DNA of 51,971 nucleotides, from the IMG/VR virus record IMGVR_UViG_3300047483_000126, positions 1-51,971 of that record; one strand, given 5' to 3'. Below are positions 1 through 51,971 of this stretch, in pieces. Below the pieces are notes generated by a model. It was given only the letters and a program-made list of their open reading frames with translations. It was not told where the DNA came from and searched no databases. The position numbers and the translations under genes were made by a program. Positions within the stretch are counted from its first letter, which is position 1; each line of letters opens with the position of its first letter. This DNA comes from a virus.

Positions 1-75
1 AATATCCTTATATCCAAGTTCTTTTTGGCATACAGGACAGTTACGTTTATGTGGTTTAGTATCCAGAGTATCCAA
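1..75 (-). CDS. Partial small CxxC protein, possible TTG start
   Basis: An open frame runs off the left edge. Read on the minus strand from a TTG at 75-73 it gives MDTLDTKPHKRNCPVC followed by QKELGYKDI; a stop lies just upstream in the same frame. The CPVC pair could be half of a zinc ribbon. It overlaps the last codons of the 168-aa gene in another frame, as neighbouring phage genes here often do. No ATG start is available and only 25 codons are visible, so this is a weak call; it could simply be chance reading in the gap after the upstream gene. Confidence 0.3.
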   Translation of the reverse strand, partial: MDTLDTKPHKRNCPVCQKELGYKDI

Positions 76-562
76 GTGACTTTAGATGCTGGATTACCTT
101 GTCATCGATTTGCTTTCTAGACAAGTTACCTGACTGTATAAGCTCAGCTCTTTTCTCATCTGCTTGCTCTCTAAAATACAACATCTTATTGAGTTCCGCT
201 TCAGAGATTCCATCTCTCATTCTTGAGCGCTTAAACTTCATCAAATCTGATTCCGCTTCAAAAGCTCTTTGAGATGACCCACCAAAATCTTTAGGATTTA
301 ACGCTGTATAGTCCCCCTTAAGTAGTGCTTTGTATGGGTCTTCAGTAGTAGCTCCTGTAAGATTAGATGCGCTCATATTAGCTGTTACAGCATTAAACTG
401 CTTAACAGGTTGTCCTGCTTGCAGATACTTAGCTTGTGGCATAGGCGCTGAAACCTGAGCTTGTGACTGCGGAGACATACCCACCATAGATGTCTGAGAT
501 TGCGCCTGAACTGGGTCAGGGTCTACTCTGTTGAATAATAAATCTGATAGATTAGATAACAT
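56..562 (-). CDS. Unknown 168-aa phage protein, Gln/Ser-rich N-terminus
   Basis: I do not recognise the family. Residues 15-65 are rich in Gln, Ser and Pro and look disordered; residues 95-165 are charged and probably helical. It has no signal peptide or membrane segment. It is the last complete gene of the leftward late block, two bases after the HNH gene, in the place where small virion or morphogenesis proteins accumulate downstream of the giant virion protein. A virion or assembly role is inferred only from position. Confidence 0.7.
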   Translation of the reverse strand: MLSNLSDLLFNRVDPDPVQAQSQTSMVGMSPQSQAQVSAPMPQAKYLQAGQPVKQFNAVTANMSASNLTGATTEDPYKALLKGDYTALNPKDFGGSSQRAFEAESDLMKFKRSRMRDGISEAELNKMLYFREQADEKRAELIQSGNLSRKQIDDKVIQHLKSLGYSGY

Positions 563-564
563 AA

Positions 565-1080
565 TTATATTTTTTTATTCTTTTTTATTGTAACTAATTC
601 ACATATATCCATAAAATAGTCTTGAGAATATTGTTGTTTCATAAAGTTTAAGTCTTTATGGATAATTTGTATATTACCCTTAATATAACCCTTTGAGCTA
701 TCTATTCTATCTATCGAAGCTGGATGTTTAAGCCCGAAAGGATTAAAAGATATATCCATATCAGACAATGCGCATTTAAAATCATTTTCAACAATTAAAT
801 TATACACATCCTCCATTGTAATGGAAAATTCCAAACCTCTTACTTCTGCACTGAGTTTAACTTTATTGAACCAGGTTATTGGCATATCATTATAATACCC
901 CCTGTGGCAATTATTTGTATCTCTATTAGAACACTTCTTGCAAACTTTTTTTAATCTAAGTGATTCTTTGGCATAAGAAAGTCTTAGGTAGTTTTGTACA
1001 TCGCCACATTTAGGGCAAGGTTTATAATACCTTTTATCAATCTTACAAATTCCATCTGGGATTAACTGCCCTTTACCCAT
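565..1080 (-). CDS. HNH homing-type endonuclease with zinc-binding Cys pairs
   Basis: 171 aa. Two CxxC pairs (C22/C25 in CPKC, C47/C50 in CKKC) form a probable zinc ribbon. They are followed by an HNH-like block at about 103-148: a Cys in KCALSDM, then ASIDRIDSSKGY, GNIQIIH and N145-F-M-K, the usual D-R-D...N...H...N pattern of phage HNH enzymes. The normal CxxTG is changed to CALSD, so activity is uncertain. It overlaps the end of the 103-aa gene by 19 bases in another frame. Its coding sequence is visibly more AT-rich than its neighbours, which fits a free-standing homing endonuclease inserted between morphogenesis genes. Role as selfish element is inferred. Confidence 0.75.
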   Translation of the reverse strand: MGKGQLIPDGICKIDKRYYKPCPKCGDVQNYLRLSYAKESLRLKKVCKKCSNRDTNNCHRGYYNDMPITWFNKVKLSAEVRGLEFSITMEDVYNLIVENDFKCALSDMDISFNPFGLKHPASIDRIDSSKGYIKGNIQIIHKDLNFMKQQYSQDYFMDICELVTIKKNKKI

Positions 1081-1373
1081 TTTTTAGATTTAGATGCTGT
1101 TTTAGCTGGATTCCATTTGGTAACATTGCTCCAATATGCGGCACTCATTTTACCCTTCGCAATGTTCTTTGCGTGACGAGATTTAAACGCCTCACGTTGA
1201 CCTGCAGTTTGGTTAGTCTTAACCCCTGCCTGACCAAAGCGAATAAGTTTAACGCGGTCTCCCTCCTTTGCTAGGACAATATGAGACTTACCACCCTGAG
1301 TACTTCTCTTAGGCTTGTTTACGCCTGATAGACCGTACTTCTCTAACTTGTTCTTGATAGAATCGTTAATCAT
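1062..1373 (-). CDS. Small basic phage protein with RxxFxxRH...SAxYWS motif
   Basis: 103 aa, strongly basic. It carries VLAKEGDRVKLIRFGQ followed by REAFKSRHAKNI and GKMSAAYWS. This pattern (a phage-wide small protein with F+xRH and a Tyr-Trp-Ser near the C-terminus) is recalled from many tailed phages, usually next to structural genes, but its function is not established to my knowledge. The start ATG overlaps the stop of the preceding 48-aa gene (ATGA), so the two are translationally coupled. No membrane segment or signal peptide. Confidence 0.8.
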   Translation of the reverse strand: MINDSIKNKLEKYGLSGVNKPKRSTQGGKSHIVLAKEGDRVKLIRFGQAGVKTNQTAGQREAFKSRHAKNIAKGKMSAAYWSNVTKWNPAKTASKSKKWVKGS

Positions 1374-1516
1374 TTCTTCTTAGCTGTTTTAGCCGCTTGC
1401 TTAAACTGTTTAGCTGTAGGCGCACCCTTAGCTCCAGGAGCTCTCATTTTTTCTCCAGAACCAGCTTCAATTCGTTTCCGCTTAGCGTGAATATTAGCGT
1501 ATAACCCATTTTTCAT
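1370..1516 (-). CDS. 48-aa very basic phage protein (MKNGLYANIHAKRKR)
   Basis: A short gene of 48 codons beginning MKNGLYANIHAKRKRIEAGS and ending KQAAKTAKKK. The opening 'GLYANIHAKRKRI..GSGEKMR.PG.KGAPT' is a pattern I recall from small proteins of many phages, always without known function. It sits between the ferritin-like gene (1 base away) and the 103-aa gene (4-base ATGA overlap), so it is part of a tightly coupled run. High Lys/Arg content suggests nucleic-acid or capsid interaction, which is inference. Confidence 0.8.
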   Translation of the reverse strand: MKNGLYANIHAKRKRIEAGSGEKMRAPGAKGAPTAKQFKQAAKTAKKK

Positions 1517-1517
1517 A

Positions 1518-1982
1518 TTACTTAAAAGTTAAGCGGTATAATGTTTGCTCCGTTAATGCTTTAATCTCGTCTAAGATGTTTAATAAGGCAGTGTTACCCA
1601 TTACTAACATTCTAGCTTCTCCTGATACATAGTCTTTAAATGAAGACATAAATGTCATTGGAGCGTCCATTGTGTATGGCTTCACTTCCATATCACAACC
1701 TAGCATAATACGACCATAGCATCCTTGGTAAGACTCAATGAATTTATCCATTAAAGGATTGAATTCCTCATAAAAATCTCCTAGTGCATCGTGTTCTGCA
1801 AAAGAAGAAGTTTGCCAATGGAAAACTTTTGCCTGCGCAGATGCTTCTAACATCTCGCATAACAACTCTTCTTGAGGTGACTCACCTGATTCGTTCTCCC
1901 CTTCTGGCATTGAGTAGTCACTCATTAATTTACCAAAGGCTTGTTTCTGAACGGTAGCCTTTTGAATATCTAATAGACTCAT
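1518..1982 (-). CDS. Ferritin/Dps-like phage protein (DUF5856-like)
   Basis: 154 aa from the ATG at 1982, which lies one base after the preceding gene's stop; an upstream in-frame ATG at 2006 falls inside that gene and is less likely. The segment AKVFHWQTSSFAEHDALGDFYEE has the H-x2-W...H...D/E spacing of the first helices of Dps/ferritin-like folds, and matches the phage family I remember as DUF5856. A second pair of helices is plausible at 95-150. Function in the phage is unknown; iron-binding residues are only partly visible. Confidence 0.65.
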   Translation of the reverse strand: MSLLDIQKATVQKQAFGKLMSDYSMPEGENESGESPQEELLCEMLEASAQAKVFHWQTSSFAEHDALGDFYEEFNPLMDKFIESYQGCYGRIMLGCDMEVKPYTMDAPMTFMSSFKDYVSGEARMLVMGNTALLNILDEIKALTEQTLYRLTFK

Positions 1983-1983
1983 A

Positions 1984-2130
1984 TTATTTCTTCTTTTTCG
2001 ACGCAATATACTTAAAATAATTCACTTGTTTTTCACGTTTTTCTATACCTGCCTTAGTCTTAGCAGTTCCTAGGTTGCGTCCAGTTGTTTTGGAGACTAA
2101 CTTGTAGCCTCCTGATGTCTTCTTTATCAT
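1984..2130 (-). CDS. 48-aa phage protein (KKTSGGYKLVSKTTGRNLGT)
   Basis: 48 codons, starting MIKKTSGGYKLVSK, continuing TTGRNLGTAKTKAGIEKREKQ and ending YFKYIASKKKK. The pattern 'GGY.LVSK.TGKNLG...T...A.KREKQV.YFK' is a small protein family I recall from many tailed phages; it resembles a beta-hairpin followed by a basic helix. It starts one base after the giant virion protein stop and ends one base before the ferritin-like start. No function is known to me. Confidence 0.8.
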   Translation of the reverse strand: MIKKTSGGYKLVSKTTGRNLGTAKTKAGIEKREKQVNYFKYIASKKKK

Positions 2131-2131
2131 C

Positions 2132-5100
2132 TTATTTTATCGACTTTAAGTACAAATCTTCTGTGTCGTAAGCCTCTTTTGTTGACATTCCGTAATCAAT
2201 TAATCCATCAATTACTTGGCGCGCCTTTGTAGCGTCCTTTTCAAACATATACTTTAACAAATTAGCCTTACCCTCAACTCCTTTTGTATGGAAAAGAATC
2301 TTAACTTCGTTGGCTATGTCACTCTTAATAAATGCTCTGTCATATTCAGCATTATCAATATTCTTAGCTCTTGCATCAATTCTACTCATAATTAAATCAT
2401 TCTCCCAATACCCTTCCTCTTTTGCCATTTTATCCACATTGGTGAAGAAGTTTTTAGGGTCAGCCTTGTATAAGTCTTTTAACTGAGTGTCAATCTTTCT
2501 TTCGGTATCATTAAATCTCAAGCTTTCTTCTCTAGACATCTTATACAACACATCATTGCTTCTAATCTCTGCCTTCTCAGCATCAGTATAAGTTGCGAAT
2601 TTCTTAGTTAACGATTTAAGTAATTTGCCACCACTTTCAGATACCGAGTATTCCCCTTTCTGTGCTTGAGATTTAGCAGGTACAATTAAATTTGCAACAT
2701 CAGATAACAAGCTGTAAGCTAATCCAACCCAAGGAGTTGTGCTTGGAGATGTAATCAATGTCTCTGCCATAGCTTGTAATTTAGCAGGAGATACTTGATT
2801 TTCGGATGTGTTATTAGCCATAGACATTGCAATTGCCTTATAGAAGTAAGGTATTGATTTGTCGTCTTGACCTCTCATATATGGAGATACATCAGCATCC
2901 TTTGCCTTCTCGATATCTCTGTTTCTGAAAGCATCAAATCCCATAAATCCTTTTATAGCAATATTAGCTAATGTGTGTTTTGCTAATATTTGAGCACCAC
3001 TTTTCTTTAAATCTTCGATAGACGTTACATTAGGAACGATTCCAAATAAAGCGTGATTAAGCAACTCAATTGTTCTATCAATTGTTCCGCCAACTGTGTA
3101 ATCCTTTTGTTTGTCTCCTCGTAAATATCTCATAGACATCTCAGCCGCTTCTCTTGAAACCCCAAGCAATGGTATTAACTGCGGGTTATTTTTTATGTCA
3201 GCTGTAACAAAGATTGGATTCCCTTTATCATCCTTCATTTTAGTATCAAATGAGAACATAAATGAGTACAAGTCTTTTCTGTATTCATCAAGTTCATCAT
3301 AAGCATCTCCCATTAATGCCATAATAGCCAGAGTCCCCAAGAACTTACCAATGACAAGTTGAGAAGCTTTATTTGCAAATTTAGCTGGATTGTCACTAAT
3401 ATACTCAAGTGCCACCCCCGATGCCTGAATAGCCGAGTTAAGATATGCAATATTAAGATTTGGCACGTCAGTTCCTCTTTGAGCAAAGTCTGTATAAGCT
3501 CTAGATTGTGCCGCAGCAATCTCTTGAATCTTTAACATATCTGAGCTACTAGGATTTGCTCCATTGTTATCCTCGTTAAACTTGTTAATAAGGTTATTCT
3601 TAGCTTGGTCATACGCCGCTAGACGCATCGCAATCTCAGTCCCCTCATTCATCTTAGAATTAAATGCCTTAAACTTACTCTTAATCCATTGACCTTTGCT
3701 ATTCTTTTCCCCTTCGTATAAAGATAGCTCGATAGTTCTTTGTCTCTGTTCTTTCATCGTAGACATTCTATCCATAGCCCCACCTGCCGCAATATACTCT
3801 GCAAGCAAATTGTCCACAAGCTCAGTGTTTCTACCAAACAGATTAGCAAACTTGATGGTACGAGCGATAGCTCTAGCCCCAGCTACGTACACGTTTGATT
3901 TAATCGGGCTTCCTTGTGTCCAAATATCTGTAAAGAATACTTGTTGTTGTAAGTCCATAGGGATATTGCCAATCCAGAAGAACGGGTTATTTCTTGTAGC
4001 AAAACCTGTTAAGATTCTATTAGCATAGTCAGTTGTATCATAGTAAGCACTTTTGTCTTTCCACTTAATGTTGTTCCCTTCAATTTGGTTGAACATTTCT
4101 TTCTCCATCTGGAAATAGTTAACAATGCCATCTTTCTTGTATGGGACATTAACGAATCCTTCATCTGCATCCGCTACAGATAGTTCTTTTCCATTAGAAC
4201 GAATGTCGCCATTCTTATCTCTTAAGTATTTCGCAGGTTTAATGAATTCGACTTTTCTGCCTTCTTTGTCAATGATTGACTGCTCTCTACCGTTTTCATC
4301 TACTTTAATATTTTCGTCAAAAATAGCTTCGCGCAATTTGTTCTTAGCTATAGCTCTTGCAGTTCCAATAAAGCTCTCAGCTAGCAATAGTCTAGCATCT
4401 TGTTCTAGGTAGTTTTCGGCACCCTCTTTAGATAAAGATGACCAACCTTTAATAGACGTAACGCCATTAAGCATAATTACGCTACTATCTTGCTCGCCAT
4501 AAAGTCTTTCAAGAGTTTTTCTGTAAGCATAGAAGTCATCCTTATAAGTATCAGCTACCTCTTTAGAAATTAATCCAGCATCTCTAAGTTTGATTACTTG
4601 AGCATTATTGACCTTCCTAAACAATTCAGCACGAGCTCTAAGCATATTGTACTCAGACTCTCCAAGTTCAGCTCTTAAGCCATCTAAGAACGATTGCGCT
4701 GTTTGTGATGTAGCTGGTATACCGTTCTTCGTCTTACCGTGCATTTTAACAGGCACATTCTTTCTAGCTTGCATAGCTATTGACCTAGCCTCAATAGCGG
4801 AAGGTAATCTTCTATTTTCTTTAGAAAAATCAAGAGTTAATTTCTCTATTTCATCTTGATATTTTTGCTCCGTGTTCTTATCAATCTGTAAGATACGCAA
4901 GTTAAATATCATAGAGTTTAATGCTCTTTCTCCTTCTGCTTCTAGCCCATTACCAAAGATGTCATTGTAGTGCTTAGAAAGTTCTTGCCCAGCCGCGTAC
5001 GCAACACCATTAAGTGTCCTTAATCTAGCTTTAGCTAAGCTTTCTTCTGTACTAGCTACATCAAGCTTTCTTCTTGCAAAGAATCTACTATCATATTGAA

Positions 5101-8100
5101 GAGCGATGTACTTCATCTTCTCAGCCCAGAACCCTGCAGCTTTAGTCAATAAGCCTTTTTTCTCTTTATCGTATCCTTCGTTGTATTCATCAACAACCTT
5201 GCTTTTCTGATTTAATTTAGAACCTTCTGGAATAGATAAGTCTGGGTTATCAGTTGGTAGCGATGGAGCTAATGGGTCATAAGATGCTTGAGCTACAATG
5301 TCTTCTGCCTTCTCTTTAGTTAGATTAAATGGTGCACCCATTAGCGCATCAACAATCTCTGACTTAGAGTAATTCTTTAGATTTTCTCTTACAAACTGAA
5401 TACGCTTATCATCGCGGCTAATGTCTGAGAATTGAATTGTTTCTCCTGCATTATTCTTAAAAGAGAAGTTATCTACGAACGCTTGGCTTCCAAATGGAGC
5501 TCTTTCAACATTCTTAGCTAATACTAATGACCCTACTTGAATAACTTCATCTGCACCTAATAATGCTTCTCCAGTTGATTTGTCATAAAAGAAACTATGT
5601 CTGAATGGATTCATTCCAACCTGTACCCATTGAGGGTCATTAATTAGTTGCTCAGCTCTCTTGTGAACAGATTCTGGGCTTTCATTTGCCCACTCCCCAA
5701 ACATACGGGCAATAGTATTTTTATCATTCTTTATTGCTATACCAATACCGCCTTTTGCGCTTGTTTTAAATTGGACATTTTTTAATACAGCAGTTTGACC
5801 ATAAGCTAATACTTTACCCTCTTTTAACTGGTCGTGAATAGAAACAACCCAAGTGTCGTAATCTTCGTAAGCGGGTATATCTAACCGTGTAGCAACTTTA
5901 TCGCCATCATTAAATGAGCGATTTACTCCTACTATTCCACCTCTCCCTAATTTACCATTATCTAACGCAGAAATAACGTCTTTTAACGTAGGTAATTTAG
6001 GCACCTGCAAGAATGGCTTTATTGGTTGATTAGACCTTACAACATCAACATATCCATCTAAAGTAATGTTTCCATCTAATAGGTTCTTTGCAGCCTCTTG
6101 TACTAATGGATTTCTTACTTGTCTTTGGCTTACTTTGTTCTTTTTCTTCCAATCTTCTCTCTCCTGCATAGTCATCCCTGCTTCTGCTACTGTAGTCTCA
6201 GGGGAATATGTGCGGTCGATGTCAGAAAGCTGAGCCTCGATATCGCCTCCTACATAAATTGATGCAGCCAACTGTAATGAAGTCTTTTTCTCATATGGCT
6301 TTGGATTGCCAAATTTATCTAGATAAACTTTACCTGATTTACTTTCGCCACTTTCAATAGGTAGGATTAGGTCATCAACTTTGTATGCCGCATCTAATTT
6401 AAAAGGATTCTCTCCATAAAACTTAGCGTTAAACAATGGATGAGCAACTCCTTTGTCTTGTATAGAAACATAGTTTGATTCAGGCGACGTCTCAAATCCA
6501 CTAACTGCTAATCCCCAAATTCCTTCATTAAAGAACTTATCAACAATATCTTTATTGCCGATTTGCTTAATGATACTTTCTGCATTTACCCCAAATTCGT
6601 CATAAAGAGATTTTGCTATAAATTTCTTAGGCGATACCGAGACGAATCCTTTTTCATTCTTAGTATCTACTCTAGAACTTTTAGTAACAAATCCAGCTAC
6701 AAGATTATTAGTCAAAGCTTTTCTTGCTTTGAAACTTGCAGGTGTAGATGCGCTAGATAACTTGTATCCTAGTTCGTCTATCATTACACCTATAGATTCT
6801 GTTGAACTAAAGTCTGTATTTTTGAATTTCTTAACAAAAGCGTCATACGCTTCAGTGCCGAAAGCAAGCTGCAAAGCTTTAATATCTTCGCCAAAAAACT
6901 CTTTTTTAAATGCAGGGTCTGATGTTATGTTTTTAGGCAACTGGGTTATTGCATCAAGAATATATCTCAATGAATAAGAGTTTGACATTATGGAGTCAGG
7001 CGATTGCGTAGCTACAATTGTAACACCCTTTCCCTCTCCAAAAACTTTGTTTCTTAGCTTGTCGTGAGTCTTAACTTTAGACTCTAGTGTTGTGGCAAAT
7101 CCGACGTTCCCTTCAATATTCTTCGTTAAAGACATATACTCAGGACCACCATACAAGAATATTTCTTTGCCAGATATAAGCTTTAGATTGCCAACTTTAG
7201 TCGGGTCCGAATTAATAAACACAACCTTACCTCCGTAGCTATCATAGATGTCTTTAAGAGACCTGATTGGCAAATCAGATACGCCTTCTTCTTTGTACAC
7301 ATTGACTACAGGTTTATCTGTAACCTTAGCTCTTTCAATCTCCGATTGCTGAATACCTCCTCCGTAAATAGCGCTATTCTCGCTTTCGGTATTAATATCT
7401 GACGCAACCGCGAACTTTGATACATTACTAGAGCCAACAATTTCGGAAATATCTTTACCTGCGTTTAATACATCAGATATCTGAGTAGCTAATTTTGTCA
7501 AAGCAACTTGGTCTGAATCTTTTAATATTGGATTCAATCCTATTGCCTTAGCAATCTTGTTAATAAAGTCAATGACAGACTGCTTAAAGCTAGGCTTGAC
7601 TTGATTAAGGTCTAACTTTCCACTAGAAACACGAGCGATTAATTCGGCAACCAATTCGTCATTACGAGTAAATTCGTCGCCATACGCCTTAGTATTGCGT
7701 ATCTGTTGCAATATTTTATTAACTTCTGGATTAGTCTTAGCTTCCTCTTTTGCCGCAGCTACTAATTGCTTATATAACTTAGGCTCTGTATTGCGAATGA
7801 TATTAATAATAGGGTGAGTTCCTTCGTGGAAGATAATAGTTTTACCCCACTCAGTTGGAAGTACACTTTCGTTAATAACGATTACTCCCTTGTTATTAAG
7901 GAACATTCCCTGAGACGCCTCTTTGTCATACTTTGCGCGTATAGCATTTGAGTCTAATATCTCTACATTAATTCCAGCAGTATATAAAGATGCTGCTAAG
8001 TTAGCTACAGCTTGTCTATTCTGAGTAGCTTGTTCGCTTTCTTGTTCTGCTAATTTAGCTCGAATTTCTTTTACTCTTCTGTCGTACTCTTGTTGAGCAA

Positions 8101-10924
8101 TTGAAGGTGCTTGTTCAATAGGCTTACCCTCTGTTGTAGTGGTAGTTTGTCCAGACTCTCCTGTAGTCTCTGGAGCTGTTGCTGCTTGTCTTGCGGCGTC
8201 ATCTGCTGCGGCTGCAAGCTGGTCTCTTGTTGCATCATTGAATAGTTTTTTTATTTTATATTTAGCATCAATTAACATCGCGCGCGTACCTTTAATTACA
8301 CGCGTTTGCCCTTTGTCGTTATCTAATTTAATAGACACAGCATTCCCCTCTTCGTCGTAAGTAATTGCCTTGAAAGGGTTCTGGCTCTTGTTAGTAAATT
8401 TCTTTCCATCAATGGTTACAGAGAAATCATCTCCAATCTCCATCTCTTGCGGAATGATATCAAACTCATCAATAGACTTGTTACCAATATCATTAATATT
8501 CCCAAACTCATAAACGCGGTTAGGGCTTTCAAACACAACTACACCATTACGTTGCTTGTATATCTCGCCTGTCTCACCCCTATATGTAAATGGAATCAAT
8601 TCATCCACTGCATCGCGCATAGTTCTACCTGTGATTTTTTCTTCTTCAGGTTGTTCTATAACAGGCTGTGTTGCAACTGGCTCAGTAGCTTGAGTTGGCT
8701 CAACTTGAGCTTCAGTAGTTGGAGCCACAGGAGTTTCTCTCTCCGCATCTTCTAAGGATAAATTTTCATCGCTCGCGCTTACTCTATCCTGTAATCCTGA
8801 TAGCTTTAATGACTGACCATTAGGAGAGATTTCCAAAACTTTTGCAGATTTATTACCATAGAATACAGTATCTCCCTCGTTAAAAGCAAATATGTTGGCA
8901 TAACCTCTTCTTAATGTCTCTGCATCAGCTACATTTCCATCTACAATGTTCTTAGATATCTCTTTAGCATAGTTAATTACACGAAGACCTTTATTGAAAG
9001 ACTTCTTGTTTGCCTCAAACTTAGCCTTAAAGTTAAGTTGCTGTGCTGGGTCTTGATTGACATTCCCTCCTTGTTGACCAATTCTTTCTAGGTCTTCAAT
9101 AGATACGAGTCTACTGTTGTCTGTTAAGGATTGTACAGCAAATAATGGGTTGTTCATAGCTTCCTGAACAGCCATTTGATTATCGTTATATGCCTTTACA
9201 ATAGAGTTAGGGATATTTCCTTGGATAGCTTTTTCTCCGTTCTCATTTTCAATAACAGATACATAGTTTCTGAAAGGCTCAGGAACATCTTTAGCTTGCT
9301 CGAAAGACATCGGAGAGACTTCGTCGTTGTCAACGTCATTCTTAATTTGGTCTTCTGTAGGCAACTCAAGCGGAGTCATAATCTCAGCTAGATTGCGAGC
9401 TATCTTAGCTGACTCCTGTGGAATAATACGTTCGGTATTGTCGTATAATAAGTATCTTGAATAAGAGTTTATATCTGAGTTTTGCTCAAACTTAGAAACG
9501 TTGCTCGCTATCTTATCAACATTCTTTAATGCATTGTTATAGGAATTGTTATCTAACTTACCGTTAGAGTTAGCCTTAGTTAACCCTGTTTTAATTGTTT
9601 CAACAGACTTAGCTAACGCCTCTTTACCTTGGGAGTCATAAGCGTTCTGTAGTGTAGAATAAATAGATGGATTAAATGACTGAGAGTCAACAAACATTCC
9701 TCCCATTTGACCTGTTAAACCGCCATAAAACGAAGCATCTAATGCGCCAAGTAATGTCTTAGATTTAAATGATGGAGAAAGCTCCGCCTTGCCTGTCTCG
9801 GGATTAAATGTATTAAATACCCCTTCTTCGTCTTTAGCGTCATACAACTCCAACTTAGCGTTAGGGTTGTCCTCTTTACGCTTTCTTTCGTAGTAATCAA
9901 ATAAATCCTGCTCAGCGCCATCAATATATGTTTGTGCAAATTCTTCGGCTGCTTCAGGAAGAAATCCTTTAACAAAACCTTGCTTTAAGTTCTCAAGTGA
10001 GAATGACTTAGCGTACTTCTTTGCAACCTCCTGGAATGCTTCTTTAGATATTAGTGCGCCGCTAATATCCTTAATAGCTTCTTTTGATAAAGTCTTGCCA
10101 AGACCTTTTGATATTAGCTTGTCAACACCTATATTTTTTTCAATTACAGTTTCAACCAATGCGCCTACTGCAGACTCATTAAAAGCTTTGTCATCTGAAA
10201 ATCCTTTAGCCTTAGCCTCCTCGTATCTTGATTCTAGGTTTTTAGAGTATAATGCCATTCCTCCAATTCCAGGAATAGCACCAACAACCATCTGGGTTAT
10301 ACCATCTGCAAGTTGATAGCCAATATTTTCGGCATCGCCATTAGTTACATACCCTTTGCCAACTAATTCCGTTATACTTGATGTACCCTTTGCTAGTTTT
10401 TGTTTTTCGTATGTAATTAGTTGGTCAGCCCCTTTTAATGCATTCTTTTCAGATAAACGAGATATTTCCTCCATCTGCTTACCTGCTTTTTCACCACCAA
10501 CTGCTTCTGCAATTAATGACATAGAAGGTGCGCCACTATGAGTCATAGCAGACTTAGAGGCACTTCTAAGAAATCCTTTTGCAGTAATAGGGACTAAGTC
10601 AATTAAATTCTTGGCTACACCAATAGTGCCACTATATAGATTCTCGTACCAAGCGTCGTCGTTGTGAGCACCATCCGTAGAATTTTCTGCCCCAGATAAT
10701 TCCGTATCGACTTTTTTTTTAAATAAATTAATATCAGACTTGCTCAATCCAGAAATATCAACTGGAACTACGCTATCCCCAAATTGAAGTCCAAATCCAT
10801 TACCTTTTTTACTTTCGATTAACTGGTTAGTATCAAAAGAAACAGGCGTGACCATATTTGTCTCTTCGTCCAATATTCCGTATCCATTTCCACGAGAACT
10901 TTTTATTAATCTATTCTTAGCCAT
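2132..10924 (-). CDS. Giant polyvalent virion/ejected protein with zincin domain
   Basis: 2930 aa, the largest gene in the window. N-terminal ~80 residues hold two related GNG(Y/F)G repeats; hydrophobic, probably membrane-active helices lie near 93-125 and 205-240. Disordered linkers occur near 730-760 (Pro/Thr/Glu) and 900-940 (Ala/Thr). A zinc-metallopeptidase site is visible: H1033-E1034-G-T-H1037, with E1090 and E1094 in DELVAEL as likely third ligand, the same arrangement as in ArdC-like enzymes. A conserved-looking block at about 1761-1780 (DPQWVQVGMNPFRHSFFYD) and another at about 2311-2331 (NPFFWIGNIPMDLQQQ) resemble modules of phage large polyvalent proteins. Its place directly after two ejection-type genes suggests a capsid cargo protein injected with the DNA. 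That role is inferred. Confidence 0.75.
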   Translation of the reverse strand: MAKNRLIKSSRGNGYGILDEETNMVTPVSFDTNQLIESKKGNGFGLQFGDSVVPVDISGLSKSDINLFKKKVDTELSGAENSTDGAHNDDAWYENLYSGTIGVAKNLIDLVPITAKGFLRSASKSAMTHSGAPSMSLIAEAVGGEKAGKQMEEISRLSEKNALKGADQLITYEKQKLAKGTSSITELVGKGYVTNGDAENIGYQLADGITQMVVGAIPGIGGMALYSKNLESRYEEAKAKGFSDDKAFNESAVGALVETVIEKNIGVDKLISKGLGKTLSKEAIKDISGALISKEAFQEVAKKYAKSFSLENLKQGFVKGFLPEAAEEFAQTYIDGAEQDLFDYYERKRKEDNPNAKLELYDAKDEEGVFNTFNPETGKAELSPSFKSKTLLGALDASFYGGLTGQMGGMFVDSQSFNPSIYSTLQNAYDSQGKEALAKSVETIKTGLTKANSNGKLDNNSYNNALKNVDKIASNVSKFEQNSDINSYSRYLLYDNTERIIPQESAKIARNLAEIMTPLELPTEDQIKNDVDNDEVSPMSFEQAKDVPEPFRNYVSVIENENGEKAIQGNIPNSIVKAYNDNQMAVQEAMNNPLFAVQSLTDNSRLVSIEDLERIGQQGGNVNQDPAQQLNFKAKFEANKKSFNKGLRVINYAKEISKNIVDGNVADAETLRRGYANIFAFNEGDTVFYGNKSAKVLEISPNGQSLKLSGLQDRVSASDENLSLEDAERETPVAPTTEAQVEPTQATEPVATQPVIEQPEEEKITGRTMRDAVDELIPFTYRGETGEIYKQRNGVVVFESPNRVYEFGNINDIGNKSIDEFDIIPQEMEIGDDFSVTIDGKKFTNKSQNPFKAITYDEEGNAVSIKLDNDKGQTRVIKGTRAMLIDAKYKIKKLFNDATRDQLAAAADDAARQAATAPETTGESGQTTTTTEGKPIEQAPSIAQQEYDRRVKEIRAKLAEQESEQATQNRQAVANLAASLYTAGINVEILDSNAIRAKYDKEASQGMFLNNKGVIVINESVLPTEWGKTIIFHEGTHPIINIIRNTEPKLYKQLVAAAKEEAKTNPEVNKILQQIRNTKAYGDEFTRNDELVAELIARVSSGKLDLNQVKPSFKQSVIDFINKIAKAIGLNPILKDSDQVALTKLATQISDVLNAGKDISEIVGSSNVSKFAVASDINTESENSAIYGGGIQQSEIERAKVTDKPVVNVYKEEGVSDLPIRSLKDIYDSYGGKVVFINSDPTKVGNLKLISGKEIFLYGGPEYMSLTKNIEGNVGFATTLESKVKTHDKLRNKVFGEGKGVTIVATQSPDSIMSNSYSLRYILDAITQLPKNITSDPAFKKEFFGEDIKALQLAFGTEAYDAFVKKFKNTDFSSTESIGVMIDELGYKLSSASTPASFKARKALTNNLVAGFVTKSSRVDTKNEKGFVSVSPKKFIAKSLYDEFGVNAESIIKQIGNKDIVDKFFNEGIWGLAVSGFETSPESNYVSIQDKGVAHPLFNAKFYGENPFKLDAAYKVDDLILPIESGESKSGKVYLDKFGNPKPYEKKTSLQLAASIYVGGDIEAQLSDIDRTYSPETTVAEAGMTMQEREDWKKKNKVSQRQVRNPLVQEAAKNLLDGNITLDGYVDVVRSNQPIKPFLQVPKLPTLKDVISALDNGKLGRGGIVGVNRSFNDGDKVATRLDIPAYEDYDTWVVSIHDQLKEGKVLAYGQTAVLKNVQFKTSAKGGIGIAIKNDKNTIARMFGEWANESPESVHKRAEQLINDPQWVQVGMNPFRHSFFYDKSTGEALLGADEVIQVGSLVLAKNVERAPFGSQAFVDNFSFKNNAGETIQFSDISRDDKRIQFVRENLKNYSKSEIVDALMGAPFNLTKEKAEDIVAQASYDPLAPSLPTDNPDLSIPEGSKLNQKSKVVDEYNEGYDKEKKGLLTKAAGFWAEKMKYIALQYDSRFFARRKLDVASTEESLAKARLRTLNGVAYAAGQELSKHYNDIFGNGLEAEGERALNSMIFNLRILQIDKNTEQKYQDEIEKLTLDFSKENRRLPSAIEARSIAMQARKNVPVKMHGKTKNGIPATSQTAQSFLDGLRAELGESEYNMLRARAELFRKVNNAQVIKLRDAGLISKEVADTYKDDFYAYRKTLERLYGEQDSSVIMLNGVTSIKGWSSLSKEGAENYLEQDARLLLAESFIGTARAIAKNKLREAIFDENIKVDENGREQSIIDKEGRKVEFIKPAKYLRDKNGDIRSNGKELSVADADEGFVNVPYKKDGIVNYFQMEKEMFNQIEGNNIKWKDKSAYYDTTDYANRILTGFATRNNPFFWIGNIPMDLQQQVFFTDIWTQGSPIKSNVYVAGARAIARTIKFANLFGRNTELVDNLLAEYIAAGGAMDRMSTMKEQRQRTIELSLYEGEKNSKGQWIKSKFKAFNSKMNEGTEIAMRLAAYDQAKNNLINKFNEDNNGANPSSSDMLKIQEIAAAQSRAYTDFAQRGTDVPNLNIAYLNSAIQASGVALEYISDNPAKFANKASQLVIGKFLGTLAIMALMGDAYDELDEYRKDLYSFMFSFDTKMKDDKGNPIFVTADIKNNPQLIPLLGVSREAAEMSMRYLRGDKQKDYTVGGTIDRTIELLNHALFGIVPNVTSIEDLKKSGAQILAKHTLANIAIKGFMGFDAFRNRDIEKAKDADVSPYMRGQDDKSIPYFYKAIAMSMANNTSENQVSPAKLQAMAETLITSPSTTPWVGLAYSLLSDVANLIVPAKSQAQKGEYSVSESGGKLLKSLTKKFATYTDAEKAEIRSNDVLYKMSREESLRFNDTERKIDTQLKDLYKADPKNFFTNVDKMAKEEGYWENDLIMSRIDARAKNIDNAEYDRAFIKSDIANEVKILFHTKGVEGKANLLKYMFEKDATKARQVIDGLIDYGMSTKEAYDTEDLYLKSIK

Positions 10925-10944
10925 ATTATGGGTTTTGTATTATA

Positions 10945-12453
10945 TTAAAATTCGTTTACTGGAATTGCCCCACCAGGTGAAGGAAGTTTTGTATTAGAAG
11001 GATTTGCTGGCTTAGGAGCCGCACTTATTATATTATTTTGTCTTGTTGGTAAGTTATATAATGTGCCTATAGCCTTTCTTACCATTGCTTTTTGTTTAGA
11101 AGGAATTCCAGCGCCAACATTTATTTCCTGAGCAAGCTCTGTATTAAATTCTTCTAAGTTAGAAACTTTTCTCCATTTAAACCCTGCTCTTCTGTCGTTT
11201 TTGTCGACATTTGCTGTTATTTGATTTCTTCCGTTTTGCCAAGCCTCAACCCAAGTCCCGCCATTTTCATCTCTAGCGATAGATTTAATTACTCCTTGTT
11301 GACCATTTACATTAAGGCTAATATCTTTGCCAATAGGGTATTTTGTAAGATTAACAGGCTTTCCTGTAGAACTTCCTGGAAATGACACTTTAGTGAAATC
11401 CTTAAAAGGGTCATATAACATCTCTACCTCTTCTTGCTGAGCCTTTGCATTTGTGTAAGCTGCCTGAGCCCAACTTGCTGCGGCAGATGCTGCTTTTGCA
11501 TTTAAGTCAGCTTTTTGTTCTTTTTCTGCATATTTAGCTTTAACTCCAAGAATATCCGCTTGAGCTTCTTCTGTTTCAATTGCTGAAGCAGATTTAACCT
11601 GTTGTGATTTAGCTAACATTGGAACTTTAGTAGTATAATATTCTACCAACTGCTTATCTGTTAGGTTTTCTCCGTAAAAATTAGCTTGACGCCGCATTGC
11701 TGCCAATACCTCTGGGTTAGATGCTTTTATTTGAGCTACAGTTTGGTCAGCATAATCGACCGTAGAAGTTGTGCCATCAGCATTCTTAATTGTAACTGGA
11801 GCAGGAGGGAATACATTGCCTTCTGCGTCTGAAGTCCAACCTACAGGTAATTCTCCTTGCACTCTAACTAAATTGCCTTTGCTATCTTTAACATCTTTAG
11901 AAAAGGGTTTATAAGGATTAGCTGACGTAAATGCTTTAATGTACATTTTAGTAGCATCCAAGCTCTTGGTATAAGTATCAGCTAAAGCAGCTTGTAAGTC
12001 ACGAGGATTCTTAATCAAGTTCTCGTCAGACATCTTTGCAGACAATTCCTTATAGAATGTCTCAAAGCTTGTTAAGTTCTCCTTGTTAGCTAAACCCATC
12101 TGAAGCATTCTTTCATACTCCTTAGCCCCTAAATCATATCCTGTCTTAAGGTCTTTAATATCAGACACAGCTTGACGAATTTCGCCCATCTTACTGTAGT
12201 CAAGTTTACCGTTAGATAAGATAGCAGAACTTGCGTGACCTAACAGGGCATTAGCTTTAGATGTAATGCTTTTTTGACCATAAATATTGAGGTCTTTCTT
12301 AAGCGCTTCTATATTTGCAAAAGCATTCTCAGCAAGAGCATAATCTCTTTGCTGTTGCTGAATCACTTGCGCAAATATGTTTCCCATTGCAGAACCTGTC
12401 TGCTGGAAATCCTCCTTAATACTTTCCGCTGGGTTATAAACGAATCCTGCCAT
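10945..12453 (-). CDS. Probable internal virion/ejection protein, 502 aa
   Basis: 502 aa, mainly helical in the first 180 residues (MAGFVYNPAESIKEDFQQTG…), an Ala/Gln/Glu-rich coiled-coil stretch at about 285-345, and a small beta-rich domain near 365-430. No signal peptide. It is placed between the 328-aa Ala/Gln-rich protein and the giant polyvalent protein, the order expected for a set of proteins packed inside a podovirus capsid and ejected at infection. I do not recognise a named family. Confidence 0.65.
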   Translation of the reverse strand: MAGFVYNPAESIKEDFQQTGSAMGNIFAQVIQQQQRDYALAENAFANIEALKKDLNIYGQKSITSKANALLGHASSAILSNGKLDYSKMGEIRQAVSDIKDLKTGYDLGAKEYERMLQMGLANKENLTSFETFYKELSAKMSDENLIKNPRDLQAALADTYTKSLDATKMYIKAFTSANPYKPFSKDVKDSKGNLVRVQGELPVGWTSDAEGNVFPPAPVTIKNADGTTSTVDYADQTVAQIKASNPEVLAAMRRQANFYGENLTDKQLVEYYTTKVPMLAKSQQVKSASAIETEEAQADILGVKAKYAEKEQKADLNAKAASAAASWAQAAYTNAKAQQEEVEMLYDPFKDFTKVSFPGSSTGKPVNLTKYPIGKDISLNVNGQQGVIKSIARDENGGTWVEAWQNGRNQITANVDKNDRRAGFKWRKVSNLEEFNTELAQEINVGAGIPSKQKAMVRKAIGTLYNLPTRQNNIISAAPKPANPSNTKLPSPGGAIPVNEF

Positions 12454-12455
12454 AA

Positions 12456-13442
12456 TTAATTACCAGTTGAGAACCATTGTTTATTGATTGGGTCCCAAGA
12501 ATTTTGAGAATCAAAAGATTGTTGTGCTGTCATTGTAGGTGTACCCATTTTAAATCCACCTAAAGATGGGAATGAAATGTTTTGCCCTGTAGCCCCTGTC
12601 AATGGATTACCTAATAAAGCTGAAACTGCTGGATTACTCTTAATAGATTGGTCAGCATTTATTTTATACAGACTTGTTAAGTTTTGCATCTGTCTAGCCT
12701 GATTACCCATTTGCATCATACCTGAACCAATACCAGATGCAATGCCTCCAATACCAGACCAGATTGCGCTCTTCGCTTCTTGTAATGCGGCTGCCTTAGC
12801 TTGTTCTCCTTCAAATAAACTTTGATTAAGATTCATCTCTCCCTCAAGTTTATTCTGAGTAATTCCCATAATGTTAGCTTGTTTGTTAGCTAATGATTGG
12901 AATTCTAAACCTCTCTCTCTGGCAGATGCTGCAGCTGTCTGACCTAATGCTGCAAATTGCTGCTGTTGTGCCATATTCTGTAAAGCCATTTGCTCTTGAG
13001 CAGAACGCGCACTAATAGTATTTTGTGCTTGATTTTCTCCTTGTTGAGCTAATAATGCTGCAGTCATAATATCAGTACCGCTACCAGCTCCACGTTGTGC
13101 GGCAGCTAATGCGTTAGCAGATGTTTGCGCTGCTTGGTCTCTAGCAATTTGCTCTCCAGCTCCACGCGATTGACCTGACGCCATACGCTTAGCTAAATCA
13201 GCTTGTTGCTCTACTTTTGTATAACGAGAAATATCTCCTTGGTAAGTTGCTGCTCCTTTTGCTTGAGAAAGTAAATCTCCGTAGCCAGCATTGAATGCAC
13301 TTCTTTGTTGCCCCGCATAAGTACGCTGAGCCTCAAGTTGTCTTTCAGCTTCGCTTTTCTTACCAAATGCTCCTACAAGACCAATTAATCCGCCTGCTGC
13401 ACTTGCAGCCATTCCCCAGGGAGTTAATTTAGTTAAATCCAT
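12456..13442 (-). CDS. Ala/Gln-rich internal virion (ejection) protein
   Basis: 328 aa. A glycine/alanine hydrophobic segment at 9-27 (TPWGMAASAAGGLIGLVGAFG) is followed by about 180 residues of Ala/Gln-rich helix (KQANIMG, AQQQQFAALGQ), then a second Gly-rich hydrophobic patch near 230-245. This composition, one membrane-insertable patch plus long coiled coil, resembles the T7 gp14-type internal virion protein and similar proteins directly downstream of tail-hub genes in podoviruses. Stop and next start nearly touch (2 bases). Assignment is by composition and position, not by a diagnostic motif. Confidence 0.65.
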   Translation of the reverse strand: MDLTKLTPWGMAASAAGGLIGLVGAFGKKSEAERQLEAQRTYAGQQRSAFNAGYGDLLSQAKGAATYQGDISRYTKVEQQADLAKRMASGQSRGAGEQIARDQAAQTSANALAAAQRGAGSGTDIMTAALLAQQGENQAQNTISARSAQEQMALQNMAQQQQFAALGQTAAASARERGLEFQSLANKQANIMGITQNKLEGEMNLNQSLFEGEQAKAAALQEAKSAIWSGIGGIASGIGSGMMQMGNQARQMQNLTSLYKINADQSIKSNPAVSALLGNPLTGATGQNISFPSLGGFKMGTPTMTAQQSFDSQNSWDPINKQWFSTGN

Positions 13443-13454
13443 TTTGTGTTATTG

Positions 13455-16400
13455 TTATGAGTGTCCTGATACTGCTTGTATTTCTATATCTAAGGAGTTC
13501 AACCTCATATTCTGAGTTTTATCCTTTAAAGATACAACAAAATTATTTAGATAGCCAATTATGTAGTTTCCTTCTATTAAGCCACCAGTTGAGTTGCTAT
13601 CCCTTAATACGTGTGCGTATAGTCTATTATCTTCTGCGATAAAGTTTGTTTCGTTTATTGCGCTTGCTTGACCATTCTCGTTTGTAATAGCAATAGATAA
13701 TAAAGATGCCTTAACTCCGTTAGCTTGGCTGTAGTCCATAACGTTCATATCGTGCGATACAGACACGTTCATAGGCATTATAGGCAATCTACTGTTCAAT
13801 GTAAAAGTAATTGTAGAATCGACAGCTGCTGCGCCTAAGAATGCGTTATATCCTGACTGTAATGAAAGGTAAACAACACCATCCTTTACTAACACCATTT
13901 TATCTCCGTAGCTTTCTGCGTAGTCAGCTTTAAATAAATATTCTGATTTCCATCTCTTTTCTGTATCTGAGTATCCAATAGAATTCGTGTCAGAACCAAT
14001 CGAAACAAAGCACATATTGTAGAATGGGTCAAAAGCAAACTTTGCATCTCCTGACTTAGTCAAGAAATGGGAGCGCATAAAGTTGTCGCTTACAAGCTCA
14101 ATGCCTTGCTCGTTATACTTAATGACCTTCTTGTTGTAGTTATCCCACCACCAAACGTTTCCTTTGTAGTTAAACACCGACTGCTTCTCTTGCAATCCAT
14201 AATTGTAACCTAAGTTACGGATAGTGCCTATTACATTAGATGAAATAGATAATATGCTCTGATTGTTACTCTGAGTTAATTCTTGCTCACCTAGTAGCAC
14301 ATATGCTGTTTCGTTCTTGCATAAAGCAAGTAACATATTGCCAGTTCCTTGTAAACGAGAAACTCTTTGCAAAGACATAATCTCCCCATTCTCTATAGGT
14401 ACATCGTCGCTATCTAAGGCAAAGAATGAGCTAAGGTTATTAATCTTAGTTCCTGCTACATAATTACCTCCATAACGAATTGTGTTCTTTCTCCCTGTAG
14501 GATTAAGATTCTTAGATATGAGTACAGCGGGCTTACCTGCTGAAGTGTTCCAGAATGGGTTAGCTGTTGCTGTAGACGATGCGCGAATAACAAGTTTGCT
14601 AGTCGTTCCTGATACAATAGAATTTGCGTTATAAGTAGTTGATACAACAGGTTTTATTCTGTCTCCGTTTAACGTCACAATCATTCCATTAGAGTAGCTT
14701 GGAATCTTTTGGAAGCTAACTTGAGACGCCTGTACGTCACCAGATGTGTACAACTGAAGTGTAAGCTTAACATAAAACTTGTCGTTAGCTGTTATATCAG
14801 GCAATCCACTTAAAGTAAGCTCTTGCAATGCCAAGGAGTCTGTAACTAATCCGCTTTCATTCTCTGTAAGAGTAGCTGAATGGATAATAAATACGCTTCC
14901 GAATGTAGCTTCAGTCCCATAAGTATTAGTCACGTTGTCGTAAGGGATACGGTACACTTGAGCATTTAAGCTCCAGTTCATCTCAGCTAAAGAAGTTGGT
15001 GTTAACTTCTGGAATGTTTGCGTTACTCTTGTATAGTAGTTAATACTAAGCTTGTTGCCAGACTCTTGGTCTGCTGCATCATAATACCCTGAGATGCGGA
15101 TATATTGACCAGTTGAGCTACTAGCTCCTGTGCTGTCAATTAATACTGCCTCATCGGTGTTTGTTCCAAATGAAGTCAACAAAGGAATTACGGTTACGTC
15201 ACTTGGACTTCCAGGTCCTACTGTTGACGATTGCATTGTCTCTGATAAAACAGAATTAACAACCGTTACAGCATCCTCAGCATAGGCTTTAGGGCTAGAC
15301 TTAGATGTGTTGTAAATAAATGGAGCCGTAGAATAAACAGGCAAGTCAATCTTAGAGAAGACCATATCTCCAATAAGCTTGTTTGTGTTTAATGTACCTG
15401 CGCCAGAAACGTCAATAGGAGTAGATGCTGTCCAAGACGTAATATCCATTAAGCTTCCATACTCATAGAATAACAATGACTCGTCTTCTGAAACCTGCTT
15501 AGGAGTATAAATCTCAAAGTACAAGTTCTTTGCGTTAGGTACAATAGAGTTAACCATTGTGCCTTTATCGTACTTACAATATAAAAAGTTGTCGTTCTGA
15601 CTATCTATTTTAAAATCAAACAATCCATTAGGAGTGTTGATTGAAATCCTGTCATCAGCTGAGAAGTTATAAATATATCCAGCTCTAAACATTCCCATCA
15701 AGTCAACGACCATAAACTTAACGTTCTTTAGCTGGTCTGCTGTAATTGACTGAGATATAGTTGTAATCTCTGTAATAGCCTTTGTCGTAGCATCTGTTGT
15801 GAAAGATGATAACTCAAAGAATATATTACTTGCAAATCCTTCGTAGATATACGACTTAGAAATGTTCTTAGTATATACTAACTGTGCATACTTTGCCCAG
15901 CTAGGCTTTACCCAACCTGCATTCAATCCAACTCTAATTGTAGGAAGGATAGGATATGCAAATTTACCTGTCTTGAACTTAACATACTTCTCAACGCCGC
16001 GCGTCTTCATAGCTTCGTCATAGTAAGCTAGTCCAACGCCATATGTTGAATCGTTGGCAAAAGGCTTATAGTATGCAGTAGAAGTAGATTCTCGGCTACT
16101 AATACCAGCCTCTGCTAAGTTGCTAGAAGTTAAATATGTTCCGTAAGTTCCTGATGTCGTAGACGGCTGATAGTCGTTTCCTGATACCTCAGAAATTGTA
16201 AAGTCTAAGTTAGCTGAAGACACATCATAGTCGTCAACAATGTTTGCTAAGAAAACTCTGTTCTTTGCAATCTCGATATGTTTAGCACTTACAGGTACCG
16301 AATCAAATGGTTTTCCTGTTACTACAATGTCTAAGCTCTCATAGATTTGACCTGTCCAACTTAATCCTGTATCGGTGCCAATCTTAGCTGTGTCAATACG

Positions 16401-17129
16401 TCTCCAAATACCCGCGTTACCTATTCTAGTGTATAGCTCAAAGTATTCCGCGTTAGCAGGCGCTCCTGTAAATGAATAAGCAAAAGTATAACTAGATACT
16501 CCATCAGCTCCTTTGTACATCTGAGAATAAGAGCCTAATGCTGAATATTCTCCTGAGCGATATTGGTATCTACCAGCAAACTGAAAGTCTTTAGTCTCTA
16601 AGAATTCAATACCTGAATCAGGAGTTCCTTGATTCTTTTCAACAGTAAACACATTATTAGGTGTGCGCTTAGCTAACTTTAAATCTTCAACAGCAGGAGT
16701 TACCGCTGTAGACCATCCATCTAAAGAAAATAGCAAAGGTGTTCCAGTTGCGTGATAGTTCCAAACAATATTACTGTCTAGTACCTTTAAGTCGGGCGAA
16801 AAGTCTGTAGATACGCTATGTGTGTAGCTAAGGATAAGCGTTTTAGAATCTAGTGTTGTAGAGATTCTATAAATATATGCTGTAGTTGAATCTTTCGTCA
16901 ACACATATATTTGATTGTCAGCCGCTTGGTGAGTCTCTTTAACAGTATGAGTAGAAAAGTTAATTCCAGCCGCAGTAATAGACTCAAGCATCTTTATTGC
17001 TCCAGCACCACCTGTCTTACCTGAATCAAAGATTATATTAGTTGCTGCCGTATAATCGCCTTCAGGCAATAAATTAGGGTCAACATCTTTATTTAATCCG
17101 CCTGTAGCTTTTAAAGATACTTTAGCCAT
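13455..17129 (-). CDS. Large tail hub / 'muzzle-stabilization'-type protein
   Basis: 1224 aa, almost entirely beta-structure. It opens AKVSLKATGGLNKDVDPNLLPEGDYTAATNI; the '(G)GLN.D.DP..LP.G.Y..A.N' start is the one I associate with the tail stabilization or muzzle proteins of crAss-like and P22-like phages. Repeated WxxD/YxxD blades suggest a propeller in the first third. No signal peptide. It follows three small connector-type genes and precedes two ejection-type genes, which is where a podovirus tail tube protein is expected. Family membership would need profile comparison. Confidence 0.65.
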   Translation of the reverse strand: MAKVSLKATGGLNKDVDPNLLPEGDYTAATNIIFDSGKTGGAGAIKMLESITAAGINFSTHTVKETHQAADNQIYVLTKDSTTAYIYRISTTLDSKTLILSYTHSVSTDFSPDLKVLDSNIVWNYHATGTPLLFSLDGWSTAVTPAVEDLKLAKRTPNNVFTVEKNQGTPDSGIEFLETKDFQFAGRYQYRSGEYSALGSYSQMYKGADGVSSYTFAYSFTGAPANAEYFELYTRIGNAGIWRRIDTAKIGTDTGLSWTGQIYESLDIVVTGKPFDSVPVSAKHIEIAKNRVFLANIVDDYDVSSANLDFTISEVSGNDYQPSTTSGTYGTYLTSSNLAEAGISSRESTSTAYYKPFANDSTYGVGLAYYDEAMKTRGVEKYVKFKTGKFAYPILPTIRVGLNAGWVKPSWAKYAQLVYTKNISKSYIYEGFASNIFFELSSFTTDATTKAITEITTISQSITADQLKNVKFMVVDLMGMFRAGYIYNFSADDRISINTPNGLFDFKIDSQNDNFLYCKYDKGTMVNSIVPNAKNLYFEIYTPKQVSEDESLLFYEYGSLMDITSWTASTPIDVSGAGTLNTNKLIGDMVFSKIDLPVYSTAPFIYNTSKSSPKAYAEDAVTVVNSVLSETMQSSTVGPGSPSDVTVIPLLTSFGTNTDEAVLIDSTGASSSTGQYIRISGYYDAADQESGNKLSINYYTRVTQTFQKLTPTSLAEMNWSLNAQVYRIPYDNVTNTYGTEATFGSVFIIHSATLTENESGLVTDSLALQELTLSGLPDITANDKFYVKLTLQLYTSGDVQASQVSFQKIPSYSNGMIVTLNGDRIKPVVSTTYNANSIVSGTTSKLVIRASSTATANPFWNTSAGKPAVLISKNLNPTGRKNTIRYGGNYVAGTKINNLSSFFALDSDDVPIENGEIMSLQRVSRLQGTGNMLLALCKNETAYVLLGEQELTQSNNQSILSISSNVIGTIRNLGYNYGLQEKQSVFNYKGNVWWWDNYNKKVIKYNEQGIELVSDNFMRSHFLTKSGDAKFAFDPFYNMCFVSIGSDTNSIGYSDTEKRWKSEYLFKADYAESYGDKMVLVKDGVVYLSLQSGYNAFLGAAAVDSTITFTLNSRLPIMPMNVSVSHDMNVMDYSQANGVKASLLSIAITNENGQASAINETNFIAEDNRLYAHVLRDSNSTGGLIEGNYIIGYLNNFVVSLKDKTQNMRLNSLDIEIQAVSGHS

Positions 17130-17137
17130 TATGTTAA

Positions 17138-17896
17138 TTAGTTTTTAAGTGCGCCGTGAATACCGTTTCTGATGAGTGCAATCATTTCTGCGTAATCCAT
17201 TGCATTCATTCTAGCTCTAAAAATTCTACGAGCATTTAGGTAATCTTGTTGCGCTAATTGATACTCTCCTAATCTTGCTTTTTCAGCCTTTGCTGCCATC
17301 ATTACAATGTACTTACTTATTACGTCAGTAGCGTATGGCGTTACTACGTTAGCTGTAGAACGAGAAACTGCTGAGGTGATGTAAGTTAATGTAACTTCAA
17401 TCAAATCCATTGTGTTGCTGAACACTAGCTCCGAATTAACAGTGTCAATATCGTAGGTCATTAAAGGATTTCTTTGACGACCATAGAAGCGACCAATCAA
17501 CTCACCTCTGGAGTTCATAGTTGCACCACCGCTAATTAAGTTATAATTAAATTCAGCATCGTAATTAACTGATTGCTCTGCAGGATAAGGAATCTTATTG
17601 CCCTCTGAATCACGATTGTATAGTTTATTTAAGTTTCTAACTCGCTCTAAGGGTAAAAGCCGCTCACCGTGCTTTCCAGATACATCCACAACATCAACAC
17701 AGTCAGCAGGCAAAATGGCGCGACGATAATCAGTAACACTAAGAACAACAGTCTTAACGTTGCCAATATCAAAGTCCATAGATAATTCATCTAAGCAACG
17801 TAGTCCGTGGTGTAGGTATCTTGTATAATAATGCAAAGGTAAGCCGCTATCTAATAGCGTGTCTCTTACAATAACATCTAAACTCTTAGTCTTCAT
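17138..17896 (-). CDS. Connector/ring (tail tubular A-like) protein, 252 aa
   Basis: 252 aa. The start KTKSLDVIVRDTLLDSGLPLHYYTRYLHHGLRCLDELSMD is a helical bundle followed by a beta domain with 'LPADCVDVVDVSGKHGERLLPLERV' and then long helices (AEKARLGEYQLAQQDYLNARRIFRARM). This helix-beta-helix plan and size are those of podovirus adaptor or ring proteins. Its start codon overlaps the stop of the upstream 212-aa gene by one base. Assigned by architecture and by its place between two similar small genes and the large tail-hub gene. Confidence 0.55.
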   Translation of the reverse strand: MKTKSLDVIVRDTLLDSGLPLHYYTRYLHHGLRCLDELSMDFDIGNVKTVVLSVTDYRRAILPADCVDVVDVSGKHGERLLPLERVRNLNKLYNRDSEGNKIPYPAEQSVNYDAEFNYNLISGGATMNSRGELIGRFYGRQRNPLMTYDIDTVNSELVFSNTMDLIEVTLTYITSAVSRSTANVVTPYATDVISKYIVMMAAKAEKARLGEYQLAQQDYLNARRIFRARMNAMDYAEMIALIRNGIHGALKN

Positions 17897-18534
17897 TATT
17901 GTTGTTGTTTACTAGCAAGCTCCGCTTGAGATACTCGCCCGTTACTAATTGTCTGCAATACATCGTCAATAACAGCTGACTCTACTTCTGGTGAGATTGG
18001 AAGCAAATCCGTGTCTCCTATTTGACTAAAGTCCATAACTAATAAGTTAACTACGACAGATGTAACTGTTCCGTTAGCTGTTAGCGTAATGTTCTTTGTA
18101 AAATAAACTCTTTTCCCTTGTACATAATAGCCTACCTTACCTTCTAAGTAGCTTAAGTTGGCTCCCTGAAAAACAAGAACATCTTGAGCGGGGATAGGAA
18201 TATAAGGAGTCATTGCTCCTGTAGCCGCTGCAATAGACCAGATTCCCATATCCATAGGTAATGTTAATGGAATGGCAGGTAATGTGATGTAAGAGCGATT
18301 GTTTCCTGTTTCTGCCGTTACTGGACAAGTGTACTCAAGTAAGTTACACTTAGGTACGTCAATCATCCCCGCCTTAAATGAGTCTGCTACCTGCAGCTTA
18401 AGCACCTTGTTGATGCTCTGGTTAATAAGTAACTTAACCTCTCTTAAGTCAATTACATCAGAAGGATTATCTTTGTCAAGAAAGCGAGCGTACAACCTCT
18501 GTATCTGCTCGGCTAATATGTTTTTAGTAGTCAT
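17896..18534 (-). CDS. Connector/ring-type structural protein, 212 aa
   Basis: 212 aa. An N-terminal helical part (KNILAEQIQRLYARFLDKDNPSDVIDLREVKLLINQSINKVLK) leads into a beta-rich core and a C-terminal helix (ESAVIDDVLQTISNGRVSQAELASKQQQ). The same plan is seen in its neighbours on either side, as expected for stacked rings between portal and tail hub. The 252-aa gene starts on its last base. No specific family is recognised. Confidence 0.5.
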   Translation of the reverse strand: MTTKNILAEQIQRLYARFLDKDNPSDVIDLREVKLLINQSINKVLKLQVADSFKAGMIDVPKCNLLEYTCPVTAETGNNRSYITLPAIPLTLPMDMGIWSIAAATGAMTPYIPIPAQDVLVFQGANLSYLEGKVGYYVQGKRVYFTKNITLTANGTVTSVVVNLLVMDFSQIGDTDLLPISPEVESAVIDDVLQTISNGRVSQAELASKQQQ

Positions 18535-18536
18535 AA

Positions 18537-19226
18537 TTATCTTTCGTCAGAACGTTGGTTAGCATCTTTCATAGCTTCAGCAGATGCAATATCTCCATCT
18601 TTTAATGAGATTCCTAAGTACATTAATGCTCTTGTCATAATGTCCGTGAAATATCTATCATCGATATCAATATCAATGCTACCCGTTGGATTATATGTAA
18701 TGTTACCTGAGCTAGTAGTGTAATTATAGAAAGCTTTAGCAGGCTTTCTCATATAAACTAAGGTATAGTCATAAGTGCCGCCTACTCCAGGTACAGGTAC
18801 AAATTGAATCTTAGGCACGTTTACCGACGACTCTTCCACAACAAATATTGTTGCTGCAGGGTAATCAATAGTTGGACCTAATATAGAGCTGTTTTGAATC
18901 TCTAAGAACTCGTCCCAGTTGTATATAGTTCCTTCTTTTGTGCTACCACCTGTAGTTAAGTAGATAGTCAAAGCCTCCACGTAATCAGTAGTGGATAAAC
19001 TTTGTGTTCCAGTAGATGGAGTGACAGTAAAGGCTTTCTTCTTAACAAACAGGTGGTCGTAATCAAACTTTCCTGTCTGCTTATACTTATAGATAACAGC
19101 GCTCATCCAGTCAGATACGCCACGATTAATCGCAATGTCAATATCTCCTGGACTTACAAACCCGCCTTTGTTCTTCTTTATGATGGAACGAATGAAGTCG
19201 TGCGCATCCTTTATTAAAATTGCCAT
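18537..19226 (-). CDS. Connector/ring-type structural protein, 229 aa
   Basis: 229 aa. Begins MAILIKDAHDFIRSIIKKNKGGFVSPGDIDIAINRGVSDWM, a helical head-tail adaptor-like start, then a beta-rich body with VEALTIYLTT and 'YTLVYMRKPAKAFYNYTTS' (the latter 'yl+kP..' pattern is common in phage adaptor proteins of this type), and a short C-terminal helix. First gene of the ring block; it has its own promoter (TTG-21 bp-TAACTTTG) just upstream, beyond the terminator of the preceding unit. Function inferred from layout. Confidence 0.55.
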   Translation of the reverse strand: MAILIKDAHDFIRSIIKKNKGGFVSPGDIDIAINRGVSDWMSAVIYKYKQTGKFDYDHLFVKKKAFTVTPSTGTQSLSTTDYVEALTIYLTTGGSTKEGTIYNWDEFLEIQNSSILGPTIDYPAATIFVVEESSVNVPKIQFVPVPGVGGTYDYTLVYMRKPAKAFYNYTTSSGNITYNPTGSIDIDIDDRYFTDIMTRALMYLGISLKDGDIASAEAMKDANQRSDER

Positions 19227-19250
19227 TATATGATAATGTTATATTTAAAC

Positions 19251-19282
19251 CAAAGTTATGAAATTTTATCTATAAAAGACAA
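19251..19282 (-). promoter_or_regulatory. Bacteroidota-type promoter for the ring/tail-hub unit
   Basis: On the minus strand: -33 element TTG (282-280), 21-bp spacer, -7 element TAACTTTG (258-251), then about 24 bases to the ATG at 19226. This is an exact TAnnTTTG match with the spacing known for Bacteroidota sigma-A promoters. The -33 TTG lies in the distal arm of the terminator hairpin of the upstream gene. Confidence 0.7.
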
Positions 19283-19321
19283 TGCCCTGGCTCATAGAAC
19301 CAAGGCATTAGTATAAAAGAC
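19271..19321 (-). terminator. Terminator hairpin flanked by 10-bp direct repeats
   Basis: Stem 19281-19290 / 19300-19309 (AATGCC-C-TGG against CCA-A-GGCATT, one mismatch, 9-nt loop). Read on the minus strand it is followed by GTCTTTTATAG, a short U-tract, and lies just downstream of the 67-aa gene. The 10-mer TATAAAAGAC occurs directly on both sides of the stem (19271-19280 and 19312-19321). Confidence 0.6.
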
Positions 19322-19340
19322 CTATATGAAAAACTACTCG

Positions 19341-19544
19341 CTATCTTCTTAATTTAGAAACGATTTCCCCTAGGGCATCCATTACATTAGTCTCGAGTTC
19401 CAACTTTGACTCAACAGGAATCTCTGCAATCGCGTCCAGTATCTCTAAAAGAGTCTTTGTCTTAGAGTCCTGTATCCCAAGAAATTTAATGTGCTCCATC
19501 TCTCTCTCGCTGATTGCGTCAGATGGTATCATAAACTGAATCAT
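19341..19544 (-). CDS. Unknown 67-aa acidic helical protein
   Basis: 67 aa, no membrane segment; residues 12-66 are predominantly charged helix (ISEREMEHIKFLG…LLEILDAIAEIPVESKLELE…). It has its own promoter module (TATATTTA, then AACCAAACA 7 bases before the ATG) inside the 3' end of the preceding gene and a terminator after it, so it is a single-gene transcription unit. Function unknown; it might be a regulator or chaperone of the export cassette, but nothing in the sequence shows that. Confidence 0.7.
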   Translation of the reverse strand: MIQFMIPSDAISEREMEHIKFLGIQDSKTKTLLEILDAIAEIPVESKLELETNVMDALGEIVSKLRR

Positions 19545-19551
19545 ATCTTAT

Positions 19552-19595
19552 TGTTTGGTTGGGTAAATATACCTATAAATTTATCTTAGTCCCAA
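19552..19595 (-). promoter_or_regulatory. Promoter plus AACCAAACA leader for the 67-aa gene
   Basis: Minus strand: TTG (595-593), 21-bp spacer, TATATTTA (571-564), 3 bases, AACCAAACA (560-552), 7 bases, ATG at 19544. The -7 element ends in A rather than G, otherwise it fits TAnnTTTG. Confidence 0.6.
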
Positions 19596-20781
19596 TCATA
19601 CCCAAATAACTTTGTGGAATAATTGGATTGGTATTGAATCCCGTCTTTAGAGCGAAGTTAAACTTAAAGCGCTTAGTAAGCGCAATGTCGAAAGATGCGC
19701 CTGTAAGGAACACTATGTCATCTGATGTAACAAACTTCTGTTGTGCAGTCAGGTATCCTGTTGAACTTCCTGATAGATACACATCTGGCGAAATAGTCAG
19801 TCTCTTACTCACCTTAACGGGAATAGTGTAGAATAGCATAACGTTATTACTTATGTTGAGACCCGCATCTGCGCCAGCAACACTAAGCGTATAGTTGGCT
19901 CCTGAGACGCCATATTTCCCCAAAGGTTGGATATGTGCAGCGGTAACAAATCCAAGCGTTGTGCCCCCTAAATAGACGCCTGTGATACCAAAGTTGGAGA
20001 TGGATTGCATCTTGCCTGACTCAAAGTTCATTAAGGTATATCTACCTGATAGAGCAAACTGGTCAAACGAAGACCATACCATAGAAGATATGCCCCAAGA
20101 AGAGTTTCCCATAAGAGAACTTTGACTCATCCCTACGCTTGCGATAATAGAAATGACATCACTTGATGGAGCCACCGTAAAGTCCGAGCTATAAATAATC
20201 GGATTCGCCACAGCGTTCGATTTCTTGGACTCGCTTTTCTTTTCTGATTTAGATTCTTTCTTGCTTTCACTTTTTGATTCGGATTTAGATTCTGACTTTG
20301 ATTCTGAGCTAGAGGAATTACCCTCACTTTGTGACGAGTTACTGCTTGAATTACCCTCACTTTGTGCAGCAGGTGTTGCACTAGAGGATGGAGCGGGTGC
20401 ACTAACAGCAGCAGAGGCAGCGGCACTAGCTGCTGCAGATGTGGCAGAACTTGTAGCTTGACTTGTAGCAGCCGATGTTGCTGCTGCTACTGCTTGTGAT
20501 ACAGCGTTAGATACTGTTTGCTGTACAGCAACGGTAGCTTGCGGGCAAGGGAAGTTAACCGTTAGGTCATTAATCCACGCTTGTAGTGCACCTGTAGTAA
20601 TATCGTTTGCCGTTACCACTCTGTACTGTCCTCTATAAACTACTGTGGTTTTTCCGTTGGCTAGTGGTACTGTGACAACAGTTACTTTGCCAGAGCAAGG
20701 GTCTACGAATGTCTGAGTTAATACTTGCGCGTTAACCCAGAATGATATCAGAATAAATAAGGTTACGCCTAGCCATTTCAC
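19573..20781 (-). CDS. Exported protein: Ala/Ser tract, SESK repeats, beta-barrel-like end
   Basis: 402 aa. A signal peptide is visible (MKWLGVTLFILISFWVNA|Q). Residues 20-85 form a small domain with two Cys (DPCSGKV, NFPCPQ). Residues 90-135 are Ala/Ser/Thr repeats (SAAASAAASAA), residues 135-185 repeat SESK/SQSEGNSSS and become Lys-rich, and residues 190-402 are alternating beta strands ending in IGTKINL, like an outer-membrane barrel of the Bacteroidota type. The plan suggests an envelope protein with a flexible, charged periplasmic linker. It overlaps the CsgG-like stop by 4 bases, so the two are coupled. I know no family with this exact architecture. Confidence 0.7.
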   Translation of the reverse strand: MKWLGVTLFILISFWVNAQVLTQTFVDPCSGKVTVVTVPLANGKTTVVYRGQYRVVTANDITTGALQAWINDLTVNFPCPQATVAVQQTVSNAVSQAVAAATSAATSQATSSATSAAASAAASAAVSAPAPSSSATPAAQSEGNSSSNSSQSEGNSSSSESKSESKSESKSESKKESKSEKKSESKKSNAVANPIIYSSDFTVAPSSDVISIIASVGMSQSSLMGNSSWGISSMVWSSFDQFALSGRYTLMNFESGKMQSISNFGITGVYLGGTTLGFVTAAHIQPLGKYGVSGANYTLSVAGADAGLNISNNVMLFYTIPVKVSKRLTISPDVYLSGSSTGYLTAQQKFVTSDDIVFLTGASFDIALTKRFKFNFALKTGFNTNPIIPQSYLGMIGTKINL

Positions 20782-21488
20782 TTGAATATCTTCTTCTTAA
20801 TCATTCGAACGATAATCTTAGCCGCAGCATTCTCTAATGCTTTCTTGGTAGTCGTACCGATAGTAGACTGATTGAACTTAACCTCTGCGAAGTTGCCGTC
20901 ATTCATTAACGTAGCCTCGCGCGTAGTTTTAGCTTCTCCTAATCCTGAACCTGTAAAGAACTCTCCAGTCTCTGCATTGACGAATTTTACCTGTAAACCT
21001 AATCGCGTGACTACAGTTTGTTTTGTGTCTCCTTTGATAGAAATAGACTCGTCTTCGCTAATAGAGAAGTCGTAGCATTCGATGTAAACAAAGTACTGAG
21101 CAAGTTTAATCTTACCTCTGCCGTCTAGTTTGTTTTCTGAGATACCAGCTTGTGAGGCTTGGAACTGCTTTACCATCCTGTTCTTAATCTCCGCTTTGTC
21201 TTCTGTAAAAGTAAAACGGTTAGTTTCCTCTAGGAACTCGATAACAATGTTGGTAACTCCAAGCCCCACACGCTTGTCTTTAAGCTCAGGATAAGCCGCA
21301 TAGACTTCCTCATTGATGCCTAAAGATAATAGCTGAATAGGAATCTTTGGACCTTCGTAGTCCATTAACGAATCGATATTAATCTTCTTCTCAAACGAGG
21401 CTGTATAAGCTTCTGTCTTAACAGAGGCTACCTGCGCGCTTGTCGCAAATGTTGTCAATAATAGAGACAGGAATAATATTTTCTTCAT
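20778..21488 (-). CDS. CsgG-like outer-membrane assembly/transport protein
   Basis: 236 aa with a signal peptide (MKKILFLSLLLTTFATSA|Q). The body shows a CsgG-family pattern: GVTNIVIEFLEETNRFTF (N-terminal strand-helix), YFVYIECYDFSIS, VVTRLGLQVKFVNAETGEFFTGSG, and a C-terminal amphipathic helix after KFNQSTIG. CsgG forms the curli export pore in the outer membrane; a lipobox Cys as in canonical CsgG is absent, so anchoring would differ. It is coupled to the beta-barrel-like gene and lies in a run of exported proteins next to the lysis genes. Its start codon lies inside the 3' arm of an 11-bp inverted repeat. Family call from memory of motifs. Confidence 0.6.
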   Translation of the reverse strand: MKKILFLSLLLTTFATSAQVASVKTEAYTASFEKKINIDSLMDYEGPKIPIQLLSLGINEEVYAAYPELKDKRVGLGVTNIVIEFLEETNRFTFTEDKAEIKNRMVKQFQASQAGISENKLDGRGKIKLAQYFVYIECYDFSISEDESISIKGDTKQTVVTRLGLQVKFVNAETGEFFTGSGLGEAKTTREATLMNDGNFAEVKFNQSTIGTTTKKALENAAAKIIVRMIKKKIFK

Positions 21489-21537
21489 AAGGCTATAACC
21501 TGAAATGTTTAATACAAATTAAAGGCTATAGCCTTAT
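21487..21537 (-). promoter_or_regulatory. Hairpin sequestering the CsgG-like start codon
   Basis: An exact 11-bp inverted repeat: 21487-21497 (ATAAGGCTATA) and 21527-21537 (TATAGCCTTAT). In the minus-strand mRNA the second arm ends on the A and U of the AUG at 21488-21486. The distal arm also contains a 14-bp palindrome, AAGGCTATAGCCTT (21522-21535). A translational switch is inferred. Confidence 0.55.
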
Positions 21538-21574
21538 AAGTAACGTTAAGTGTCTTTTACAATAATTTACATAT

Positions 21575-21636
21575 TTGTAAACCGTAGTTTGCATTACTAA
21601 TGCAAACCCTATTATCGAAACTTGCATCGTTTACAA
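21575..21636. repeat. Inverted repeats around TTTGCATT
   Basis: Inner perfect stem GTTTGCATT / AATGCAAAC at 21587-21595 and 21599-21607 with a 3-base loop; outer arms TTGTAAAC (21575-21582) and GTTTACAA (21629-21636). No U-tract follows on either strand, so not an obvious terminator. Confidence 0.6.
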
Positions 21637-21643
21637 GTTTTGC

Positions 21644-21695
21644 GGTTTGGATTTTCATCATTTTCCTCCCCATATTGGTTTGGATTTTTATCATT
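21644..21695. repeat. 19-bp direct repeat, 33-bp period
   Basis: GGTTTGGATTTTCATCATT at 21644-21662 and a copy with one change (T for C) at 21677-21695. The 33-bp offset is close to three helical turns, which would put two bound proteins on the same face. Confidence 0.65.
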
Positions 21696-21762
21696 ATCGG
21701 TAGTCTTAATACTTGAATCGACGATAATTTAAACTATCGTTGATACTGACGATACCTTAACT

Positions 21763-21819
21763 TCCGAGTTTGGCATCATTTTGTAACAGATTTTGGCAAA
21801 TTTTGTTACAGAACTCGGA
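21763..21819. repeat. Nested inverted repeat TCCGAGTT / TGTAACA
   Basis: Outer arms TCCGAGTT (21763-21770) and AACTCGGA (21812-21819); inner arms TGTAACA (21782-21788) and TGTTACA (21804-21810). Together they could form one long interrupted hairpin in RNA of either strand or a cruciform in DNA. Confidence 0.6.
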
Positions 21820-21829
21820 TAGCTTCCGA

Positions 21830-21896
21830 ATTGTGCATTAAAATTTGGAAAAATTCATGCAATCTGCACAATAGGATGCCTAGATTCTGCACAATA
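21830..21896. repeat. Three TGCACAAT-type repeats
   Basis: TCTGCACAATA occurs twice in direct orientation (21863-21873 and 21886-21896, 23-bp period) and once inverted as ATTGTGCA (21830-21837). Iteron-like spacing; binding factor unknown. Confidence 0.55.
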
Positions 21897-21920
21897 ATGT
21901 ATAATATATTAGCCATTTTG

Positions 21921-21974
21921 TATCTATTTGCGTATAAAAGTGCAATATATTATACTTTTATACGCAAATAGATA
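21921..21974. repeat. Perfect 21-bp inverted repeat, 12-nt loop
   Basis: Arms 21921-21941 and 21954-21974 are perfectly complementary over 21 bp (core ATTTGCGTATAAAAGT); the loop is GCAATATATTAT. A G-T pair can extend it by one. No U-tract follows on the minus strand, so a simple rho-independent terminator for the 99-aa gene is unlikely, although the position just after that gene would allow a 3'-end stabilising role. Confidence 0.75.
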
Positions 21975-22029
21975 TACTTGTCGGACTTATCCATCATTAA
22001 GTGCAATTAAAAGCACTAATGTTGGCATA

Positions 22030-22329
22030 TTACCACTTAGGTTCTTCTTGCAAAGCTTCTTTCTCAGTCTTCTTCTTAGGTGCCGCTGGCTTCTCTACAA
22101 CCCGCTCAACAACTCTTGTGCCGCCTGTAGGTGCCGCTGGAGCCGCCGCTGCCTGATTGATATTAATTACAGGAGCTGGAGCTGATACAGTTGTAGCTGG
22201 TTCAGCAGCTTTCTCTTCTTCGCCTGTTAATTGCTTAGTCACAAATCCACCCACTGCAATAGCGACTGTACTTGCTAGTCCAATAAGGATACTTTTCAAT
22301 GAGCCATTGCCCTCTTGTTCTTCTGCCAT
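22030..22329 (-). CDS. Membrane-anchored Ala/Pro-rich protein, 99 aa
   Basis: 99 aa. A short N-terminal acidic tail (MAEEQEGNGS) is followed by one membrane helix at about 11-32 (LKSILIGLASTVAIAVGGFV), then an Ala/Pro/Glu-rich extended region and a charged C-terminus (KKKTEKEALQEEPKW). The plan is TonB-like or spanin-like: an inner-membrane anchor with a stiff periplasmic arm. It follows the lipoprotein gene by one base. It may bridge the envelope together with its exported neighbours; this is inference from topology. Confidence 0.65.
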   Translation of the reverse strand: MAEEQEGNGSLKSILIGLASTVAIAVGGFVTKQLTGEEEKAAEPATTVSAPAPVININQAAAAPAAPTGGTRVVERVVEKPAAPKKKTEKEALQEEPKW

Positions 22330-22330
22330 T

Positions 22331-22684
22331 TTAATTAATGATTAAAGGTTTTTTAATTGTTACTCCCGAAACATCTGTTAATGTAAGGTCATATAACCCA
22401 CGGGCGATTGTATCCAACTGGATACTCTTTATTGTGGCTACAGACGTTGCTGTAAAGCCAACTGTTTTAAAAGGTTCGGTTTTTCCGAACTTGTATATCT
22501 GAACAGAGTACTTGGCTCCTACTACTGTATTTGCCACAATAGTTGCCTGCCTGCCCTCTACTAATAGGCTAGTAATATCTGTGTTGTTAGGATTTACACC
22601 AAGGCTTGTTTCCTTTTCTAACACTTCAATGTCGTGGCAAGCTGCCAGCGCCACTATCAACAACAATGCTACTATCTTCTTCAT
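22331..22684 (-). CDS. Lipoprotein with Ig-like/beta domain, 117 aa
   Basis: 117 aa with a clear lipobox: MKKIVALLLIVALAAC, modified Cys at 16, then HDIEVLEKETSLG. The rest (TATIVANTVVGAKYSVQIYKFG…GLYDLTLTDVSGVTIKKPLIIN) reads as a small beta-sandwich. An Asp at +3, not +2, after the Cys gives no inner-membrane retention signal of the enterobacterial kind, and in Bacteroidota it would probably go to the outer membrane. Fifth gene of the exported cassette; function unknown. Confidence 0.75.
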   Translation of the reverse strand: MKKIVALLLIVALAACHDIEVLEKETSLGVNPNNTDITSLLVEGRQATIVANTVVGAKYSVQIYKFGKTEPFKTVGFTATSVATIKSIQLDTIARGLYDLTLTDVSGVTIKKPLIIN

Positions 22685-22689
22685 TTAAC

Positions 22690-24465
22690 TTAAAAGTTAT
22701 TTATTCCCGTTAATTTTATAACCTCTAGGTTTAAATTAATCCCTAGCTGGTATCCTGTCTTAGATGCCGCATCCATATTAGGAGACACGCGAATCACTGA
22801 GTTAATGTCAGCACCATTATTTATTGTCTCAAACTTTAACTTAAACGGAGTCAACTCTCCCGTCACAGGATTCTTTAACTCTTTGTCTAAGGCTCCAAAT
22901 ACGACCTTACCATCCTTGTTTTGGATGAAGGTGTACCAAGTATTAGGCAGCTCGTTTAACAGCGCTACAAATTTAACTTTTGTTGGGTCATAAACGAACT
23001 CAAATTGGAGAGCTGCAACACTGCTTGACTTAGTATCTACTTTAACAGGTATTTCAAAGCTATTAGTTGTCACAGTTTTTCCAAGAATTGTGACATCAAT
23101 AGATGGGATATACTGCGGTGTATTGATTAATAAGTTGGCTGTCTGCGTCATAGCTAGATTCTTTTTAAGACTAGGTACTGCGTTAGTAGCAATCGTGTTA
23201 TTAATGACAACCTGAGAGCTGTGACTTCTGTTGATATCTCCTGGGATAACGAACTTAAGCTTAAGCGGTAAATTAGCCCCAATACTCGTCGTCTTGAAGC
23301 GAACGTAGTTGTTTGATACATTCTTCCAGTTGGCAGCAGAAAGCCCGTTAAAATCAGCTTCTGTGAACGTAGGCACACTAGCATACATATCTGTTCCTGC
23401 AGCATAATTGCTAGGCATTACAAACAGATTATCTACCCCCGTTACCTGCGCGTACAACTTAACTAAATCACCTCCGTCGAATACGTGGTTATTGTTTACG
23501 TCTGCTGCATAGTATCCAGCTCCTGTGATAATGTTTTGATTCTTAAACGTACCATCTAGGTTCTGTGTAACGAATTCTGCCTGAGCAGTTGTGTAGTCTG
23601 ATACAGATACTGCTGCAGATTGCAAGTCCTTTATCGAATCCATATTAAATAAGGTTCGAACGTGGTAAACTGTGTTGGGCTTGAATCGATTCTGGTCAAC
23701 AGGAATCGTTCCATCAGATAAAGCGTCTACTAGGTAGGTTGTGTTAGCAGCACTATCTGTAAAAGCAATACGATGAAGCGATAGGGCGTCCACATTTGCG
23801 TTGTAATCGATTGTTGGACTCACATACTTAGTAGCGGTAGGGTCTAGCATAATAACGCTTGTAAGAGGTGTTGTCATTAGCGTAGAGCCTGCAGTTCCGT
23901 TTTGATTAAATGCTGCCGCAAAGTTCATTGCAATAGGATTCCAAGCGTAGCCAGGAGCGTCAGTCTTTAGCTTAAACTTCAATACCAATAACCTGTCGGT
24001 TCCTAATCCACCTTGAGCGATTGACCAGTTAAGGTACACGCGAAGGATTGATTTAGGTCCTCCTTGTGTGTAGTTGTATTGGCAGTAATTGTAGTTGGTA
24101 TTACCGTTGTCAGTTGTATTCTGCGTTGTCTTGTAGTAGCTGTAACCTGGATAGTCTTGGTAGCTCATTGTGATTTGTGAGCCGTAAGGGATAATGCCTC
24201 CGTTGCCGCCTGTGCCTGTGTGATTAACAGACATTAATTGGAAGGCTGTGTTCTGATATTCGAAGTCAAAGTATAGCGCGCGAGTGGATGTATTCCCATT
24301 GCCATCCGCCATCACCGTTACAATGAACTCATCGCCCTTGTTGATTACGGTGCCGTTAACGTTGGTGTTTGTGTTTGCATTTTGCAAACTTAACTTAACT
24401 GTCTGAGCGTAAGAATGTCCAGTTAATGCACAAATAAACTGGACAATTAGAAGCAATTTTTTCAT
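22690..24465 (-). CDS. Exported cohesin/dockerin-like protein, 591 aa
   Basis: 591 aa with a signal peptide (MKKLLLIVQFICALTGHSYA|Q). An N-terminal beta domain, about 22-200, has a cohesin-like plan (KGDEFIVTVMADGNGN, ALYFDFEYQNTAFQLMSV). Around 310-330 lies a dockerin-type calcium loop, ADVNNNHVFDGGDLVKLYAQ, with a second looser one near 415 (GDINRSHSSQV). The last ~130 residues form another cohesin-like domain (VAALQFEFVYDPTKVKFV…PVTGELTPFKLKFET). Such modules mediate protein-protein scaffolding on cell surfaces. Finding them in a phage late operon is unusual. It overlaps the upstream gene's stop by one base. Domain calls are from pattern recognition only. Confidence 0.6.
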   Translation of the reverse strand: MKKLLLIVQFICALTGHSYAQTVKLSLQNANTNTNVNGTVINKGDEFIVTVMADGNGNTSTRALYFDFEYQNTAFQLMSVNHTGTGGNGGIIPYGSQITMSYQDYPGYSYYKTTQNTTDNGNTNYNYCQYNYTQGGPKSILRVYLNWSIAQGGLGTDRLLVLKFKLKTDAPGYAWNPIAMNFAAAFNQNGTAGSTLMTTPLTSVIMLDPTATKYVSPTIDYNANVDALSLHRIAFTDSAANTTYLVDALSDGTIPVDQNRFKPNTVYHVRTLFNMDSIKDLQSAAVSVSDYTTAQAEFVTQNLDGTFKNQNIITGAGYYAADVNNNHVFDGGDLVKLYAQVTGVDNLFVMPSNYAAGTDMYASVPTFTEADFNGLSAANWKNVSNNYVRFKTTSIGANLPLKLKFVIPGDINRSHSSQVVINNTIATNAVPSLKKNLAMTQTANLLINTPQYIPSIDVTILGKTVTTNSFEIPVKVDTKSSSVAALQFEFVYDPTKVKFVALLNELPNTWYTFIQNKDGKVVFGALDKELKNPVTGELTPFKLKFETINNGADINSVIRVSPNMDAASKTGYQLGINLNLEVIKLTGINNF

Positions 24466-24971
24466 TACAAGAGCTTAGTGATTAAGGTGTTACAAGACTT
24501 TTTTAGAGCACTACTTAGGTTGGTTTGATTAAACTTTCCGCCCTCGTCAATTAGTAGCATAGCCATTGAAACTTCTTCAGCTTGCTCTTCAACGATAACG
24601 GTCTTTTTAACCTTGCCATCCTGTATCAATTTACCTCTCATTCTAATGACTACAGCTTCCTTATTGTTATGGAATACTGATAGGTTAGACTGAGTCTTAA
24701 GTACGTCTAAATAAAGAATCTCTACCTTAATCTGAGTTGGTGCGTCATCGGAGACATCGTGTCCTGCTTCTTGTAAGAACTCCTCTAACATATTCTTCAC
24801 ACCAAACTCTAAGTTTCTATTGCCAGCAAGAGCGCCAATCTGTACATTATTCTGTACAGATGCTACAGTTATTTCCTGTGTAGGCATTGTTCGCTTATGT
24901 ACAATGTTCACGTTTGCGTGAACTTGATATATTTGTGAACAAAACAACAATATGCTTAGCAATAGTCTCAT
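24465..24971 (-). CDS. Exported CsgG-related protein, 168 aa
   Basis: 168 aa with a signal peptide (MRLLLSILLFCSQIYQVHA|N). Its core follows the same order as the 236-aa CsgG-like protein: FGVKNMLEEFLQEAGHDVS, then TQIKVEILYLDV, VVIRMRGKLIQDGKVKKT, and a final KFNQTNLSSALKKSCNTL helix that matches KFNQSTIGTTTKKALEN in the other. It is shorter in the loop that precedes the second strand. I read it as a diverged paralogue. It is the first exported gene after the lysis genes, with two bases to the small basic gene. Confidence 0.55.
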   Translation of the reverse strand: MRLLLSILLFCSQIYQVHANVNIVHKRTMPTQEITVASVQNNVQIGALAGNRNLEFGVKNMLEEFLQEAGHDVSDDAPTQIKVEILYLDVLKTQSNLSVFHNNKEAVVIRMRGKLIQDGKVKKTVIVEEQAEEVSMAMLLIDEGGKFNQTNLSSALKKSCNTLITKLL

Positions 24972-24973
24972 AA

Positions 24974-25099
24974 TTACCCCTGTCCCCGCGACTTCTTAGA
25001 AGGGCTTTCTTTAGGACCATTTGTCTTCTTGTGCTTGCCGTTACGACGTACACCAAATACAATCTTTTTGTTCTCTGATGATGGTTTCTGCTTTGCCAT
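24974..25099 (-). CDS. 41-aa basic protein
   Basis: 41 codons: starts MAKQKPSSENKKIVFGVRRN, then GKHKKTNGPKESPSKKSRGQG. Its ATG overlaps the endolysin stop (TAATG), and its own stop is two bases before the next start. Entirely Lys/Arg/Ser-rich with no membrane segment. The compact coupling supports a real gene; no function is known to me. Confidence 0.7.
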   Translation of the reverse strand: MAKQKPSSENKKIVFGVRRNGKHKKTNGPKESPSKKSRGQG

Positions 25100-25962
25100 T
25101 ATGCTAGTAAGTGATAGAACTCGTTAAAATGTTTTTGACGGTCAATTAAGCCTATAGTACCGCCGTTTACCCTCTTAGTTACAGCTGTAACATTGTCCAT
25201 TCCAGCTCCCCTGTCGCAAATAGCCCATAAGCCATTCTTCTTGAAAAAGAACGCTGCGGAGGCTAGTGCATACTTTGTGGCTACCAAATCAGGATTAGCT
25301 AAGATATCTTCAGGTACTGTAGCGTCGAATGCTTTGTAGTTCTCCTTGCCAGTCAATTGGATGTAACCGCGACCGCGATACTTCCAGCCTTCTCCTGACG
25401 CTTCGTTGCCATTGCCCATACGAGATGCGTAAACACGGTTAGCAATCTTCTCTGGCTTACGTTCGTATTGCATTGCAACCGTTACGCTAGGGAAGTACTT
25501 ACGGAAGATTCCGCACAATCCTTTAGCAGAGTAGTTAAGGTTTTCCTGAGTAGCTTTAAAGCCACCAGACTCGTGCCCACACTGAGCCAAGAAATGGGCT
25601 AAACGTAATGGGGTTGTAATGCCAAAGCGAGCTGCCGTATCTGGGATAGCATCAATAACAGCTTGAGGAACGTGTCCTTTAAGTGCGTCTAGTTTAAATC
25701 CTTGCCCTACAGGTTGTCTGCTAAAATCCTGCAAAGGAGGTATAGATGTAACAGTGTGCGCACTAGGAGGTACTACTACTGGAGCAAACATCTTCGCCCA
25801 CGTCGCATCTCCTACAATACCATCAGGTGTTAAACCGTGTGCTGACTGCCAACCTTTTACAGCTGCCTCTGTCTTAGGACCAAACTTGCCAATAACGTCT
25901 ACGCCAAGCTTTTCTTGTAGCTTTTTAACTTCTTCGCCTGACGAACCTAGTCTTAATAGCAT
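25099..25962 (-). CDS. Endolysin: peptidoglycan-binding domain + GH19 lysozyme/chitinase
   Basis: 287 aa. Residues 1-60 are a PG_binding_1 domain (LRLGSSGEEVKKLQEKLG…FGPKTEAAVKGWQ..HGL..DGIVG..TW). After a Pro-rich linker (60-90), residues 95-287 match the GH19 chitinase/lysozyme fold used by phage endolysins: AHFLAQCGHESGGF with catalytic Glu131, a second acidic pair at 140, and YRGRGYIQLTGKENY at 196-209. There is no signal peptide, so a holin must release it to the periplasm. It hydrolyses the cell-wall glycan strand. It is in the middle of the lysis cassette. Confidence 0.9.
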   Translation of the reverse strand: MLLRLGSSGEEVKKLQEKLGVDVIGKFGPKTEAAVKGWQSAHGLTPDGIVGDATWAKMFAPVVVPPSAHTVTSIPPLQDFSRQPVGQGFKLDALKGHVPQAVIDAIPDTAARFGITTPLRLAHFLAQCGHESGGFKATQENLNYSAKGLCGIFRKYFPSVTVAMQYERKPEKIANRVYASRMGNGNEASGEGWKYRGRGYIQLTGKENYKAFDATVPEDILANPDLVATKYALASAAFFFKKNGLWAICDRGAGMDNVTAVTKRVNGGTIGLIDRQKHFNEFYHLLA

Positions 25963-25963
25963 A

Positions 25964-26152
25964 TTACTTCTTTTTCTTTGTGTAGTACTTCTTCTTTGGC
26001 TTAGTGCCTACAATCTTTTCTGCAATCTCGATAGCCGCCTTCTCGAACTCTTCGTTATCGACTGCCGCTTCCTTAATTTCTTCTACAATCTTTTGGATTG
26101 CTTTCTTCTTCGCAGGGAAAAAGAACAATTTAATCTTTTGTAATAAGTTCAT
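25964..26152 (-). CDS. Unknown 62-aa basic helical protein
   Basis: 62 aa: a short hydrophobic/basic start (MNLLQKIKLFFFPAKKKAIQ), a central acidic helix, and a Lys/Tyr tail (KPKKKYYTKKKK). It could associate peripherally with the membrane. One base separates it from the endolysin and one from the 201-aa gene, so it is co-translated with lysis genes. A lysis accessory role is inferred. Confidence 0.65.
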   Translation of the reverse strand: MNLLQKIKLFFFPAKKKAIQKIVEEIKEAAVDNEEFEKAAIEIAEKIVGTKPKKKYYTKKKK

Positions 26153-26153
26153 C

Positions 26154-26759
26154 TTATTTCAGTTTATAGTAGTAACCAACGCCGTACATAACTTTACCGT
26201 CTAAATCAACGGACGCTTTAACGTTATACAACTGGTCCTTCTTAGTTTTTAGTATAATGCCCGCTTCAGCACCTCTTATTCCAAGAGCATTGTTAACGTT
26301 GACGCCACCTCCAACAAATAAGTTACGCGTAGGTGGTGCGTAGTTAGTGATAGTTTTAGTCTCTTTAACAACTGGAATGTCGAAATTATCACGCGTTCTT
26401 CTGTATGCTATTTTGTTTTCTTTTACTGAGTCTAGTAATGCAATGTATCCGAATGTTCCCACACGAATAGTATCGTGGTAGACCATCTTGTTTAGATAGA
26501 GTTGCAATAACGCCATATACTGACGCTTCAGGTTCTCGTAGTTTGTGTCAGGCAACATCTCTGGTTTAGATGCAATAGGAACCTCAACCTCGTAAGGAAC
26601 AGGAACCTTCTTAACTCTAATAGAGTCGTGGATTTGCCAAGCTGTATCGTGTACAACTAGTGTGTCGTTAGGACGAGCCTCTCCTGCTTCCATATGCTTT
26701 GTGTAAGCATAGAAGATAGCAATCATACAACACACGAAAAGGGCTACATTAACCTTCAT
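26154..26759 (-). CDS. Single-pass membrane protein of lysis cassette, spanin-like topology
   Basis: 201 aa. One N-terminal membrane helix (VNVALFVCCMIAIFYAYTK) then a periplasmic region with 'DTLVVHDTAWQIHDSIRVKKVPVPYEVEVP', a helical stretch (NYENLKRQYMALLQLYLNKMV) and a C-terminal beta-rich part with Gly/Tyr ending VGYYYKLK. The anchor-plus-coiled-coil plan and its location between holin and endolysin resemble an inner-membrane spanin, but the beta-rich end (LFVGGGVNVNNALGIRGAEAGIIL) looks more like an outer-membrane protein half-barrel. Overlaps the holin candidate stop by 11 bases. Confidence 0.55.
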   Translation of the reverse strand: MKVNVALFVCCMIAIFYAYTKHMEAGEARPNDTLVVHDTAWQIHDSIRVKKVPVPYEVEVPIASKPEMLPDTNYENLKRQYMALLQLYLNKMVYHDTIRVGTFGYIALLDSVKENKIAYRRTRDNFDIPVVKETKTITNYAPPTRNLFVGGGVNVNNALGIRGAEAGIILKTKKDQLYNVKASVDLDGKVMYGVGYYYKLK

Positions 26760-27039
26760 CTTCTGGTAGAGGGTCTAAGCCCCCAGGTAAGTTCTTTTCG
26801 CGCTCAGCATCAGTCTTGCGGTTTTGTACCTTCTCGTAAGAAGAGATACCAAAACAACCTGCTGTTAATGCAGCGAATACTTCTAAGATGATTGGTTCGA
26901 TAACGAACTGCTGTCCAACGTAACCAGTTACGATGTCTACGATACCGTAGATAAAAAGGACTGCAAAAGATAAGAATCCTAGAACGGATTTTTCGTTGAT
27001 GTCGTTGTCGTCAGAGAACAACTGCTTGATGAATGACAT
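26749..27039 (-). CDS. Putative holin, two membrane helices
   Basis: 96 aa. Two predicted membrane helices: about 19-41 (VLGFLSFAVLFIYGIVDIVTGYV) and about 47-65 (EPIILEVFAALTAGCFGISSY), then a charged C-terminal tail (NRKTDAEREKNLPGGLDPLPEDEG). Size and topology fit a class II-type holin that makes the lesion for endolysin release. The family is not certain; evidence is topology and being two genes ahead of the endolysin. Confidence 0.65.
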   Translation of the reverse strand: MSFIKQLFSDDNDINEKSVLGFLSFAVLFIYGIVDIVTGYVGQQFVIEPIILEVFAALTAGCFGISSYEKVQNRKTDAEREKNLPGGLDPLPEDEG

Positions 27040-27074
27040 AATTTTTAGTGGTTAGTATATAAATGCTTGCTGTG

Positions 27075-27353
27075 TTACAAGTAGTACTTGTCGTCTTCGT
27101 CTGGTCTTACTGCCACTACTTGACGCATATCTACCTGAAGTGGTAGTTTAGAAGGAGGGTTGGGTACTTTGTATCCTGTTTTGTAGACTTGGCGCTCTAG
27201 GTTATCTATCCTTGTCTTGTCTACGTTTGATTGCACAATTAACTGCTTAATGTCCGCTTTCATCTCATTGACGTCGTGCCAAATCATTAGTGACATAATA
27301 CTTATCGCCGTCGGGAACAAGTAAGCCTTTATCTGCTCAATAGGATTATCCAT
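27075..27353 (-). CDS. Small membrane/coiled-coil protein, 92 aa
   Basis: 92 aa. One membrane helix near 10-25 (YLFPTAISIMSLMIWHDV), then a coiled coil (NEMKADIKQLIVQSNVDKTRIDNLERQVY) and a Pro-rich polar tail ending DEDDKYYL. Topology resembles a spanin or holin regulator. It has its own promoter (TTG-19 bp-TATCTTTG) in the end of the preceding gene, so it may begin a separately controlled lysis unit. Confidence 0.65.
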   Translation of the reverse strand: MDNPIEQIKAYLFPTAISIMSLMIWHDVNEMKADIKQLIVQSNVDKTRIDNLERQVYKTGYKVPNPPSKLPLQVDMRQVVAVRPDEDDKYYL

Positions 27354-27374
27354 TTCTTTCTAAAATATCTATAA

Positions 27375-27404
27375 CAAAGATAGTAGTCTTTTACACTACC
27401 TCAA
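27375..27404 (-). promoter_or_regulatory. Promoter at head of lysis unit
   Basis: Minus strand: TTG (404-402), 19-bp spacer, TATCTTTG (382-375), 21 bases to the ATG at 27353. Exact TAnnTTTG; the -33 lies inside the last codons of the 41-aa gene. Confidence 0.65.
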
Positions 27405-27521
27405 AACCTTTTTATAGGTAAAGCGCTCTCCATCAGGATTCTTGATAATCCGATAAGATAAAAGGGCGACTGCTACTATGCAAATCGCCCCATATATAAT
27501 TCCTAGTGTAACTAAGTTCAT
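27396..27521 (-). CDS. 41-aa single-pass membrane protein
   Basis: 41 codons: MNLVTLGIIYGAICIVAVAL then LSYRIIKNPDGERFTYKKVLR. One membrane helix spans about 4-24, with a basic cytoplasmic tail. The ATG overlaps the stop of the 134-aa gene (TAATG). The position directly before the lysis genes suggests a lysis or membrane-associated role; nothing more can be seen. Confidence 0.75.
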   Translation of the reverse strand: MNLVTLGIIYGAICIVAVALLSYRIIKNPDGERFTYKKVLR

Positions 27522-27925
27522 TACTCTTTAATCAACTTAAACAGAATACGATAGCACTCTGTAGTCTTAATTTTGTCTAAATCATCGAATGAGATAACAG
27601 GATTGTATTCGAATTCTTTTTCTTCTTCGTACAATGCGTTCATCTCTTTGAAGAAATCTTCTCCCTTGTCACCTAGCATAATCTGACCTTTCTCGTCAGG
27701 CTCAATGCCCAAGTCTTTTACAAGCTTATCGCGCAAGTCTTCTACTGTTTTCTTTTCAGCTGCTAACTTGTCAGCAAGCTTCGTTAACCAGTACTTCTTT
27801 TTTAAATCTAAGTTCTCGCTTAAGAAGCCTTTGAATAAGACCTTGCCAGACTCTTGGTCAAGACGACCGTTTAATTCAACCTCTAAGGTTAACGCGTCGT
27901 TAATAGATAATTTGATGTTCTCCAT
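27521..27925 (-). CDS. Unknown 134-aa coiled-coil protein
   Basis: 134 aa. A short beta start (LSINDALTLEVELNGRLDQESGKVLFKGFL) then a helical, charged region with 'KYWLTKLADKLAAEKKTVEDLRDKLVKDLG' and an acidic end. It has the composite promoter/leader: TATATTTG, then AACCAAACA 11 bases before ATG. I recall similar proteins near tail-fibre and lysis genes of Bacteroidota phages but know no function. Confidence 0.65.
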   Translation of the reverse strand: MENIKLSINDALTLEVELNGRLDQESGKVLFKGFLSENLDLKKKYWLTKLADKLAAEKKTVEDLRDKLVKDLGIEPDEKGQIMLGDKGEDFFKEMNALYEEEKEFEYNPVISFDDLDKIKTTECYRILFKLIKE

Positions 27926-27936
27926 TTTTAATTCTA

Positions 27937-27961
27937 TGTTTGGTTATTTTTGACAAATATA
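27937..27961 (-). promoter_or_regulatory. TAnnTTTG element plus AACCAAACA leader
   Basis: Minus strand TATATTTG (961-954), 8 bases, AACCAAACA (945-937), 11 bases, ATG at 27925. No good -33 TTG at the right distance, so the promoter part is weaker than the others. Confidence 0.45.
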
Positions 27962-27969
27962 AGAAATAA

Positions 27970-28401
27970 TTAGCAGTCTACGATATTGTCCTCTCCGAAC
28001 AAGTCTACTAGCTTAGCCTTCAGATGTGAGTATCCAAATGCAAAGATATCTACACCTTCTGCTGAAGATAAATCAGGTACAGACTTAGTGATAGTCTCTA
28101 CGCGGTCAGGTAATGGATTACCTTCAGCGTCTACGCCAGGAGTTGGGTAGCTAACGGTTTCAGATACCTGCTTCTGTAATTGAACGTAGATGTTGTCGCC
28201 AATCTGCTGATTACGCGCTTGTCCTACCATCATACCTGGCATAGCGTTAGAAGCTGGTGTTGCGTCTTCTTCTGATTGGTAGATTTCTACTTGAAATGAT
28301 GCTGAGCCAAACTTGCTCAACTGATAGTTTGCAATGCGTACGTAAGCTTCAGATGTGATGCCTTTGTCTGTCCCGATTTGGGTTGTGATTTTTAATGCCA
28401 T
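27970..28401 (-). CDS. Tandem structural paralogue B, 143 aa
   Basis: 143 aa, paralogue of the gene just upstream. Shared pattern: IGTxxGI…AYVRI.Y…K.G…F.V, then P(D)LS…IF.FGY..LK.KLV.L.GEDNI. Probably beta-rich with a C-terminal helix. It follows the S74 tail fibre, so it may be a fibre chaperone, fibre-tip adaptor or small virion protein. Unknown family. Confidence 0.6.
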   Translation of the reverse strand: MALKITTQIGTDKGITSEAYVRIANYQLSKFGSASFQVEIYQSEEDATPASNAMPGMMVGQARNQQIGDNIYVQLQKQVSETVSYPTPGVDAEGNPLPDRVETITKSVPDLSSAEGVDIFAFGYSHLKAKLVDLFGEDNIVDC

Positions 28402-28413
28402 TATTATTTTTGT

Positions 28414-28833
28414 TTAAACTGTTTCTATGTTTTCTGCGCCGTATAACGACACTAACTTTTCTTTTAGCTTCTCGTATCCTACTTCAAAGATAGTCTTGTT
28501 TTCGAATACAGACAAATCAGATACTTTTTTGTAAAATATCTCCTCCATCTCAGTGTCTACTCCATCCACTTGTTTAGTAATAGTTTTAGTGTACTGGATG
28601 CGATTAGTCATCTTGACATCAAGCGATATGCCGATTTCTTTTGACTGCAATTTATTAGGATGAATAACAGGGATGTACGCTGTATCGTATTCTGTCGATG
28701 CCTTATCTTTAAATACATCAATAATGAATACGATATTCCCATTCTTGTTTACATCATACCCGCCTATACGAACATAGGCGCCTGTAATAATGCCGTCATT
28801 TGTGCCAATAGGCGTATTAATTTGAAATGCCAT
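28414..28833 (-). CDS. Tandem structural paralogue A, 139 aa
   Basis: 139 aa, starting AFQINTPIGTNDGIITGAYVRIGGYDVNKNGN. It overlaps the end of the giant fibre gene by 17 bases and lies 12 bases before its paralogue. Alignment by eye gives matching blocks at both ends with a variable centre, typical of a tandem duplication followed by divergence. Probably a fibre-associated protein; function unknown. Confidence 0.6.
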   Translation of the reverse strand: MAFQINTPIGTNDGIITGAYVRIGGYDVNKNGNIVFIIDVFKDKASTEYDTAYIPVIHPNKLQSKEIGISLDVKMTNRIQYTKTITKQVDGVDTEMEEIFYKKVSDLSVFENKTIFEVGYEKLKEKLVSLYGAENIETV

Positions 28834-31800
28834 TATTGCTATTTATTAATTGTTGTACTAATAATTCTAATTGCTCAATTCTTGTAGCTTGACTTATAAT
28901 CATATCGTTTTGCTCTTTTGTTGCCTCTGTTAATACGGAAACTATCTGACCATAATTAACATTATACTCGTCTATTTCCTCCGCATAATTAACTACTTCT
29001 GGTAATACTGCCTGAAGTTCTTGTGCTATAAATCCTACTCGTTTTACCTTTGCATTATCTTTAATATAATTAAAATATACGCCTCGCATTTGCAACACCT
29101 TATCTAATGCGCTGGTAATGTTACTAATATTTTCTTTTGCTCTTCTATCAGACCAAGTTGTAAATCCATACTCTGCTGATATCTGCTTTACTACCCTTAA
29201 TCCATCGCCAGACCAGGTATTATCTGTCCCAATACCCGCGCAATGATTACCCCTGTTAAAGAAAAATGTCCACCCAGAGCCATTTTCCATATAAAAACCG
29301 TGGTCTCCAGATGAGTTCATCATTAAATTCAAATTGTAGTTATTCAAATTTAAAAATCCAGACCATCCGTTTCTGTTGTAGCCAAATGTTTCCCAGTTGC
29401 CATATGAGCCAGTCAAAGCTCTTCTTATATGTCCACCGTAATCTTGGCTATACAATCCGCAATCTCCTTGTGCTCTAAACCAGTTAGAAGCATAAACTGC
29501 TCCAAAAGATGGGTTAGTTTTATCGAACCCTGAAAGAGAACCAGCCGAATTTGCGTACCTAACACCTAAATCAGATGGCTCAATCCAACCTGAACCTGAG
29601 TATGCTCCGTTATTATAAACGTAACGTGAGTAATCAACATAATTACGACCTTCACCACGAGAGATTGCAACACGTGAACCTGCATCGTATAATGCACCTG
29701 CATATAATCCTTTATTTCCATTTACCCCTTGACCAATCCGTACATCGCCTCCATCATAATAGTTTATTTCTAATGGGTCTGAACCTCTACCATTAATAGT
29801 ATCTGCATAAACGTTTCTACCTAAAAACCCATATGATTGGTCTCCAGCCCATTTTAAATCATTATAGACTATCGCATTCATCCTAGAGGTACTTGCAAAA
29901 TCTGCATAGTATCCTGTATCATTAGAATCATAAAATATTGGAGCTCTAACACTGCCTTCAAACTGTGAATATGAACGTGTTATTCTTGCTACAATATCAT
30001 AGTTTCCAGTTGCAGCAGTTTGAAAGAACCAGCCAGTATCATCATTTGCTTCAGCATATTCAACTAATGAAGTTCTATGATAACCAGTGTAAGTAGGGGA
30101 TGATGTATTTCCAGTTACCCGACCCCTAACCATTATAAAGTGGTTATTATTATCGTATCCTTTATACTGAGTATATCCAGTAGATGAATAGTTGCTAGCT
30201 ATAAAATAGCTTCCTCTTACAGTCCCCGCTACATTCAGGGATGTTCCAGTACTATTGGGGTCTAGGTAATACGATGTATCATTGCTATCGTAGAATATTG
30301 GTGCTCTTAACGAACTATCACTAATCCAGTTTCCGCTATTATCGCAATAAGCACCCCAAGAAGCCGATGTATTTAAAAATCCAATACGCCCACTATTGCA
30401 GTGAATTCTTCTTGTAGATTCGTCTGAATCTGTCATATAGATATTACTTGATGTAGATGTACCTACATAAAGACTATCTCCTAAAACAGTTGTATTATTT
30501 GCAAGGGTGCTGTCAACCTCTTCCATTTTGAATCCTGTAATCTCAGCATTACCAGAATTATTATAATTCATTAATACCCCAAGCTGAGCATATCTTGCAT
30601 ATGAGTACCAAGTATACCCAGCACCCGAACCACTAGGACCTATTGTCATAGTAAACTCCTGCCAAGCAGTTGAAGATGTATTAACAATCGCAAAATAAGG
30701 CTGACCCCATCCTCCATTGTCTGGCTGAGACAGGTCCCATCCAGCCTGCGTAAATGACAAATACACTAATGGGCTGCCAGAAATAGTTCTGTACCATACA
30801 GATACCTTGTAAGTCTTAGTCCTATCAATAGCTACCCACCCTGATTGCCTTTGATTGGTAGAACTATTATTATTACCACGCATTGTATAGCTACCAATAG
30901 GGGAGTCTGATACTTGAGTGTAATTTAAGTTTGACCAAGTATATCCTCCATCATTTAGCTGCCAGTTTCTTGTAAGATATTTGCCATCAGGAGTAAATCT
31001 TCCAAAAAAATTGGCTTCATATGTTGAATTAGTAGATAATCCACTACCAACTTGTAGGTTATTCCCCAATACAACATTTCCTCCGCCGCTGTATATTAAT
31101 GGCGTTACTATATATGAAGATGCCCTAAGTATAGCGTGAGTAACATCATTACCTGTACCTAAATTTTGATTAATAGTGTATGCAGAGATATTTGATGCAG
31201 TACCAGCTGTACTTGCATAACTCACCGACTGCGAACTAATATTTCCAGCGTGAATAACTACATTTCCTTTATAAGAAAAATCATTCATTCCAACTTTAAG
31301 GGTAACAGTTGTCCATCCGTAATCAACCACTTCAAAAAATGAGGCATTTGAACTGCCGCCAAGTTGCACAGTCATTGTTCCTGCATTTCTATCTGAAGCC
31401 CTTCCTATCCAAGCTTCTCCGCTGTTGGAAACTGAGTTGGGAAATCTACCCATTCTAATATAGCTAGTTCCAGAAGTACCCATAAATAAAGAGCCAACAG
31501 CTTGAATATCGCCATCATTTCTAATTCTTAAATACTCAGTAAATGTAGTAGACGTACTCTTACCAAAAGTAATTCCTCCTGAAGCGGCTCCTTGCGCACC
31601 TGAATGAATTCTTAATTCACTGCTTTGTACTTGTATTCCATATCTGTCTTCTCCGCTAAAGTAAAAATCTATTTTATTGCCAACCGTATTTGTAAATCCT
31701 ATTATTCCCGTCATCGTACCTCCCGCCAACGGCAACTTAGTATTATCTGTTGCCGCAACCCCCGCTACCGTAATAACATTCCCAGAAGAATCAAACGCAA

Positions 31801-33388
31801 GGTATCCTGCGGCGGTGCCAGAGAATGATGTTGCGGAGGTGTAGTTATTAAACTTAAATTGCCCGCTAGCGTATCCTCCGAAGATTTCATTTATCTGACC
31901 TCCTCCATTTGCTGTGTGTAATGTAATCTTAGTTCTTGTATCTGAACCATCTATACCAAAGCGTATTTCAGCCTTGTTATTACCATTACCAGAAGCGTAT
32001 TCAGTTCCAATGTACCTGTATTGACCAGGTACGTTTTGCTGAGTATATAATTTAATGCTACCAGTAGATATTGTTACGTCTCCAGCAGTACTTAATGCGC
32101 CAGAAAAAATAGCAGGTCCTCCACCTGTAAAAGTAAACTTATTTGAGCTGCCAAAGTTCATCTCTAAAGCCCCAGCATCCATTACCATATAGTCAGATGT
32201 GCCACTCCAGAATAAACCAAAATAGCCCCTTGCTGTACCTGCGCTATTAAAGAATCTTAAGTAGCTTGAACCTGTAGAAGTCCCCGCTTGCATTCTTAAT
32301 GCTAGAGTATCAAAGTTGCCAATAGTTACAGTATTTGTAAATCTTGCTGTCCCATTAACATCAAGCATATAACTCGTTGCCGCATAACTCGCATAACCTA
32401 TGCTTAGGCTATTGCCAAAGTAAGATGTATCGTTTGTGTGGAGCAACACCTTAAGGGCGCCTGCTGCGTTGTAATAGTACGCTAAAGCAGTACCATCAAC
32501 TCCGACATAAAATGGATAAGCAGATAGCGAGCCATCAGATTTCTCGACACGGAATTGCCCTCCTGTAGGATTAGAACGCATTGATACAATGTTGTTTCCG
32601 ACAAGAGTTCCTCCGTTAATTGATAAGGTAGAAGCGTTGATTACTGAGCTAAATGTCTTTACGCCTGTAATCGTTTCTGCGCCTGCAATATGAACTACAC
32701 CTGAATCGTTAGCAGGCGTATATCCTAATATTGCAGCAATAGTCTTATTCTTCCAAAGATTGGTTGCGGACTCGTATGTTAGTATCTCATTATTCGCCTT
32801 AGATGTAATCAAGACATCGTGAATCTCATCTAACTCAAATCCATTCTGGATAGATACAAAGATAACTCCAACAGTTGCGTGTTGACGAATACAACGACCA
32901 ACAACCACTCCGTGAGCAGGTTGTGTAGGACGAGTTGTTGTCATCTCACCAGCAGTCTCAGAAAGCCAAATCATTGAACCTTCTGTTAATAGCGAGGTGT
33001 CAATATTCCTAACGTATCCAAATGTTGTACAGAAAGCCTTGTCGCCACCTGTCGCGGATTCCGTCATTACGCCAAATGTCTTTGATGATGTACTTTCAGC
33101 CGTAGCTGCAGCGTATCTTACAAGAACATTGGAGCCATCAGAGCCCGCCTGATAAACAACCTTACCATTAGTAAGCCCTGTGTTATCAGCGTGCTTTACT
33201 AGAACAGGAAGCTCTTGACCGATTTGCTGAGTCACATTCCCTCCCTTCATCTGAAACTCTAAGGTTCCATCGGTATCATTCCAAACAATCTTTCCAGGAG
33301 CCCCCGCAGGCGCAGCTACGGTCGTGTCTACTTTAAAGTAATTGCTTGTAATCCCAGCTTTAGCCAGTATTTCTGTTAAGAATCTCAT
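28817..33388 (-). CDS. Large tail fibre/tailspike with C-terminal S74 chaperone
   Basis: 1523 aa. Central beta-rich fibre with many Gly/Ser/Asn repeats, including two copies of RAPIFYDSNDT.YY.D typical of trimeric tail fibres. The last ~115 residues are an intramolecular chaperone of peptidase family S74: WSDRRAKENISNI (Ser/Lys catalytic pair near 1413-1418), RVGFIAQELQAVLPEVV, NVNYGQIVSVLTEA and a terminal coiled coil (IIVSQ-type heptads). This domain trimerises the fibre and is then cut off. Residues 1-230 look like a virion-attachment and carbohydrate-type module. It is the likely receptor-binding protein. Confidence 0.85.
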   Translation of the reverse strand: MRFLTEILAKAGITSNYFKVDTTVAAPAGAPGKIVWNDTDGTLEFQMKGGNVTQQIGQELPVLVKHADNTGLTNGKVVYQAGSDGSNVLVRYAAATAESTSSKTFGVMTESATGGDKAFCTTFGYVRNIDTSLLTEGSMIWLSETAGEMTTTRPTQPAHGVVVGRCIRQHATVGVIFVSIQNGFELDEIHDVLITSKANNEILTYESATNLWKNKTIAAILGYTPANDSGVVHIAGAETITGVKTFSSVINASTLSINGGTLVGNNIVSMRSNPTGGQFRVEKSDGSLSAYPFYVGVDGTALAYYYNAAGALKVLLHTNDTSYFGNSLSIGYASYAATSYMLDVNGTARFTNTVTIGNFDTLALRMQAGTSTGSSYLRFFNSAGTARGYFGLFWSGTSDYMVMDAGALEMNFGSSNKFTFTGGGPAIFSGALSTAGDVTISTGSIKLYTQQNVPGQYRYIGTEYASGNGNNKAEIRFGIDGSDTRTKITLHTANGGGQINEIFGGYASGQFKFNNYTSATSFSGTAAGYLAFDSSGNVITVAGVAATDNTKLPLAGGTMTGIIGFTNTVGNKIDFYFSGEDRYGIQVQSSELRIHSGAQGAASGGITFGKSTSTTFTEYLRIRNDGDIQAVGSLFMGTSGTSYIRMGRFPNSVSNSGEAWIGRASDRNAGTMTVQLGGSSNASFFEVVDYGWTTVTLKVGMNDFSYKGNVVIHAGNISSQSVSYASTAGTASNISAYTINQNLGTGNDVTHAILRASSYIVTPLIYSGGGNVVLGNNLQVGSGLSTNSTYEANFFGRFTPDGKYLTRNWQLNDGGYTWSNLNYTQVSDSPIGSYTMRGNNNSSTNQRQSGWVAIDRTKTYKVSVWYRTISGSPLVYLSFTQAGWDLSQPDNGGWGQPYFAIVNTSSTAWQEFTMTIGPSGSGAGYTWYSYARYAQLGVLMNYNNSGNAEITGFKMEEVDSTLANNTTVLGDSLYVGTSTSSNIYMTDSDESTRRIHCNSGRIGFLNTSASWGAYCDNSGNWISDSSLRAPIFYDSNDTSYYLDPNSTGTSLNVAGTVRGSYFIASNYSSTGYTQYKGYDNNNHFIMVRGRVTGNTSSPTYTGYHRTSLVEYAEANDDTGWFFQTAATGNYDIVARITRSYSQFEGSVRAPIFYDSNDTGYYADFASTSRMNAIVYNDLKWAGDQSYGFLGRNVYADTINGRGSDPLEINYYDGGDVRIGQGVNGNKGLYAGALYDAGSRVAISRGEGRNYVDYSRYVYNNGAYSGSGWIEPSDLGVRYANSAGSLSGFDKTNPSFGAVYASNWFRAQGDCGLYSQDYGGHIRRALTGSYGNWETFGYNRNGWSGFLNLNNYNLNLMMNSSGDHGFYMENGSGWTFFFNRGNHCAGIGTDNTWSGDGLRVVKQISAEYGFTTWSDRRAKENISNITSALDKVLQMRGVYFNYIKDNAKVKRVGFIAQELQAVLPEVVNYAEEIDEYNVNYGQIVSVLTEATKEQNDMIISQATRIEQLELLVQQLINSNNGISN

Positions 33389-33396
33389 TCAGTATA

Positions 33397-34605
33397 TTAT
33401 TTTTTAATAACTACTCTGTAAGCGTTAGAAGCTGGAGCTACTGCAAATGATACAGTAACTACAGAAGTTGAAGTAAGTACTACGTCAGCAAATACTTCTT
33501 CGTAGGTTGAATTATCATAAATAGCAACTACAACATCTCTTGTGCCAAGTGCGTGTGTTAAGGCAAATGAAGTTGCTGTGCCGTCTCCTACGTTAGCAGC
33601 ATAACCACCTGTGCGATTATCTAGTAACGTTTTTAATTTTAATGGAGTAACGATTGTTGCGTCGTCTGTACCTGTATTAACTTCAGTTTGTGTTGCAATT
33701 TCTGCAATACCTGAACGAGTTTCAGTAGCTGTGCGACCTGCTAAAGTAGCTGGTGTTACTGCATCTGTGGCGTTTGTTCCTGTGTTAACTTCAGTTTGTG
33801 TAGCTAACGTTACTAAACCTAAGATAGATTCAGTAGCTTGGTCACGGTTAACTTCTAACTGAATCCAATCTGAAGCTACAGTTACAGACGCATTATCTAC
33901 TCTTGCAATAATGACATCCCCAATGTTAAACGCTACTCCACCTACCGTTCCGCCAAAACTAACATACCAATAATCTCCCTTTTTTGTTCCTGCTACAGGA
34001 GAAGAGCCAGTAGGAAAAACACCTATTGAAGCATCCCATCCTCCTTCTAAGTTCCCTAAACCACCTGTTGCAGCGTCAACATAAGCCTTGACAGCAGCCG
34101 CAGAAGGGATATTTGAGTTAGCAGCACCTGTTAGGTTAGTGTCTGTAATAATATCAACCTCAGCAACGTTACCTGTTGAACCAGATACGTTACCTAAGAC
34201 TTTACCGCTTGCAATTGTTTGAATCTTAGCAAACGTTACTTGATTCCCACCTATCTTAACAGTAGTAACCGCACCATTATCTAGCTTTGCAGTTGTGATA
34301 CCAAGGTCTTTAACTTGAATGGCATCAGCTGAAATCTCAATCGTAGCGTTGTCCACATTGATGTCTAAGGTAACAGAGCCTGTAGTTCCGCCTCCGCCTA
34401 GACCAGCTCCCGCTACAACAGCAGAAATGTCACCAGAAGCGTCAACCCACGCAGTTCCATTATAGAAATATAAGTGCGCATCAGTTGTATTGAAATACAC
34501 TTGTCCTGCTACAGGAGAAGATGGAGCTGATGATAGATTCTGAATCGCGACGTTTAATATCTGATTCTTTGTTAAATCTAAACTGGTTAAAAACTTCTTT
34601 GCCAT
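33397..34605 (-). CDS. Tail/head fibre protein with repeated TQTEVNTGT units
   Basis: 402 aa. Starts FLTSLDLTKNQILNVAIQNLSSAPSSPVAGQVYFNT..HLYFYNGTAWVDA, the usual opening of phage fibre proteins ('G.iYyNT....fyNGtaW'). Two ATQTEVNTGT.DA.TP..L repeats occur near 265-325. The C-terminal ~60 residues (FALTHALGTRDVVVAIYD…YEEVFADVV) form a small beta domain that also ends the neighbouring 411-aa protein. A fibre that sits beside the S74 fibre; probably structural. Confidence 0.75.
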   Translation of the reverse strand: MAKKFLTSLDLTKNQILNVAIQNLSSAPSSPVAGQVYFNTTDAHLYFYNGTAWVDASGDISAVVAGAGLGGGGTTGSVTLDINVDNATIEISADAIQVKDLGITTAKLDNGAVTTVKIGGNQVTFAKIQTIASGKVLGNVSGSTGNVAEVDIITDTNLTGAANSNIPSAAAVKAYVDAATGGLGNLEGGWDASIGVFPTGSSPVAGTKKGDYWYVSFGGTVGGVAFNIGDVIIARVDNASVTVASDWIQLEVNRDQATESILGLVTLATQTEVNTGTNATDAVTPATLAGRTATETRSGIAEIATQTEVNTGTDDATIVTPLKLKTLLDNRTGGYAANVGDGTATSFALTHALGTRDVVVAIYDNSTYEEVFADVVLTSTSVVTVSFAVAPASNAYRVVIKK

Positions 34606-34613
34606 TGCTTATG

Positions 34614-35849
34614 TTAATTTAAAAATGCCTTGCCGCTAAATGCTGCGGAGAATGTTATTACTACTTGACTTGTACTTGTATAGTTAACCTCCCCTATAAC
34701 TTCATCATTTGCAGAATCAACTATGCTAACGGAAGGATATTTACCTAAATCGTGATTAATTGTCCAGACAGCTGCTGGAGTGGATTGTGTAAACACATAC
34801 CCTAATTTTGCTGTAAAAGTAAGTTTATTATTGCTTACTGCAATGGCTAAACCTGAGTTTGCTGATTCAACAAGCAATGTTTCACCAGTAAGTATCCCAT
34901 CGCTATTTACTCCATCAGATACAACAAATGCAGTATTGTTTGCAACAGATAACGCAAACGGTAACATTTGTGTAGCCTTATATGTATAAGGATTTGTAGG
35001 AGGCAATAACCCTAGTAATTGGTCTAGGATAGGCTTACATCCATCAAGAGTATTTGTATCATAGCGAGCTATCAAATGAGAGTATAAACCCAATACTAAA
35101 TCATACTCCTCATTACGTCTTTCGTACTCGTCAGGATTAGTCGTTTTGTACGCCTCAATTTGGTCCTTGTAAGTATTCATTAAGGCAACCAACTCTTCTT
35201 GAGTAGGTGCTTCTCTAATGTCATATGTCTCTTCTAATAAGTCAACATAACTTACCGTTAACCAAGACTTAGAAGAGTGCGTATAAGCCACGGAAATATC
35301 TGATTTGACTAGATATATACCCTCGTAGTATTTCGAGCTGTGAGAGGGCGTTAAAACGTCTCCTACGCTTTGCTTCTTTAACGCTCCAACCTCGCTTCCA
35401 GCGGGAGTGTAAGTATAGAAGTCTCTAGTTAATACACCTGTAAAGCTTCCAGATGTTTCGTAAGGCGTTGAATCGCGAAATTTGATATCTGGTAAAACTA
35501 CATCAGACTCGTTTAAGATACTCTTTGTGGGCTTGGTCCAATTGAAGTCGAAGGTACGCTCTAGCGTGTATTCTGTGGCAGCAGCGTCTAATGCAACAAA
35601 GTTTACCACATAATTGCCCGTCATTATACCATCGTTGATGATGGTAAGTAATGCAATATCAACTGAGCCTCCTGGCGCTGATATGTCGGGGGAGACAAAG
35701 TCTGTGTGTATTATCTGCGACCCATCAGGATAAGTTACCGAGAAATTACCCTTTGCCAAAGTAAATCCTGTAGAAGTATCCGTCAGGCGCAACACCCTTG
35801 TAGATGTCTTCTCGTTTACAATAAATTGGGCATTAAAATTTGCAGGCAT
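34614..35849 (-). CDS. Fibre/appendage protein, 411 aa
   Basis: 411 aa. N-terminal ~130 residues are a beta domain (NAQFIVNEKTSTRVLRLTDTS…NFSVTYPDGSQI), with a helical middle (QEELVALMNTYKDQIEAYK) and a C-terminal beta domain with AVWTINHDLGKYPSVSIVDS..DEVIGEVNY, a pattern common at the end of phage fibre or head-decoration proteins. The 'MPANFNAQF' start follows a -7 element TATATTTG. It may be a baseplate or head fibre; exact role not visible. Confidence 0.65.
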   Translation of the reverse strand: MPANFNAQFIVNEKTSTRVLRLTDTSTGFTLAKGNFSVTYPDGSQIIHTDFVSPDISAPGGSVDIALLTIINDGIMTGNYVVNFVALDAAATEYTLERTFDFNWTKPTKSILNESDVVLPDIKFRDSTPYETSGSFTGVLTRDFYTYTPAGSEVGALKKQSVGDVLTPSHSSKYYEGIYLVKSDISVAYTHSSKSWLTVSYVDLLEETYDIREAPTQEELVALMNTYKDQIEAYKTTNPDEYERRNEEYDLVLGLYSHLIARYDTNTLDGCKPILDQLLGLLPPTNPYTYKATQMLPFALSVANNTAFVVSDGVNSDGILTGETLLVESANSGLAIAVSNNKLTFTAKLGYVFTQSTPAAVWTINHDLGKYPSVSIVDSANDEVIGEVNYTSTSQVVITFSAAFSGKAFLN

Positions 35850-35870
35850 ACCAGCTTAGGATAATTTGTT

Positions 35871-35878
35871 CAAATATA
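35871..35878 (-). promoter_or_regulatory. TATATTTG -7 element for fibre unit
   Basis: Exact TAnnTTTG on the minus strand, 21 bases before the 411-aa start and just beyond the terminator of the previous gene. No clear TTG at -33, so strength is uncertain. Confidence 0.45.
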
Positions 35879-35892
35879 CGATATTTTATATT

Positions 35893-35928
35893 GCTTTAAA
35901 AAAAGAAAAGCGTTACAATATGTAACGC
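35893..35928 (-). terminator. Strong intrinsic terminator after the 274-aa gene
   Basis: Minus strand: perfect 7-bp stem GCGTTAC / GTAACGC (928-922 with 916-910), 5-nt loop, then TTTTCTTTTTTT. Textbook rho-independent structure. Confidence 0.85.
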
Positions 35929-35971
35929 CTTCTTATTAACCCAACCAAACAAATCAATCCTGTAGTCGGAT

Positions 35972-36796
35972 TTAGCCTAGGCGGCTCTTGATGGCTTCTA
36001 GCTCATCTGGATTTGTTTCTAATAAATGGTCGGCTAATTCCTTGAAGTAGTTCTTGTCCTTACCTTTTGTGTAAGTAAAGATTACTTTCCCTGTTTCAAC
36101 CCATTTAAAGCACGATGCGTTCACATCATTCTTGATAATGTTCTTCTTTACAGCATCTTTTAATGCACTCTCGTTAGCTAAAGATGCGCGCTCAACTACC
36201 TCTAAGAACTCTTCAGGATAGTCTCCTGCGTAGTCTTCAAGTTCATTGCGTAGCTCGTCATTAGATTCTGCGTCAATTCCGAGTGCTAACGCAACCTCTT
36301 TTGCTTTCTTGTCATCTAAATCTAATGCTAAGTTAACTGCTTTTACGATTAACTTACGCAAGTTTCTTTCAGTCTTAGCTTCTTTCTGTGCGTCAATACG
36401 AGAGAATAATACCTCGATTTCTGGGTCATCCTTGATTCTGTCTGGATTCGACTCGTTATAGTTACATAACTCTAAGAACTGATAAATCTTCTGGTGAACG
36501 GGGTTGTTTCCGTTAAGGAACAAGTATCCCATATTAGCAGCTGTAAATACAATGCTAATAAACGATGGGTTACCATCAATGTCTGTTCTTTCGATTGCAG
36601 CAATAGTAACGAATTCGTTTGTGCCTTTATCTAAGATAGTGTCAATTGGTCTAATCTGTAATGCAGATGGCATTAAGAACTTTCCTGGATTATCAGGGTC
36701 AGGACGCACGTTAAGTACGCGGTAAATAGCTCTTTCATTTGGAGCTAGTTTACGAATCATCTTGTCTGATAGATTATTAAAATCTGATGCTTTCAT
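35972..36796 (-). CDS. Unknown 274-aa virion/morphogenesis protein
   Basis: 274 aa. First half beta-containing (AIYRVLNVRPDPDNPGKFLMPSALQIRPIDTI..GTNEFVTIAAIERTD), second half helical and acidic (EAKTERNLRKLIVKAVNLALDLDDKKAKEVALALGIDAESNDELRNELED). No export signal. It is a single-gene unit: its own promoter with AACCAAACA leader and a strong terminator. Position right after the major capsid gene suggests a decoration, head-completion or minor capsid protein made at a separately set level; this is inference. Confidence 0.65.
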   Translation of the reverse strand: MKASDFNNLSDKMIRKLAPNERAIYRVLNVRPDPDNPGKFLMPSALQIRPIDTILDKGTNEFVTIAAIERTDIDGNPSFISIVFTAANMGYLFLNGNNPVHQKIYQFLELCNYNESNPDRIKDDPEIEVLFSRIDAQKEAKTERNLRKLIVKAVNLALDLDDKKAKEVALALGIDAESNDELRNELEDYAGDYPEEFLEVVERASLANESALKDAVKKNIIKNDVNASCFKWVETGKVIFTYTKGKDKNYFKELADHLLETNPDELEAIKSRLG

Positions 36797-36804
36797 TTTT
36801 ATTT

Positions 36805-36843
36805 TGTTTGGTTACGCAAATGTATCAATTATTCTTATAACAA
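36805..36843 (-). promoter_or_regulatory. Promoter plus AACCAAACA leader for the 274-aa gene
   Basis: Minus strand: TTG (843-841), 16-bp spacer (short), TACATTTG (824-817), 3 bases, AACCAAACA (813-805), 8 bases, ATG at 36796. The -33 lies in the U-tract of the capsid gene terminator. Confidence 0.65.
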
Positions 36844-36868
36844 AAAAGAGGAGGATTGCTCCCCCTCT
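36842..36868 (-). terminator. Intrinsic terminator after the capsid gene
   Basis: Minus strand: 9-bp stem AGAGGGGGA / TCCTCCTCT (868-860 with 855-847, one G-U), GCAA loop, then TTTTTT. The tetraloop GCAA is a stable GNRA type. Confidence 0.85.
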
Positions 36869-36888
36869 CTTTGTCAATCAATCAAACA

Positions 36889-38220
36889 CTATACTGAATA
36901 TTTCAAGAAGTGCTCATTTCCAACTGTCTCAAGTCCTTCGATTGAGCTATACACGATATCAAGTGTATCTGTGTCAGAAGTTGGAGTTGGCGCTAAGCCA
37001 CCTAACATTTTCTCGCGGAAACGAGAGTTAACGCCATCTGGCATTTCTAAGTAGCGCATCATCATACGGTCTACTTGTCCACCACCTTGCTCAACCTTAA
37101 TCTTTCCAGCAGGAACTAAGTAAGCCTCCTTAGAGAATACTGTAGCACCACCAACTGAAGTTACTTGTGGGTGAGACAATGCATTTAAACGCTTCTTGTG
37201 GAATGTACGTCCGAATGCAGAGATAGAGTTAACGCCTAATGCGATAGCTACATCTTTCTTGTTACCAAATGAAGCGTAGTTGATAGCTCCGTTAACGAAT
37301 TGAGTAGCAGCTGTGATAGTTGTATCAAAAGCGTTATCGAAATCAGCACCAGCCCATAACAAGTACTCTGAAGGGCAACGGTTAGCATCCATCAAACGAG
37401 ATAATGCAGATAAGTCAGCTAAAGTAACTGTGTTTCCAGTTGCTGTAGAAGATGAAATACCACCAGCGTTAACAATAGTATCGCGTAAACCACGAGTTGT
37501 ATTGATAGCGTTTCCGTCAGCATCAGTTAAACCTGCAGACTCACGACCGAATAAGATAGCATAAAGGATATCCATACGGTGCTTCAAATATGCATCGTGC
37601 TGTTGCTTTAAGAAGTAGTAAGGCTTGCCTTTGAATTCAACCTCAATCTTCGAACCATAAGCGATATCTGTAACAGAAGTCTTAGTTTTGAAGATTTGCA
37701 ACTTGTTTGAACGCTTGATTAAGTCAGACTTACGCATTTGGTTAGAACCAGTTCCTTCCGCGTATGCGTTAGACATAAACGATAACTTAGCACCAGTTGT
37801 AGTTGCAGGAATCGCGTCTCCAGAGTTAACTGGCTTAACAGTGATAACGAAGTCAGTAGCAGAAGAAATTGCTGATACATAACCTACTACGCCTGTAGCG
37901 AACAAAATCAACTCACCTACTACTGGCTTAACAGAAGTTGCGCCAACGCAAGTGATGTCAACTGAAGCACCAGCAGCACCCGCAGATGTACCTGGAGTCT
38001 TAACTGTAGCAGTTGCATACAAGAAGTTGTTTTGTACTGTGAAGTATTCAGTCTGTGCAGTAGCCTTAGCCTTACCTGTCCAGTCTAATACGTCCAACAT
38101 AGACGCTTCCTCATCATAGATGTCTAATACGTCCTTTAAAATTTCACGTTGCTCTAACGTGTTTGTGAATGATACAGTCGACAAGAATGTTCTGTCGATG
38201 TTACCTGCTCCAATAGCCAT
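36889..38220 (-). CDS. Major capsid protein, HK97-like fold
   Basis: 443 aa. Layout fits an HK97-type coat protein: N-arm (LSTVSFTNTLEQREILKDVLDIYDEE), a beta insertion at about 80-155 (VKPVVGELILFATGVVGYVSAI…), an E-loop-like region, and spine helix/P-domain segments (YYFLKQQHDAYLKHRMDILYAILFG, LADLSALSRLMDAN). The C-terminal part (GKIKVEQGGGQVDRMMMRYLEMPDGVNSR) is a typical coat A-domain ending. It lies 26 bases after a scaffold-like acidic protein and ends at a strong terminator. Family call by gene order and size; no diagnostic motif. Confidence 0.75.
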   Translation of the reverse strand: MAIGAGNIDRTFLSTVSFTNTLEQREILKDVLDIYDEEASMLDVLDWTGKAKATAQTEYFTVQNNFLYATATVKTPGTSAGAAGASVDITCVGATSVKPVVGELILFATGVVGYVSAISSATDFVITVKPVNSGDAIPATTTGAKLSFMSNAYAEGTGSNQMRKSDLIKRSNKLQIFKTKTSVTDIAYGSKIEVEFKGKPYYFLKQQHDAYLKHRMDILYAILFGRESAGLTDADGNAINTTRGLRDTIVNAGGISSSTATGNTVTLADLSALSRLMDANRCPSEYLLWAGADFDNAFDTTITAATQFVNGAINYASFGNKKDVAIALGVNSISAFGRTFHKKRLNALSHPQVTSVGGATVFSKEAYLVPAGKIKVEQGGGQVDRMMMRYLEMPDGVNSRFREKMLGGLAPTPTSDTDTLDIVYSSIEGLETVGNEHFLKYSV

Positions 38221-38246
38221 TTTTTAAATAATTTAATTGTTAAACA

Positions 38247-39323
38247 CTATTTTTTTGTAATAGTCATTCCCTGCAAGAAAGCAATTGGGTCATCTGATGG
38301 TCTCTCAATACTGTTAGACTCAATAACCGTCTTGTTTATCGTTGGTGGAACAACATTCTTTAGTTCAGACTCCATCGCCTTGCGTCCTAAAGACTTTCCG
38401 TGTTTAATTAATTCGCTTATAAATTGAGTTGGATTCTGCGCGAATGCAACTGTTTTTGTCCACTTATCCCAATCAACACTTCCGTCTTTTGCAAAGATGG
38501 AAAGGAACTTGTTCGAGTCCATAGCGTAGTCAACCACAACATTTGGGTCCTGAATCTGGTAATTAATACCTTCTCCGTTTGCCCCTACTTTAATAACGTT
38601 GTCCTTGATAACGGCTGCAACTCCTTCACTAATAATTTTTCTGCTCTGTTCTTGTTGAGCAGCAAGTTCTTCCTGCGAAGGACCTGTTTGAGCTTGTGGT
38701 GATTGGACGTTGTTCAAGAATTGCTGTTGCTCTTCTATGAAAGTCTTTCTTAACCTTTGTGCATCTCGCTTTAATAAGGCTTGACCGACTTCTTGGTCTT
38801 CTTCATCATACGCATCTAACCCATATTTCTCTAGCTCCTTGTCAAATAACTTCTGCTTTGCTTTTGGACTAAGGTCTGCGTTTTCCGCATCAAATTTAAC
38901 CTTAAGTACCTCAACGTCAGACATCTCGTTATAGTCGACTTCGGTCGCTCTTAAGAAAGGCTGTAGTGTACCATACGTCTCGTAGTACTGTACAGCTTTC
39001 TCAATGAACGGGTCTTTAAACTTATACTGAGCAGGAGCTTCGTCAGCCGTTACGTCTGCTGTGTCATTCGTCTGAATCGTCTCATCCTCCTGAATCACAG
39101 TTTCTGCCGCATATCCAGCCTCAGAATCTGCCTCCTCTGTATTTTCTACTGAAGTCTCAACGTTCTGAGACTCATTATCTTCACTAGAATTATCAGCTCC
39201 TTGGTCTTCAACGCTATCATCTGCGCTAGAAGTTTCCTCGGAAGTCTCTGATGTTTCCTCTGGTGTTTCAACAATTGGTTCGTCTTTAGACAATAACTCG
39301 TCTAGGTTAATTGGCTCTGCCAT
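38247..39323 (-). CDS. Acidic scaffold-like protein, 358 aa
   Basis: 358 aa. Residues 1-100 are extremely acidic and Ser/Glu/Thr-rich (EETSETSEETSSADDSVEDQG…); residues 110-240 are helical (coiled coil EEQQQFLNNVQ, EELAAQQEQSRKI), and the C-terminus ends in a short basic tail, MTITKK. This composition and the position between portal and capsid gene are those of a head scaffolding protein. It has its own composite promoter/leader. Confidence 0.7.
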   Translation of the reverse strand: MAEPINLDELLSKDEPIVETPEETSETSEETSSADDSVEDQGADNSSEDNESQNVETSVENTEEADSEAGYAAETVIQEDETIQTNDTADVTADEAPAQYKFKDPFIEKAVQYYETYGTLQPFLRATEVDYNEMSDVEVLKVKFDAENADLSPKAKQKLFDKELEKYGLDAYDEEDQEVGQALLKRDAQRLRKTFIEEQQQFLNNVQSPQAQTGPSQEELAAQQEQSRKIISEGVAAVIKDNVIKVGANGEGINYQIQDPNVVVDYAMDSNKFLSIFAKDGSVDWDKWTKTVAFAQNPTQFISELIKHGKSLGRKAMESELKNVVPPTINKTVIESNSIERPSDDPIAFLQGMTITKK

Positions 39324-39333
39324 ATTATATTAT

Positions 39334-39377
39334 TGTTTGGTTATGCAAATGTATAAACTATTGCTGCTTATTTGCAA
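39334..39377 (-). promoter_or_regulatory. Promoter plus AACCAAACA leader for scaffold and capsid genes
   Basis: Minus strand: TTG (377-375), 21-bp spacer, TACATTTG (353-346), 3 bases, AACCAAACA (342-334), 10 bases, ATG at 39323. The clearest example of the composite module; the -33 overlaps the last codons of the portal gene. Confidence 0.75.
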
Positions 39378-41658
39378 CTACTTTTTCGCTCTTCTTAATC
39401 TGGGCAATATATTCTCGGCTATCTGCCTCAATCTTAGCCGTATTAATCTTGCCCTCAAGTTTACCTTGCTCAATTATAGCCTCGTTCTGTAACTTCATAG
39501 CTAATAATTGTGCATCTCTCTCAGCTTGTCTATCAATTACCTGCAACTTAGCCGCTGTTTCAATCTGAATAGTCTGTTGCTTAGCTGCTTCAGCTGCCTG
39601 AGCTGATTGCTGCTGAATCTGACCATTCATCTGTTGCATTTCTAATGCCTTCTTCTGCTTCTCGTCCTCGTTCTGCTTAATCTTATACGCAAGCATTACC
39701 TCAGCGTACTTCATATTCTCAAGATTCTCTAACATAATTGCGTCAGCTAAGGTAATCTGCCCTGATTGAATTGCAAGATTAACTCTTTGCGCAAATTTCT
39801 CCTTCTCAAACTCTGTTGGCTTCTGGGTGATTACTAAACCACATTCGTGAGCACTTGTGTTAGGGTCTAACTTAAAGAATTGTACAGATGAGCTACCTAG
39901 CGCGCGGATATATCCTTCGATAGTGCCATTCTCAGCAGAATCTTGGATACGAAGCGTTAAGCTGTAGCATAATTTCTCTAGTAACTCTCTCTCAGCACGT
40001 TTAATGAAGTCTAGGGAGTTGTTAGTTGACTCAGATGCATACTTCGCCACACCATTTAATGTACGTGGGTCAGGTGTTGAACCATCCGTAATTTCATTAA
40101 ATCCTAAAATGTCGCGAAGTAATTGGATATTGTTAGTAATAATGTTGAAGTATTGAACTGCCTCATTACCAATACCGTTATCAAGCTCCTCGATAGGCTT
40201 ATAATTACTAGCATTACCCTCCTCAGACAATCTACGGTAAACCAAGTTACCTGTCTGGTTGTATAAGTCAATGATTTCCATTGGCTTAAGAGCCTTGCCT
40301 GCCTTACCGATAGGCACCCCCTCAAGTGCGCCAATCTCAATCATAATACCGCGAGGACGCGCGCGTAGCATCACGTTCTGTAGTTTATACCACGCTAACT
40401 GAATCTGGTCAGCAATTGCCTTCATTTGGCTACCTAAAGAATAAGTAACCATCTGATAGATGTTGGGTGCCACAACGTGGTAAGATAAAGTCGTATTAGT
40501 CAAGTCTGACTTCGCGCGTTTCATATTCGTAGCCAACTCGCAATTAAAGAACACGTCGCTGTCCACAATCCACATTCCTTGATAAACAACCTTGTAGTCT
40601 GTCTTAGAGTATTTTTTATCTTTACGATTCCCTTTAATCTTAGCCGCGCGACCTACAACTACGTTACCTTTTGAGTTAACTCTTTCTTCTAAGATTAACT
40701 TGTTGACAGAGTAGAACTCTAAGTCAAGTACCGAGATACGGAATCCGTCGTAATTACGTGTTTGATTAAATCCAGTGTTCTTGACTAAAGTAGGATTACC
40801 GAGCTTATTCGTGTACTTTTCGGCAATCATCTGATACTGCTCTTCAGAAATCTGGTCGCCAGCTATTTCTTTTAAGTCAGAGATTGTCATCTCTATTACC
40901 TCGCCCATATACTGAACATCCTTGAATGATGGATTAGTCGTATAAGACATAACCATATTAGAAGGATTGATGCGACGAAGTTTAATATTTCCTGCGGCGT
41001 CAAAGTATTCTTTGTAACCCGCAATGCCAAAGTCGTGAAGGTCTTCAATAACTAACGCGCGCTCTTGCGGAAAGCTATTCATATTTAACACTAAGTCAAT
41101 AGCTTGCTCCATCTCAATAGCCATTCTATGCTTATATGAGTAGTTCATATACATATCAAGCTCCTTAAGGTTAGCCGCGTCAATATCAGCGTTAGGAATT
41201 AACTCAGGGTCAACACCTTGTTTCTCAAATTCTTCTTTAAGGATTAACTTAGCCGCGTTATCTGCGTAGAACTTATTCTTGTCGTCTTGTGCAATAGGGT
41301 CAATAGCATCTACAGAAATATTGAAGTCAGACTTCATTAATGTAGCAAGCGCGATACGACGGAACTTAGGGATAATAGGTAAGATGTCCCAGCTTATATT
41401 GGACGTTGACTGGTCTTCATTAGCAGTGGACGATGGGTTAACCAACTTCTTATATCTGCTAATAGACTGTTTACCAAGCATATAAAGCTTGATTTCGTGA
41501 TAGTTTTCGCGACCATTGTATAATTGATTAGGATAATAGGTTCCAAAATCTCTCCAAGCTGCCTTAATGTACTGGGCAATCCACTTCTTATCTTTTTTGT
41601 CGTTGTCAACTAAATGACTTGGAAAGTCTGCGTTCTTTGGTACGTCTTGTTCCATCAT
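39358..41658 (-). CDS. Portal protein
   Basis: 766 aa. Wing and stem features fit a podovirus/crAss-like portal: AWRDFGTYYPNQLYNGRENYHEIKLYMLGKQSI near the start, SNISWDILPIIPKFRRIALATL, a long alpha-rich middle (YKLQNVMLRARPRGIMIEIGALEGVP) and IQLLRDILGFNEITDGSTPDPRTLNGVAKYASESTNNSLDFIKRAERELLEKLC. The last ~110 residues are a Gln/Ala/Lys coiled coil. It forms the dodecameric ring for DNA packaging. It starts four bases from the terminase stop; two adjacent ATGs are possible starts. Confidence 0.8.
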   Translation of the reverse strand: MMEQDVPKNADFPSHLVDNDKKDKKWIAQYIKAAWRDFGTYYPNQLYNGRENYHEIKLYMLGKQSISRYKKLVNPSSTANEDQSTSNISWDILPIIPKFRRIALATLMKSDFNISVDAIDPIAQDDKNKFYADNAAKLILKEEFEKQGVDPELIPNADIDAANLKELDMYMNYSYKHRMAIEMEQAIDLVLNMNSFPQERALVIEDLHDFGIAGYKEYFDAAGNIKLRRINPSNMVMSYTTNPSFKDVQYMGEVIEMTISDLKEIAGDQISEEQYQMIAEKYTNKLGNPTLVKNTGFNQTRNYDGFRISVLDLEFYSVNKLILEERVNSKGNVVVGRAAKIKGNRKDKKYSKTDYKVVYQGMWIVDSDVFFNCELATNMKRAKSDLTNTTLSYHVVAPNIYQMVTYSLGSQMKAIADQIQLAWYKLQNVMLRARPRGIMIEIGALEGVPIGKAGKALKPMEIIDLYNQTGNLVYRRLSEEGNASNYKPIEELDNGIGNEAVQYFNIITNNIQLLRDILGFNEITDGSTPDPRTLNGVAKYASESTNNSLDFIKRAERELLEKLCYSLTLRIQDSAENGTIEGYIRALGSSSVQFFKLDPNTSAHECGLVITQKPTEFEKEKFAQRVNLAIQSGQITLADAIMLENLENMKYAEVMLAYKIKQNEDEKQKKALEMQQMNGQIQQQSAQAAEAAKQQTIQIETAAKLQVIDRQAERDAQLLAMKLQNEAIIEQGKLEGKINTAKIEADSREYIAQIKKSEKVVANKQQ

Positions 41659-41661
41659 AGC

Positions 41662-43671
41662 TTAAAATGGGAATATCTCCCTTATGTCGTAAAAATGTTG
41701 TTTCTGCTCTACTTTGCTAGCAAATTTAGACTTGTTAGCCTGTATCAATGTGTAACCAGATGCCATCGCGGCATCAAATTTGGTTGTCTTGTTGATATCA
41801 AACTTTAACCAGTCTTGCAATAATCGCATAAAGATAACCTTTTCTACGCTTTCTGTAATGTAGCTTTCGGTAACTTCTGCAATCTGCTGATGAGTTTTAA
41901 CTGTTGCTGAGATTCCATACTTGTTAGAACCTGGCATCTTGGTTAAAAACTTCTCATATCCTCTGTACTCAAAGTATTTAATTAAGCCAACTTTGTTATC
42001 CTCGGACAGTATCTCGCATCCAAAGAAATGACAAAGCTTAATCATATCCTCGTAGAATATCTCTGCCTTCTCAGGTCTGTTAAGGTATTCAACTAAGAAC
42101 GTCTCACTAAACTCATCCACCGCATCATATCTCCTGTACACATATGCAGCGCCATCTGACCGCTCCTTACTTGTTGTAATGCTATGGTCAAAGGGGTCAA
42201 CTGCTATCGCGTACTTCTTGTTATTCTTTGGAGCTTTCTTTGTCCCATACTCCTCTACCTGATTAAAGTTAGCGTAGTCGTGGACGTTAAACTTCTTGTG
42301 GACCAAAAACTTTCCGTTAGAAGTCTCATTGAAAACAACTCTACTATCGCGTTCCGCTTTTTCCCAAACAAATTCTCCACGCAAATATAAATCTTTTTCA
42401 GCAATCCACGATATCGATTCCATCTGTCTGTTCAATGCCATCGCATCATACAAACAGGTGTCTGCTTCGCTAAAGAATGCTTCGCCGATTGTAAAAGGAT
42501 TCTTTCTAATAAAAGAAGCTAGAGCACGTGGGTCAGTCTCTAAAGCAGCTCTTTCTGCTAGGTAAAACTCCTTAGCCTTTTCCTCGTCAGCTTGACCAAA
42601 CTTATCATAGAATAAGGTCTTATAGGCAGGCATAAAGTACTGGTATAATCCAGAACGCGTTCTTCCGTTCTTATTCTTCTCAAGTTGATTAGAAGCGTCC
42701 CATAACATCTTGAATGATTCTCCTCCATCTTCCATCTCCTCGACAGTTGTGGTGTATAAAGCCTTGCCAATGATGTTCTCTTCTTGTTGGAGACAGAACT
42801 GTAAGACTTGATGCCTGTCGTAGACGTCAACGTTCTTTGTCTTACCTGCTTCGTCTCCAAGGTATCTATGAAGCTTCATACCGTCATAGGCAAACTTATC
42901 TGCAGACTTAAAGGTAATAGAGGATTCTAGTTCAATCTTCTCAGCAAAGATGTCGTCATTAGCACCACGCTTGTTTGTCTTAAAGAAACGTAGCTCTCCT
43001 TTAGGAGTCATACCCTTCTCTGTATCATATATAGGCACAAAGAAGTCAGGCAAGTACTTGAATGGCATAATAACGCCCTTGGCAAATACGTTGTCCTTAG
43101 CATCTTCATAAGTCTTTGACTGAATACCTGCGTTCTTGTTCTTGCTTCTAGAGGTCAATTCAAACAAGAAAGCACCCGCTCGCATAGTCTTACCCTGACG
43201 ACGTTTAGTCACCTCAACCATTCCTAAACAGTTAGGGTCTTGCACACAGTACTCTAGGAAATAAAAGAAGTCTCTATCAGTCACACGAAACGACGGGTAG
43301 CCAACGTCAAGCTTCCAGTGTACTAAGTAAAAGTAATGCAAACCCGTTATATAAGTAGCGTGACCGTTGTTATAGAACCAAAAGCCGTTAAGCCTTCTGT
43401 CCCATTCTTGGTTACGGTATTCCTGCAACTCAGGATTAAAGTACCCTGTGTTTGTTTTTTGGGTAATAATCTCTTTCTTGCGCTTTGTTTCGTAGTCCTT
43501 TGGTGGCTCAGGTCTTTCCCAGTACTGGTAGTCTTTCTTTACCGAACGCGCTAGTATCTCGCGCTTCTCCCATTGGTTAGTAATAATGTTGTACACATAC
43601 CCATTGGGTGGTATGCTAACCTTAATATTGTTAATCTCGTACTCCCTACCCTTTGCGTGCTTCCTATACAT
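41662..43671 (-). CDS. terL: Terminase large subunit
   Basis: 669 aa. ATPase domain: Walker A EVTKRRQGKT at about 153-162, Walker B YLGDEAGK at 270-277 with catalytic acid E274. RNase H-like nuclease: AIAVDPFDHS with D492, ILSEDNK with E556/D557, and KFDAAMA with D633. It packages phage DNA into the procapsid through the portal. The start overlaps the end of the putative small terminase by 8 bases; the portal follows. The adapter Gln in RRQGKT is typical of phage terminases. Confidence 0.92.
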   Translation of the reverse strand: MYRKHAKGREYEINNIKVSIPPNGYVYNIITNQWEKREILARSVKKDYQYWERPEPPKDYETKRKKEIITQKTNTGYFNPELQEYRNQEWDRRLNGFWFYNNGHATYITGLHYFYLVHWKLDVGYPSFRVTDRDFFYFLEYCVQDPNCLGMVEVTKRRQGKTMRAGAFLFELTSRSKNKNAGIQSKTYEDAKDNVFAKGVIMPFKYLPDFFVPIYDTEKGMTPKGELRFFKTNKRGANDDIFAEKIELESSITFKSADKFAYDGMKLHRYLGDEAGKTKNVDVYDRHQVLQFCLQQEENIIGKALYTTTVEEMEDGGESFKMLWDASNQLEKNKNGRTRSGLYQYFMPAYKTLFYDKFGQADEEKAKEFYLAERAALETDPRALASFIRKNPFTIGEAFFSEADTCLYDAMALNRQMESISWIAEKDLYLRGEFVWEKAERDSRVVFNETSNGKFLVHKKFNVHDYANFNQVEEYGTKKAPKNNKKYAIAVDPFDHSITTSKERSDGAAYVYRRYDAVDEFSETFLVEYLNRPEKAEIFYEDMIKLCHFFGCEILSEDNKVGLIKYFEYRGYEKFLTKMPGSNKYGISATVKTHQQIAEVTESYITESVEKVIFMRLLQDWLKFDINKTTKFDAAMASGYTLIQANKSKFASKVEQKQHFYDIREIFPF

Positions 43672-44224
43672 TAGCTATTGTTTCAGGTGTCAAGTTAAGT
43701 ATTTCTTTCTTCTTCTCTTTGGTATCTCCAAATAACTTGTCCTCGTAGGACTCAATCCTTTTAATGATAGCGTCGCACTCAGCCATTAGCTTAGACTTTA
43801 TCTCAAGCGCTTGCAGCTTATCCTTATCTGTCTTATATGCTGTGATAGGAGATAACAATTCGCCCTGATACTGCCAAAGAACTTCCTCGTTGGCTGCCAA
43901 AATAGACCATACTTTGGACGATTGGTGGCGAAGGTATAGGTTGATATACTTGAGTAGATTTGCGTCCTTTAAATCAAAGATGTCCTCTAGGTCGTGTTTT
44001 AGTCCAGCCATCTCTGCAGCCTCCTCCTTACGCTCCTGTATGTTAGATATCTTTAATCGCAGTGGACTCTTCTGGTCGTATATCAGTCCAACGTAAATGA
44101 TAACTGGAATATCTGAACTGGGTAGGTTGCCAAATACCTGTTTGAGAATTGGATTTTTAGCAAGGTTGTCATCTAAGACAGGAATTGCTAAATCTAAAAA
44201 CTCTTCTTTATTAAATAATGCCAT
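43664..44224 (-). CDS. Putative terminase small subunit, 186 aa
   Basis: 186 aa, no recognisable HTH but largely helical: FNKEEFLDLAIPVLDDNLAKNPILKQVF, then a central region (QERKEEAAEMAGLKHDLEDIFDLKDANLLKYINLYLRHQSSKVW) and a coiled-coil C-terminus (LQALEIKSKLMAECDAIIKRIESYEDK). It is immediately upstream of terL and overlaps it, the usual place for the DNA-recognition subunit. The assignment rests on position; a head-completion protein is an alternative. Confidence 0.45.
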   Translation of the reverse strand: MALFNKEEFLDLAIPVLDDNLAKNPILKQVFGNLPSSDIPVIIYVGLIYDQKSPLRLKISNIQERKEEAAEMAGLKHDLEDIFDLKDANLLKYINLYLRHQSSKVWSILAANEEVLWQYQGELLSPITAYKTDKDKLQALEIKSKLMAECDAIIKRIESYEDKLFGDTKEKKKEILNLTPETIANV

Positions 44225-44226
44225 AT

Positions 44227-44418
44227 CTATTTTGGTTGCGGGCGGCGGCGGGCGGCGCGGTGTCCCAATTCTTTTTTTTTCTTTTGTCTTCTAAGGGAAG
44301 CAAGCTTCCTTTTAGTTTCAGTTTTTTGATTGTCTTTACGCTCCGCGGAATAGTATATATTAATCTTATTTATTATATTATATATTATGTGGTAAAATCT
44401 TACCAGGGGTATGGTCAA
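44227..44418 (-). CDS. Doubtful 63-aa ORF across the operator repeats
   Basis: An open frame starts inside the repeat array and ends two bases before the putative TerS start, giving a Lys/Arg-rich C-terminus (KRKLASLRRQKKKKELGHRAARRRPQPK). Its first 20 residues only translate AT-rich and dyad sequence (FYHIIYNIINKINIYY). The perfect spacing to the next gene favours a gene; the odd composition argues against. No family recognised. Confidence 0.25.
   Translation of the reverse strand: MTIPLVRFYHIIYNIINKINIYYSAERKDNQKTETKRKLASLRRQKKKKELGHRAARRRPQPK
44237..44266. repeat. GC-rich CGG/CCG tract before putative TerS
   Basis: About 30 bases of nearly pure G/C (GCGGGCGGCGGCGGGC and further CGG units on the plus strand) in an otherwise AT-rich genome, a few bases upstream of the putative TerS start, next to a run of nine T's (44272-44280). 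Confidence 0.7.
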
Positions 44419-44482
44419 ATTCTACCAGGGGGTATGGTAAAATCTTACCAGGGGGGTATGGTATAATTCTACCATAGGGGTA
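44390..44482. repeat. Four tandem dyad repeats TGGTAnnATnnTACCA
   Basis: Four copies of a 22-24-bp unit, each a dyad of TGGT-A/T-n-AAT-C-T-TACCA type followed by a G-run and TA: 44390-44411, 44412-44434, 44435-44458, 44459-44482. The last is a perfect 7-bp inverted repeat TATGGTA / TACCATA. The offset (22, 23, 24 bp) grows by one with each added G. They precede the terminase-portal transcription unit on the minus strand and follow the GroES-like gene. Probable binding sites of a repressor or late activator. Confidence 0.75.
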
Positions 44483-44483
44483 C

Positions 44484-45128
44484 CTAGTGTTTAGAGCATA
44501 AAATATCGCTTTGCCGCACGGTATAGTACTCTTTTCCTTCGATGGTGTTCTTAAAGTTTGAGTTCTTATTTAACATAACAAGTGCACCTTGACTAACTTT
44601 TAACTCATCTTGACCTACTAATGGTTTCCCAATGTAAGACAGTCGAGCAAACTTAGTTGACGGCTTTTTATTTAGACCAATTACTAGCCCCGAAGCAGAT
44701 GTTATAGCTTCTACTTTTTGACCACCAACATCAACCGAGTCAAACTCTTCCTCAACCACCTGTTCACAAAGAGTCCAGTTCCCAACAGGTAATATATTGC
44801 CACCCCTAACAATACAAAACACCCAATAATAAGGTACTTTATAATAGTTCCCGTAGATACAGTTTGTTTCATCGGATGTAGTTAAGTAATGAAAATATAT
44901 AAGGTCACCTACTTGCACATTTTTCTCCATCTCTAAGCCGTCTTCAGTATAAACCCTTCCTTCTGGAACAGCTATTACTCGACCATAGATTCTAGCGTAG
45001 TGTGTAGGATTGAATTCTGGGTCTATGTGGAGCTTTAAATTACCGTATTGGACAGTATCATCCAAAGCAGCACCGACTTCAACCACGACCGTATTTGGTG
45101 GCGATTTTTTAATATCGTAAGTAAGCAT
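44484..45128 (-). CDS. GroES-like (gp31-type) co-chaperonin candidate, 214 aa
   Basis: 214 aa from the ATG at 45128, which sits 9 bases after AACCAAACA; an in-frame ATG at 45185 is unlikely because the extra 19 codons are promoter-like. Two halves each read like a GroES barrel: 'GRVIAVPEGRVYTEDGLEMEKNVQVGDLIYFHYL…GNYYKVPYYWVFCIVR' and 'ARLSYIGKPLVGQDELKVSQGALVMLNKNSNF…GKEYYTVRQSDIL' (compare the 'VGD.v.F…. G.eY.v..sdIL' end of GroES). Phages such as T4 carry a GroES replacement to fold their coat protein. First gene of the late strand, so it may serve virion protein folding. Family call tentative. Confidence 0.5.
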   Translation of the reverse strand: MLTYDIKKSPPNTVVVEVGAALDDTVQYGNLKLHIDPEFNPTHYARIYGRVIAVPEGRVYTEDGLEMEKNVQVGDLIYFHYLTTSDETNCIYGNYYKVPYYWVFCIVRGGNILPVGNWTLCEQVVEEEFDSVDVGGQKVEAITSASGLVIGLNKKPSTKFARLSYIGKPLVGQDELKVSQGALVMLNKNSNFKNTIEGKEYYTVRQSDILCSKH

Positions 45129-45137
45129 TAAAATGTT

Positions 45138-45156
45138 TGTTTGGTTTGTAAAGGTA
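45138..45156 (-). promoter_or_regulatory. -7-like TACCTTTA plus AACCAAACA leader
   Basis: Minus strand: TACCTTTA (156-149), 2 bases, AACCAAACA (146-138), 9 bases, ATG at 45128. The TTG nearest to -33 is 26 bp away, so spacing is long. Confidence 0.5.
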
Positions 45157-45185
45157 AAGATAGATAGATAGTCACATATATCCAA

Positions 45186-45840
45186 TTTCTATCTCCATAT
45201 GTTTCCACTGCCAGATTGCTTTAAACGCAGTTTTTAGACCGCGTAGGTGGATTGTTAGGGTTATATATACTATCGGACGGTTCAGCGACATCAACGACAA
45301 ACGACTTTTTGCAATGGGGTGGGGTCATATTTAGTAATCCAAATTCCAAAAATTAGGTCAATGTATCCTTATGATACAATAACAATTTTCCAATGTATCA
45401 CTTTGGTACAATACCACTCGGTCGGTGTGTTGCATCCTTCCCCCATACCTATAGTGCGAAAGAAATGTGTCCAAGGTTGCAAGGAGCAAAGGTAAATGTG
45501 CATAAAATGTGGCTTAGGATTATCTGAGGGCGCATTTATCCTAGGGGAATTATCCTCCCCCACATCACACCCTAGAAAAACCTCCCATTTTACTAGCATT
45601 CAATTTAAGGGGGCAAATCTTTGATTTAAGACATTTTCGTGTTTAAATGTCCATTCTATAAGCCCTATGCGAGATAATTGATTAGACGCGAAATCGGGGT
45701 ATTTTGGAGGGTATATTATTATTATACATATAGTATATAAAGGGGATTTCTTGGAATAGTACTAAATCGATATATTTTCGTTGTATTATTCTAAGAAAAC
45801 AGCCCATTCGTCGACACATTTGGGGATTTCGTCTCATCTT
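45186..45840. other. Divergent non-coding control region
   Basis: About 650 bases between the leftward late genes and the rightward early operon. I find no convincing gene: the open frames at 45369-45599 (minus) and 45781-45966 (plus) have no family or start context. It contains two GATACA dyads (45362-45378, 45394-45410), and repeated GGATTATC/ATCCTAGG/ATTATCC words near 45510-45560. It is the likely early/late switch region. Confidence 0.6.
45362..45410. repeat. Pair of TGTATC-N5-GRTACA dyads
   Basis: TGTATC-CTTAT-GATACA (45362-45378) and TGTATC-ACTTT-GGTACA (45394-45410), 32 bp apart (about three turns), each followed by AAT. These look like two operators of one dimeric regulator. Confidence 0.55.
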
Positions 45841-45873
45841 TTTGGAGGTAAAGCATTAGATATACTAACTTTG
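45841..45873 (+). promoter_or_regulatory. Strong Bacteroidota promoter of the early operon
   Basis: -33 TTTG (45841-45844), 21-bp spacer, -7 TAACTTTG (45866-45873), exact TAnnTTTG. The start of transcription is expected near 45878-45881. First promoter on the plus strand. Confidence 0.8.
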
Positions 45874-45879
45874 CATCAA

Positions 45880-46198
45880 GCAAACGGGGAAAAAGTTCTC
45901 CAACGGCTTCCACCCCGACACATACGGGGGGTAACAGGTGTGCCTACTCGAAAGAGTCCACCTTAGTGGCTAACCCCCACTCGGAAAGGCGAAAGGTTAC
46001 CCACGAGGATGGTGGATTCCTGAGTATAAAGGTTTGAAGTTTCAGAAGAACGGGTTACTAAATAAACCTATCGCCGAACACACGGCGTCAACAAAGTCCC
46101 ACACATACAAGGGTTATGTATACGATTAGACAATGGCTTGCATATTTATATGAGTGGTTCGATTCCGCTACTAATCGCTAACTTAAAAACACACTATT
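45880..46198 (+). ncRNA. ~320-nt structured leader RNA of the early operon
   Basis: Non-coding stretch between the promoter and the first gene. Visible helices: GGGGGT/ACCCCC (45927-45932, 45973-45978) enclosing AGGTG/CACCT (45936-45940, 45959-45963) and ACTC-GAAA-GAGT (45946-45957, GNRA loop); CGCCG/CGGCG (46072-46076, 46083-46087); AGGTTT/AAACCT (46030-46035, 46064-46069); ACATA/TATGT (46103-46107, 46115-46119); and a 3' tRNA-like element. Alternatives exist: CCCCG/CGGGG (45913-45917, 45925-45929) and GGGTAAC/GTTACCC (45929-45935, 45996-46002) exclude the first helix, so a switch is possible. No known RNA family recognised. Confidence 0.6.
46123..46177 (+). ncRNA. tRNA-like T-arm plus acceptor stem, D and anticodon arms absent
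   Basis: T-arm with canonical loop: AGTGG-TTCGATT-CCGCT (46153-46169), matching T54 T55 C56 R57 A58 and C61. Acceptor: GATTAG at 46124-46129 pairs with CTAATC at 46171-46176, one mismatch at position 7, with C123-G177 as an extra pair; the 3' end continues CTA rather than CCA. Only about 22 bases lie between the acceptor and the T stem (46131-46152), too few for D and anticodon arms, so this is not a normal tRNA. It could be a tRNA mimic or decay remnant. Confidence 0.55.
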
Positions 46199-46432
46199 AT
46201 GAAATTTGTATCAAACTATCTTGTAGGCGGAATTGTTCACGCAAAAACAAAATGCGACGCGCTTGTAACTATTGCAAAACTATATGATTACCCTGATTAT
46301 AAGATTTATTGGGAAGGGAATACGCCTTATATGCTACCATTTGCTCAATCTCGTAGAGTATTTAAGGTATATGCATCACATTCTAAAATGGGAAAGGCTT
46401 TAAATGCTGAACGCAAAAGATATGGAGTGTAA
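46199..46432 (+). CDS. Unknown 77-aa early protein
   Basis: 77 aa, basic C-terminus (SHSKMGKALNAERKRYGV). No membrane helix or known motif. It is the first gene after the structured leader. Its last two codons (GTG TAA) are the 5' strand of stem I of the hammerhead ribozyme, so coding and ribozyme sequence share bases. Confidence 0.7.
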   Translation: MKFVSNYLVGGIVHAKTKCDALVTIAKLYDYPDYKIYWEGNTPYMLPFAQSRRVFKVYASHSKMGKALNAERKRYGV

Positions 46433-46475
46433 CTGACGAGTCCTAATGGACGAAACGCCTACGGGCGTCTTACAC
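46427..46475 (+). ncRNA. Type I hammerhead ribozyme
   Basis: All conserved parts are present in order. Stem I GTGTAA/TTACAC (46427-46432, 46470-46475); CTGACGA (46433-46439); stem II GTCC/GGAC (46440-46443, 46448-46451) with loop TAAT; GAA (46452-46454); stem III ACGCC/GGCGT (46455-46459, 46464-46468) capped by UACG, a cUNCGg tetraloop; A15.1-U16.1 pair; cleavage base C at 46469. Stem I is the open one, hence type I. Upstream/downstream AAAG/CTTT and GG/CC pairing may extend stem I (46416-46425 with 46479-46484). Predicted cut: between 46469 and 46470. Confidence 0.92.
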
Positions 46476-46491
46476 ATACCCTTTCCGTGTA
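46471..46491 (+). promoter_or_regulatory. Alternative hairpin downstream of ribozyme cut
   Basis: TACAC (46471-46475) can pair with GTGTA (46487-46491), competing with stem I or capping the 5' end of the 3' cleavage product 23 bases before the next start. Confidence 0.45.
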
Positions 46492-46513
46492 GGTTAACGG
46501 ACTAGCACACACA

Positions 46514-46930
46514 ATGAGAATGTTATTTAATCAAGCAATCGAAATCACAAAAGAACAAGCTATTAACCACTCAAGAAATGAGTACAATCCAAGAGAATGG
46601 AAGTGTATAGTAGAAAGATTTAGTGAGAGATTTGAAGACGCAATCTTTTACGACCTTGGCTTAGGGAGGTACAATCAAGATGAAGTTGGCGTAGTGTATG
46701 TTACTAACGGAGTTCGCTACTTTAAAACACTTCAGTATTCGTCTTGCCTAAGCGCATACGATGGCATAGGACAAATAAATTTATATGAGGATGGAATTAG
46801 CTTTACAAAGTTTATTGATGACAACGGGAACGAGGGCTACCTTTCTGCTAGAAACCCCGTAACGGCTAACTTCTTACGAGTTATGACTTTAAGAACAAAA
46901 GACTTTATTGTAGCATCTGCAAGCATTTAA
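46514..46930 (+). CDS. Unknown 138-aa early protein
   Basis: 138 aa, mixed alpha/beta, no export signal (FNQAIEITKEQAINHSRNEYNPREWKCIVERFSERFEDAIFYD…). ATG lies 44 bases after the hammerhead cleavage site, so its message would carry a 5'-OH leader if the ribozyme acts. Family unknown. Confidence 0.7.
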   Translation: MRMLFNQAIEITKEQAINHSRNEYNPREWKCIVERFSERFEDAIFYDLGLGRYNQDEVGVVYVTNGVRYFKTLQYSSCLSAYDGIGQINLYEDGISFTKFIDDNGNEGYLSARNPVTANFLRVMTLRTKDFIVASASI

Positions 46931-46934
46931 ACCT

Positions 46935-47021
46935 ATGAAATCCTTAATCGCATTCTTCTTCGCGCTCGCTATCTATATGGTAGGGAGTGCTTTAATTCAA
47001 ATCATTCAAATCTTATCTTAA
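46935..47021 (+). CDS. 28-aa hydrophobic peptide
   Basis: 28 codons (MKSLIAFFFALAIYMVGSAL, then IQIIQILS), a single membrane helix. It starts four bases after the preceding stop. The first of several tiny membrane proteins in this operon; possibly a superinfection or membrane factor. Small size makes it uncertain. Confidence 0.5.
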   Translation: MKSLIAFFFALAIYMVGSALIQIIQILS

Positions 47022-47031
47022 TTCTATTCTT

Positions 47032-47220
47032 ATGAAACCATTTATCATCGTCATCGTTAGTACATTCCTAGGTCTTTACGCTATCTGCGCATTCGTTTCT
47101 TGGGACATATCAGTAATGGCACACGCTACCGAGAATGGACGTGTAGCCTACATTATCGGAGGGTTTTTCCTTAGCGGTATTTTTTCTTGTATGGTAGCAT
47201 CTTTTCAGTCAGAACAATAA
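47032..47220 (+). CDS. Small membrane protein, 62 aa
   Basis: 62 aa with two membrane helices, about 3-24 (PFIIVIVSTFLGLYAICAFVSW) and 38-57 (VAYIIGGFFLSGIFSCMVAS). The stop TAA shares a base with the next ATG (TAATG), so translation is coupled. Function unknown. Confidence 0.7.
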   Translation: MKPFIIVIVSTFLGLYAICAFVSWDISVMAHATENGRVAYIIGGFFLSGIFSCMVASFQSEQ

Positions 47221-47342
47221 TGAAGACCTTTAACAAAGTAATCGTTTTCTTCCTAGGCGAAGAAGCGAGCCAAGACAAAGGTGAACTAATCACCGCGTTA
47301 ATCATTGCGACGCTATGCGCGTTCCTTTTACCTTTAATGTAA
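47220..47342 (+). CDS. 40-aa single-pass membrane protein
   Basis: 40 codons: MKTFNKVIVFFLGEEASQDK then GELITALIIATLCAFLLPLM. Charged N-terminal half and a C-terminal membrane helix, i.e. a small tail-anchored protein. Coupled by TAATG to the gene before. Function unknown. Confidence 0.65.
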   Translation: MKTFNKVIVFFLGEEASQDKGELITALIIATLCAFLLPLM

Positions 47343-47372
47343 TCTATCACTATCAACTTATCAAATCACACA

Positions 47373-48290
47373 ATGGCAACTCAATCAGAATTAATCGACA
47401 ATATCAATAACACAATCATCGAAGGACTACAAGCTAAGGGTTTACAATGGTTCAAACCTTTCAAAGATAGCTCTACCAATCAATGGTCTGCTATCAACTC
47501 ACAAGGTAAGCCTTACCGCGGTATTAATCAGTTCATCCTTTCAGCTAAGGCAATCGAAAAGGGATGGATTAACAAGTGGTTCACCTTCGCGCAAGTATCT
47601 AAGCTAGGCGGACGTGTTAACAAGGGCGAGAAGTCTACGGATGTCTACCTTTGGAAAGTAAACTTCGCGGTAGAAATCGCAGGTAAAACCCAATACTTCG
47701 CCCGCCTTGAGGACGTTCCAAGTCACCTACAAAAGCAAGCCAAGAAGGCGTTCTTCTTGCAGGTGTTCAAGGTGTTCTCTATCTCACAAAGCGACCTACC
47801 AATCGATACCCCATCACAACCTATTGAGGTCACTGAATTAGAGGCAGACGCGCACGCCGAAGCTATCCTTCAATCGTGGTGCAAAGAGGTAACGCTTAAG
47901 CATAGCGGACAAGGTCGGGCTTACTACTCTCCTAGCGGTGACTACATTCATATGCCCGCTAAGACTACTGAGCAATGGAAATCAAACGGAGACTACTACA
48001 AGGTATTCTTTCACGAAGCTATCCACTCCACGGGTCACGCGTCACGCCTTAATCGCCTAGACAAAACAGCAAACTTTGGCTCTGATGAGTATAGTAAGGA
48101 GGAATTGGTCGCTGAGTTAGGCGCGCTGTATTTAGAGGCTATCACGGGCATACAAACAATCGTAGACGACGTCAAAAACTCGCAAGCATATATCAACGGA
48201 TGGATTAGCAAATTGAAGTCTGACCCTAAGTTAATTCTGAGTGCATCTACTAAGGCACACGAGGCGGTAGAGTTAATCCTATCTAAATAA
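47373..48290 (+). CDS. ArdC-like antirestriction protein with zincin domain
   Basis: 305 aa. Residues 1-135 resemble the ArdC N-terminal ssDNA-binding domain (LIDNINNTIIEGLQAKGLQWFKPF..., SAINSQGKPYRGINQFIL, FTFAQVSKLGGRVNKGEKSTDVYLWK). Residues 160-305 are a metallopeptidase-type domain: H214-E-A-I-H218-STGH..RLNR and EELVAELGALYLEA with E244/E248 as likely third ligand. ArdC of plasmids protects incoming DNA from type I and II restriction. Early expression from the phage's first rightward operon fits a defence role. The largest gene of the operon. Confidence 0.88.
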   Translation: MATQSELIDNINNTIIEGLQAKGLQWFKPFKDSSTNQWSAINSQGKPYRGINQFILSAKAIEKGWINKWFTFAQVSKLGGRVNKGEKSTDVYLWKVNFAVEIAGKTQYFARLEDVPSHLQKQAKKAFFLQVFKVFSISQSDLPIDTPSQPIEVTELEADAHAEAILQSWCKEVTLKHSGQGRAYYSPSGDYIHMPAKTTEQWKSNGDYYKVFFHEAIHSTGHASRLNRLDKTANFGSDEYSKEELVAELGALYLEAITGIQTIVDDVKNSQAYINGWISKLKSDPKLILSASTKAHEAVELILSK

Positions 48291-48300
48291 CATCTTGACC

Positions 48301-48323
48301 TTGCGGTGTATAGGTAACCGCAA
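48301..48323 (+). promoter_or_regulatory. 7-bp hairpin upstream of the 86-aa gene
   Basis: TTGCGGT/ACCGCAA (48301-48307, 48317-48323), 9-nt loop, seven bases before the ATG at 48331. No U-tract, so a translation or mRNA-stability element rather than a terminator. Confidence 0.5.
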
Positions 48324-48330
48324 TAATACT

Positions 48331-48591
48331 ATGAACGTAAGACAAATTCTAGAAACCAACAACGAGTTGCAGATGCGTTATATCTATGAGATTAACAAGT
48401 TTTGCAAGGAACGTATGTACTCAGAATCAGGCGACAAAGAAGCGCCCAAGATTCGCCAAATTATGGACATCTTCTTTTGGGTTGGTAAGATATCCGAGAA
48501 GCAAATGGATTGGGTAGTACGCTACGCCACCAAGAATCAAATCCGCGTGGTAACATCAGATTCCACTATCAGCAATTTAGACCAAGCATAA
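48331..48591 (+). CDS. Unknown 86-aa early protein
   Basis: 86 aa from the ATG at 48331 (MNVRQILETNNELQMRYIYEINKFCKERM…). A longer reading from a TTG at 48295 would run through the hairpin and is less likely. Helical, basic centre (EAPKIRQIMDIFFWVGKISEKQMDWVVRYATKNQIRV). Similar small 'helix bundle' proteins are known in phage early regions; no function seen. Confidence 0.65.
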   Translation: MNVRQILETNNELQMRYIYEINKFCKERMYSESGDKEAPKIRQIMDIFFWVGKISEKQMDWVVRYATKNQIRVVTSDSTISNLDQA

Positions 48592-48592
48592 A

Positions 48593-48790
48593 ATGAGAGC
48601 AAGCGAATTATTAAACTACTTATTAGAATTAGATAAGACCAATGACTTGTCTAAGGTCGAGGTGTACTATCGCACTGATAGAGACACAAACGAAGAGCGC
48701 GTATTTCACGTCGAAGAGGACTTATACGACGAAGACAATAACTCAGAGTTAATTTCTATAATGTTATTAAATGACCCTAAAGATATATAG
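48593..48790 (+). CDS. Unknown 65-aa acidic early protein
   Basis: 65 aa, acidic (LLELDKTNDLSKVEVYYRTDRDTNEERVFHVEEDLYDEDNNSEL), begins one base after the previous stop. Reads as a small beta protein; low isoelectric point would fit a DNA-mimic inhibitor, but this is speculation. Confidence 0.65.
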   Translation: MRASELLNYLLELDKTNDLSKVEVYYRTDRDTNEERVFHVEEDLYDEDNNSELISIMLLNDPKDI

Positions 48791-48792
48791 CT

Positions 48793-48990
48793 ATGGATGT
48801 CAAGATAAACATACTAGAGTTAGCCAGCGAGCTAGCAGATAGAGAGCTACGCGAGAAGTGGGACTTCCGCGATGGGCAAGCGGACGTAGACGATGGGCAC
48901 GGAGGCGTAATGTACTCCGACACCGCACAAGATATTTTTAACCGATTGTATGACGAATACTATACAATCATAGACCAAATAAAGCAATGA
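48793..48990 (+). CDS. Unknown 65-aa early protein
   Basis: 65 aa, starts two bases after the previous stop. Helical and acidic (NILELASELADRELREKWDFRDGQADVDDGHGGVMYSDTAQDIFNRLYDEYY). The 'YsdtAQDiFN..YDeyy' end is typical of small early phage proteins. Overlaps the next gene by 4 bases. Confidence 0.65.
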   Translation: MDVKINILELASELADRELREKWDFRDGQADVDDGHGGVMYSDTAQDIFNRLYDEYYTIIDQIKQ

Positions 48991-49208
48991 ATACTAACGC
49001 CCTTATAATTAAATACGACTTGAAGTTCTTCACCTTTTCTCAATTAGCTACTAATTTATATCTAACTGAGGTAGAAGAATACGACATTACAACATTATTC
49101 GTAACTATAATTGACTTGTACGAAGACTTCTTGTTATCAGGATTTGATTCGCCTGATGAAACGTATCAAGAATCAATGATGAAATATTTAGCAAACTTAA
49201 TAGGATAA
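48987..49208 (+). CDS. Unknown 73-aa early protein
   Basis: 73 aa, overlaps the previous gene by 4 bases (ATGA). Mostly helical with hydrophobic strips (FSQLATNLYLTEVEEYDITTLFVTIIDLYEDFL) and an acidic end. No family recognised. Confidence 0.6.
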   Translation: MNTNALIIKYDLKFFTFSQLATNLYLTEVEEYDITTLFVTIIDLYEDFLLSGFDSPDETYQESMMKYLANLIG

Positions 49209-49212
49209 CCTT

Positions 49213-49365
49213 ATGACAAAGCACGAAGCAACCTTAGCCCTTGTACGCACTTACTTAGATGATTTGCGGACAAAATTAGATGACCGCAAATATGTGGACG
49301 GAGACTTTAATGAAGAAGACTCTATCATCAACGACATCGAAGTACTTATTAACTCTTTAGACTAA
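49213..49365 (+). CDS. 50-aa acidic early protein
   Basis: 50 codons (MTKHEATLALVRTYLDDLRT, KLDDRKYVDGDFNEEDSIIN, DIEVLINSLD), helical and acidic. It fits the spacing between neighbours and has an ATG four bases after the previous stop. Unknown function. Confidence 0.6.
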   Translation: MTKHEATLALVRTYLDDLRTKLDDRKYVDGDFNEEDSIINDIEVLINSLD

Positions 49366-49371
49366 ACACAA

Positions 49372-49425
49372 ATGAATCAAGAAGACTTAGCCCACCTAAT
49401 GTGGCTACTAAACAACAACAAGTAA
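49372..49425 (+). CDS. Possible 17-aa leader peptide
   Basis: ATG to TAA codes MNQEDLAHLMWLLNNNK; the TAATG overlap with the next gene suggests it is translated and couples to it. So short that chance is likely; reported because the coupling is precise. Confidence 0.3.
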   Translation: MNQEDLAHLMWLLNNNK

Positions 49426-49655
49426 TGGGAAACCAACGAGAGAAAATCATCAACGCGATATTAGATTGTCGCGTTGGTGAGGTGTTACCACAAGAGATGG
49501 AACACTTTGCAAAGTTGTACACGGATGACCTTGTCGACGTGTTGATTAATGAATTGTATGCTCTACATAGCGCTCTTGAGGACAACGTTTCTCAGTGCAA
49601 TGTAGAGACTCAGAAACTACTAGACATCATAGAGAAAAATGGCAACAAAGTTTAA
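49425..49655 (+). CDS. Unknown 76-aa early protein
   Basis: 76 aa from ATG 49425 (MGNQREKIINAILDCRVGEVLPQEMEHFAKLYTDDL…). A GTG at 49401 would lengthen it, but the TAATG overlap favours 49425. Helical; ends in the next gene's start region with 17 bases overlap. Unknown. Confidence 0.65.
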   Translation: MGNQREKIINAILDCRVGEVLPQEMEHFAKLYTDDLVDVLINELYALHSALEDNVSQCNVETQKLLDIIEKNGNKV

Positions 49656-49887
49656 TGTATCAGTTAACCCTTTTACACGCAAGGTTTGTATCGGAGCAAA
49701 GGTTAACGGAGTCGGTTCAGAAGTTATATTAGAATATGATGAATTTAACTTTTGGCAAGAGTTTGTAATGAATGAGCAGATATTTGAAATACTCTTAGAG
49801 TATGACTATGAACTGCAAGTCAGCATATCCGATACATCAGGAAACTATCCCGTAAAACTTAATATAACTTTATTAGATGAATTCTAA
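49639..49887 (+). CDS. Unknown 82-aa early protein
   Basis: 82 aa, beta-rich (KFNVSVNPFTRKVCIGAKVNGVGSEVILEYDEFNFW). Its stop overlaps a 29-aa gene start inside the last four codons. Unknown function. Confidence 0.65.
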   Translation: MATKFNVSVNPFTRKVCIGAKVNGVGSEVILEYDEFNFWQEFVMNEQIFEILLEYDYELQVSISDTSGNYPVKLNITLLDEF

Positions 49888-49966
49888 AAACACCTACGTC
49901 GACCTCTTAGAGGTTGTCATAATCATTTCAGCAGTATGCTTAGCTTATTTTTTAATCGTATTATAA
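49877..49966 (+). CDS. 29-aa single-pass membrane peptide
   Basis: 29 codons: MNSKNTYVDLLEVVIIISAV then CLAYFLIVL. ATG overlaps the previous gene's end (GATGAATTC). One membrane helix at 10-28. Confidence 0.55.
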   Translation: MNSKNTYVDLLEVVIIISAVCLAYFLIVL

Positions 49967-49975
49967 AACCAAACA
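49967..49975 (+). promoter_or_regulatory. AACCAAACA leader motif on the plus strand
   Basis: Exact copy of the late-gene 9-mer, five bases before the ATG at 49981. No TAnnTTTG in front of it, so here it acts, if at all, as a translation element. Confidence 0.45.
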
Positions 49976-49980
49976 AAAAA

Positions 49981-50298
49981 ATGAAAAATCAAAAAGAAAA
50001 AATCGAATTTAATCAAGACTTGTACACTATGGGCATATATGATGCTTACATCACAGACAATGATGACCACCCTTTTGAGTTAACATCGGTCAAGAACGAG
50101 TATGCTATCGGATGGGTTGGAGATGTAGCATCGGGTGCGCACATCAGTAAACTATACCTAGCTAAAAGACCACGCAAGGTGTGGGTTCACATAGTAGAGT
50201 CTATAGATGGAGCGTTGTTCCCTAAGTTAACCGAATACCCAGACTACACGCCTTACAAGGGTAGCGTGATTCTTAAAACATATGAAGCAGAAGTCTAA
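49981..50298 (+). CDS. Unknown 105-aa early protein
   Basis: 105 aa from ATG 49981 (MKNQKEKIEFNQDLYTMGIYDAYITDNDDHPFELTSVK…). Placed after AACCAAACA. An upstream ATG at 49936 lies in the membrane peptide and is unlikely. Mixed alpha/beta, no motif. Stop overlaps the next start by one base. Confidence 0.65.
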   Translation: MKNQKEKIEFNQDLYTMGIYDAYITDNDDHPFELTSVKNEYAIGWVGDVASGAHISKLYLAKRPRKVWVHIVESIDGALFPKLTEYPDYTPYKGSVILKTYEAEV

Positions 50299-50576
50299 TG
50301 GGTCGTAGTCATCAGTTAATACACAAGGTAACTTGCGAATGGTGTGGCTACGAGAACAACCCCGAAGAGATTCAAAAGGAGTGGGATAGACGAGACCCTT
50401 TTTACTCGATGTCCTACCCTTGTGAGTCTTGTAGTGGCACTCTAAGCGCACGTCTTAGACCTTGTGGATACTTTACCTTACGCTACGATGGAAAGTCCCG
50501 TAGAAAGAGATTAATCGAGGCGGGTTCTAAAAGACTACGCCTCCCTATACCAAAAGAATATGAGAAGAATAGCTAA
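50298..50576 (+). CDS. Zinc-ribbon protein, 92 aa
   Basis: 92 aa with two Cys pairs: C13-E-W-C16 (VTCEWCGYEN) and C42-E-S-C45 (PCESCSGTLS), a zinc ribbon, then a basic tail (RYDGKSRRKRLIEAGSKRLRL). May bind DNA or RNA. Coupled by one-base overlap to the gene before; its 3' end overlaps the next gene by 17 bases. Confidence 0.65.
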   Translation: MGRSHQLIHKVTCEWCGYENNPEEIQKEWDRRDPFYSMSYPCESCSGTLSARLRPCGYFTLRYDGKSRRKRLIEAGSKRLRLPIPKEYEKNS

Positions 50577-50796
50577 TGAATTAGTAATTGTTGCGGTAGG
50601 CGCGATATGTATTATAGGCGTGGCAATGACATTGTATTTATCACGAGCAACAAGTAGGTATACAATCAAGACTGAGTTTAGTACCTATTGCGTAGACAAC
50701 TTTAGAATCTACGGCAAGGGTATCACATTTAACACCGCCGATGGTCGCGCGGTAATTGCACAAGGAAATTTTGAAATCATTTTAAATAAGAAATAA
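50560..50796 (+). CDS. Small membrane protein, 78 aa
   Basis: 78 aa, one membrane helix at about 7-30 (LVIVAVGAICIIGVAMTLYLS), then a beta-rich soluble part (YTIKTEFSTYCVDNFRIYGKGITFNTADGRAVIAQGNFEIIL). Overlaps the previous gene by 17 bases. Unknown. Confidence 0.6.
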   Translation: MRRIANELVIVAVGAICIIGVAMTLYLSRATSRYTIKTEFSTYCVDNFRIYGKGITFNTADGRAVIAQGNFEIILNKK

Positions 50797-50797
50797 A

Positions 50798-51157
50798 ATG
50801 GAAAACGAATTTGTAAGCTACGAGCAAGCAGTAGCATTGAAAGAATTAGGGTTTGATGAAAGATGTTTGGGATGGTATTCTTCATTTGATAAATTATTAG
50901 AAATAGGTAATGTACGTCATAGCTTTTATACACTTGCTCCAATAAAACAACAAGCATTTAGATGGTTTAGGGAGAAAGGATATTCATTCAATATTATGGC
51001 AGATAATGCTATTTTAAATAGTAATTATTTCTACGATATATGGTATAATACTAAGTTTATGATTGAAACAGACTATGATTATTCTACCTACGAAGAAGCA
51101 GAAAATGCTTGTATTGATAAGTTAATCGAATTAAGTAAACAATTAAATAATGCCTGA
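50798..51157 (+). CDS. Unknown 119-aa early protein, paralogue of the edge gene
   Basis: 119 aa. Starts MENEFVSYEQAVALKELGFDERCLGWYSS; the rest is helical with TLAPIKQQAFRWFREKGYSFNIMAD and a Cys near the end. The 'QAVALKELGFDE.C.GWYS' start and 'PIKQQAFRWFREKGY' look like a repeat family common in Bacteroidota phages, for which I know no function. A second copy begins at 51845. Confidence 0.7.
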   Translation: MENEFVSYEQAVALKELGFDERCLGWYSSFDKLLEIGNVRHSFYTLAPIKQQAFRWFREKGYSFNIMADNAILNSNYFYDIWYNTKFMIETDYDYSTYEEAENACIDKLIELSKQLNNA

Positions 51158-51428
51158 ATTTACAACAGAGGTAGAAATATCCGAATGGGAGTTTGTACGG
51201 GAGTGTACAGACTCTGAGGTTTCAAGACTAATCAAAGAGATTCAAGAACAAGAAGAAGAAATTTGGGAGGAGGAAGTAAACAAGTGGCTTATAGAGTTTA
51301 ATCCACCTCAAACAAGTTCGCTTGCCACTACGGAATTCTTTGAAGCATTGCAAAAGATTAGTAAGAATCATTTAAGGTTATCATTAGAACAAGAAGAACA
51401 AATTTTAAACATCGCAAAATCATTATAA
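51150..51428 (+). CDS. Unknown 92-aa early protein
   Basis: 92 aa, overlaps the previous gene by 8 bases. Helical, very acidic (LIKEIQEQEEEIWEEEVNKWL, LSLEQEEQILNIAKS). Unknown. Confidence 0.6.
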   Translation: MPEFTTEVEISEWEFVRECTDSEVSRLIKEIQEQEEEIWEEEVNKWLIEFNPPQTSSLATTEFFEALQKISKNHLRLSLEQEEQILNIAKSL

Positions 51429-51430
51429 TT

Positions 51431-51709
51431 ATGTCAAGAAAAGTAATTCACACGGTCTTAATTGAGAAGACAGGTTTAAGAAAGAATATCTACGAGGTAA
51501 ACAATCCATTAGTAGACACAGGGAGGCTAGTACAAGGGCAGAAATACCTTGTTGAGTACCGACTATTGAACAAGGAGAAGTCTAATTTCATGCTATACCT
51601 TGAGGCAACCGAAGACTTTCGCACTTTGATATTCCAGCACCCAACTGAGATGTTTAGAACTATAGGTATTCCGTTAATGAATATAAACTTTCTAACAGAA
51701 GTTGATTAA
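51431..51709 (+). CDS. Unknown 92-aa early protein
   Basis: 92 aa, beta-rich (IHTVLIEKTGLRKNIYEVNNPLVDTGRLVQGQKYLVEYRLL…). No membrane segment. Two bases after the previous stop; last gene before the second promoter. Unknown. Confidence 0.6.
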   Translation: MSRKVIHTVLIEKTGLRKNIYEVNNPLVDTGRLVQGQKYLVEYRLLNKEKSNFMLYLEATEDFRTLIFQHPTEMFRTIGIPLMNINFLTEVD

Positions 51710-51732
51710 TTAAAACTAATGTTGTACATTTG
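51702..51732 (+). promoter_or_regulatory. Bacteroidota promoter before structured RNA
   Basis: -33 TTG (51702-51704), 20-bp spacer, -7 TACATTTG (51725-51732), exact TAnnTTTG. Its -33 overlaps the stop of the 92-aa gene. Confidence 0.75.
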
Positions 51733-51737
51733 AATCG

Positions 51738-51839
51738 TACAATCGGATGAGGTGAAGTTGCGGTCAGCTCATTCGGTATTCAAGGCAACTTGAAACCGCC
51801 CCCTCTCCTGCGCAACAAGGTTTGGGGGCTATTTTTTTT
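51738..51839 (+). ncRNA. ~100-nt structured RNA: sRNA or attenuator leader
   Basis: Between promoter and terminator. Helices: CGGATGAG/CTCATTCG (51744-51751, 51768-51775, one G-U) and TTCAAG-GCAA-CTTGAA (51779-51794, GNRA loop). AAGTTGC (around 51756-51762) could instead pair with GCAACTT (51785-51791), excluding the second helix. Either a stand-alone small RNA or a regulatory leader, because the next gene starts 5 bases after the terminator. Confidence 0.6.
51798..51839 (+). terminator. Intrinsic terminator
   Basis: GCCCCC/GGGGGC stem (51798-51803, 51824-51829) with a 20-base loop, then TATTTTTTTT. It ends 5 bases before the next ATG. Confidence 0.8.
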
Positions 51840-51844
51840 GTACT

Positions 51845-51971
51845 ATGGAAAAAGAATTTGTAACATACGAGCAAGCATTAGCCTTAAAGGAATTAGGTTT
51901 TGATGATGAATGCTGTGGATATTATTCTGATAATATTCTTTATATCTATGAAATTGAAAATAAAAATCTTT
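51845..51971 (+). CDS. Partial gene, second copy of the 119-aa family
   Basis: Cut by the window edge; 42 codons visible. Starts MEKEFVTYEQALALKELGFDDECCGYYS, matching MENEFVSYEQAVALKELGFDERCLGWYS of the gene at 50798. Placed directly after the terminator, so it would be made only on read-through or from a further start. Confidence 0.75.
   Translation, partial: MEKEFVTYEQALALKELGFDDECCGYYSDNILYIYEIENKNL

Follow-up and report, generated by a model that had tools for sequence, protein, structure and literature searches.

Hammerhead ribozymes in prophages were described in 2011 by Perreault et al., who proposed that they process long phage RNAs; tandem prophage hammerheads cleave in vitro, and one set also does so in E. 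coli (PMC3088659). The hammerhead of the haloviruses HF1/HF2 is located 13 nt before the start of an early gene, and the 5′ end of the transcript falls within 3 nt of its cut site (PMC3088659). Contacts between loop II and stem I speed hammerheads at low magnesium (PMC3088659). What hammerheads do in bacteria and phages is called an open question in a review of the field (PMC6155905).

The DNA analysed here (the window) is the whole of IMG/VR virus record IMGVR_UViG_3300047483_000126, 51,971 bases in length. Its leftward strand encodes large genes, including the terminase large subunit, the portal and an SU10-like capsid protein, and its rightward strand encodes small genes, the first of which are found at ~46.2 kb; judging from layout and gene content, the latter are presumed to form an early operon. 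At the first gene boundary of this operon lies a type I hammerhead ribozyme, which in our reading of the sequence probably acts in cis as a self-cleaving punctuation mark between genes. An earlier note on this DNA had placed the ribozyme between two early phage genes, a location that our analysis supports: both neighbours are codirectional and lie on the early side. Two further features of the window were recorded. On the leftward strand, a 233-aa ORF with a TTG start (44484-45185) has a C-terminal Cpn10 co-chaperonin domain (Pfam PF00166), and in the rightward operon two small paralogues share a duplicated gene start (50798-50881 and 51845-51928, 81% identity over 84 nt).

The hammerhead of the window and its phage relatives

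When the entire window was searched with all Rfam families, the sole match was to Hammerhead_1 (RF00163), which aligned over its whole length with 36.4 bits (E 1.5e-5), above the gathering score of 34. The complete type I hammerhead that the earlier note had recognized from the sequence alone, and had asked to see checked against the Rfam hammerhead models, thus scores as one, with each base it named in place: the conserved core comprises CUGACGA (46433-46439; C3 U4 G5 A6 N7 G8 A9), GAA (46452-46454; G12 A13 A14), the A15.1-U16.1 pair (A46455-U46468) and H17. The three helices of 6, 4 and 5 bp and the UACG cap are present as described. Stem I pairs GUGUAA with UUACAC and is open-ended, as for a type I hammerhead; stem II pairs GUCC (46440-46443) with GGAC (46448-46451) around a UAAU loop, and stem III pairs ACGCC (46455-46459) with GGCGU (46464-46468) beneath the cap. 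C17 is C46469, and the cut is predicted between C46469 and U46470, 44 nt 5′ of the ATG at 46514, in agreement with the positions first proposed. The overlap of stem I with the end of the 77-aa gene, likewise part of the original description, is borne out by the sequence and is kept in both nearest relatives (Table 1).

Table 1. Features of the window and of related phage contigs
Feature	Position	Strand	Evidence
Mini tRNA-like element: 7-bp acceptor, 5-bp T stem, UUCGAUU T loop, 23-nt GG linker	46123..46177	+	Descriptor scan; counterparts in relatives
77-aa ORF, first gene of the rightward operon	46199..46432	+	87% identity in L002
A flanking stem I on its 5′ side; putative tertiary contact with U46444 (loop II first base)	46426	+	Covariation, 28 members
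Type I hammerhead ribozyme	46427..46475	+	Rfam RF00163; R1 model; conserved in L002, L023, L149
Stem I 5′ strand GUGUAA: final sense codon (GTG) and TAA stop that close the 77-aa ORF	46427..46432	+	Sequence; GTG TAA likewise in L002, L023
Stem I 3′ strand UUACAC, with which the downstream RNA would begin once cut	46470..46475	+	Covarying pairs, 28 phage hammerheads
A flanking stem I on its 3′ side; putative tertiary pair with U46447 (loop II last base)	46476	+	Covariation
Hairpin CCUUUCCGUGUAGGUUAACGG between predicted cut and start codon	46480..46500	+	Recurs before ATGs (window 48299, L002, L023, L149); closing pairs vary
138-aa ORF 3′ of the predicted cut	46514..46930	+	51% identity in L023, behind the same ribozyme
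ArdC-like protein (ArdcN and MPTase-PolyVal domains)	47373..48290	+	Pfam PF08401 and PF18818 above cut-offs
Mini tRNA-like elements at gene boundaries or operon leader end	L146:3737-3778; L151:2878-2921; L154:2634-2678, 2930-2971; L149:2609-2661		Several overlap a stop codon

As an isolated 66-nt RNA, the region is predicted to fold exactly into the hammerhead (−18.6 kcal/mol, z −2.1), and stem I retains a pairing probability of 0.80-0.88 with flanks of up to 100 nt. With flanks of 150 nt or more this drops to 0.11, and in the minimum-energy model the 5′ strand of stem I instead pairs with 46330-46334 within the 77-aa gene. This alternative pairing calls for caution and is no refutation, because such models omit tertiary contacts, co-transcriptional folding and ribosomes.

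Phage hammerheads at large were sampled with two pattern scans of viral contigs and a structural descriptor, which gave at least 183 type I matches in at least ~140 loci (1.23 Mb), compared with 4 in 3.69 Mb of a Markov control; at least 154 of the matches listed are unique by sequence, related sequences having been de-duplicated only when identical. Nearly all hammerheads of the relatives score below the Rfam gathering cut-off, and a count based on Rfam alone is too insensitive; we therefore built a new covariance model, R1, from 28 aligned phage hammerheads. The window scores 69 bits with R1 (E ~1e-17) and is itself one of the 28 training sequences. In this alignment, standard pairs occupy 99.2% of pair cells (71.1% when shuffled) and the covariation score is 0.683 (0.152 when shuffled). 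All stems covary, 13 of 17 pairs vary on both sides, and shifting the partner by one to three columns reduces pairing to 28-39%.

Covariation extends to two further pairs that were not imposed by the search. In 27 of the 28 members, the last base of loop II can pair with the base directly 3′ of stem I (U-A 18, A-U 6, G-C 3, unpaired 1), and in 25 the first base of loop II can pair with the base 5′ of stem I (A-U in 23, another standard pair in 2, none in the remaining 3); in a larger set, the mutual information between the last loop II base and the 3′ flank lies 15 and 24 SD above shuffles. The window carries the consensus bases for both, U46444-A46426 and U46447-A46476. The covarying pair suggests a tertiary contact between loop II and the flank of stem I, of the sort that fast hammerheads make between loop II and stem I.

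R1 finds matches in 43 of 50 whole contigs that were reached via hammerhead patterns. The window has a single hammerhead, a relative, L149, has two in a row, and other phages have up to nine per contig. The earlier note knew of hammerheads in some phages and prophages and of no described function in a Bacteroidota phage operon; the ribozyme is not exceptional, as hammerheads at gene boundaries are common in phages. Long same-strand arrays of five to nine ribozymes each were seen in L026 (contig G018:4447-8719), L031, L049 and L123. Matches in genome contigs come from Cryomorphaceae and Lutibacter bins and also from Burkholderiales, Deinococcales and Aliivibrio bins; one Aliivibrio MAG contig (L307) has four hammerhead pattern matches in 5.8 kb.

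Relatives with and without the ribozyme

A DNA similarity search of named phages with the ribozyme region gave no match, and the 77-aa protein matched neither Pfam nor PHROG. In viral contigs the 77-aa protein has a single relative, in L002, and a search with the 138-aa protein gave no match, a 51% relative being found later in L023. A wider set of relatives was collected with the conserved 305-aa ArdC-like protein as query; L149 is one of them. In L002, the 77-aa homologue ends in the same GTG TAA and is followed by a hammerhead in which stem II GUCC/GGAC has become GUCU/AGAC; L002 is without the 138-aa gene and has a 62-aa gene directly after the hammerhead. A third phage, L023, with an ArdC gene that is 89% identical, has a hammerhead in which stem III ACGCC/GGCGU has become ACCCC/GGGGU. 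Here the ribozyme ends a 93-aa gene that gives no BLASTP alignment with the 77-aa protein, followed by the relative of the 138-aa gene.

In both phages the differences from the window's ribozyme are confined to loops, N7 or compensated pairs (C-G to U-A in stem II of L002, G-C to C-G in stem III of L023), and the ribozyme is intact although identity between the neighbouring proteins has dropped to 87% and 51%. The compensatory changes that the earlier note had suggested looking for in related phages thus exist, and loss of the core beside conserved flanking genes, which it had named as a possible refutation, was not seen: the ribozyme is kept with the 77-aa gene in L002 and with the 138-aa gene in L023. 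Its statement that ribozyme and gene are locked together must be given up, since the gene that this ribozyme ends in L023 is an unrelated one.

Five relatives (L144, L146, L147, L151, L154) have no hammerhead anywhere on their contigs, and upstream of ArdC they encode neither the 77-aa nor the 138-aa gene. As the ribozyme is absent where both small genes are absent, it accompanies an exchangeable block of small genes. Its single copy in the window and the existence of close relatives without any also mean that the hammerhead is not essential for the rightward operon.

The 138-aa protein has a distant relative in 60 records of elemo-group Flavobacterium phages. Both records examined, elemoE_6-9C and elemoA_15-9B, have a type I hammerhead in the same rightward operon, between rightward genes, scoring 47.5 and 44.8 bits with R1 (L140:5797-5854). 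A UAG stop lies five bases ahead of the core, and stem II is GACU/AGUC in one isolate and GGUU/AACC in the other, amounting to two compensatory changes. The elemo relatives point, indirectly, to a likely Bacteroidota host for the phage of the window; since cultured elemo phages with such a ribozyme are in GenBank, the hypothesis can be tested without the uncultured phage itself. A separate, type III-like candidate was noted in elemoE ahead of the first rightward gene (L140:4005-4061; 36.3 bits, below the gathering score).

Stop codons, start codons and tRNA-like elements

The placement of the ribozyme was surveyed for 136 hammerheads away from locus ends, with positions shifted by 60-1500 nt as control and with purely mechanical calls of codirectional ORFs of at least 40 codons. 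An ORF end falls within −10 to +5 of the core C in 63% (6% in the shifted control), an ATG-started ORF begins 15-34 nt past the cut in 57% (13%), and both conditions hold together in 41% (0.8%). Only 2 of 154 unique phage hammerheads lie inside long codirectional ORFs. Neither the mechanical ORF calls nor sampling by stem II pattern should be the source of this placement. The commonest stop positions are the UGA within the CUGA core (24 cases), five bases ahead of the core (20) and directly ahead of it (14), the last being the class of the window. The overlap with stop codons could stem from compact genomes, together with the UGA inherent in CUGANGA. The spacing from cut to ATG peaks at 20-29 nt; the 44 nt of the window are off this peak, with an extra hairpin intervening.

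This hairpin recurs as CCUUNCGGUGUA(UA)GGUNAACCG, with varied closing pairs, ~10 nt ahead of start codons. Apart from the copy next to the ribozyme, it is found in the window at 48299-48321, in L002 at 6284 and 7607 and in L023 at 11110, 11470, 13095, 13364, 13723 and 13937, and in this phage group it may be an element of translation or regulation. Refolding of the stem I 3′ strand with the GUGUA of the hairpin after cleavage was considered and dropped: the 3′ products fold as a local hairpin in L023, L002 and L149, and otherwise in the window.

In an alternative reading, the RNA is active and has no role in gene expression, riding on exchangeable gene cassettes or serving as recombination microhomology (GTGTAACTGA). 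The ribozyme does follow variable genes, is missing from close relatives that lack them, and ends unrelated upstream genes with the same stem I sequence. Against this stand the compensatory selection on core, stems and tertiary pair and the narrow range of distances to the following start codon, which a mere passenger would not need; we hold this explanation to be unlikely.

A second kind of RNA element occupies comparable boundaries. It consists of a 7-bp acceptor-like helix stacked on a T stem of 5-6 bp with the canonical T loop UUCGAUU and has a linker of 10-27 nt containing GG; an anticodon arm is absent. The copy in the window ends 21 nt 5′ of the ATG of the 77-aa gene and forms the 3′ end of a structured-looking noncoding leader, which varies in length between ~200 and 450 nt (window ~45880-46122; L002 5760-5950; L023 10380-10815). 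In the window, L002 and L023, this leader was negative in the tRNA/tmRNA test and in Rfam; ARAGORN found no tRNA in the window, L002, L023 or L140, and the tRNA-like element of the window matches no Rfam family. In L146, L151 and L154, which are among the relatives without a ribozyme, such elements are situated at the first-gene boundary, where the window and L002 have the hammerhead, and the TAA stop of the preceding gene overlaps the acceptor strand.

A strict descriptor of the element gave 13 unique matches in 1.56 Mb and 2 in 3.13 Mb of control, three of the former in unrelated loci that carry hammerheads (L025, L038, L121). A pattern scan added the complete element in 9 more contigs, with four copies in L284, although the majority of its 120 matches cannot adopt the structure. 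Neither GG nor the T loop varies among 16 aligned elements, most of which were fetched by a pattern that contains both, the exceptions being L121, L153 and L169. In L284, a GC-rich unrelated phage, the four elements (9300-12700, leftward strand) precede small genes, with a GCUCGGGC hairpin and an SD-like stretch in between.

Spacing to the next gene is similar for the two kinds of element. Where no hairpin intervenes, the tRNA-like element lies 19-22 nt from the ATG (window, L148, L154), as compared with the 20-29 nt peak for the hammerhead cut; with a hairpin, the distances are 47-55 nt (L146, L149, L151, L154) and 42-46 nt, respectively.

RNase P has its classical minimal substrate in a minihelix of this length, so the enzyme may plausibly cut the tRNA-like element. 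The use of tRNA-like elements at the boundaries of ribozyme-less relatives suggests an interchangeable punctuation, self-cutting in one case and presumably dependent on RNase P or RNase Z in the other. As a general proposition we put forward only tentatively, at somewhat less than even odds, that some phages split operon transcripts with two interchangeable stop-codon devices, hammerheads and tRNA-like minihelices that would recruit host RNase P and/or RNase Z, with the next start at ~20-29 nt, or at ~42-55 nt if a hairpin intervenes.

The position of the stop codon also invites a reading in which cleavage is coupled to translation: a ribosome terminating at the UAA would cover stem I and part of the core, so that the RNA would be cut only when the 77-aa gene is unread and would report upstream translation. 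Stops in stem I or at the core UGA are found in many phage hammerheads (offsets 0 and +4 in the survey), as well as in the window, L002 and L023, and the 5′ strand of stem I has its alternative partner within the 77-aa gene. Nevertheless, stops just 5′ of stem I are also common and CUGANGA includes UGA regardless; moreover, tRNA-like elements overlap stops too, which favours compactness or a boundary role over a switch. We judge such coupling to be quite improbable.

Proposed cutting of the transcript and comparison with known systems

Two remaining explanations carry little weight. Type I hammerheads yield unit-length RNAs in eukaryotic repeats and viroid-like RNAs, but a retrozyme or circular RNA is very improbable here and was rejected: the ribozyme sits between two ORFs, it is the only hammerhead in the entire record, and no flanking repeat copy bounds a unit. 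Short as a minimal hammerhead is, a chance match or non-functional relic has a negligible probability, given that 3.7 Mb of Markov control contain 4 matches to the structural descriptor (~0.06 expected per window) and that the ribozyme is conserved in relatives with compensatory changes.

In the punctuation that we favour, the ribozyme would fold once the polymerase has moved past 46475 and would cut after C46469. The upstream RNA, with the leader and the 77-aa gene, would carry the folded ribozyme core and a 2′,3′-cyclic phosphate at its 3′ end, and the downstream RNA would begin with a 5′-OH 44 nt ahead of the 138-aa gene. Neighbouring genes would thereby become separate mRNAs with defined, protected ends, and a protein nuclease would not be needed; at comparable boundaries in related phages, the tRNA-like element would presumably be cut by RNase P and/or RNase Z. 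The sequence itself shows that the ribozyme is there, that it is conserved and covaries, that it sits at gene ends and that tRNA-like elements co-occur with it; cleavage in the cell and its effects on RNA stability or translation, like the processing of the tRNA-like elements, are what we infer. Taken together, the sequences suggest that ribozymes, and sometimes tRNA-like elements in their place, mark the cut points that divide a long viral message into gene messages. The position rule (a stop in or at stem I, a start at a set distance past the cut) and the tRNA-like elements make one hypothesis testable, namely that RNA-encoded devices cut phage operons into messages of one gene each.

With this ribozyme a known family gains a new member, and its phage setting beside small ORFs has been known since 2011; the new parts are the integration of the stop codon and the suggested exchange with tRNA-like elements. 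A literature search found no paper that deals with stop codons within the hammerheads of phages or with mini tRNA-like elements at the boundaries of phage genes, which is weak evidence because its coverage misses most subscription journals.

The hammerhead of the window shares with RF00163 type I the core, the three stems with an open stem I, the probable loop II/stem I-flank contacts and the predicted cut after C17; the phage form is more compact, with a stem I of 6 bp without a closed internal loop and a stem II of 4 bp. The prophage arrays of Perreault et al. likewise comprise hammerheads flanking single small genes in phage operons, and an anti-restriction gene is nearby in both cases, ardA in the arrays and ArdC in the window (PMC3088659). 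An array is defined by several hammerheads in one region, whereas the window has one; its stop codon lies within the ribozyme, a feature that goes unmentioned in the main text of that paper, and related boundaries carry mini tRNA-like elements. The HF1/HF2 hammerhead also lies just 5′ of an early-gene start, with an RNA 5′ end mapped near the cut, but it has a variant architecture, belongs to an archaeal virus and, as far as described, is not part of the stop codon of an upstream gene (PMC3088659).

The theta ribozymes of gut phages are also small and self-cleaving, process phage transcripts and are tied to tRNA structures (PMC10879173). They have an HDV-like fold and trim the 3′ ends of real tRNAs, whereas the present system combines a hammerhead with elements without an anticodon arm, and the window contains no Rfam match to an HDV family and no tRNA gene detected by ARAGORN. 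Finally, the tRNA punctuation of mitochondria offers a functional likeness, in that intergenic RNA elements are cut and mRNAs are thereby released; here, by contrast, one device is itself a ribozyme, and a reduced tRNA-like helix with putative processing serves as the other.
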